DNA from: Nitrospiria bacterium
Lineage (GTDB): Bacteria; Nitrospirota; Nitrospiria; JACQBZ01
Reading direction: 5' to 3'
DNA: 33,003 nucleotides
Assembly: GCA_035498035.1 (NCBI GenBank)
Contig: DATKAN010000053.1
Span: forward strand, 1-33,003
A model generated the notes under the pieces. The model saw only the letters and a list, made by a program, of their open reading frames with translations, ran no database searches and had not been told where the DNA came from. This document shows positions 1-33,003 of the stretch, in pieces. Each line of letters begins with the position of its first letter. Position 1 is the stretch's first letter. Both the position numbers and the translations under genes were made by a program.

Positions 1-516
1 TAAAACCCGTTCATACACCTCAAAGGCCATCGTGCCGAAAAGGACAAAGCGGACCAAGCGGATTCCTCGATGACCTTCGAGATAGTCCCGCACGACGCCC
101 AGCGCAATCTGTGCCGCGGCCTCGATCGGATACCCGTAGGCTCCCGTGCTGACCGACGGAAAGGCCACGGATCGGATCTTGTGTTGGGATGCGAGCTTGA
201 GGCTAGATCGGTAAGCCGAGGCGAGCAACTCCGGCTCTCCATGGCGGCCGTCCCGGTAGACCGGTCCCACGGTGTGAATGACGTATGGGGCCTTGAGCCG
301 GCCGCCGGTCGTAATGCGGGCCTCACCGGTGGGACAGCCGCCGATCCACCGGCATTCCTCCAGAATCTGCGGCCCCCCCGCGCGATGGATCGCGCCGTCC
401 ACGCCCCCTCCGCCGAGGAGCGTCGTGTTGGCCGCGTTCACGATCGCCTCGGTGTCCTGCAATGTAATATCCCCCTCGACCACCTCCAGAATCGATTTAT
501 GAATCGTCGTCTTCAT
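1..516 (-). CDS. Macro-domain protein (ADP-ribose / O-acetyl-ADP-ribose binding), 3' end cut by window edge
   Basis: Reading leftward from an ATG at 516-514 gives 172 open codons with no stop before the window edge, so only the last few residues can be missing (family usually about 170-190 aa). Visible macro-domain signatures are EGDIT near residue 15, the ADP-ribose loop IVNAANTTLLGGGGVDGAIH at about 25-44, and VAFPSVSTGAYGYP at about 119-132. These match the MacroD/YmdB type that hydrolyses O-acetyl-ADP-ribose or mono-ADP-ribosyl groups. AAAGAGG lies just upstream, and the start is 13 bases after the arginine dihydrolase stop, so it is probably the last gene of that operon. The family is clear; the substrate and the link to arginine breakdown are not. 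Confidence 0.9.
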   Translation of the reverse strand, partial: MKTTIHKSILEVVEGDITLQDTEAIVNAANTTLLGGGGVDGAIHRAGGPQILEECRWIGGCPTGEARITTGGRLKAPYVIHTVGPVYRDGRHGEPELLASAYRSSLKLASQHKIRSVAFPSVSTGAYGYPIEAAAQIALGVVRDYLEGHRGIRLVRFVLFGTMAFEVYERVL

Positions 517-529
517 CCTGGCGGCCTCT

Positions 530-1324
530 TTAGGATAGTCGGAGAACCATACACTTTGCGCTCCCCCCCGCACGATGGAATTCGGACAGGTCCAGCTCGT
601 GCACCTTCACTCCGCGACGGCGCAATTCGCGGTTCGTCGCATCGCAACCGGAATGCAGGACGACCTCGTTCCCGATGACGATCGCGTTGCAGGCAAAGCG
701 GAGCGCTTCCTCCGGGACAACGGGGATCGCTTCCGGAACGGAGGCCGCGATGACCTTCCGGCCATAGTCGTCGAAGGCCGGGGGAAAATAGAGGGCGGCC
801 CGGTCGGTCAAGGGACAGAAGCAGGTATCCAGGTGATAGAAGCGTGAATCCACGAGTTCCAGCGACAGCACTTCGCAAGCCAGGATCTCGCCGATCGTCC
901 GGTGGGACTGGATATCGGAGCGCATCCGGTAACCGGCAAAGAGCGTTTTTCCAAACGGAAGCGCATCCCCCTCGCCTTCAAAACAGGCTTCCTCCGGAAG
1001 CGGGAAAATCTGGTAGGCCTTTTTTTTAAACCAGGCCTCGAACAGCGGCGCCTCGCGCTGGCGCTGGGGAAAACGGAAACGGCCTTGGATAAATTTCCCG
1101 CCCGACACCAGCCCCGCGTTGGCCGTGAAGACCAGGTCGGGGAGGCCCTTCGCCGGACTCAAAAGCTCGACGGTCGCGCCCAGCTTCGTCGTCAGGAGAT
1201 CGTAAAGGGCCCGCCACTGCCGCATGGCCGCGACCGGCTCGGCCGGACGGCGACGGTTCATCCACGGATTGATCTCGTACTCGATCTGGTAGTAGTCCGG
1301 TGGACACATGAGAAATGACGGCAT
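530..1324 (-). CDS. Arginine dihydrolase-type guanidino-group modifying enzyme (ArgZ / N-terminal domain of AgrE)
   Basis: A 264-aa protein of the amidinotransferase/deiminase (pentein) fold. Motifs in order: PDLVFTANAGLV at 62-73, EGEGDAL at 116-122, HLDTCFCPL at 164-172 and GGSAKCMVLRL at 253-263. These supply the acidic, His (H164) and Cys (C258) catalytic set. Asn69 in FTAN corresponds to the asparagine reported to separate cyanobacterial arginine dihydrolase (arginine to ornithine, CO2 and two ammonia) from ordinary deiminases that stop at citrulline. It is a stand-alone version of the N-terminal domain of cyanobacterial AgrE/ArgZ. The next gene upstream encodes the C-terminal partner domain separately. 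GGAAAAG precedes the ATG. Dimethylargininase is the main alternative, but FTANAGLV plus the neighbour favours arginine dihydrolase. Confidence 0.82.
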   Translation of the reverse strand: MPSFLMCPPDYYQIEYEINPWMNRRRPAEPVAAMRQWRALYDLLTTKLGATVELLSPAKGLPDLVFTANAGLVSGGKFIQGRFRFPQRQREAPLFEAWFKKKAYQIFPLPEEACFEGEGDALPFGKTLFAGYRMRSDIQSHRTIGEILACEVLSLELVDSRFYHLDTCFCPLTDRAALYFPPAFDDYGRKVIAASVPEAIPVVPEEALRFACNAIVIGNEVVLHSGCDATNRELRRRGVKVHELDLSEFHRAGGSAKCMVLRLS

Positions 1325-1346
1325 GGTCTTTTCCGTTACCCGTAAC

Positions 1347-1374
1347 GTAGGGGCGTACGGCCGTACGCCCCTAC
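1347..1374. repeat. Perfect 28-bp palindrome between two arginine-pathway genes
   Basis: The arm GTAGGGGCGTACGG is followed directly by its exact reverse complement, giving a 28-bp self-complementary sequence in the 57-bp gap between the cyclodeaminase-type and dihydrolase-type genes. Related half-sites occur at about 2803-2811 (ATAGGGGCG) and 15484-15503 (GTAGGGGC, 7 bases, GCCCC). It resembles REP-like intergenic palindromes. In the transcript it would form a hairpin that could stabilise the mRNA or tune downstream expression. There is no T-run, so it is not a classical terminator. Confidence 0.8.
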
Positions 1375-1381
1375 AGGACCA

Positions 1382-2596
1382 TCAAGAAGACAGATTCGCC
1401 GACAGCTCCCGCAGAAACGGCTCCACGTCCGTCACGAGCCCGATCGCCTGAAAACTTCCGCGGTCGGTCAGCTTCGTCACCACGGCCGGGTTGATGTCGA
1501 CGCAGACCAGTTTCACCGAGGCCGGGAGGAGGTTGCCGGCCGCGATCGAATGCAGCATCGTGGCGATCATCACGCAGACCGACACGCCGGGCAGGAGGCG
1601 CCGAAGCGCATCCTGGGCGGCGACCATGTCGGTCATCACCTCCGGCAGCGGCCCGTCGTCCCGGATCGATCCGGCCAGGACCATCTCGATATTTTTCCGC
1701 ACGCATGCGGCCATGATGCCGGACTTTAAAATTCCCCGTTCCACCGCGTCCCGGATGCTTCCCGCGCGGCGGATCGTGTTGATGGCGCGCAGGTGGTGCT
1801 CATGTCCCTCTTTCGCCGGGATCCCCTTTTCCAAATAGACGCCCAACGAGGTCCCGTAGAGCGCCTGCTCGATGTCGTGAACCGCCAGGGCGTTGCCGGC
1901 GAAAAGGAGATCGACCCAGCCCTCTTCGATCAGCCGTTCCAGATGCGCCCCGGCGCCGGTATGCACGACGGCCGGGCCAGCGACGACCATCACCTTTTCG
2001 CCGGCCTGTTTCGCCGCGCGGATGCGTGCCGCCACTTCCCGAATCACGACGGCCTTGGGTTTCTCGGAGGAGACGGAGCTTGCCATAAACTCGAAGACAT
2101 TTCGCTCCGGCGAGCGCTCCAGCGGGATGACCTTGATCCCCTGATGGCCCACCACGATCCGGTCCCCATTTTCGACGCGATGCATCGGGATCGTGGCCGC
2201 GGTTCGTCCCCCCGGATCGACCCGGATCCCGCAGTCCATCTCGGGCCGCGCCACTTCCAACCATTGGCCTTTGAATCGAACGAAGGTTTGAAGGTTCGTG
2301 GTGCAGTAGAAATTTTCGGGAAAGGCACCGTCCCGGTCGGCCGGAACGAGCGCGACCTCTTCCTCCCGCACCGCAACAGCCCCGAGCTGCCGGATCCGGC
2401 CTAAGATCCTGTCGAGAACCTCCCGGGACGGTGCGGAGACCTGAATACGGGCCCGGCTGGAATCCTCGCGGCGCTGGCCGATCGCCACATCGAGGATCTC
2501 GAAGGTCCCGCCGTAGTTCATCACCTCATCCAGGACCTTCGGCAAGGTCAGCGAGTCGATGATGTGACCCTGCAGCTCAACGGTCTCGGAAGGCAT
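1382..2596 (-). CDS. LOR/SDH-domain ornithine cyclodeaminase-type protein (C-terminal half of AgrE)
   Basis: A 404-aa protein of the TIGR00300 LOR/SDH family. It begins ETVELQGHIIDS and continues with GGTFEILDVAIGQ (29-41), typical of the N-terminal LOR/SDH domain. It then has a Rossmann-like C-terminal part with VVAGPAVVHTGAG, LLFAGNALAVHDIE and KLVCVDINPAVVTKL. In Anabaena AgrE this module turns ornithine into proline, and an archaeal stand-alone homologue is also an ornithine cyclodeaminase. Here it is the first gene of the operon, so the two catalytic steps are on separate polypeptides. GAGGAGA precedes the ATG, and a sigma-70-like promoter lies at 2623-2651. The family is secure; ornithine as substrate is inferred from the neighbour. 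Confidence 0.85.
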   Translation of the reverse strand: MPSETVELQGHIIDSLTLPKVLDEVMNYGGTFEILDVAIGQRREDSSRARIQVSAPSREVLDRILGRIRQLGAVAVREEEVALVPADRDGAFPENFYCTTNLQTFVRFKGQWLEVARPEMDCGIRVDPGGRTAATIPMHRVENGDRIVVGHQGIKVIPLERSPERNVFEFMASSVSSEKPKAVVIREVAARIRAAKQAGEKVMVVAGPAVVHTGAGAHLERLIEEGWVDLLFAGNALAVHDIEQALYGTSLGVYLEKGIPAKEGHEHHLRAINTIRRAGSIRDAVERGILKSGIMAACVRKNIEMVLAGSIRDDGPLPEVMTDMVAAQDALRRLLPGVSVCVMIATMLHSIAAGNLLPASVKLVCVDINPAVVTKLTDRGSFQAIGLVTDVEPFLRELSANLSS

Positions 2597-2622
2597 GAGC
2601 GCGTCTCCTCATGAAAAAATAA

Positions 2623-2651
2623 AACATACACCAGTGTACCGTGTTTTGCAA
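2623..2651 (-). promoter_or_regulatory. Sigma-70-like promoter with overlapping inverted repeat for the arginine-to-proline operon
   Basis: On the minus strand TTGCAA (2651-2646) is followed after exactly 17 bases by TATGTT (2628-2623), placing the transcription start near 2616 and the cyclodeaminase ATG at 2596 behind a short leader. An inverted repeat TACAC-TG-GTGTA (2638-2627) overlaps the spacer and the first -10 bases, the position expected for a repressor operator. The operator role is inference. Confidence 0.6.
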
Positions 2652-3530
2652 TCCACCGGCCCGGCTCCTGAACGGCCCTCCTCCTTGGCCCCGCTCGGCA
2701 AAACCGCCATACCCCGGACTTGCTTTGGTCGGCGGTGGCGCAGCCTTTTTGAATGTAGGTGGGCGAGGCCGTCCCTTTTAATTATATCCGCCGCACGGTC
2801 CCATAGGGGCGCAACCGCCGTGAGCCTGGACCTTGAAAACACTTCCTAAATCCTTGGCCCCTTTTTCCCGTTGAACTTTCCTTTTACCCTCGCACCGAAA
2901 CCGGGGCGCTTCATGGCCGTCAAATAAGATGAACATATTCGATCTGCATCTATTTATAGAGTCGCTCCGAGGGGAATGTCATTGGGGCAGGGTTTTATTA
3001 TAAGTGGGGCCCCGTGCAATTTTACAGAGAAATCCGGCCGCCTCATCGAATCGGCGGCCGGCACAGGCAGGCTGCTCCTTGTTCCTCGCAACCTGCCTCC
3101 TATGATGTCCCCCACACCCCGGGCTCGAAGCGGCGGAGCGGGACGCTCGCTGGACGGCCCGAAAAAAAGCGGAGGCAAGCGACACCCCTACCCGGGATTG
3201 TCTATTCGTCAAAGAGGCTGTAGTTTTTTTAGACATCTTTAAATCTCTGAAAACCCGATGAAATTTTAAAACCGAAAACCGGACCATCCAATATCTTAGA
3301 CAACTCTCAATTAAAGATCTTCAAAAAATATGCATTTCACCCGGCCCTCAGACGACTTTCCTCTGTTTTAAATAACGGAAACATCGGGGAAATTAAATTT
3401 GCCGGCCTGATTTTAAAATAATGTTTTTAACGATTGCACGATTTATGCAGTTATTCAGGAGCTGAAACAACAATGACCGTTTCGACTTTTTTTATCGAAT
3501 ACATCAAAACAAGAAAAAGGAGGCAGCGAC
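2652..3530. other. Gene-free intergenic region with several hairpins
   Basis: About 880 bases between divergent transcription units. Short open frames occur on both strands, but none has a good ribosome site or recognisable motifs, so I call no gene. Three hairpins stand in a row. CCGGCCGCC (3034-3042) pairs perfectly with 3053-3061. AGGCAGGCTGC (3065-3075) pairs with 3088-3098, with one mismatch. GAGCG/CGCTC lies near 3136-3148. The last 250 bases before the OmpA-like gene are AT-rich and probably hold its promoter, but I see no clear -35/-10 pair. Confidence 0.5.
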
Positions 3531-4304
3531 ATGAATAATTATATTCGTATCGGCATGGTCGTTCTCGCAGCCGGAATGATCGTGAGCGGTTGCGTAAGCT
3601 CGGGAAAGTATACAAAGATGGAAAAGGCAAAGAATGATGAGATCACCTCGCTGCAGCAGGAAAAAAGCACGCTGGAGCAGCAGAAAGCCGCTCTGGAAAA
3701 GGACAACGCCGGATTGAAGCAGCAGATATCGTCCCTGGATCAGCATTATACGTCGGCACAGCAGCAGGTCAGGTCCCTGCAGCAGGAGAACGCCTCGCTG
3801 GTTGCCTCCAGTGAACGGCAACAGGAGCAGTTCGATGCGCTGGTGAAGGACCTGTCTAGCGAAGTGCAAAAGGGTGAGCTTCAGGTGAAGCAGTACAAGA
3901 ACATGCTGTCGGTCGAGCTGGCAGAGCAGATCTTCTTCGACTCCGGTCGTGCGAAGCTTAAACCGAGGGGAACAGAAGTCTTGAAAAAAGTCGGCGAGGC
4001 CTTGAAAGGCTACGGGGACAAGATCATCCGGGTCGTAGGCCATACGGATAACAGGCCGGTCGCAAAGTCCCTTCAGGGCACCTTCCCGACGAACTGGGAG
4101 CTTTCGGTCGCCCGGGCGACCACCGTAGTCCGCTTTCTTCAAGACGTGGGCGTGCCGCCCGAACGGATGGTCGCGTCGGGGAGGGCGGAATACGACCCGG
4201 TGGCGCCGAACGACACGCCGGAAGGACGCCAGCAGAACCGACGGATCGAGATCATGCTGATTGATAAAAATCTGGTGAGCGAGATGACCCAGGCGAGTAA
4301 ATGA
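3531..4304 (+). CDS. OmpA-family peptidoglycan-binding lipoprotein with coiled-coil stalk
   Basis: A 257-aa outer-membrane lipoprotein. The signal ends in lipobox IVSGC with the lipidated Cys at 21. Residues about 30-115 are a Gln/Glu/Lys-rich coiled coil (LQQEKSTLEQQKAALEKDN and onward). The C-terminal half is an OmpA_C domain: FFDSGRAKLKPRG at about 136-148, VGHTDNRPV, NWELSVARA, and the closing NRRIEIML. This domain binds peptidoglycan non-covalently, so the protein should tether outer membrane to cell wall with the coiled coil as spacer. A perfect AAGGAGG site precedes the ATG. It appears monocistronic. A weak GC hairpin followed by TTTTT sits after the stop at about 4316-4331. Its specific partner or trait is unknown. 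Confidence 0.93.
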   Translation: MNNYIRIGMVVLAAGMIVSGCVSSGKYTKMEKAKNDEITSLQQEKSTLEQQKAALEKDNAGLKQQISSLDQHYTSAQQQVRSLQQENASLVASSERQQEQFDALVKDLSSEVQKGELQVKQYKNMLSVELAEQIFFDSGRAKLKPRGTEVLKKVGEALKGYGDKIIRVVGHTDNRPVAKSLQGTFPTNWELSVARATTVVRFLQDVGVPPERMVASGRAEYDPVAPNDTPEGRQQNRRIEIMLIDKNLVSEMTQASK

Positions 4305-4356
4305 CGGAGGACCCTGCCGGCCGGGCTTTTTGAAATTCAAAATAAATCCGATTTCT

Positions 4357-4377
4357 CCTCCGCCCTCGCGCGTGGGG
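4357..4377. repeat. GC-rich short repeat, copy 1 of 5 (CCTCCG-CCTCGCGC type)
   Basis: CCTCCGCCCTCGCGCGTGGG lies between two genes. Similar strings sit in other gaps at 4826-4847, 6747-6767, 8566-8585 and 32777-32802. Each combines a C-rich left half, a (C)CTCGCGC-like middle and usually a G-rich right half that could close a small hairpin. This looks like a REP-like family; the copies are degenerate. Confidence 0.4.
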
Positions 4378-4454
4378 AAATTGAATCCGCCGGAGGAGTG
4401 CGACAGGCCGGGCGGATCGGACGAGCGGGACAAGCGCTTGCAAAGGAGGGGAAA

Positions 4455-4817
4455 ATGGCAAAAGTCGTTTCGGATTCATGGGTGATGGGTCCTTCGAAAA
4501 ATATCAAGAAGTCGGTCGCGTTTTATGCGAAGCTGGGGCTGAAGCCCTCGATGCGGATGCCGTTTTACGTCGAGTTCAAGATCCCGGGTGGCACGGCGTT
4601 GGGGCTTCACTCGATGGGGGAGAAGATCGAGAAAAAGAAGGGCCGCGGGGGAGGGTTCGGGATTATGCTTCGCGTGAAGGGGATCGAAAAGCTCGCGGTC
4701 GGATTGAAGCGGAAGGGAATTCGTTGCAGCCCGGTCCGGACGGCGCCCGGCGGGGCGAAGTTTTCCTCCTTTTCGGATCCGGACGGCAACCGGCTGACCT
4801 TGATCCAGATGGCTTGA
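4455..4817 (+). CDS. VOC (glyoxalase/bleomycin-resistance fold) superfamily protein
   Basis: A 120-aa single-domain protein. It opens KVVSDSWVMGPSKNIKKSVAF, the usual first strand and helix of the VOC module, and ends SFSDPDGNRLTLIQM, the classic closing VOC motif with its metal-ligand-type region. VOC enzymes include glyoxalase I, ring-cleaving dioxygenases and antibiotic-binding proteins, and the sequence does not say which. The first VOC ligand position is not an obvious His, so metal binding is uncertain. The start at 4455 is fixed by AAAGGAGGGG just upstream; an open frame extends further 5' but lacks a ribosome site. The protein is Lys/Arg-rich around 52-60. No functional neighbour is evident. 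Confidence 0.85.
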   Translation: MAKVVSDSWVMGPSKNIKKSVAFYAKLGLKPSMRMPFYVEFKIPGGTALGLHSMGEKIEKKKGRGGGFGIMLRVKGIEKLAVGLKRKGIRCSPVRTAPGGAKFSSFSDPDGNRLTLIQMA

Positions 4818-4825
4818 TGCGGCTC

Positions 4826-4847
4826 CCCCCCGCCTCGCGCACGGGGG
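4826..4847. repeat. GC-rich short repeat, copy 2 of 5
   Basis: A run of C, then CGCCTCGCGCAC, then a run of G: CCCCC and GGGGG can pair around an 11-base loop. It lies immediately after the VOC gene stop. There is no T-run, so it is not a convincing terminator. Confidence 0.4.
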
Positions 4848-5067
4848 ACTGATAGACGATGATAACAGAGGGCCCTTCAGATTGCCGTTAGAGCCCGCCG
4901 GGGCCAGCGGAAGAGACACGGGATGCCTATGTACTCCATCCGATCCGTGCGATGCTGAGGATGGGAAAGGATGACGAGCGAATCGTCTACAGGATTTCAG
5001 GAATTCAGGGGATTCGATCCGCCATTCCGGGCTGGCCCCGCTCCGCCATTGCCCACGAGGAGCCTGC

Positions 5068-6567
5068 TCACTTGATCTTATGCTGTGGGTCAAGGCCGGT
5101 CTTCGCGGGTTCCATGGAAGGTGGACTGTTCAACTCTTGGGGCTCACCGAGCAGAATGCCTTGGGCAAGGTAGGTCCCGGTTTCGTTCGCAACCCGTAAT
5201 TCCTTTTCGGTTTCGATCCCTTCGGAGATGATTCCTTCCTTGGAATAGTTTTTAAAAGCCAGGGTAAGATCTTTCAGAAAGCGGCCGAATTGCTCGGAGG
5301 ACGCGGCCTGGACGATCGCCGAACGGTCCAGCTTGATATAATCCGGAACAAGCTTGGCGACGAAGGCCAGGGAAATGAAACCCGCTCCAAAGTCGTCGAT
5401 GGCGAATTTATAGCCACGCGAGCGCCACTTCCGGGCGATTTCCAGATGGCGGTCGATGTCCAGCAGGGCTTCGGATTCCGAAATCTCCAGGATGACCTCC
5501 GGCCCCCGGAGCGGGGGAACGGTTTTGAATTCGCCGAGGACGCTGAAATCGACATTGATGAACACCTTTTTTAATCCAAGCGTCGCGGCGCGTTGGAGTT
5601 GCACATTCAAACAAAGCGTTTTGAGTTCTTTCAATTGGCCCACGGCCTGGTATCGTTTGAACAGCTGGGAGATTTCCAACTTTCCCTGGGGATCCCGGCT
5701 TAACGCCTCATAGCCGATAATTTGTGTTGTGCGTGTGTCGACGATGGGCTGAAACACGGTTTTAAGGGCGTCTTGATCGAGTCGATATTCCTCCTCCCCG
5801 ATGTGGACTTTATCTCCCCCCTTCTTGGCGATGTACAGCGCCCGGTCGGCCATCCGGATGAGTTCATTTGTACTTCGGCCGTGGTCGGGATACAAGGCGA
5901 CCCCGATGCTCAGGTCGAAGGGGGATTCTTCACCGGCCCCGGTCAGGCGCACCCTTTTCTCAATCCGTTCGGCGGCTACCAACACCCCTTCACGAGTACT
6001 ATTGGATAGGACGACCACCATTTCGTCTCCGCCCCACCGACAGACCAGGTCGATTCCACGGGTGGCCTCTTGAATCGCTTCCGCCACTTTTTTTAATGCC
6101 CGATCCCCCGCCTGATGTCCCTGCATGTCATTGATGGACTTGAAATTGTCGATGTCGCATAGCAAAATGGCCAAGGGCTGGGATTGGCGATCGGCGCGCT
6201 GGATTTCCTCCTTTATCCGTTCCTCGAAGTAATAACGATTGTATAGACCGGTGAGGTTATCCCGCATGGCGTGTACCTCGAATATACGCCTCATGCGCCG
6301 GAAAGCCCAACGGATATGCAGAACGTAAATCGTAAAGAGACAGGTCAGGATCAATAACCCGGCCAGGGCCTTGACCGTGGTGGACTGATAGTCGTTAAGA
6401 CTCGGCGACGACTCACTCAAATTGATCAGGTAGGTGCCGATGAGAATGCCGGCATAGAGCAACAATAGGCCCAGCGTCATGATCCAGAGTTGCGATTCTC
6501 TCCGCTCGATATTTCGGATATTATCTATAACGGTCTCTCCAGTGGGAATATTACTCGATGGCGTCAT
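5068..6567 (-). CDS. Membrane-anchored GGDEF-EAL cyclic-di-GMP enzyme
   Basis: A 499-aa protein with two membrane segments (about 27-49 and 65-86). A GGDEF domain follows, carrying DNLTGLYNR, LCDIDNFKSIND and the signature GGDEM at 179-183, where Met replaces Phe. Exactly five residues before it is an RxxD inhibitory site (RGID). The EAL domain has YEALSR (EAL at 287-289), FINVD, EISESE, DDFGAG, IKLDRS, EGIETE and AQG, so all metal- and substrate-binding positions look intact. It probably makes and/or degrades c-di-GMP in response to an unknown membrane or periplasmic cue; only a short loop lies between the membrane segments. GAGGAA upstream supports the ATG at 6567 over a TTG at 6594. Confidence 0.92.
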   Translation of the reverse strand: MTPSSNIPTGETVIDNIRNIERRESQLWIMTLGLLLLYAGILIGTYLINLSESSPSLNDYQSTTVKALAGLLILTCLFTIYVLHIRWAFRRMRRIFEVHAMRDNLTGLYNRYYFEERIKEEIQRADRQSQPLAILLCDIDNFKSINDMQGHQAGDRALKKVAEAIQEATRGIDLVCRWGGDEMVVVLSNSTREGVLVAAERIEKRVRLTGAGEESPFDLSIGVALYPDHGRSTNELIRMADRALYIAKKGGDKVHIGEEEYRLDQDALKTVFQPIVDTRTTQIIGYEALSRDPQGKLEISQLFKRYQAVGQLKELKTLCLNVQLQRAATLGLKKVFINVDFSVLGEFKTVPPLRGPEVILEISESEALLDIDRHLEIARKWRSRGYKFAIDDFGAGFISLAFVAKLVPDYIKLDRSAIVQAASSEQFGRFLKDLTLAFKNYSKEGIISEGIETEKELRVANETGTYLAQGILLGEPQELNSPPSMEPAKTGLDPQHKIK

Positions 6568-6632
6568 GCGCAATTCCTCATTTTTGTCCAACAACTTAAG
6601 TATATCAATGAATTGGATTACGTCAAGGTGAT

Positions 6633-6748
6633 GGAGTCCAAGTTGGCCAGAACGTTTTTCTCCCCTTTTTCAGGCGGGAGGCGGCCATCTCCGACGTGCA
6701 GAAAGGCCGTCCGATAGGTCGGGCCGGACTTGGAGAAACTTGGACTCC
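6633..6748. repeat. Long-range inverted repeat in a divergent intergenic region
   Basis: GGAGTCCAAGTT at 6633-6644 is the exact reverse complement of 6737-6748. A competing pairing exists: CCAAGTTGGCC (about 6638-6648) with GGGCCGGACTTGG (6721-6733). The two folds are mutually exclusive. The segment lies between the c-di-GMP gene (minus) and the propeller gene (plus) and could be a regulatory RNA switch, a small non-autonomous element or chance. Confidence 0.5.
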
Positions 6749-6767
6749 CCTCCGGCCTCGCGCGCAG
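6747..6767. repeat. GC-rich short repeat, copy 3 of 5
   Basis: CCTCCGGCCTCGCGCGCAGG, overlapping the right arm of the inverted repeat that ends at 6748. Same motif family as the copies at 4357, 4826, 8566 and 32777. Confidence 0.35.
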
Positions 6768-6785
6768 GAATGCGAAACGAAAGGC

Positions 6786-6814
6786 TGGAAGAAAATGGGG
6801 GTAAGGCTTATAAT
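6786..6814 (+). promoter_or_regulatory. Possible promoter of the propeller gene
   Basis: A perfect TATAAT at 6809-6814 is preceded 17 bases upstream by a poor -35 (TGGAAG). The predicted start near 6821 leaves a short leader with GGAGG before the ATG at 6842. Confidence 0.4.
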
Positions 6815-6841
6815 GCCTGATGGAAAGATCGGAGGCCCATC

Positions 6842-7858
6842 ATGATTCGACGCCTTTCCTCATGCGTTTGGATAATCGGGATCGCGGCGGGCCTTTCACT
6901 GGCCTTTTTATCATCGGCGGCCCTTCCCGATCCCTTCGGCGCGGAAACCGCGCCATCCCCGCAACCCCGATCGACGGTTATCTTCGAGGTTCCCCATTCC
7001 GATTCCATCGCCGTGTTCGACTTCGAAACCCGCCGCATCATACGGCGGATCGATCTCGAGTCGGAGCCGGCGCCGCCGGAGGATGGGAACCGGGAGGCGC
7101 CCGTCGGACCCGCCGGACGCTACGTCTACTGGATCCGTCATAAAGGTAACGACCTCACCGTGGTCGACACGAGCGATTATCGGGTGGTCGGGCGTATTCC
7201 TCTGAGGGAGAAGGGACCCGGGAACGTCACGGTGGCTCGGGACGGACAGACTCTCTATATTCCGCATTACCAGGCGAAGGCCCTGACGATCTTCGACCTT
7301 AGGAAGAAAAGACAACGCGTGATCCCGCTGCCCGGTTACCCGAGCGATATTGCGATTGCGCCACGCGGGACTCTTCTGGTCACGAGCCGGGATTCGAACC
7401 AATTGTTGGCGGTCGACGAGGCCACGGGCGCGATCCAAGCGGTCGACGTCGGGCGCAACCCGGTCGGCGTGGCCGTAACGACGGACGGGTCGCAGGCCTA
7501 CGTCTCCCACGACACCGAAGCCGCCGTCGACGTGATCGACCTGACGGCGGTCCCGTTTCATATCGTCGGGCGCGTCGCGGTCAAAGGGGCGGGCGGATCG
7601 GCCGTGGCGGCGGGACCGGACGGAAAGTATGTCTACGTGGCGCACTGCTGCGCGAACAGCACACTGACCGTGATCTCCGTCGCAACGATGTCGGTGACCT
7701 GCGAGCTGTCCCTGGCACCGGAGGGATTGGACCCGGTCCGGATCGTCTTCTCGCCCGGCGGTGACGAGGCCTTTGTCCTCAACAGCGGATCGATGAATAT
7801 CTCGTCCTTCCGCCCGCCGTGCGGCAAGCCCGTCGCCGAGAATCCGTTTGATCGGTGA
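6842..7858 (+). CDS. Exported YncE-like beta-propeller protein
   Basis: A 338-aa protein with a signal peptide (MIRRLSSCVWIIGIAAGLSL and the following Ala-rich end, cleaved near 26-34). Repeated blades follow the YVTN/YncE pattern: DSIAVFDFETRRIIRRIDL, NDLTVVDTSDYRVVGRIPL, KALTIFDLRKK, NQLLAVDEATGAIQAVDVG, AAVDVIDLTA and STLTVISVATMSVTCEL. Between blades come phrases such as RDGQTLYIPHY and PDGKYVYVAH. Proteins of this type are periplasmic seven-bladed propellers that bind partners or small ligands; no catalytic residues are expected. A neighbouring CC pair (AHCCANS) in a late blade may form a disulphide or bind metal. GGAGG supports the ATG. It seems to be a single-gene unit. Confidence 0.85.
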   Translation: MIRRLSSCVWIIGIAAGLSLAFLSSAALPDPFGAETAPSPQPRSTVIFEVPHSDSIAVFDFETRRIIRRIDLESEPAPPEDGNREAPVGPAGRYVYWIRHKGNDLTVVDTSDYRVVGRIPLREKGPGNVTVARDGQTLYIPHYQAKALTIFDLRKKRQRVIPLPGYPSDIAIAPRGTLLVTSRDSNQLLAVDEATGAIQAVDVGRNPVGVAVTTDGSQAYVSHDTEAAVDVIDLTAVPFHIVGRVAVKGAGGSAVAAGPDGKYVYVAHCCANSTLTVISVATMSVTCELSLAPEGLDPVRIVFSPGGDEAFVLNSGSMNISSFRPPCGKPVAENPFDR

Positions 7859-7960
7859 AGGCGGGAGTTTTCCGCACGGCGGGCGGAGGGCTGCCTCAAT
7901 TGGGGTAGCGGTGCCCCAAATGAGTGATTTTGGCCCCGTTCCCCTGACCCTTCGTCTCGA

Positions 7961-7973
7961 TTGATCGGATCAA
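7961..7973. promoter_or_regulatory. 13-bp palindrome, candidate activator-binding site upstream of a sigma-54-like promoter
   Basis: TTGATCGGATCAA is a perfect inverted repeat (TTGATC-G-GATCAA). It lies about 90 bases before the predicted start of the next transcript, the usual distance for an enhancer-binding protein site at a sigma-54 promoter. Confidence 0.4.
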
Positions 7974-8032
7974 AGACCATAATTGTATTATTAAAATTAA
8001 GAATGCGGCCTCTCGGGTATTCGATTCAAAAA

Positions 8033-8074
8033 TGGCATACTGCGTGCATATCAAAGCGACGGACCTATAGGTCC
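8033..8074 (+). promoter_or_regulatory. Candidate sigma-54 (-24/-12) promoter followed by a 14-bp palindrome
   Basis: TGGCATACTGCGTGCA (8033-8048) has the invariant GG and GC exactly 10 bases apart and matches the consensus TGGCAY-N6-TTGCA except for one T. The start would fall near 8060. A perfect palindrome GGACCTATAGGTCC follows at 8061-8074, covering the start and the first transcribed bases. AAGGGAGG and the ATG come next at 8099. Confidence 0.45.
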
Positions 8075-8098
8075 ACAACCATAAGGGAGGTTAGTCAC

Positions 8099-8443
8099 AT
8101 GAAGAAATTCTTGATGTTGGCGGTATCGATCCTGACCGCGGCAGCGTTGGCAGGCTTCAGCATGGCTGGGGATGCGCTTGCCAAGAAAGCGGCTGGGCCC
8201 ACAATGACCATGGGCGAAGTGACGGCCGTGACGCCGGGGAAGAGTGTCTCAGTAAAGGACGAGAAGGGGAAGACCCACAAGTTCAGCATCTCCAAGAAGA
8301 CCAAGGTTGAAGGGGACCTTAAGGTGGGTGCGAAGGTGGATGTGACCTCGAAGGGTAGTTCGGCCGAGGCCATTAAGGTTTCCGGCGGTTCGGAAGCTCC
8401 GGCGGCCCCGGCGGCTCCCGCCCCTGCGGCTCCGAAGATGTAA
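8099..8443 (+). CDS. Small exported protein with DUF5666-like beta-barrel and Ala/Pro tail
   Basis: A 114-aa precursor. It has a clear signal peptide (KKFLMLAVSILTAAALAGF, cleaved around ALA at 28-30). A short all-beta domain follows with MGEVTAVTPGKSVSVKDEKG, THKFSISKKTKVEG, LKVGAKVDVTSKG and AEAIKVSGG. This order (value-dependent strand, a threshold phrase, LKVGxKV, xAxxIxV) resembles the OB-fold DUF5666 group. The C-terminus is a low-complexity APAAPAAPAPAAP tail. The mature protein is very basic and probably periplasmic. It has strong AAGGGAGG, a sigma-54-like promoter and an excellent terminator, implying high, regulated expression. The function is unknown. Confidence 0.85.
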   Translation: MKKFLMLAVSILTAAALAGFSMAGDALAKKAAGPTMTMGEVTAVTPGKSVSVKDEKGKTHKFSISKKTKVEGDLKVGAKVDVTSKGSSAEAIKVSGGSEAPAAPAAPAPAAPKM

Positions 8444-8473
8444 GCGGCGGTTCGTCAGGGTTTCTTGATGACG

Positions 8474-8510
8474 GCGCATCCCGGGTAATTCCCGGGGTGC
8501 GCTTTTTTTT
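8474..8510 (+). terminator. Rho-independent terminator
   Basis: GCGCATCCCGGG pairs with CCCGGGGTGCGC (11 Watson-Crick pairs plus one G-T) around the loop TAATT, followed directly by eight T. It closes the small exported-protein gene. Confidence 0.93.
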
Positions 8511-8565
8511 ATGGGGGAACGGAATCCGGAATGGCGGGGACACCCCACATGAATGCGCCGCGCCT

Positions 8566-8585
8566 CCCCTCCGGTCTCGCCCCTG
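8566..8585. repeat. GC-rich short repeat, copy 4 of 5
   Basis: CCCCTCCGGTCTCGCCCCTGG, a diverged member of the family at 4357, 4826, 6747 and 32777, in the convergent gap before the aldehyde dehydrogenase stop. Confidence 0.3.
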
Positions 8586-8639
8586 GAGGCGACGGAAGGG
8601 GTTCCCGCCTCCGGGCTTATTCTTTTCGGGCCTTCAGGC

Positions 8640-10139
8640 TTAATCGATCCGGGCTTTCAGCCCCTGCGCCATCTTGATTTCACGGGCGTGGTTCACCGTC
8701 CAGGCCGTCTTATGCGTCACGGCGTCGATCAGGGCCGATGCCGACGGCATCCCCGTCCCGCTCCGCTTCACGCCGCCGAAAGGAAGATGCACCTCCGCGC
8801 CGATCGAAGGCAGATTCACGTAGCCCAGGCCGTAATCGCACTCCTCCCGGACCCGCCGGGCTTTGCGGTAGTCCTCCGTAATCACGGCGAGGGCCAATCC
8901 GTAATCGGTATCGTTGTAAATTTTAATCGCTTCCTCGTTCGATCGAAAGGGCACGATGGCGACGTTCGGCGCGAACACCTCTTCCCGGAGCACGCGGGAC
9001 TTCGGGGAATAGTCCATCTGATAGACGAATGGGGAGACGAACTGACCGCGGCCGTATTCCTTTCCCGTGAGTGGCCCGCCCTCGAGAAGAACCCGGCCGC
9101 CCTCTTTCCGCGCCAGGTCGTTGTAGAACTCCATCTTCTTCCGGCCGCCCTCGTTGATCAAGGGCCCCATGAAGGTTTTTTCATCCAAGGGGTCGCCGAC
9201 GGTCACGCGCCCTGAGAGTTTCACGAACTCCTCGCAGAATTTGGCGTAGATCGCCTCGTGGACAATCAGCTTTCCGGACGAGACGCAGCGCTGGCCGGTG
9301 GTCTTGTAGGCCGAGAGCACCGCCGCGTTGAGCGCGATCGAAAAATCGGCGTCCTCGAAAACGATCACGGCGTTCTTCCCGCCCATCTCGCAGACCGCGA
9401 ACTTATGAGGACTCTCCGCGCAGACCCTCCGGATTTCGGAACCGACCTCATACGATCCCGTGAAGGCGACCACGTCGACCCCGGGATGGGAAGTCAGGGG
9501 ACGGCCGGCGCGCTCCCCGTCGCCCTGAACCAAATTCAAGACCCCGGCCGGAATCCCGGCGCGCTCCAGGTACTCGACGACCTTATGGCCGAGGAGCGGC
9601 GTGTCCTCGGAGGGCTTGAACACGACCGTGTTCCCCTCGACCAGCGAGGGACCGAGCAGCCAGAGCGGGATGGCAAACGGGAAATTCCAAGGGGTGATGG
9701 CCGCCACGACGCCCTTGGGGTGACGGAGCATATAGGCGTCCTTCTCGGCGATCTCGGAGGCCAGCACATCCCCGGCCGGCATCCGGGCCGCGCCGAAGAC
9801 ATACTGGGCCATGTGAATTCCTTCCGTCACATCGGCGCGGGACTCGTTGATCGCCTTGCCGCATTCCCGGGCCATGAGACGCGACAGCTCCTCATGATCC
9901 TTCCTGACCAACTGGACAAATTGATCGAAGATCTCGCCCCGCTTGATCCGGGACATCTCCCTCCAGGCGGGGTACGCCTTCCGGGCGGCCCGAACCGCCT
10001 CGTCGACGTCCTGCGCGTTGGACAGCGGAAAGGTTCCCAGCACCTCGTCGCGGTTGGCCGGGTTGCGGCTCTCGAACGTTTCGCCCGTGCGGGAATCCAC
10101 CCACCGTCCGTCGATGAAATTCTTGCCGTGGATCGACAC
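8640..10139 (-). CDS. NAD(P)-dependent aldehyde dehydrogenase, substrate unknown
   Basis: A 499-aa ALDH-superfamily enzyme of normal length. Landmarks: TPWNFPFAIP with Asn152, VFKPSEDTP with Lys175, FTGSYEVG, EMGGKNAV with general base Glu251, GQRCVSSGKLIV with nucleophile Cys285, EEVFAPNVAIVPF, and the C-terminal HLPFGGVKRSGTG. The GAEVHLPFGG stretch resembles alpha-ketoglutarate-semialdehyde, aminoadipate-semialdehyde and lactaldehyde-type enzymes more than the 1-pyrroline-5-carboxylate dehydrogenase type. Although proC lies next upstream, I therefore do not assign it to proline oxidation. GTG start with AAAGGAGAG upstream. It is separated from proC by 200 bases containing a long inverted repeat. 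Confidence 0.93.
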   Translation of the reverse strand: MSIHGKNFIDGRWVDSRTGETFESRNPANRDEVLGTFPLSNAQDVDEAVRAARKAYPAWREMSRIKRGEIFDQFVQLVRKDHEELSRLMARECGKAINESRADVTEGIHMAQYVFGAARMPAGDVLASEIAEKDAYMLRHPKGVVAAITPWNFPFAIPLWLLGPSLVEGNTVVFKPSEDTPLLGHKVVEYLERAGIPAGVLNLVQGDGERAGRPLTSHPGVDVVAFTGSYEVGSEIRRVCAESPHKFAVCEMGGKNAVIVFEDADFSIALNAAVLSAYKTTGQRCVSSGKLIVHEAIYAKFCEEFVKLSGRVTVGDPLDEKTFMGPLINEGGRKKMEFYNDLARKEGGRVLLEGGPLTGKEYGRGQFVSPFVYQMDYSPKSRVLREEVFAPNVAIVPFRSNEEAIKIYNDTDYGLALAVITEDYRKARRVREECDYGLGYVNLPSIGAEVHLPFGGVKRSGTGMPSASALIDAVTHKTAWTVNHAREIKMAQGLKARID

Positions 10140-10164
10140 GATTGATCTCTCCTTTATTAAATAT

Positions 10165-10336
10165 GGAATGGAACAGGGTTCCTGGAAGCAAGCCTCCGCG
10201 GAGCCACCTTAGCGACAACAAATATCTTGAGACGCGCCGCGCTATAGCCGTAAGGCGCCATGGGCGAAAATCTAGATGCTCCCGTCATCGAATGGTGCAA
10301 CTCGGAGGGTTGCCGGAAGGAATTCTGTTCCATTCC
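10165..10336. repeat. 172-bp segment bounded by imperfect inverted repeats
   Basis: GGAATGGAACAGGGTTCC (10165-10182) and GGAATTCTGTTCCATTCC (10319-10336) are reverse complements at 16 of 18 positions. Partial complementarity continues inward (CCTCCG with CGGAGG). The interior holds further short hairpins such as GCAAC/GTTGC. It fills the gap between proC and the aldehyde dehydrogenase. It could be a small non-autonomous (MITE-like) element or a processing hairpin. No target-site duplication is visible. Confidence 0.5.
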
Positions 10337-10340
10337 CGAT

Positions 10341-11159
10341 TCAGGCTTTGCCCAACTCCATCGACCGCTTCGTCGCCGCCTCGACCGCCTCGATCAGCGT
10401 CGCCCGCAGCCCTCCGCGTTCCAGCTGGGAGATGCCCGCGATCGTCGTCCCCCCGGGCGAGGCCACCTGGTCCTTGAGTTCTCCGGGATGCCGCTTCATC
10501 TGGAGCACCATCTCGGCCGCGCCGGCCACCGTCTGCGCCGCCAAAAGCATCGCCACGGCCCGCGGCAGCCCCATCTTCACGCCGCCGTCCGCGAGCGCCT
10601 CGATCATCATGAAGACAAAGGCCGGGCCGCTGCCCGACAGACCCGTCACCGCGTCGAGATACTTTTCCGGCAATTCCACCGCGATCCCCACCGCTTCCAG
10701 AATCGACCGGACATCCTCCACGTCCTGTTTGGTCGCTTTCTTCCCGGGGCTGAAGGCCGCCGCTCCCCGGCCGATGAGGGCCGGCGTGTTCGGCATCACC
10801 CGGATGATCCGGGCCTCGGAGCCGGCCACCTCTTCGATCTGCCGGATCGGGACCCCCGCCGCGATCGTGACGATCAGGTGATCCCGCGTCAGGACCCCCT
10901 TGATGTACTGAAGGATCGGCCGGACAAGGTCCGGCTTCAAGGCCAATAAAATAATTTCGGCCGACTTCGCCACCAGGGCGTTGTCGGCCGTCACTTTAAC
11001 CCCGGTTTCCTTTTTGAGATGCTCCAGTGCGGCCCGATCCGGATCGGCGGTGATCACCTTGTCCGGAGACAGCACCTTGGCCTTGATCAGTCCGCGGATC
11101 AGGGCCGAGCCCATGCGCCCCGCCCCGATTACGCCCAGCTTTCGACTCAGCTTTGCCAT
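10341..11159 (-). CDS. proC: Pyrroline-5-carboxylate reductase
   Basis: A 272-aa protein. It has the N-terminal Rossmann motif GVIGAGRMG (9-17), LLALKP, MPNTPALIGRGAAAF, and the C-terminal signature GLSGSGPAFVFMMIEALADGG with SPGGTTIAGI. It catalyses the last step of proline synthesis, 1-pyrroline-5-carboxylate plus NAD(P)H to proline, in the cytoplasm. Length and motifs are standard. AGAGGG precedes the ATG. Because the window also encodes a probable ornithine-to-proline cyclodeaminase, the cell may have two routes to proline. Confidence 0.97.
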   Translation of the reverse strand: MAKLSRKLGVIGAGRMGSALIRGLIKAKVLSPDKVITADPDRAALEHLKKETGVKVTADNALVAKSAEIILLALKPDLVRPILQYIKGVLTRDHLIVTIAAGVPIRQIEEVAGSEARIIRVMPNTPALIGRGAAAFSPGKKATKQDVEDVRSILEAVGIAVELPEKYLDAVTGLSGSGPAFVFMMIEALADGGVKMGLPRAVAMLLAAQTVAGAAEMVLQMKRHPGELKDQVASPGGTTIAGISQLERGGLRATLIEAVEAATKRSMELGKA

Positions 11160-11256
11160 CGCAAGCCCTCTTGAGTGGAGTTTGACGCCGTCGCCATTCG
11201 TTTTATGGAAAGGATACCTTCAAGTCCCCCCTTTTTCAAGCGGTCCCGAGTCAATC

Positions 11257-11646
11257 CTATTTACCCCCGCGATCGGATTCCGAGCTCCAGAGTCCTCCGC
11301 CCTGCGTGGAGATGAACAGAAAAACGAAGCAGTAGATCGCGGCCAGCTCTCCTCCGTTCTGTATCGGCAACAGCGCCTTCGTCCCGTGCGCCATCCAGTA
11401 CGCGACGGCCATCAGACCGCTGCAAAGGAAGGCCGCCCAGCGCGTGAAGAGCCCGATCATGACGAGCGTCCCTCCCACGAGCTCGATCGGACCGGCGATG
11501 TAGGTAATAAACGCGGGGACCCCGGGCGGCATCGGCATGGGAAAGGAGAACAATTTCTGTGCGCCGTGCCACAGAAAGAGGAACCCGACCACGATCCGCA
11601 TCAACGCGTAAGCCTGCCGGTTTAAAAAACCCATGAATCCCGCCAT
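11257..11646 (-). CDS. DoxX-family small membrane protein
   Basis: A 129-aa protein with four predicted membrane helices. It has the DoxX pattern ALMRIVVGFLFLWHGAQKLF near 14-33, GPIELVGGTLVMIGLFTRWAA at about 52-72, and a conserved last helix. DoxX proteins are inner-membrane proteins linked in various bacteria to quinone-coupled or thiosulfate/sulfur redox chemistry and to redox stress, but most members are uncharacterised. AAGGAGGTG gives an excellent ribosome site. It lies just downstream of the molybdenum oxidoreductase on the same strand, with a gap of about 95 bases, so co-transcription is possible. Confidence 0.88.
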   Translation of the reverse strand: MAGFMGFLNRQAYALMRIVVGFLFLWHGAQKLFSFPMPMPPGVPAFITYIAGPIELVGGTLVMIGLFTRWAAFLCSGLMAVAYWMAHGTKALLPIQNGGELAAIYCFVFLFISTQGGGLWSSESDRGGK

Positions 11647-11741
11647 CGCCCCACCTCCTTATGTTGTTGTGTCGTCCCTGATATCGTCCTATTATATACC
11701 ATCTCCTCATCAGACGCAGCAGGCGTCGGCATACCGGGAAA

Positions 11742-12509
11742 TCAAATCCCGGCGTACCATTCATATCCCTGGTCCTCCCAATACCCTCCGCGACCCCCGC
11801 CGATCGATTTAAAATCCTCGACCAGCTCGATCCGCATGACGTACTTGGCCATCTTGTATCCGAGCTGCCGCTCGAGGCGAAGGCGGATCGGGGCGCCGTG
11901 GGCGACGGGGAGGACCCGGTCGTTGATTTCATAGGCCAGGAGGGTTTGCGGATGGTAGGCGTCGTCAAAATCGATGCTCTCGTAATAGGCAAGGCCCGAA
12001 TCGTCGGGGTCGGCGCAGTAAAAGACGACGTAGCGTGCGGACGGGAGAGGACGGACCCGATTCAGGATCTCGCCCAGGGGGACCCCCTTCCATTTCGCGA
12101 TGGCGCTCCAGCCTTCGACGCAATCGTGGCGGGTGATCTGCGTGCGGGATGGAAACCCGCGCAACTCCGCCAGCGACAGCTTGGCCGGATGCTCGACCAG
12201 CCCCGACACGGCCAAGGTCCAGCCGGCGAAGTCATTCTGGGACAGCGCCCGGTAGTCCGGATTGTCCGGGTCGATGGTGCCGTTGGTCGGAAAGACGGGC
12301 GACCGCTCGGCCTCCGAATATTCCGGGGCCATCGCCATTCTCGGGGTGATGAGACGCTGGCCCTCCCGGGTCAGCCCCTCGGCGGCACCCAGGATTCTCG
12401 GAAACCATCCAGACTGCGACAGCTTATCGCATGCGGCCAGAAGCGTCAGGCCGAGGGCCTGAACGGACCGGAGCATGAAACGGCGTCGGTCAATCCGGTT
12501 ACGGATCAT
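11742..12509 (-). CDS. Sulfite oxidase-fold molybdenum oxidoreductase with Tat-like lipoprotein signal
   Basis: A 255-aa protein. The N-terminus NRIDRRRFMLRSVQAL carries a twin-arginine motif, and the hydrophobic stretch ends LLAAC with a lipobox Cys27, so a Tat-exported lipoprotein is likely. The oxidoreductase molybdopterin domain shows SLAELRGFPSRTQITRHDCVEGWS, where Cys130 would ligate molybdenum, then KWKGVPLGEIL, and LPVAHGAPIRL near 205-215. Relatives include sulfite dehydrogenases and MsrP/YedY. The cytochrome b gene upstream overlaps its start by 11 bases, pointing to a translationally coupled quinone-linked enzyme. The substrate (sulfite, methionine sulfoxide or other) is not determinable. 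Confidence 0.9.
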   Translation of the reverse strand: MIRNRIDRRRFMLRSVQALGLTLLAACDKLSQSGWFPRILGAAEGLTREGQRLITPRMAMAPEYSEAERSPVFPTNGTIDPDNPDYRALSQNDFAGWTLAVSGLVEHPAKLSLAELRGFPSRTQITRHDCVEGWSAIAKWKGVPLGEILNRVRPLPSARYVVFYCADPDDSGLAYYESIDFDDAYHPQTLLAYEINDRVLPVAHGAPIRLRLERQLGYKMAKYVMRIELVEDFKSIGGGRGGYWEDQGYEWYAGI

Positions 12510-13476
12510 GATCGACGTCCCCCAACTCCGCCACGCGGTAGCGCCCGATCACCATGGAACGGAGATTGTTCCAAAGCCCAGTCACGGCCACCATGAAGAG
12601 ATGCGCCGAGGTGTATCCGACGAACGCAAAGCAGACGATGAAATGGACGGTCCTTGCCGCTTGCCGTCCGCCAAAAAGGGCGAGGAGGCCGGGATACGCG
12701 GCGTCCATCCGCGGGGACATCGTCAGGCCGGTCAGGACGATGAGGGGCCCCAGGACGAACACCACGCCGGTATAGGCGATCTTCTGCAGGACATTATACC
12801 GGGCCGCCTCCTCTCCCGCCGGATGGCGAAAGCGCAGATGGTCCACCACGGAACGGCCGATACCGCGAAGGTCCTTCGGAACCGGGAGGAGGTCCCGATC
12901 AAAATGACGGCTCAGAAGGGTGTAAAGGCCGAAGAGAACGCCGTTGATGACGAAGATCCAGGCAAAAAAGAAATGCCACCGGCGCCCCATCGCCAGCCAT
13001 TGGAAGCTTGGAATCGTGGCCCATGACGGAAAGCCGCGGCGATGAAGCTTCCCGCTTGAATCGCTGGAGGCCCCCAGCCAGCCGGTTGTATCGAACGAAT
13101 AACCGAAGACGCGCGTCACGCCGCGAAGTCCCTCCGCTTCCGAAAAATCGGAATCCAGCGCGAGGATCGGCCGGTCCCGATCCGACCGCTCGCCCCAGTA
13201 AAGGGCCGGGTGGGCGTTGAAGATCTGGAGGCCGCTCATCACCAGAACGGGAAGGCAGAAAACATTGATCCAGTGGGCGAGACGCACCGGAAGCGTATGC
13301 CGGTAAATCCAGCGGACGGCGGGAGCCCCGTGCGGCGACGGAGACAACGGCTCCGGCAGGACCGGAGCGCTTGGAAGGTCCGGTGAAGCGATCGGTTCAT
13401 CGGGCTCGGATCGGGCCGCTTGTTCCGGTCGATCCTTCTCGTCCGACGGACCGCCTGTTCCAACGATATCCGACAT
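12499..13476 (-). CDS. Cytochrome b561-like membrane subunit, partner of the molybdenum oxidoreductase
   Basis: A 325-aa protein with four main membrane helices carrying likely heme-ligand His residues: RHTLPVRLAHWINVFCLPVL, RRWHFFFAWIFVINGVLFGL, the stretch beginning KIAYTGVVFVLGPLIVLTG, and TVHFIVCFAFVGYTSAHLF. A Pro-rich, poorly conserved N-terminal tail of about 55 residues precedes them. It should pass electrons between the quinone pool and the periplasmic molybdenum subunit, whose gene overlaps its 3' end. I prefer the ATG at 13476 to an upstream TTG at 13503; neither has a strong ribosome site. The N-terminal insertion between helices 1 and 2 (about 70 residues) may be periplasmic. Confidence 0.88.
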   Translation of the reverse strand: MSDIVGTGGPSDEKDRPEQAARSEPDEPIASPDLPSAPVLPEPLSPSPHGAPAVRWIYRHTLPVRLAHWINVFCLPVLVMSGLQIFNAHPALYWGERSDRDRPILALDSDFSEAEGLRGVTRVFGYSFDTTGWLGASSDSSGKLHRRGFPSWATIPSFQWLAMGRRWHFFFAWIFVINGVLFGLYTLLSRHFDRDLLPVPKDLRGIGRSVVDHLRFRHPAGEEAARYNVLQKIAYTGVVFVLGPLIVLTGLTMSPRMDAAYPGLLALFGGRQAARTVHFIVCFAFVGYTSAHLFMVAVTGLWNNLRSMVIGRYRVAELGDVDHDP

Positions 13477-13560
13477 GGGAGGCCCCGCGCTGGTCTCCAA
13501 CAAAGATAAGACGCTCGAAGGCTACAGTCAAGATAAAGATAAAAAGACCGAGGATCGTCG

Positions 13561-13588
13561 ATCCGCCGGCCCGCGGCCTCCGGCGGAT
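13561..13588. other. Strong GC hairpin before the hisS promoter
   Basis: ATCCGCCGG (13561-13569) pairs perfectly with CCGGCGGAT (13580-13588) and is followed by TTTTC on the plus strand. No plus-strand gene lies upstream, so it is either an insulating terminator against stray transcription or an attenuator for a longer hisS transcript. Confidence 0.45.
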
Positions 13589-13616
13589 TTTCATTTCTGG
13601 CGGAGGTCTCCGTCGG

Positions 13617-13646
13617 TTGACTTTTCCGTCGGCTTGCGTCTATAGT
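13617..13646 (+). promoter_or_regulatory. Sigma-70-like promoter of hisS predicting a leaderless mRNA
   Basis: TTGACT (13617-13622), an 18-base spacer, then TATAGT (13641-13646). The expected start is about 7 bases beyond the -10, at 13653, which is the A of the hisS ATG. No ribosome site precedes that ATG, consistent with leaderless translation. Confidence 0.6.
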
Positions 13647-13652
13647 GACGCC

Positions 13653-14906
13653 ATGAAATTCCAGTCCATCCGCGGTTTCAAAGACATCCTCCCCGGCGAG
13701 ATCGAGGCCGTTCAGCGGCTCGAGCGGGCCGCCCGGTCGGTCTTCGAGTCGTTCGGCTTCTCCGAGATCCGTATCCCGATGCTCGAGGTGACCGAGCTCT
13801 TCGCGCGGGGGATCGGGGCCGCGACCGACATCGTCGAAAAGGAGATGTACACCTTCGAGGACCGCGACGGAAAAAAAATCACGCTCCGGCCGGAAGGGAC
13901 CGCGCCGGTCGTTCGGGCCTACATCGAGCATCAACTGAGCCAGAAAGCGCCCGTCGCCAAACTATACTATCTTGGACCGATGTTCCGCCACGAGCGGCCG
14001 CAGGCCGGCCGGTTCCGCCAGTTCTACCAGGTCGGCGTCGAGGCCCTCGGCACCGACCGGCCGGCGATGGACGTGGAGGTGCTTGCGATGCTGATGGCCG
14101 TGCTCCAACGCGTCGGCGTGACGGAGGTTCGACTCGAACTCAACAGCCTGGGCGATTCGGCCTGCCGCCCGCATTACCGCAAGACGCTGAAGGCCTATTT
14201 CAAGACCCACCTCGCGGAGCTCTGCGAGGACTGCCGGCGGCGCTATGAAACAAACCCGATGCGGATCCTGGACTGCAAGAAGGAAGGCTGCCGGGCCGTC
14301 GCGGCCAAGGCCCCGTCTCCGTTGGACCACCTCTGCGCGGATTGCCTGGCCCATTTCCAGCAGGTCAAGGACGGGCTGAACCGGCTCAAGATCCCCTTCG
14401 TGGTCAACGAGCGGCTCGTACGCGGACTGGACTACTACACGCGAACCGCCTTCGAGGTCACCACGACGAAGCTCGGCGCACAGAATGCGGTGGCGGCCGG
14501 CGGACGCTACGACGGCCTCGTGGAAGAGCTCGGCGGCCCCCCCACCCCCGCCATCGGATTCGCGATGGGGGTGGAGCGGATCGCGACGCTCATGGAACGG
14601 ATCGCGACGCCGACGCCCGATGTTTTTTTTGCCTTGTTGGGGGAAGAGGCCCTCCGCCAGCTGCTCCCGGCGATCGTCCGCCTTCGAGGTCTTGGGGTGC
14701 GGATCGAGATGGACTACTCCGGCGGGGGCTTGAAAAAGCAGATGGGCCTTTCGGACAAGCTGGGCGCGCGCTACACGCTGATCGTGGGCGAAAACGAGCT
14801 GAAATCAGGCAAGGCCATTCTCCGGAACATGTCCGACAAGTCCCAGGCCGAACTGCCCCTCTCCGAACTGGATCAATCCCTTCCGGAGCTTTTCAAAAAA
14901 CCCTAA
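13653..14906 (+). CDS. hisS: Histidyl-tRNA synthetase
   Basis: A 417-aa class II synthetase that charges tRNA-His. Visible: the N-terminus SIRGFKDILPGE, motif 2 GPMFRHERPQAGRFRQFYQ, the HisRS-specific GLDYYTRTAFEV and AAGGRYDGLVE, motif 3 GFAMGVERI, and the C-terminal anticodon-binding domain with MDYSGGGLKKQM. Cys pairs CEDC, CKKEGC and CADC in the insertion resemble a zinc-ribbon-like patch seen in many bacterial HisRS. An open frame extends upstream, but the family N-terminus and the promoter place the start at 13653. It is divergent from the cytochrome b gene. Confidence 0.97.
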   Translation: MKFQSIRGFKDILPGEIEAVQRLERAARSVFESFGFSEIRIPMLEVTELFARGIGAATDIVEKEMYTFEDRDGKKITLRPEGTAPVVRAYIEHQLSQKAPVAKLYYLGPMFRHERPQAGRFRQFYQVGVEALGTDRPAMDVEVLAMLMAVLQRVGVTEVRLELNSLGDSACRPHYRKTLKAYFKTHLAELCEDCRRRYETNPMRILDCKKEGCRAVAAKAPSPLDHLCADCLAHFQQVKDGLNRLKIPFVVNERLVRGLDYYTRTAFEVTTTKLGAQNAVAAGGRYDGLVEELGGPPTPAIGFAMGVERIATLMERIATPTPDVFFALLGEEALRQLLPAIVRLRGLGVRIEMDYSGGGLKKQMGLSDKLGARYTLIVGENELKSGKAILRNMSDKSQAELPLSELDQSLPELFKKP

Positions 14907-14910
14907 AACC

Positions 14911-14929
14911 GGCCATTTTCCCCATGGCC
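14911..14929. terminator. Possible weak terminator between convergent hisS and recX
   Basis: GGCCAT and ATGGCC pair around a 7-base loop. On the minus strand the hairpin is followed by GGTTTTAGGGTTTTTT, a loose U-tract suitable for ending the recX transcript; on the plus strand no T-run follows. Confidence 0.35.
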
Positions 14930-14982
14930 CTGCCTGGATATTCGATTCGGATCGAAACGATGCGTCCTTTTGAAGGCCGGGT

Positions 14983-15477
14983 TCAATCGTTGCGCTCGTC
15001 GGATGGCTCCGAATCATTTTTCATCTTTTGCAATACGCTCTGCGCGACGTCCGAAGAATAGCCCCGGCGGATGAGCTGGGCGAACAGCCGACGGTAATCT
15101 TTGGGGTCGCGAAGGCCGCGGCCCTTGAGCCGTTGCGCGGCGAGTTCCGTCGCATGGGTCTTCTCATCCCGCTCCCCGAACAGCTCGCGGACGGCCTCCT
15201 CGACCCATTCCCGGGCGACGCCCTTTCGTTCCAACTCCATTCGAAGACGCAAGGGACCCCAGTGCCCTCGCAGGACCCTGTCGCGGGTCCATTGCCGGGC
15301 CAGGGTCCGGTCATCGATGTATCGGTATTCTTCGAGGCGTTGGATCGCTTTACGGATGACGGGATCGGAATAGTTTTTCTGGCGCAGCCGGCGTTCGACT
15401 TCGATCCGGCTTCGGGGGCCGCGGGCCAGGTAGCGGTAGGCGGAGTCCAGGGCCTTTCTTAGAAGCTCTTCATTCAC
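14983..15477 (-). CDS. recX: Regulatory protein RecX
   Basis: A 164-aa RecX protein, an inhibitor or modulator of RecA filaments. Typical helical repeats are visible: RKALDSAYRYLARGPRSRIE, VERRLRQKNY, IRKAIQRLEEYRYIDDRTLAR, RGHWGPLRLRMELERKGV and LAAQRLKGRG. It lies downstream of recA as in many bacteria, but a pilT gene and about 110 bases of hairpin-rich DNA intervene. The GTG at 15477 has no good ribosome site. It is the only in-frame start preserving the family N-terminus, so the exact start is less certain than the identity. Confidence 0.92.
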   Translation of the reverse strand: MNEELLRKALDSAYRYLARGPRSRIEVERRLRQKNYSDPVIRKAIQRLEEYRYIDDRTLARQWTRDRVLRGHWGPLRLRMELERKGVAREWVEEAVRELFGERDEKTHATELAAQRLKGRGLRDPKDYRRLFAQLIRRGYSSDVAQSVLQKMKNDSEPSDERND

Positions 15478-15483
15478 TTATTC

Positions 15484-15530
15484 GTAGGGGCTCGCGTCGC
15501 CCCCTCCTCCGGCCAAGCCGGATGGAGCCT
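15484..15530. repeat. Two adjacent hairpins between pilT and recX
   Basis: GGGGC-TCGCGTC-GCCCC (about 15487-15503), preceded by GTA as in the palindrome at 1347-1374. A second stem follows: CTCC-CCGGC pairs with GCCGG-GGAG around CAA with small bulges. They fill the 109-base gap and may attenuate read-through from pilT into recX. Confidence 0.5.
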
Positions 15531-15586
15531 CCCCTTCTCGCTCGCGTTGCTCGCTGGATTGTCACGGACTTCCCGGGGAGTATCTA

Positions 15587-16750
15587 CTATCGTCCAAAGC
15601 GGTCGATCTTGAATTTGGGTTCCGCTTCCTTGCCCACGGATTGTTCGGGGCTTCCGCCCCAGGCATCGGAGGTGGACTGGATGCCCTTGACCTTGAGCGT
15701 GAAGTCCTCCGGATTGGTGCACCACCGGAGCGCTTCTTCGTAGGTGATCAGGTTCTTCTGATACAGGCTGAAAAGCGACTGGTCGAAGGTCTGCATCCCG
15801 TACTGAGACTGACCGGCCGCGATGACATCCGGGATCTTGCGGGTCTTGTCCTGATCGATGATGCATTCCCGGACGGTCTGCGTGGCGATCATGATCTCGA
15901 CCGCAGGCACCCGCCCGTTTCCGTCTGATTTGGGCACCAGACGCATGGAGACCACGCCCTTCAAGACCGAGGCGAGCTGCATGCGCACCTGCTTCTGCTG
16001 ATAGGGGGGGAAGACCGAGATGATCCGGTTGATCGTCTCGCTCGCGTCCAGGGTGTGGAGCGTGCTCATTACCAGATGGCCCGTCTCGGCCGCCACGAGC
16101 GCGGTCGAGATCGTTTCGAAATCGCGCATCTCACCGACCAGGATGACGTCCGGGTCCTGACGGAGGGCCGACCGCAGCGCCCCGCTGAAGGACTCGGTGT
16201 CGGCCCCCACCTCCCTCTGGCTGACGATGCTCTTCCGGTCGCGGTGAAGATATTCGATCGGGTCCTCGATCGTGATGACGTTGTCCATCCGGTTCCGGTT
16301 GATAAAATCGATCAGGGAGGCCAAGGCCGTCGTCTTTCCGCTGCCGGTGGTCCCCGTAACCAGGATCAGGCCCCGTTGCTCCATCGCCAGTTTTTCAAGA
16401 ACCGGCGGAAGATTCAACTCTTCGATCGTCTGGATTTTGGTCGGGACGACGCGGAAGACCAGGCCGATCGTTCCCCGCTGCTGGAAGACGTTGACCCGGA
16501 AACGTCCCATACCGGGGGCGCTGTAGGCCAGGTCGATCTCGCTGCGCTGCTTGAACTTTTCCTTCTGCGGATTGCTCATGATCGAGAAGGCCACCTGGAT
16601 CGCGTCTTCCTGGCTCAGCTTGGGCTGCTCTTCGACCGGAACCAGATGACCGTCCACGCGGACAATCGGGTGATTCCCGACCTTCAGGTGAAGGTCGGAC
16701 GCTTTGCGGTCGATTGATATCTTGAGCAGTTCGTTGATGCTCACGGCCAT
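15587..16750 (-). CDS. pilT: Type IV pilus retraction ATPase PilT
   Basis: A 387-aa hexameric ATPase that powers pilus retraction and twitching. The N-terminal domain begins INELLKISIDRKASDLHLKVG and contains GRFRVNVFQQRG. The core has Walker A GTTGSGKT at 133-140, the Asp box ITIEDPIEYLH, Walker B-like PDVILVGEMRD, and the His box ETGHLVMSTLHT. The C-terminus is about 30-40 residues longer than many PilT proteins and diverges (WCTNPEDFTLKVKG and onward), nearer to PilU. The start is 12 bases after the recA stop, with GAGGAG inside the gap, so it is co-transcribed with recA. No other pilus genes are in the window. Confidence 0.95.
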   Translation of the reverse strand: MAVSINELLKISIDRKASDLHLKVGNHPIVRVDGHLVPVEEQPKLSQEDAIQVAFSIMSNPQKEKFKQRSEIDLAYSAPGMGRFRVNVFQQRGTIGLVFRVVPTKIQTIEELNLPPVLEKLAMEQRGLILVTGTTGSGKTTALASLIDFINRNRMDNVITIEDPIEYLHRDRKSIVSQREVGADTESFSGALRSALRQDPDVILVGEMRDFETISTALVAAETGHLVMSTLHTLDASETINRIISVFPPYQQKQVRMQLASVLKGVVSMRLVPKSDGNGRVPAVEIMIATQTVRECIIDQDKTRKIPDVIAAGQSQYGMQTFDQSLFSLYQKNLITYEEALRWCTNPEDFTLKVKGIQSTSDAWGGSPEQSVGKEAEPKFKIDRFGR

Positions 16751-16762
16751 TTGGATTTCTCC

Positions 16763-17839
16763 TCAGGCAATCGGTTGGTGTCCCCGCGTCGGCTGCGCCG
16801 TTTTGGGCGGCGCCGTCTTTCCCGCCGCTCCGGCCGGTTTTCGAAGCGTCATGGCCGCCTCCCGAATCCGTTCTTCGATCTCCCGGGCCGCGGCGGTGTT
16901 TCCCTTTAAAAAGGTTCGGGCCTGCTCGCGGCCCTGGCCGATGCGCTCTCCTTTGTAAGTATACCAAGCCCCGCTTTTTTCGACAATGCCCTTATCCACC
17001 CCCAGGTCCAGGATTTCGCCGATCTTGGAGATCCCTTCGTTGAACAGGATGTCGAATTCGGCCTGCTTGAACGGCGGCGCGACCTTATTCTTCACCACCT
17101 TGACGCGCACCCTGTTTCCGGTCACGTCCTGTCCTTCTTTGATCGCCTCGATCCTTCGGATGTCCAAGCGCACGGAGGCATAGAATTTCAGGGCGTTTCC
17201 GCCCGTGGTGGTCTCGGGATTCCCGAACATCACGCCGATCTTCATCCGGATCTGGTTGATGAAAATCACCGTGGTCTGCGATTTACTGATGGTCGCCGTC
17301 AGTTTCCGGAGGGCCTGCGACATCAGCCGGGCCTGAAGCCCCATATGCGCGTCGCCCATCTCGCCCTCCAGCTCGGCGCGCGGAACCAGCGCCGCCACCG
17401 AATCGATCACGATCAGGTCCAGCGCCCCGCTGCGGACCAGCGTCTCGGCGATCTCCAGCGCCTGCTCCCCGGTGTCCGGTTGCGCGATCAGCAGTTCGTC
17501 CGTCTTCACACCCAGCTTGCGCGCGTAGGTCACGTCGAGGGCGTGCTCGGCGTCGATGAAGGCCGTCGCGCCGCCCGCCTTCTGGGCCTCGGCGATCGCG
17601 TGCAGCGTCAGCGTGGTTTTTCCCGAGGACTCGGGACCGAAGATCTCGACCACCCGCCCGCGGGGAAATCCCCCCACGCCCAGCGCGATGTCCAGACCCA
17701 AGGATCCGGTCGAGATCGCGGGGACGTCCGACAGGACCTCCTCCGAACCCAATTTCATGATGGCCCCCTTTCCGAACTGCTTTTCGATCTGGGCCACCGC
17801 CAGATCGAGCGCCTTGCCGCGACTCTCTTTGTCCGCCAT
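16763..17839 (-). CDS. recA: Recombinase RecA
   Basis: A 358-aa RecA: homologous recombination, strand exchange and LexA cleavage. Features: [14 protein letters not shown], Walker [10 protein letters not shown] near 66-74, [19 protein letters not shown], loop L1/L2 region with [14 protein letters not shown] and [19 protein letters not shown], then [17 protein letters not shown]. The C-terminal tail, usually acidic, is instead Ala/Pro/Lys-rich ([17 protein letters not shown]), which may alter self-regulation. AAAGGAG precedes the ATG. The 153-base leader contains a long hairpin and a possible promoter. Confidence 0.98.
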
Positions 17840-17866
17840 GGATGCTCCTTTATGGTTAAATGGTGA

Positions 17867-17909
17867 CGTGATCGTTCATCCTCTAACGCGCCCGGGATGA
17901 ACGGTCACG
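17867..17909 (-). promoter_or_regulatory. 15-bp inverted repeat in the recA leader
   Basis: CGTGATCGTTCATCC (17867-17881) is complementary to GGATGAACGGTCACG (17895-17909) apart from one G-T pair, with a 13-base loop. It lies 28-70 bases before the recA ATG. No U-run follows on the minus strand, so it is more likely an mRNA hairpin or an SOS-type operator (arms contain GTTC and GAAC) than a terminator. Confidence 0.6.
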
Positions 17910-17969
17910 GCCTTCCTGCCGCGCCGGGCCCGTCAATCCATGAGCCCGTCCTATGAAACGGCCCCGTTT

Positions 17970-17998
17970 TCGATACGACAGGGAGATTGCAATTACAA
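17970..17998 (-). promoter_or_regulatory. Possible recA promoter
   Basis: On the minus strand TTGTAA (17998-17993), 17 bases, TATCGA (17975-17970). The -35 overlaps the stop codon of the upstream thpR gene. The predicted start near 17963 gives a leader of about 125 bases that includes the inverted repeat at 17867-17909. Confidence 0.35.
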
Positions 17999-18547
17999 TG
18001 CCACCGACCACAGCTTCGTATAGACCGCCCCTTCCCGCCTCAATTCACTTTGAATCAGGTGTAGCTCGCCCAGCACGCAGTCTCCCGCGAGAAAATGATG
18101 CTGAACCGCCAGGGCCTTCATCAAGTCGTCCAGGCCGCGCGAAGTCTTCACCCGACCCAGGGTGAGATGCGGCCTGAAATCGCGCCGCTCCGGTGGAAAC
18201 CCGAGCGGCGTCAAGGCGCGATCGATTCGTTCCTGAAGCCGCAACAGCCGGTCGTCCTCCGGCTGGATGCCGAGCCAGACGACCCTCGGATTCTTCGGGT
18301 TTGGAAAGACGCCGAGGCCGCGCACGCTGATCTTCATGGAACCGCACCCCGCCGCGGCGGACACCAAAGCCTCCTCGATCTCGTCCAACTGGGAATCCGA
18401 CACCTCGCCCAGAAACTTCAAGGTCAGGTGCATTCCGTCCGACCGCACCCATGCGACCTGCGCTTCCGATTTCATCAACTCCCGCTGGACGGCGGCCGCG
18501 GCCGCCTTGATGGCCGGGGGCAGTTCCATCGCGACAAAGACGCGCAC
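17993..18547 (-). CDS. thpR: RNA 2',3'-cyclic phosphodiesterase (LigT family)
   Basis: A 184-aa 2H phosphoesterase. The two catalytic HxT motifs are HLTLKFLG (His40, Thr42) and HLTLGRVK (His127, Thr129), at the usual spacing, with N-terminal RVFVAMELP and the intervening GVFPNPKNPRVVWLG typical of ThpR. It opens 2',3'-cyclic phosphates on RNA; the biological role is not well settled. GTG start, 3 bases after the cinA stop, so it is translated from the pgpA-cinA transcript. Genes of this family are often found between cinA and recA. Confidence 0.94.
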   Translation of the reverse strand: MRVFVAMELPPAIKAAAAAVQRELMKSEAQVAWVRSDGMHLTLKFLGEVSDSQLDEIEEALVSAAAGCGSMKISVRGLGVFPNPKNPRVVWLGIQPEDDRLLRLQERIDRALTPLGFPPERRDFRPHLTLGRVKTSRGLDDLMKALAVQHHFLAGDCVLGELHLIQSELRREGAVYTKLWSVAL

Positions 18548-18550
18548 GGT

Positions 18551-19822
18551 CTACCGCGAAGGCGACGCAGGCGTCGTCCCTGACAAGGCCCGCCTCAACA
18601 GGTCCAGCGCATGCTGCGAGGCGCGAAGCTTGATCGCGGCGCGATCGCCGGAAAACCGGACGAAGGGAGTTTGCACCGCTCGGCCGTCGTCCAGTCCGAA
18701 ATAAACCAGCCCCACCGGTTTTTCGGGCGTCGCGCCTCCGGGCCCGGCAATGCCGGTCACGGCCAGGCCGATGTCGGTCCCGGCCCGCCGGCGGATGCCC
18801 CGGGCCATGGCGGCGACGACCGGCGCGCTGACGGCCCCGTTCGCTTCGATCAGTTCCGCCGGCACGCCCAAGGCGTCGACTTTGGCGCGGTTACTATAAC
18901 ACACCTCGACCCGGTCGAGATAGTCCGAGCTGCCCGGCACCTGGGTCAAGCGATGGCCGATCAAGCCGCCGGTGCAGGACTCGGCCACGGCCAGTTTCAT
19001 GCGGCGCTCCCTCAACAGGCGCCCGACCACCGCCTCCATCTCGTCCAGGCCCCGGGTATACAGGACGTCCGCCAACCGTTCCTCCACTTTCCGGAGCAGG
19101 CCTTCCAGAAGGATGCGGACCTCCTCCTTGTTCCGGCCGCGCCCCACGATCCGGACATCCACCCCCGTCGGCTTGGCCGACAGACCGATCCGGACCTGGC
19201 GATGAGCGATCATGAGATCGGCCAGCCGTTCGTTCACCGCCGATTCCATCAGCCCGTAGGTCCGGAAGAAATGCAAGGCGTTCCAGGGCCGGGAGGGAAA
19301 GCGCTGCAGAAGAAAAGGCCGGACCGTGGCTTCGTACATCGAGCGCATTTCGTGCGGGACCCCGGGCAGGCAGATCAGGTAGCTGTTTTCCCAGTGGAGG
19401 ATCAAGCCCGGCGCGCTTCCCGTCGGGTTCTGGATCACGACGGACCGGGCCGGCATCAGGGCCTGGCGTTCGATTTGAGCCGGCATGGCTTGAGCCCGTT
19501 CCACGAAGCGCCGGCGCAGAGGCTCGAGCAGTTTTTCCTGCAGGATCAGGCGGCGGCCGGTGATCCGGCTGACCACCTTCTTGGTGAGATCATCTTCGGT
19601 CGGGCCCAGGCCGCCCGTGATCAGCACCACCGCCGCGCGCGAGGCCGCCTGACGGATTGCCTCCGCCATCCACCGCTCTTCATCGCCCACCACCGATTTG
19701 TGAATCGGCTCGAACCCCAGTTCGATCAGCCGGTCGGCCAGGTAAATCGAGTTGGTCTCGGGCCGGCCGTCCCACAACAGCTCCGAACCGGTGGCGATGA
19801 TCTCGGCGTTCAGGTTTCTCAT
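18551..19822 (-). CDS. cinA: CinA: competence/damage-inducible protein with nicotinamide-nucleotide amidase domain
   Basis: A 423-aa two-domain protein. The N-terminal MoCF-like domain (about 1-170) shows AEIIATGSELL, GRPETNSIYLADRL, LITGGLGPTEDDLTKK and LICLPGVPHEM; in other species it has ADP-ribose/NMN-related pyrophosphatase activity. The C-terminal PncC domain (about 260-415) has LAVAESCTGGLIGHRLTQVPGSS and AVTGIAGPGGATPEKPVGLVY and deamidates nicotinamide mononucleotide in pyridine-nucleotide salvage. The start is fixed by a 4-base ATGA overlap with the pgpA stop. It is in the classical position upstream of recA. A longer open frame begins at 19933, but the overlap and family N-terminus reject it. 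Confidence 0.96.
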   Translation of the reverse strand: MRNLNAEIIATGSELLWDGRPETNSIYLADRLIELGFEPIHKSVVGDEERWMAEAIRQAASRAAVVLITGGLGPTEDDLTKKVVSRITGRRLILQEKLLEPLRRRFVERAQAMPAQIERQALMPARSVVIQNPTGSAPGLILHWENSYLICLPGVPHEMRSMYEATVRPFLLQRFPSRPWNALHFFRTYGLMESAVNERLADLMIAHRQVRIGLSAKPTGVDVRIVGRGRNKEEVRILLEGLLRKVEERLADVLYTRGLDEMEAVVGRLLRERRMKLAVAESCTGGLIGHRLTQVPGSSDYLDRVEVCYSNRAKVDALGVPAELIEANGAVSAPVVAAMARGIRRRAGTDIGLAVTGIAGPGGATPEKPVGLVYFGLDDGRAVQTPFVRFSGDRAAIKLRASQHALDLLRRALSGTTPASPSR

Positions 19823-20277
19823 GACAAATGGACCAGGGCCCTCACGCCCTGCAGCAGCAGATTGGCGTACAAGCCGGCCACGGCGTCGTCCAGCATGATG
19901 CCCCACCCGCCGACGAGATTTTGTTCGATCCATCGCGCGGGAAACGGCTTGAGGACGTCGAGGACGCGAAAGAGGAGAAATCCGCCGATGGCGTAGCCGG
20001 CGTCGGACGGCAGCAGGAAACCCGCCACCAGCATCCCGGCGATCTCGTCAACGACGATCCGCCGGTTGTCTTTCACGCCGGTGGCGCGCTCCATCCGATC
20101 GGCCGCATGCACGCCCAGCGTGAAGACGGTCAGGACGACGGCCGCGTAGAGAATCGGCGAGCGATTGCGAATGAGAAAGACAAGGACCAATCCCACAAGG
20201 CTTCCGGCGGTGCCGGGGGCCACGGGAGCATAACCGGCGCCGAGGCCGGTCGCCACCCAATGAATCCATCGAGACAA
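19819..20277 (-). CDS. pgpA: Phosphatidylglycerophosphatase A
   Basis: A 152-aa inner-membrane lipid phosphatase that dephosphorylates phosphatidylglycerophosphate to phosphatidylglycerol. Motifs: GLGAGYAPVAPGTAGSLVG at 11-29, IVVDEIAGMLVAGFLLP near 75-90, FRVLDVLKPFPARWIEQNL with the family KPxP signature, and GWGIMLDDAVAGLYANL with the DD pair. Start appears to be TTG with GGGGA just upstream; no in-frame ATG preserves the conserved N-terminus. It is the first gene of the pgpA-cinA-thpR group. Confidence 0.94.
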   Translation of the reverse strand: MSRWIHWVATGLGAGYAPVAPGTAGSLVGLVLVFLIRNRSPILYAAVVLTVFTLGVHAADRMERATGVKDNRRIVVDEIAGMLVAGFLLPSDAGYAIGGFLLFRVLDVLKPFPARWIEQNLVGGWGIMLDDAVAGLYANLLLQGVRALVHLS

Positions 20278-20553
20278 ATCGATCCCCGAGGTAAAGCCCG
20301 CGAAAAGTTCGATCGCATTCTAACACCCGCTCCGCGGGGTGTCAAGGAAACGCCCGCGGGCATTCGCGCCGCCGTTTTTCGGAGACGACCGCTTCATCGC
20401 CCGATCGTCCGCCGCGGATCGAATGCGATTCGAATCGCGTCAATTTTCCGTCGGAGAAAGGCCCCGGACATTTTACGAAAGACGCGGAGACGCGCTCGTG
20501 CAAGATGATCGATCGCTCGATGAAAACTTTTTGTCCGTTTTTCTACTTTTTTC
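20278..20553. other. Divergent intergenic stretch upstream of the speD promoter
   Basis: No gene or clear minus-strand promoter seen. GC-rich for the first 200 bases, then AT-rich as the speD promoter is approached. Confidence 0.4.
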
Positions 20554-20581
20554 TTGACAAACATAAAAATTCAGATATATT
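20554..20581 (+). promoter_or_regulatory. Strong sigma-70-like promoter of the polyamine operon
   Basis: Perfect -35 TTGACA (20554-20559), a 16-base spacer, and -10 TATATT (20576-20581) in an AT-rich block. The expected start near 20588 is about 230 bases before the speD start codon. Confidence 0.8.
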
Positions 20582-20587
20582 TACAAA

Positions 20588-20818
20588 TAATAATGATGAT
20601 CGAACACGGAGACTAATTCGAGATTACTTCGAACAGTGCGATGACCGAAACGACCGCCGTTCCCGATGCCGAATCATCCGGCATCGGGTCCTCCGCGTTC
20701 CTGAGAGAAAGCGCAAGTACGGATTCACACCTCAAGGATCGACGTCGAGGTGAGAGGTGAGAGCGATTTCGAGAATCTCTCAGAGGCCACTAACCCATGA
20801 CGAAAGGGGGCAAATAGA
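20588..20818 (+). promoter_or_regulatory. Long structured 5' leader of speD
   Basis: Contains a perfect 10-bp hairpin (CCCGATGCCG 20662-20671 with 20679-20688, loop AATCATC). A stem CACCTC/GAGGTG encloses the palindrome TCGACGTCGA (about 20731-20755), and another stem GAGAG/CTCTC lies near 20760-20782. The ribosome site AAAGGGGG follows. Such a leader fits post-transcriptional control of polyamine synthesis. I could not match it to a known riboswitch. Confidence 0.5.
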
Positions 20819-21250
20819 TTGCACGCACTCGGGAGGCATTTGCTGTTGGAGTTGAAGGTATGCAACTCCAAGGTGTTAAATGATCTGAAGAAGGTGCAAG
20901 AGATCATGGTCTCAGCCGCCAAGGAAGCCAAGGCCACCATCGTTGAGATCTCCTTCCACAAATTCAGTCCCTTTGGCATCAGCGGTGTGGTCGTTATCGC
21001 GGAGTCCCACATTTCGATTCACACTTGGCCCGAATACGGTTACGCGGCGATCGACATCTTCACCTGCGGCGATGTCCTCCAACCGGAAACGGCCGCGTCC
21101 CACCTGATCGAAAAGTTTCAATCGAAAGATCCGTCCATCGTTGAGCTGAAGCGCGGCGTCCTGATCCGCGGCGACATGAAACTCCCTCACAAACCCGTGA
21201 AAGAGGTCTTGGAATATGCCCGAACCAAAGAGCTACAAATGGTTCCTTGA
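20819..21250 (+). CDS. speD: S-adenosylmethionine decarboxylase proenzyme (SpeD, class 1b)
   Basis: A 143-aa precursor. Self-cleavage at Ser63 in AESHISIHTWPE yields the pyruvoyl cofactor; His68 and Cys83 (FTCGD) are the matching processing and catalytic residues, at the same numbers as in the Thermotoga enzyme. It makes decarboxylated SAM, the aminopropyl donor for polyamines. TTG start with AAAGGGGG ten bases upstream. Its last 35 bases overlap the speE start, implying translational coupling. The C-terminal tail is slightly extended beyond RGVLIRGD. Confidence 0.96.
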   Translation: MHALGRHLLLELKVCNSKVLNDLKKVQEIMVSAAKEAKATIVEISFHKFSPFGISGVVVIAESHISIHTWPEYGYAAIDIFTCGDVLQPETAASHLIEKFQSKDPSIVELKRGVLIRGDMKLPHKPVKEVLEYARTKELQMVP

Positions 21251-22136
21251 CTTTCTCACGCCCGACGAAGGCCACATGCATGGCGTGGAGACGATCCTCC
21301 ACGCCAAGCAGACCAAGTTCCAGCAGATGGAGATCATGCTCACCCGCAATTACGGGCGCTGCCTGGTCCTGGACGGCAAGATGCAGTCCAGCGAGTATGA
21401 CGAGTTCATCTACCACGAGGCCCTCGTCCATCCGGCCATGCTCACCCATCCCGATCCGAAGAAGGTGTTCATCGTCGGGGGAGGCGAAGGCGCCACCCTC
21501 CGCGAGATCCTTCGGCACAACTCGGTCGAGCAGGTCCTGATGGTGGATATCGATCAGGATGTCGTGGAAGCCTGCAAAACCTATCTGCCCGAGTGGCACC
21601 GGGGCTCCTTCGACGACCCGCGGGTGAAGCTCGAGTTCCGGGACGCGCGAAAATATCTGGAAGAGACCAAGGACGTCTACGACATCATCATCATCGACAT
21701 CTCGGAGCCGGTGGAAGAAGGTCCGGCCTATCTCCTCTACACGAAGGAGTTCTACCAGATCGTCATGAAACGCCTCAGCAAGAACGGCCTCATCTCGCTT
21801 CAGGCCGGGACCACGGCCTTGACGGCGCTGCTCTGCTTCTCGGCCGTGTACCAGACCCTCAAATCGGTTTTTCCCATCGTGCGGCCCTACCAGGCGATCA
21901 TCCCCTGCTTCGGATTGCCGTGGGGCTTCGCCCTGGCCTCCAAGCAGCTCGATCCGCAGAGCTTCTCCCAGGCCGAGATCGACAAGCGGATCGCCGAGCG
22001 CCTGAAAGGCGAACTGCAGTACTACAACGGCGAGATTCATCACGGCCAGTTTCTGTTGCCCAAACATATCCGGCAGCACGCGGAGCGCGAAACCCGGATC
22101 ATCGAGGACAACCATCCGCTGTTTACGTACACCTGA
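21216..22136 (+). CDS. speE: Aminopropyltransferase (spermidine/thermospermine synthase family)
   Basis: A 306-aa Rossmann-fold enzyme transferring aminopropyl from decarboxylated SAM to an amine. Motifs: LVLDGKMQSSEYDEFIYHEA, GGGEGATLREILRH, MVDIDQDVVEAC, FRDARKYL and DIIIIDISEPVEEGPAYLLY. In ordinary spermidine synthase the last motif reads like DSSDPVGPA followed by LF; here EEGPAYLLYTKEFY is closer to thermospermine synthase (ACL5) and archaeal enzymes. The acceptor could thus be putrescine, agmatine or spermidine. The ATG lies inside the end of speD. I keep the symbol speE for the family, with product specificity open. Confidence 0.9.
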   Translation: MPEPKSYKWFLDFLTPDEGHMHGVETILHAKQTKFQQMEIMLTRNYGRCLVLDGKMQSSEYDEFIYHEALVHPAMLTHPDPKKVFIVGGGEGATLREILRHNSVEQVLMVDIDQDVVEACKTYLPEWHRGSFDDPRVKLEFRDARKYLEETKDVYDIIIIDISEPVEEGPAYLLYTKEFYQIVMKRLSKNGLISLQAGTTALTALLCFSAVYQTLKSVFPIVRPYQAIIPCFGLPWGFALASKQLDPQSFSQAEIDKRIAERLKGELQYYNGEIHHGQFLLPKHIRQHAERETRIIEDNHPLFTYT

Positions 22137-22157
22137 TAAGGCGACCGCCGTTTCTCC

Positions 22158-23633
22158 ATGGACCCGGACGAACAACTGAGAACACCCCTCTTCGACGCGA
22201 TGGTGGCCCTGGCCGAATCGCGGAAGGTCTCGTTTCACACCCCCGGCCACAAGAGCGGAAAAGGCATCTCCACCCGTTTCCGGAAATTCGTCGGTCCCAA
22301 GATCTTCTCCATCGACCTCACCACGCTGGACGAGGTGGACTCGCTCCACAAGCCCCGGGGCGTGATCAAGGAGGCGCAGGAACTGGCGGCCCGCGCTTAC
22401 GGGGCGGACCGGTCATACTTCCTGGTGAACGGAACGACCGGCGGCAACCATGCGATGATCCTGGCCGCCTGCAACCCCGGCGACAGGATCCTCGTCGCCC
22501 GCAACGCGCACAAGTCGGTCATCGCGGGCGCCATTCTCAGCGGGGCGCAGCCGGTTTTTTTCCGTCCGGCGATCGACTCGCAGCTCAAACTCACGCGGAA
22601 CGTCACCTTCGAAGAGACCCGCGCGGCGATCGACGCCCATCCCGAGGCCAAGATCCTTTTCCTCACCAGCCCCAATTATTACGGGCTCTGCGCCGACCTG
22701 GAACGGATCATCCCCTACGCCCATGACCGCGGCCTGATCGTCCTTGTGGACGAGGCGCACGGACCGCATCTGCGCTTTCACAAAGAACTTCCCCCTTCGG
22801 CGGTTGAGATCGGCGCGGACCTCTGCGTCCAGAGCACCCACAAGATCATCGGCGGAATGACCCAGGCCTCGATGCTCCACGCCCGGGGGACCCGAATCGA
22901 TTTTCCCATGCTGACCAACGTTCTGCGCTTCGTGCAGACCACCAGCCCGTCCTACATCCTCATGGCCTCGCTGGACCTCGCGCGGATGCAGATGGCGACC
23001 GAGGGCGAAAAACTCCTGGACAAGGCCATCAGGCTCGCGCAGGAGGCGCGGACCCGCATCAACCGGATCCCAAATCTGTTCTGCTTCGGCGAAGAACAGG
23101 CGGGTCCCTTCGACATGACGAAACTGACGATCCGCGTCACGGCCCTGGGACTTTCGGGATACGAAGTATCCCGACGGCTCAACAGCCGCTACGGCATCCA
23201 GGTCGAGATGGCGGATGCCTTTCACATCCTGGTGATCGTGAGCATCGGAGACCGCCGGGACGATCTCGACCGCCTGGTCAAGGCCCTCAAGGAGATTGCG
23301 GGCGAGAACATCGGAAAGTTCTGGACGGCCGAGGCCCCCGACATCGCGGTCTTAAACTTCGAAAACGAGTCGCTGGCCACGCCCCGCGAAGCCTTTTTCG
23401 CCGATCATCATTATATTGCGCTGGAGGACGCCGCGGACGAGATCAGCTCCGAGATCGTCACGGTCTACCCGCCCGGGGTCCCGGTTCTCGTTCCCGGCGA
23501 ACGGATCAGCAAGGAAACGATCGACTACCTAAAACGCTCGTTAAAACTGGGCGGCACCGTGGACGGCCTGGACGAGACCAATCAATACATCGGGGTCGTC
23601 AAGCGCGGCTCCCTCCCGATCAAGAATTCCTGA
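22158..23633 (+). CDS. PLP-dependent Orn/Lys/Arg decarboxylase (fold I, biosynthetic)
   Basis: A 491-aa protein. FHTPGHKSGKG near 26-36 and the stretch NGTTGGNHAMILAA at 91-104 belong to the decarboxylase large domain; VDEAHGPHL at 197-205 and STHKIIGGMTQASML hold the PLP-binding Lys229. The C-terminal domain shows YPPGVPVLVPGERIS. Members include Bacillus SpeA (arginine decarboxylase) and lysine/ornithine decarboxylases; sequence alone does not separate them. Coupled to speD and speE it supplies putrescine or agmatine for aminopropylation. No agmatinase gene follows, mildly favouring ornithine unless those genes are elsewhere. Its stop abuts the opposite-strand stop of the transporter. Confidence 0.93.
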   Translation: MDPDEQLRTPLFDAMVALAESRKVSFHTPGHKSGKGISTRFRKFVGPKIFSIDLTTLDEVDSLHKPRGVIKEAQELAARAYGADRSYFLVNGTTGGNHAMILAACNPGDRILVARNAHKSVIAGAILSGAQPVFFRPAIDSQLKLTRNVTFEETRAAIDAHPEAKILFLTSPNYYGLCADLERIIPYAHDRGLIVLVDEAHGPHLRFHKELPPSAVEIGADLCVQSTHKIIGGMTQASMLHARGTRIDFPMLTNVLRFVQTTSPSYILMASLDLARMQMATEGEKLLDKAIRLAQEARTRINRIPNLFCFGEEQAGPFDMTKLTIRVTALGLSGYEVSRRLNSRYGIQVEMADAFHILVIVSIGDRRDDLDRLVKALKEIAGENIGKFWTAEAPDIAVLNFENESLATPREAFFADHHYIALEDAADEISSEIVTVYPPGVPVLVPGERISKETIDYLKRSLKLGGTVDGLDETNQYIGVVKRGSLPIKNS

Positions 23634-24872
23634 TCACCCGAAGACACTCGATTCCAGAGCCAGCACGCCGATCCCGACCCCCAGCGTCAGCAAGGTGAGC
23701 GGAACGCCGACCTTCAGATAGTCCATAAAGGTGACCCGGGCCTCATACCGGGCCTGATGGACGACGATCAGGTTCGCCACCGAGCCGATCAGCGTCAGGT
23801 TCCCGGCCAGCGTGCTGCTCATCGCAAGCGCCAGCCAGGCCCATTTCGCGCCCGGCAGTCCGATGAGGAACGGCTCGATCAGGATCACGGCCGGCACGTT
23901 GCTCACCAGGTTCGAAAGAAGCACGGTCAGCCCCGAGAGCTGCGCGATCATGAGAGCGGTCGAGCCGCCGAGCGCACGATGAACCTGATCCAGAAGGCCG
24001 TTCATCACCCCCGCCTGCCGCGCCCCGCCCATGACGATGAACAGCCCCGCAAAAAAAGCCAAAAGCCGCCAGTTGACCTTCTTGATGATTGTGAGGAAAT
24101 TCTGCCGTCCAGCCAGAAACAGCGCCGCCCCGGCCGCCATCGCCGTGAGTGCGTAGGGCGCGCCGGCAGCAAAACCGATCGCCGCGCCCGCGCTCGCGAT
24201 CAGGCCCTTGACCAGAAGCGGTCGGTTCAGGCCTGAGGAAACCGGTCGAACCAAGTGAAAGACCCCGTGCCCCAGGATCTCCTTTCGATAAACCAAGGCC
24301 ACCACGGCGATGTTCAGCACCATCCCGATCAGCGAAACGGGCGCCAGCGCAATCAGGAAAGACAAATAAGGCATGCCGGAATGGATCCCGATAAAGACGT
24401 TCTGCGGATTCCCGGTGACGCTCATCGCGCTCCCGATGTTCGAGGCCGTGGCCAGCGCGATCAGATAAGGCGCCGGACGGAGGCCGAGCGGCTTGATCGT
24501 CTGAAGAAGGATCGGCGTGAAAAGAAGACAGATCGTGTCGTTGACGAAGAAAGCCGAGAGGACGCCCGAGGTGAAAATCAAGAGGGAAAGCAATTGCAGC
24601 GGGCTTCGGACCGACGCGACGATGCGGACCGCCACCCAATCGAAAAAGCCGGCCAGCTCGAGATGAGCGATCACGACCATCATGCCCAGCAAGAGCAGGA
24701 GGGTGCTCCAGTCCAGCGCCTTCGGGACCTCGGAGAGAGGCAGCGCGCCGCTGAGGATCATCAGGGCCGCCCCGATGAGCGACGCCCAAATCATGTCGAT
24801 CGGAATTCGGGGGATCTTCTGAAGGGCGATGACCAGGTAGGTGAAAATCAGAATGATGAGAGCGATGATCAC
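23634..24872 (-). CDS. ArsB/NhaD-superfamily (SLC13-like) ion transporter
   Basis: A 412-aa protein of about eleven membrane helices. It has two inverted halves, each with a conserved re-entrant signature: AFFVNDTICLLFTPILL and ASNIGSAMSVTGNPQNVFIG in the first, and LSNLVSNVPAVILIEPF and STLAGNLTLIGSVANLIV in the second. The family covers arsenite permeases, Na+/H+ antiporters and di/tricarboxylate or sulfate transporters. No arsR, arsC or citrate genes are nearby, so the ion is unknown. GTG start without a clear ribosome site. The gene ends exactly against the speA-type decarboxylase stop. Confidence 0.88.
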   Translation of the reverse strand: MIIALIILIFTYLVIALQKIPRIPIDMIWASLIGAALMILSGALPLSEVPKALDWSTLLLLLGMMVVIAHLELAGFFDWVAVRIVASVRSPLQLLSLLIFTSGVLSAFFVNDTICLLFTPILLQTIKPLGLRPAPYLIALATASNIGSAMSVTGNPQNVFIGIHSGMPYLSFLIALAPVSLIGMVLNIAVVALVYRKEILGHGVFHLVRPVSSGLNRPLLVKGLIASAGAAIGFAAGAPYALTAMAAGAALFLAGRQNFLTIIKKVNWRLLAFFAGLFIVMGGARQAGVMNGLLDQVHRALGGSTALMIAQLSGLTVLLSNLVSNVPAVILIEPFLIGLPGAKWAWLALAMSSTLAGNLTLIGSVANLIVVHQARYEARVTFMDYLKVGVPLTLLTLGVGIGVLALESSVFG

Positions 24873-24939
24873 ATCAAGCGGCGAAATCCGTTATGCGATT
24901 GGAGGACCCCGGCGATCTCTCGATCACCGGACGGGGCTC

Positions 24940-24969
24940 ATTATAATACGAACAAAAACCGAAATCCAA
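24940..24969. promoter_or_regulatory. Divergent promoter region for transporter and sirtuin
   Basis: The minus strand reads TTGGAT (24969-24964), 18 bases, TATAAT (24945-24940), facing the transporter gene. On the plus strand an overlapping TATAAT (24942-24947) has only a poor -35. The two overlapping -10 boxes could make expression mutually exclusive. Confidence 0.5.
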
Positions 24970-25014
24970 TTTCCCGACTTGCTTCCAATTCGGGCCGCCG
25001 CTAAAATATCCGCC

Positions 25015-25740
25015 ATGGAGTCGTTCATCGAAGAGGTTCGCGGGCGTCTCTCGACCGCCTCGCGCGTCACGGTACTCACCGGGGCCGGCATCTCGGCCGA
25101 CAGCGGCATTCCGACCTTCCGCGGGCCGGAGGGATTATGGAAAAATTTCCGGGCCGAGGACCTGGCCACGCCGGAGGCCTTCGAGCGCGATCCGAAGCTA
25201 GTATGGGAATGGTACAACTGGCGGCGGGAACTGATCGCCGCGAAAGAGCCGAACCCGGCCCACCGGGCCCTGGTCAAAATCGAAAGCGGGATGGAAGCCC
25301 GTCAAGGGCGCTTCCGTCTGCTGACGCAGAACGTGGACGGGTTGCACGGACGGGCCGGAAGCCGGAACGTGATCGAGCTGCATGGAAATATCTGGAAGGT
25401 CCGCTGCACGGGATGCGGGACGGTGACGGAGGACCGCCGCGTCCCGATTCCGATTCCGCCGCACTGCGCCTCGTGCGGAAAGATGCTGCGGCCCCACATC
25501 GTCTGGTTCGGGGAGTCGCTGGACCCCCGGGACATGGACCGGGCCGTCGAAGCGCTTGAGAATTGCGATGTGATGCTGGTGATCGGAACCTCGGGCGTGG
25601 TCCAGCCGGCCGCAACATTCGCCTCGACCGCCCGCGGGGCCGGTGCCTTCGTGGTCGAGATCAACCCGGATGCCTCATCGTCTGCCGCTCAGATCGCACT
25701 GCGCGGGCGCGCGGCCGAGATCGTACCGCAGCTGGTTTAG
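25015..25740 (+). CDS. NAD-dependent protein deacylase (sirtuin, SIRT5/CobB-like)
   Basis: A 241-aa Sir2 protein. NAD-binding TGAGISADSGIPTFRG (22-37), TQNVDGLH (104-111), catalytic His123 in ELHGN, a zinc ribbon with Cys131, 134, 151 and 154, PHIVWFGE and IGTSGVVQPAA. The acyl-pocket YNWR (Tyr67, Arg70) matches the YxxR motif of class III sirtuins that remove succinyl or malonyl groups, so lysine desuccinylase activity is likely besides deacetylation. The product O-acyl-ADP-ribose is a typical substrate of macro-domain enzymes, and one is encoded at the left edge. Start at 25015 is by family length; no strong ribosome site is visible. Confidence 0.95.
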   Translation: MESFIEEVRGRLSTASRVTVLTGAGISADSGIPTFRGPEGLWKNFRAEDLATPEAFERDPKLVWEWYNWRRELIAAKEPNPAHRALVKIESGMEARQGRFRLLTQNVDGLHGRAGSRNVIELHGNIWKVRCTGCGTVTEDRRVPIPIPPHCASCGKMLRPHIVWFGESLDPRDMDRAVEALENCDVMLVIGTSGVVQPAATFASTARGAGAFVVEINPDASSSAAQIALRGRAAEIVPQLV

Positions 25741-25759
25741 AGATGCATCAGGACTCTAT

Positions 25760-26356
25760 TTAGGATCCTAAGAACTTATCCACCGCCCTCTTGCCTCCGG
25801 TGAGTATCGAAGCGCCGTCTCCGACCAGGATGCTGTCGAAACGATAATTGAGCAGCACGCGGATTCCTTCCCGCGCCTTGGAGGGATCTTTGTATTTCTC
25901 GGGCGCCATTAGATTGAGACGACCGGGCGGTTTTCCGATCAAGGCATCGCCCAGGATCAAAGTCCCTTTGCCGCGGTCAAGAAACAGCGCCGATTCTCCC
26001 GGCGATTTGCCGTCCGGGATATGGATCGCCTTGAGGCTGCCCGGTAGGAGATCTCCATCTTTAAACGTGCGGTCTATTTTTATTTCCATGAGGGGGGCAT
26101 CCGCTTCCGGCGCCAGGACGGTCGTCTTGAACAATTTGCGATACGCTTCGGATTCGCGGACATGGTCGCGGTTGGTCAGAACGATGCAGTCGATCGGTCC
26201 AAGCTGTTGCAGCCGGGTCCGGTCGTCTTCGGGCATCGGCGGAGGATCGATCATCACCCGCTCGGCTCCGGAAACAACGAGGTGCCCGTTAAAATCGCAT
26301 CCCTTTTCCTGCGAGAACCAGGACCATTGATAAACGCCGGGGAGTATTTCTCTCAA
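25760..26356 (-). CDS. MBL-fold protein with degenerate metal site
   Basis: A 198-aa protein with the metallo-beta-lactamase fold layout: PGVYQWSWFS, the stretch NGHLVVSGAERVMIDPP, IVLTNRDHVRES, the segment PDGKSPGESALFL, GTLILGDALIG and SILVGDGAS. The canonical HxHxDH is replaced by TNRDH (61-65), keeping only Asp64 and His65. The following His positions in GHTPG and GHG are replaced by DGKSPG and GDG. It may bind one metal or none, and could be a non-hydrolytic or altered-specificity branch. TTG start with GAGGAGG eight bases upstream. It is downstream of rimO on the same strand but separated by nearly 400 bases with structured elements. Confidence 0.85.
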   Translation of the reverse strand: MREILPGVYQWSWFSQEKGCDFNGHLVVSGAERVMIDPPPMPEDDRTRLQQLGPIDCIVLTNRDHVRESEAYRKLFKTTVLAPEADAPLMEIKIDRTFKDGDLLPGSLKAIHIPDGKSPGESALFLDRGKGTLILGDALIGKPPGRLNLMAPEKYKDPSKAREGIRVLLNYRFDSILVGDGASILTGGKRAVDKFLGS

Positions 26357-26424
26357 TTCAAAGCCTCCTCAACCCATACAAACCCAACCGAGTTAATCAT
26401 TTGCGCGGGTCCTGTCCTGCGACA

Positions 26425-26482
26425 GCCCCACCGTGCTCGCCGCCCCGCCCGGTGTAGGGACCCCGTCTGCGCTCGGTGGGGC
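26425..26482. other. Hairpin with 9-bp stem upstream of the MBL-fold gene
   Basis: GCCCCACCG (26425-26433) and CGGTGGGGC (26474-26482) are exact complements enclosing 40 GC-rich bases. It sits about 70 bases before the MBL-fold start on the minus strand. There is no T-run. Confidence 0.45.
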
Positions 26483-26539
26483 GCCCCGTCTCCGGCCACC
26501 CGCGGGATGATACTCAGAAATGATCGTGTGTATTGACAT

Positions 26540-26726
26540 CACCCGCCGTTTGGCGCTGGGACCAAGAGGCGACTCGGCTTGCGTTTGGGGAACCCGGCTT
26601 GGAAAAGGACGCGGCCCGTCAGGGTAAATTTTCCGCAGAGCACCTTCGGAAAATTTAGCGGCCGAGCCTTAGCCGGGTCAAACGAAAGCCGCCGGAGCCG
26701 AAGGGCTCAGCGCCAGACGGCGGGTG
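26540..26726. repeat. Structured repeat element, copy 1 (covarying long hairpin)
   Basis: Outer stem of 19 bp: 26540-26558 with 26708-26726, all Watson-Crick but one G-U. Inside are stems CGGCTT/AAGCCG (26575-26580 / 26686-26691), CGTTTG/CAAACG (26582-26587 / 26679-26684), ACCCGGCT/AGCCGGGT (26592-26599 / 26671-26678), CGGCC/GGCCG (26612-26616 / 26660-26664) and AAATTTTCCG/CGGAAAATTT (26626-26635 / 26647-26656) with loop CAGAGCACCTT. The core at 26606-26673 matches the copy at 29550-29617 at 62 of 68 positions. It lies between rimO (stop at 26750) and the MBL-fold gene. The transcribed strand is unknown. Confidence 0.85.
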
Positions 26727-26749
26727 CCCACATCGGCCGTATTACGCCA

Positions 26750-28165
26750 TTATAAAACCTTCAACCCGGAGGGGCGACACGAAGCAGCTTTTATCTTTCC
26801 CGCAACCGGCCCGACAATATGCCCGACCAGATCGTGCTCGCCGGCCTGCGTGATCTCCACTTTCACGAAGTCCCCGGGGGAGGCTTCGCCGTCATTGATG
26901 TAAACCACGCCGTCGATCTCGGGCGCCTGGCCTTCCGTGCGGCCTTCGAGCAGCAAGTCGGTTTCGCGGGACGGGCCGTCCACCAACACGTCCTGGACGC
27001 TTCCGATCATCGCCGCATGTTTCTCCCGGACGATCCCGGACTGAAGGGCCAGTAATCTTTCCTGACGTTCGGCCTTGACCTCGGCCGGGACGGGATCTCC
27101 GAGCGGGAAAGCCGTCGTACCGTCTTCCCGGGAATACGTAAACACGCCCAGGCGGTCGAAGCGGATCTCGCGGATGAGGTCGGCGATCTCCTCGAACTGC
27201 CCCTCCGTCTCGCCCGGAAAACCGACGATGAAGGTGGACCGCAAGGTGACGCCCGGCACCTTCTCGCGGATTCGCCCGAGGAGAGTCCGGATCATCCGGC
27301 TCGATCCCTTCCGGTTCATCTTCCGGAGAATCGCGTCGTTGATATGCTGCAGCGGAAGATCGACGTAGTTGCAGATCTTCGGCTCGGCCGCCATGAATTC
27401 GAGCAGTTCATCGGTGAGATCGGTCGGGTAGGTGTAAAACAGACGGATCCGGCGGATCCCGTCGACGCCGACCAGGGGCCGCAGCAGCCCCATCAGCCCG
27501 TTCTTCTCCCGGCGGTCCCAGCCGAAGCTGGTGAGCGACTGCGCTATGAGGTTGAGCTCGACCACGCCCCGCCCGGCCAGTGAACGGGCCTCGGCCAGGA
27601 TATCGGCGACCTCGCGGCTCACCAGGTCGCCGCGGAAATTCGGGATGGCGCAGAACGAGCAGCGGTAGTTGCAGCCCTCCGAGACTTTCAGGTAGGCCCA
27701 GTGACGGGGGCTGAGCGTGAGCCGCGGCGTCGCGGCGTCGTAAAGCGCCGTGGGAGAGGCGGTCCAGACATGCTGTCTGCGCCCCCGACGGTTCCGGGCC
27801 AGCAGCGTCCGGCAGATCCCGGCGATTTTCGGGAAATCGCCCGTCCCGACCACCGCGTCCAGTTCCGGCAATTCGGACATCAGCTCCTTGGGATAGCGGT
27901 GGGCCAGACAGCCGGCCGCGATCAGGACACGGCAGTCGCCCTTCTTTTTATACCCCCCGAACTCGATGATCGCGTCGATCGACTCCCGCTTGGCCGCGTC
28001 GATGAAACCGCAGGTGTTGATCACGATCACCTCGGCTTTCTCCGTTTCCGATGTGAGCTCGAACCCGTCCTGAGAAAGTACCCCGAGCATCACCTCGGAA
28101 TCCACCTGGTTTTTCGGGCAGCCCAGATTGACCAGGCCGACTTTTACCTTATTCGGAGTTTTCAT
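26750..28165 (-). CDS. rimO: Ribosomal protein S12 methylthiotransferase RimO
   Basis: A 471-aa radical-SAM enzyme that methylthiolates an aspartate of ribosomal protein S12. The N-terminal UPF0004 domain holds the auxiliary cluster cysteines: Cys16 in NLGCPKNQVDSE (RimO hallmark), Cys52 in INTCGF and Cys86 in AAGCL. The SAM cluster is Cys165, 169 and 172 in SEGCNYRCSFCAIP. A TRAM domain follows (about 375-445). LIAQSLTSFGWD differs from the commoner LIAQDTT. A C-terminal tail of about 20 residues after the TRAM domain is unusual. The product is close to the family length of about 440-450 aa. Confidence 0.96.
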   Translation of the reverse strand: MKTPNKVKVGLVNLGCPKNQVDSEVMLGVLSQDGFELTSETEKAEVIVINTCGFIDAAKRESIDAIIEFGGYKKKGDCRVLIAAGCLAHRYPKELMSELPELDAVVGTGDFPKIAGICRTLLARNRRGRRQHVWTASPTALYDAATPRLTLSPRHWAYLKVSEGCNYRCSFCAIPNFRGDLVSREVADILAEARSLAGRGVVELNLIAQSLTSFGWDRREKNGLMGLLRPLVGVDGIRRIRLFYTYPTDLTDELLEFMAAEPKICNYVDLPLQHINDAILRKMNRKGSSRMIRTLLGRIREKVPGVTLRSTFIVGFPGETEGQFEEIADLIREIRFDRLGVFTYSREDGTTAFPLGDPVPAEVKAERQERLLALQSGIVREKHAAMIGSVQDVLVDGPSRETDLLLEGRTEGQAPEIDGVVYINDGEASPGDFVKVEITQAGEHDLVGHIVGPVAGKIKAASCRPSGLKVL

Positions 28166-28205
28166 GAAATCCCGGAATTATTTTCATTGTTATACTTTAC
28201 GGACG

Positions 28206-29414
28206 TCATTCCGACGGGAGACCCCCCTTGAACACGCTCAGGCCCTTCGTGGTTCCGAACCAACGACGGCCCTTTTTGTCGAACAGCATCGAGAAGACAT
28301 AGTCGTCCAGGAGACCCCGGGAGGTGTTGATGTTCCTCCAGCGCGTCCCATCGAACCAGCTGGCGCCGCCGTTGGTTCCGGCCCAGACATGCCCTTCACG
28401 GTCCGCGGCCATCGTAAAGACAAAATCCCCCCCCAGTCCGTCCCGGACGGTGTAATTTTTCCAGGCGCTCCCGTCGAAGCTCGCGACGCCGCCCCCCCAG
28501 GTTCCGAACCATCTTCGATTCCGGTCGTCGACCAGGGAGGAAATGATAAAATCGGGGTTGGGGCCGGCGTTCTGTTTTCCCATGTTCATGTGGTGTTGGA
28601 GAAACGAGGAGCCGTAGCCGCTCCCGGGTCCTCCCTCCGTTTCCTCCGGGGCCGGAAACGGAGAGGCCGGCCGGCTCCCGGCGGGGTTCTCGCCGATCTC
28701 CCCCCCGACGCCGTCCTTGTGGGAAAAGGTCCTCCAGGATTTCCCGTCGAAGCGGCTGATCCCGGCCTCGGTCCCGAACCAGAACACCCCGTCCCGGTCG
28801 TAAGCGATGGAGTAAACCCATTTATCGGGCAGCCCGTCGGCCACGCGATAGGTCTTGAACTTCTCCCCCTCCAACACGCTCACCCCGTTCCAGGTCGCGA
28901 CCCACATTTTCCCATCGCGGTCGTACTTGATGTCGTAGACCCAGTTGTCCCCCAGACCATCCTCGGTCGAAAAACGTTTCCAGGACTTCCCGTCATAGCG
29001 CGAGAGCCCGCCGCCGTAGGTTCCCACCCATTTATTCCCCTTGGGGTCCACCGAGAGGATGTAGACCGCCCGGGCGATAAAGCCCCCCTCCGTGTTGGCC
29101 GGCGTATAAATTTCGACCTCCCGCTTCGTGATATCAAAACGGATGATCCCCTTCATCGTGCCCATCCAGAGATTATCCCCGTCCAAGGCCATGGACCGAA
29201 CGGGAGTATCGTGGGTGCTGAACTCCGCCCAGACGATGGCTCCGGAAGGCGGCGTCGAAGCGACAACGTCATGTTCCGATGAACGTCCCCCGACGCAGGC
29301 CGCGAGCAGCAAAAGCCAAAGCGCCGAGACGAGTCGTATCCCCCGACCGGGCCTATTGAACCTCATCGCACGGACCCCAAGGGGAGCATTGGCTTTCCGT
29401 CGTGTTGATTTCAT
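28206..29414 (-). CDS. Seven-repeat propeller lipoprotein (two-component-regulator-propeller type)
   Basis: An exported protein of about 402 aa. The signal LVSALWLLLLAAC ends in a lipobox Cys. Seven blades follow, each with a (K/R)WxGTxxG(L)SxxDG pattern: LWMGTMKGIIRFD, KWVGTYGGGLSRYDG, MWVATWNGVSVLEG, FWFGTEAGISRFDG, RWFGTWGGGVASFDG, VWAGTNGGASWFDG and RWFGTTKGLSVFKG. This is the Reg_prop repeat found in the sensor halves of hybrid histidine kinases; here no kinase is attached, so it is a free sensor or scaffold. A Gly/Pro-rich insertion of about 60 residues separates blades 4 and 5. GAAGG supports the ATG at 29414; an ATG at 29366 would give a more standard 24-residue signal. Confidence 0.88.
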   Translation of the reverse strand: MKSTRRKANAPLGVRAMRFNRPGRGIRLVSALWLLLLAACVGGRSSEHDVVASTPPSGAIVWAEFSTHDTPVRSMALDGDNLWMGTMKGIIRFDITKREVEIYTPANTEGGFIARAVYILSVDPKGNKWVGTYGGGLSRYDGKSWKRFSTEDGLGDNWVYDIKYDRDGKMWVATWNGVSVLEGEKFKTYRVADGLPDKWVYSIAYDRDGVFWFGTEAGISRFDGKSWRTFSHKDGVGGEIGENPAGSRPASPFPAPEETEGGPGSGYGSSFLQHHMNMGKQNAGPNPDFIISSLVDDRNRRWFGTWGGGVASFDGSAWKNYTVRDGLGGDFVFTMAADREGHVWAGTNGGASWFDGTRWRNINTSRGLLDDYVFSMLFDKKGRRWFGTTKGLSVFKGGLPSE

Positions 29415-29480
29415 AAAGACCTTCATGATAGCATAAGCTCAATTGCCGGGGCAAAGAAGTTTTGATCCGCACGAAAGTGG

Positions 29481-29675
29481 CATCGGCCAGCCGTTCGGTC
29501 TTAGCCCGAGGCGCGACCTCGGCTGAGATTTGGGCACCTTGCTTGGCGAAGGACGCGGCCCGTTAGGGCCAATTTTCCGCAGAGCCTCTTCGGAAAATTG
29601 AGCGGCCGAGCCTTAGCAAGGTCAAATCACAGCCGCCGGAGCAGCGAGGACTGAGCCGAACAGGCCTCGCCGATG
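29481..29675. repeat. Structured repeat element, copy 2 (covarying long hairpin)
   Basis: The outer helix is CATCGGC/GCCGATG (29481-29487 / 29669-29675) plus GTTCGG/CCGAAC. Inner stems match copy 1 in order: CGGCTG/CAGCCG (29520-29525 / 29630-29635), GATTTG/CAAATC (29527-29532 / 29623-29628), ACCTTGCT/AGCAAGGT (29536-29543 / 29615-29622), CGGCC/GGCCG (29556-29560 / 29604-29608) and CAATTTTCCG/CGGAAAATTG (29570-29579 / 29591-29600) with loop CAGAGCCTCTT. The element ends 16 bases before the trxB ATG. On the other strand it precedes the propeller lipoprotein gene by about 65 bases. Confidence 0.85.
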
Positions 29676-29691
29676 TAATTGGCAGGTATAA

Positions 29692-30636
29692 ATGAGGAAT
29701 TCGACCAGTCCCAATGGTGTGCGCGACGTCATCATCATGGGCTCCGGGCCGGCCGGCCTGACGGCCGCGCTCTACGCCGCGCGGGCCGACCTGAAGCCGC
29801 TCCTGATCGAGGGAACCCAGGCGGGCGGCCAGCTCATGATCACGACGGACGTCGAGAACTACCCCGGATTTCCGGAAGGGATCCTGGGTCCGGAGCTCAT
29901 GAAACAGATGCGCGCGCAGGCCGAGCGCTTCGGGACGGAACTCGTCCGGGGGGACATCACCGCGGTCGACCTGAAAAAAACCCCGTTTCTTCTGACGGCC
30001 GAGGAGGGAACGTATTCCACCCGATCCTTGATCATCGCCTCCGGCGCCTCGGCCAAGCTGCTGAATCTTCCCTCCGAGCGGCGGCTGATGGGCCACGGCG
30101 TTTCGGCCTGCGCCACCTGCGACGGATTTTTCTTCCGCGGTAAAGAGGTCCTCGTGATCGGCGGGGGGGACACCGCCATGGAGGAGGCGACCTTCCTTAC
30201 CAAGTTCGCCTCCAAGGTCACGATCGTCCATCGCCGGGACAAGTTCCGCTGCTCCAAAATCATGGAGGGCCGGGCCCGGGGCAATCGACAGATCGGGATC
30301 ATCTGGGACACCGTGGTCGAGGAAATTCTGGGCGATCCCGTCGTCACCGGCGCGCGGCTCAAGAACGTGAAGACCGGAAAAGTCACCGAAATGAAGATCG
30401 ACGGCGTGTTCGTGGCGATCGGGCATGAGCCCAACACGAAGCTTTTCGCCGGCCAACTACAGATGGACGAGCGGGGCTACATCGTCACGAAAAAAGAAAC
30501 GACCGAAACCTCGGTCCCGGGCGTGTTCGCGGCGGGAGACGTCCAGGACCCCCGCTATCGCCAGGCCGTCACGGCAGCCGGAACCGGATGCATGGCCGCG
30601 ATCGATGCCGAAAAATATATCGAGAGCCTCCATTAA
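29692..30636 (+). CDS. trxB: Thioredoxin reductase
   Basis: A 314-aa flavoprotein. FAD-binding [15 protein letters not shown] (17-31), redox pair CATC at 140-143, NADPH-binding [15 protein letters not shown] near 155-169 followed by VHRRDKFR, and the closing FAD motif [20 protein letters not shown]. It transfers electrons from NADPH via FAD to thioredoxin in the cytoplasm. The ribosome site (AGG at about -10) is weak and lies just beyond structured element copy 2, so that fold could influence access to the start. The AI-2E-type permease gene follows 71 bases later on the same strand. Confidence 0.96.
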
Positions 30637-30707
30637 AACGCCGGCCCCCCGCGTCCCGATCGATCCGACTTCCAAGGCAAGCGAAAAATCTTCGGGAGAA
30701 TTTCACG

Positions 30708-31829
30708 ATGGCTGACACCCGGCCCGACCTCACCCGCACCGTCCTCGCGGTGCTCTTTATCGGACTGTTGATCGGCCTTTCTCTTTGGATCCTCCGGCCC
30801 TTCCTGGCCGCCATCGTCTGGGCCCTGATGATCGTCGTGTCGACCTGGCCCGCGATGCGGGCGGTGCAGGCGCGTGTGGGAGGAAAAAGGTCCCGGGCGG
30901 TGGCGGTCATGACCCTGGCGCTGTTCATCGTCCTGATCCTGCCGTTTCCGGCGGCCATCGGGACGCTCGTGATCAACGCCGGCCAGATGGCCGACTGGGC
31001 CAAGTCGATGACCGCCTTCAAAATTCCGCCCCCGCCGGAGTGGCTGACCGCGCTTCCGCTGATCGGCGACATGATCGCGGGCGCTTGGGAACAACTATCG
31101 GCCCGTGGCCTCGAGGATTGGGCCCGCGAAGCGGCGCCCTATGCCGGAGCCGTCGGGAAATGGTTCGCGGCGCAGGTCGGAAACATCGGGCTGTTGTTCG
31201 TGGAGTTTGTGATGACCATCGTGATTGCGGCCATCCTGTACGCCGAAGGGGAGTGGGCGGCGGAGCAGGTGCTGCGTTTCGGGCGTCGCCTCGCCGGCGC
31301 CAACGGGGAAGCCGCCGTGCGGCTCGCGGCCCAGGCCATCCGGGGCGTCGCGCTCGGCGTCGGGGTCACCGCCTTGGTGCAGTCGGTCCTCGGGGGGATC
31401 GGATTGGCCGTGGCGGGGGTTCCTTTCGCGGCCGTTCTCACGGTCCTGATGTTCATCTTATCCATCGCACAGATCGGGGCGGTTCCCGTGCTCGTTCCCG
31501 CGGTGATCTGGCTGTACTGGAACGGAAGGACCGGCTGGGGGACCTTCCTGCTGATCGTGACGATCTTGGTCGGCACCCTCGACAACTTCCTTCGTCCCAT
31601 CCTGATCAAGAAGGGCGCCAACCTTCCCCTGCTGCTGGTCTTCACCGGCGTGGTCGGCGGCCTCGTTTCCTTCGGGTTGATCGGCATCTTTATCGGGCCG
31701 GTCGTTCTCGCCGTCTCCTACACACTGCTCATCGCCTGGATCAATGAACGAGCGCAGGGACCCGGACCCGATGGGACCCTCAATGCCGCCGGCGGAAAAG
31801 AAGACGATCGACGCCGGGAAATATCTTGA
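30708..31829 (+). CDS. AI-2E family (PF01594) membrane permease
   Basis: A 373-aa protein with about eight membrane helices in the usual arrangement. A hydrophobic N-terminal pair (TVLAVLFIGLLIGLSLWILR) is followed by a soluble, amphipathic central region at about 95-150. A C-terminal block carries the family signatures GVGVTALVQSVLGGIGL, GVPFAAVLTVLMFILSIAQ, LDNFLRPILIKKGANLPLLL and GLIGIFIGPVVLAV. Relatives export autoinducer-2 (TqsA), act as Na+/H+ antiporters or have unknown roles; the substrate here is unknown. GGGAG precedes the ATG. The last four bases overlap the next gene start (TTGA), indicating coupling. Confidence 0.92.
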   Translation: MADTRPDLTRTVLAVLFIGLLIGLSLWILRPFLAAIVWALMIVVSTWPAMRAVQARVGGKRSRAVAVMTLALFIVLILPFPAAIGTLVINAGQMADWAKSMTAFKIPPPPEWLTALPLIGDMIAGAWEQLSARGLEDWAREAAPYAGAVGKWFAAQVGNIGLLFVEFVMTIVIAAILYAEGEWAAEQVLRFGRRLAGANGEAAVRLAAQAIRGVALGVGVTALVQSVLGGIGLAVAGVPFAAVLTVLMFILSIAQIGAVPVLVPAVIWLYWNGRTGWGTFLLIVTILVGTLDNFLRPILIKKGANLPLLLVFTGVVGGLVSFGLIGIFIGPVVLAVSYTLLIAWINERAQGPGPDGTLNAAGGKEDDRRREIS

Positions 31830-32527
31830 ATCGCTCCATCGATCTGCTACGGGCCTGCGCGCTGACGGCGCTCCTGTCCTCCTGCGCGACGGCGCCTCCG
31901 ATACCCCATCACGAAACGTCCTGCTACCGCCCTCACTGGACCATCCCGCTGGATTTGAACCGGGTCCGCCGCGTCGCGCAGAAGACCTTTATACAGCACA
32001 CCGGGGCGCCGCGTTATCTGACGATCTTCGCCCCCGGACCGTTCGAGCGGTCTTACTATTTCGTGATGTCTCCCGATTCGAGCGAGGAATCCATCGCGCA
32101 GAGCGAACACAAGGGGGTGATGCTGGACTCGGAGGGCAACGGAACGCCGGACTGCTTCATCCTCGGAGGCGGGACGCTTCCCGACGCGAAGGGACAAGCG
32201 GTTCCGTACAATTTTTTTGCGATCGACAAAGACGGCGACGGGCGGATCGAGACATTCATCAGCGAGGACCTGGATCTCGACGGCGATCACGTGATGGATC
32301 GGGACGCGCAGGCCCTTCTGACGGAACCGGACGCGAGGGGGCATTTGAGGCGTGGAATCTACCGGTCGGGCGGCGTGGACACTCCCATACCGAAAGAGGG
32401 TTTTGACTTTTTGTTGAAGAAACCGCTCTACGACGAGCCGGTGCCATTCCCCGACAATGAGGCGACCCAGATGACGCTCTTTGAGGAGCTCGAAAGTATC
32501 TGGAAGGAATTGCGGATCAAGCCATAG
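31826..32527 (+). CDS. Putative lipoprotein with calcium-loop-like Asp-rich segment
   Basis: A 233-aa protein of no family I recognise. The signal LLRACALTALLSSC gives a lipobox with Cys20. A middle segment at about 130-162 contains DKDGDGRIETFISED and DLDLDGDHVMDRDAQ, two adjacent EF-hand/thrombospondin-3-like Asp-rich loops with the DxDGDG spacing, suggesting calcium binding. Upstream, MLDSEGNGTPDCFILGG is a third, weaker loop. The rest is mixed alpha/beta with no catalytic motif seen. TTG start overlaps the stop of the permease (TTGA), so the two are probably co-translated and may act together in the envelope. Confidence 0.8.
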   Translation: MNRSIDLLRACALTALLSSCATAPPIPHHETSCYRPHWTIPLDLNRVRRVAQKTFIQHTGAPRYLTIFAPGPFERSYYFVMSPDSSEESIAQSEHKGVMLDSEGNGTPDCFILGGGTLPDAKGQAVPYNFFAIDKDGDGRIETFISEDLDLDGDHVMDRDAQALLTEPDARGHLRRGIYRSGGVDTPIPKEGFDFLLKKPLYDEPVPFPDNEATQMTLFEELESIWKELRIKP

Positions 32528-32564
32528 GTTTGCATTGACGGTTCCCTTTTAGCACGCGAAGGTG

Positions 32565-32570
32565 TATAGT
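32565..32570 (+). promoter_or_regulatory. Possible -10 box for the small basic protein gene
   Basis: TATAGT at 32565-32570. A good -35 (TTGACG, 32535-32540) is 24 bases upstream, too far for a normal promoter, and the hexamer at proper spacing is poor. The start would lie near 32577, about 54 bases before the ATG. Confidence 0.3.
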
Positions 32571-32630
32571 GCGACTTGTCAGGAAGCAACCCGCGATCTC
32601 TTCACCGCACACATCGAAGGAGCAAAGACC

Positions 32631-32744
32631 ATGAGCAAGGGAATGAACATTCGGAAGCAGACCAAGAAAGCGCCGGCGAAGAGCTTGAAAGAAAAGAAAG
32701 CCGCGAAGAAGGCCAAAAAGGAAGCCACTCGTTCCTGGAGATAA
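32631..32744 (+). CDS. 37-residue Lys-rich basic protein
   Basis: MSKGMNIRKQTKKAPAKSLK continues to a 37-aa protein with 12 Lys and 3 Arg but only 2 Glu, ending SWR. GAAGGAG sits at ideal distance from the ATG, and the frame is in its own intergenic space with a possible -10 upstream. The composition resembles small nucleic-acid- or ribosome-associated peptides, and I have an impression of similar SKGM-starting small proteins in other bacteria, but I cannot name a family. It has no membrane segment or signal. It may be expressed as a single-gene unit. Confidence 0.75.
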   Translation: MSKGMNIRKQTKKAPAKSLKEKKAAKKAKKEATRSWR

Positions 32745-32776
32745 GACGGCCCGGGTCATTGAACCGCCTTTCTACC

Positions 32777-32802
32777 CTTCCCCCTCCCCGCGCGCGAGAC
32801 CT
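32777..32802. repeat. GC-rich short repeat, copy 5 of 5
   Basis: CCCCCTCCCCGCGCGCGAGA, diverged but sharing the C-rich start and the CGCGCG centre with the copies at 4357, 4826, 6747 and 8566. It lies just after the small basic protein gene. Confidence 0.3.
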
Positions 32803-32821
32803 GAGGTGAACCGGCAGGTAA

Positions 32822-33003
32822 TTAAGTAACCTGTCCCCGGAATTTCGCCTCGTTTTGCCTTACCGCGATGTCACCCTGGATGAGCCGGACGAGGGTGACG
32901 ACACCGGCCACGGTAGGCAGGATCACCGTCACGAGGCCGGAGAAATACAGCCTGCCGACCAGGAACGGGAAGGTGACATGCGCAACGGCGTTCACCACGC
33001 CCG
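32822..33003 (-). CDS. C-terminal fragment of a membrane protein, cut by window edge
   Basis: Reading leftward from the right edge there are 59 open codons ending in TAA at 32824-32822. Residues include NAVAHVTFPFLVG, LYFSGLVTVILPTVAGVVTL and VRLIQGDIAVRQNEAKFRG. One strongly hydrophobic helix and part of another precede a short charged tail, so this is the end of an inner-membrane protein. I recognise no family. The last codons lie in AATTAAGTAACCTGTCCCCG, a string that looks like intergenic repeat DNA, so the C-terminus may have been created or altered by that sequence. Confidence 0.55.
   Translation of the reverse strand, partial: GVVNAVAHVTFPFLVGRLYFSGLVTVILPTVAGVVTLVRLIQGDIAVRQNEAKFRGQVT

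Follow-up and report, generated by a model that had tools for sequence, protein, structure and literature searches.

Two intergenic stretches of about 190 nucleotides (nt) on contig DATKAN010000053.1 of a Nitrospiria bacterium (GenBank assembly GCA_035498035.1) resemble each other in predicted fold more than in sequence, which raises the question of whether the fold itself is conserved and, if so, what kind of element carries it. Here, the window is the whole 33,003-nt stretch that was analysed. Genomes are referred to by labels, with G000 denoting the source genome, and L numbers denote individual loci.

To assess whether the two hairpins are real, we folded each copy alone and mapped both onto the consensus structure. 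The observation made in the sequence-only reading holds: both copies lie where it placed them, and they reach fold energies of -114.9 and -104.1 kcal/mol, with none of 200 dinucleotide shuffles folding as well. On the consensus structure, copies 1 and 2 differ by exactly six two-sided compensatory changes (TA>GC, CG>GC, GC>AT, CG>TA, GC>TA and AT>CG), the number that reading had counted by eye. Two further changes are GT>GC and one pair that is mismatched (A/G) in copy 1 and C-G in copy 2. The shared core has 61 of 67 identities by our bounds, compared with 62 of 68 in the earlier count; both give six mismatches. The 11-nt loop (CAGAGCACCTT in copy 1, CAGAGCCTCTT in copy 2), which had been placed at the end of the core, is instead apical and lies in its middle. 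The earlier reading also missed a side hairpin (P2), which makes the structure a three-way junction, and the number of copies. Copy 1 lies 24 nt downstream of the stop codon of rimO (domains Radical_SAM, UPF0004 and TRAM), and copy 2 lies between divergent genes, 16 nt before the trxB ATG.

To determine how many copies exist, we searched the source genome and its relatives, as the sequence-only reading had proposed, using covariance models. The two copies are not a pair. Model R1, built from 15 copies of the source genome (alignment A2; 44 pairs, 16 with two-sided changes), found 17 copies at E < 1e-6 in the 2.67-Mb source genome. In the close family, R1 found 8 copies in G001, 3 in G002, 7 in G006 (GenBank MAG JACQHO01, a 'Nitrospirae bacterium') and none in G003, G004 and G005, although G005 keeps a 41-nt fragment. 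R1 also found divergent members elsewhere in the phylum. Model R2, built only from 16 of these, hit 89 of 396 sampled genomes of the phylum Nitrospirota, in 57 of 169 genera. Only seven candidates per genome were scored in that scan, and counts from large scans are lower bounds; the genomes are mostly MAGs, the E-values are roughly calibrated, and other phyla were not searched. With fuller scoring of 15 genomes, G126 had 25 matches (several of them only the apical hairpin), G143 had 17, G271 had 15 and G316 had 12; full-length copies reach about 17 in a genome.

Table 1 Features of the two hairpin copies and nearby sequence in the window
Position	Strand	Feature	Context	Support
26540-26726	+	Element copy 1 (whole hairpin)	Between rimO (26750-28165, -) and the MBL-fold gene (25760-26356, -)	Fold z -8.64; 15 related loci in own genome by BLAST; R1 143 bits; orthologous copy at the same place in congener G001 (L180)
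26569-26698	+	Conserved inner ~130 nt of copy 1 (GCGAC...GGAGC)	Part modelled by R1	Alignment A2 of 15 own-genome copies
26614-26625	+	P2 side hairpin of copy 1 (GCCC...GGGT)		Read from the sequence; helix conserved while its loop changes length in other copies
26626-26656	+	P3 apical hairpin of copy 1	Loop at 26636-26646	All 10 pairs of this helix have two-sided changes in 52 sequences
29481-29675	+	Element copy 2 (whole hairpin)	Between the propeller gene (28206-29426, -) and trxB (29692-30636, +); absent from the orthologous site in G001, G002, G003 and G005	Fold z -6.63; R1 146.6 bits; site comparison
29513-29642	+	Conserved inner ~130 nt of copy 2		Alignment A2; R1 search
29558-29569	+	P2 side hairpin of copy 2 (GCCC...GGGC)		Read from the sequence; alignments, as for copy 1
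29570-29600	+	P3 apical hairpin of copy 2	Loop at 29580-29590	Read from the sequence; alignment of 52 sequences
26403-26504		Repeat B, a second dispersed palindromic repeat		See text
20819-23633		Polyamine gene cluster: AdoMet decarboxylase-like, spermidine synthase-like and Orn/Lys/Arg decarboxylase-like ORFs in a row		By eye, without a database search

Read 5' to 3' on the plus strand, the element begins with an outer stem (P1) of variable sequence, followed by a conserved stem with internal loops (TTTTGGG-NN-CC ... GG-U-CAAAA) that includes a G-U wobble kept in 59 of 63 sequences. Next come TTGGCGAAGG opposite GAGCCTTAG, the side hairpin P2 of very variable length, and the apical hairpin P3. 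Outside the window's family, P3 carries the internal loop ACUGUYUGAG / CGAGUUU around a small hairpin; in the window's family this has shrunk to the 11-nt loop. A sister architecture of about 135 nt (L364-L374, in G182, G294, G086 and G126) has the same apical ACTGTCTGAG/CGAGTTT module but a different stem (GCGACCGAG ... GACCGAGCG) and no P2. In G126, it lies about 85 nt upstream of the main element in inverted orientation.

To test whether the fold is under selection, we counted two-sided compensatory changes in 68 distinct sequences. Of 43 pairs, 41 showed such changes and 93.5% of cells were paired, compared with at most 53% when partners were slid. There were 699 compensatory cells against 204 expected from shuffling, and none of 500 shuffles reached the observed values. 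This alignment (A6) was fitted to model R2, which leans towards the structure; however, two alignments made by sequence alone agree, namely A2 and a MAFFT alignment (A5) of the 16 sequences from outside the window's family, in which 29 of 43 pairs are compensatory. Outside the one invariant wobble, G-U cells outnumber A-C cells 151 to 40 on the plus strand (3.8:1, whereas base composition predicts only about 1.26:1), and 27 pairs favour G-U against 6 that favour A-C (sign test, P = 0.0003). The plus strand is therefore the one whose pairing matters, although this does not by itself separate RNA from single-stranded DNA. Folding energy also favoured the plus strand (68 of 70 copies more stable), but we discarded this measure because shuffled sequences show nearly the same bias, so it is largely compositional.

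A match to a known Rfam or transposon family, non-compensatory stem changes in further copies, or a lack of conservation beyond this genome had been named in advance as grounds for rejecting the idea. No Rfam 15 family matched at gathering thresholds, and relaxed searches (E up to 10 for the members scanned that way) gave only chance hits such as SNORD35 (E 0.39). Transposon collections such as ISfinder were not searched, so the first of these points is only half examined. Further copies are compensatory, and conservation extends far beyond this genome. Literature searches, limited to open-access text, found no description of such a family. An exact-pattern scan of genome contigs was too lax: of 37 returned loci re-scored with the model, only two were real, both from MAG JACQHO01. 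Viral contigs held no copies, with one chance pattern match (L363) that R2 does not confirm, and searches of phages and plasmids found none. A protein-coding reading of copy L015 had no support, as it offers only a 96-amino-acid frame and lies between a DNA ligase and a helicase gene. Integron attC sites were rejected from the anatomy, since the copies are not in cassette arrays.

To understand how the element is distributed, we compared its sites within and between genomes. In the source genome all copies are intergenic, and the flanking genes are diverse: rimO, an MBL-fold gene, a UPF0182 gene, DAP epimerase and two nuo-operon spacers. Across 110 loci, no protein family recurs beside the element except orthologues, incidental matches and ORFs inside the element. 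Sites are gained or lost between species. Copy 1 is shared with G001, but the trxB site of copy 2 holds no hairpin in four relatives. Two copies sit in consecutive spacers of the nuo operon (L241; G000 C25:1-6500), either side of nuoL and both in the sense orientation. The nuoK-nuoL copy (L002) is missing from the congeners G001, where a different repeat (B) sits, and G002, where the flanks are 89–90% identical and almost nothing lies between them. Repeat B is about 135 bp long, with ends CGGCGGGTCCTGTCC... and ...CACCCGCCG and a variable interior; it has 22 matches in G000 and 31 in G001 and also occurs in G006 (L253, L256, L257 and others). Several hairpin copies (L001, L002, L005 and L013) lie next to it or apparently inside it.

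In G316, seven close copies share ends GAGGCTGTTGCCG ... CGGCAACAAGCTC, with small variations, in mostly unrelated flanks, and two further subfamilies in the same genome have different ends. Two identical copies in direct orientation flank a Mutator-family (IS256-like) transposase gene (L317:2171-3802, on G316 C25), with further inverted repeats outside them, so some spread there may be hitch-hiking. No target-site duplication was visible by eye at the G316 ends, and the empty sites in relatives are too diverged for base-exact boundaries, which leaves this feature undecided. The same is true of terminal inverted repeats, which are shared within a subfamily but not between subfamilies or genomes. 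Some sites, by contrast, are stable within genera (G196/G221, G059/G084 and G158/G240); in G196, copies at 537037-537202 and 538945-539107 flank an argH-like gene.

The interpretation in the sequence-only reading, that the fold rather than the primary sequence is conserved and that the element is undescribed in Rfam, is supported. Of the three options it offered (a multi-copy ncRNA, a cis-regulator or a non-autonomous hairpin transposon), the last fits the copy-number and insertion data best. With moderate confidence, we interpret each copy as a member of a phylum-wide family of non-autonomous, dispersed intergenic elements kept by selection on the plus-strand fold, whose function is still unknown. 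Our data show directly that this fold is kept by compensatory change over phylum-level divergence, that copies are gained or lost at given sites between species, and that expansions are lineage-specific. We infer, beyond this, that the folded plus strand, either RNA or single-stranded DNA during replication, is recognized by a trans-acting protein that spreads the element without long target duplications, and that spread is self-serving. No mobilizing enzyme was identified: the Y1 transposase (PF01797), the obvious REP-type enzyme, is absent from the carriers G086 (100% complete) and G310 but present in the non-carriers G003 and G004, so it does not track the element. Repeat B, which several copies adjoin in genomes of the window's family, could also be the real vehicle. 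Recognition by the inferred trans-acting protein would be by the conserved interior fold rather than by terminal sequence, because the terminal sequences differ between subfamilies even within one genome. Host genes would not be the target, and intergenic insertions would survive because they are tolerated.

The main alternative, which we regard as possible but less likely, is a host-serving multi-copy ncRNA, transcribed from the plus strand and acting in trans (for example, as a protein-binding sponge), with turnover by ordinary gene birth and loss. Consistent with this are the conserved unpaired motifs, the apical internal loop conserved in most lineages, the plus-strand G-U excess and the stable loci within some genera. 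However, there are no full copies in G003–G005, which are 95–96% complete, or in most of the phylum sample, and copy number varies from 0 to about 17 or more. No promoter is evidently attached, as the only two promoter-like hits in the 3.6-kb region are on the minus strand; transcription itself was not measured. This option is not excluded and may be the same thing as the preferred one, namely a mobile element whose active form is the structured plus-strand RNA.

A repeat of known type (REP/BIME or MITE), whose arms stay complementary passively through hairpin-templated correction or conversion between copies, seems unlikely as the whole explanation. Such homogenization contributes at least locally. 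Between orthologous copies, two-sided changes outnumber one-sided intermediates 34 to 12 (with 24 pairs gained or lost), and adjacent double changes occur (ACCCGGCT to ACCTTGCT in copy 2). In G221, two paralogues (L318:2315-2479 and 5209-5378) have identical apical hairpins but different stems, suggesting exchange of the apical module; copies 2 and 3 there are directly abutting. However, templated correction would erase non-complementary features, yet the G-U wobble, specific bulges and the apical internal loop persist across genera, and the strand-specific G-U excess is not expected from a symmetric DNA process.

A cis-acting role (terminator, mRNA stabilizer or riboswitch) is unlikely: although copies are often close to gene 3' ends (median 43 nt, against 80 nt to 5' ends) and copy 2 is close to the trxB start, gene contexts vary (50 tandem, 18 divergent and 14 convergent), the plus strand in tandem contexts is antisense 35 times and sense 15 times (P = 0.007; suggestive only, as ORF calls there are crude), neighbouring genes are unrelated, orthologous genes lack the element, the nuo-operon copies make strong termination there implausible, and the window copies have no T run at the hairpin base (some divergent members in other families do).

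We also compared the element with known systems. REP/BIME/REPIN elements, mobilized by RAYT (Y1) transposases (PMC3116915), are likewise multi-copy intergenic palindromes, often near gene 3' ends, with lineage-specific expansion. The present element is far longer (~160–200 nt, with a three-way junction), and its interior is conserved while its ends vary, the reverse of REPINs, which have a short (20–40 nt) conserved REP at the ends and a variable spacer. MITEs are also short, non-coding, terminally complementary and polymorphically inserted; here, no terminal sequence is common to all subfamilies, the structure is kept by covariation with conserved mismatched motifs, and no parent element was found. 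HEARO and omega RNAs of IS200/IS605-type elements are ORF-less, structured RNA-like elements scattered in many copies, but the Rfam searches gave no such match and no recurrent nuclease or transposase gene lies within 1.5 kb. Large structured bacterial ncRNA classes found by comparative genomics (for example, PMC2864571) share strong covariation, conserved loops and intergenic location, but the present family has many variable copies per genome, with turnover, and no match in Rfam 15. A more speculative possibility, which we consider unlikely although the evidence does not rule it out, is a new class of RNA-centred mobile element. Here, the folded plus-strand RNA (or its single-stranded DNA form) would itself be what a dedicated, still unknown, trans-acting machinery recognizes and spreads, with no terminal-sequence requirement, and it would have persisted throughout a phylum as several hairpin architectures sharing the apical ACUGUYUGAG/CGAGUUU module.

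A family found in about a third of the sampled genera of a phylum, including several single-contig and near-complete genomes, with nearly every pair covarying and no Rfam entry, would be a sizeable gap in the catalogue of bacterial structured elements. It inverts the usual rule for small mobile repeats, where the ends are conserved and the middle drifts, and so raises a testable question of what recognizes the fold.
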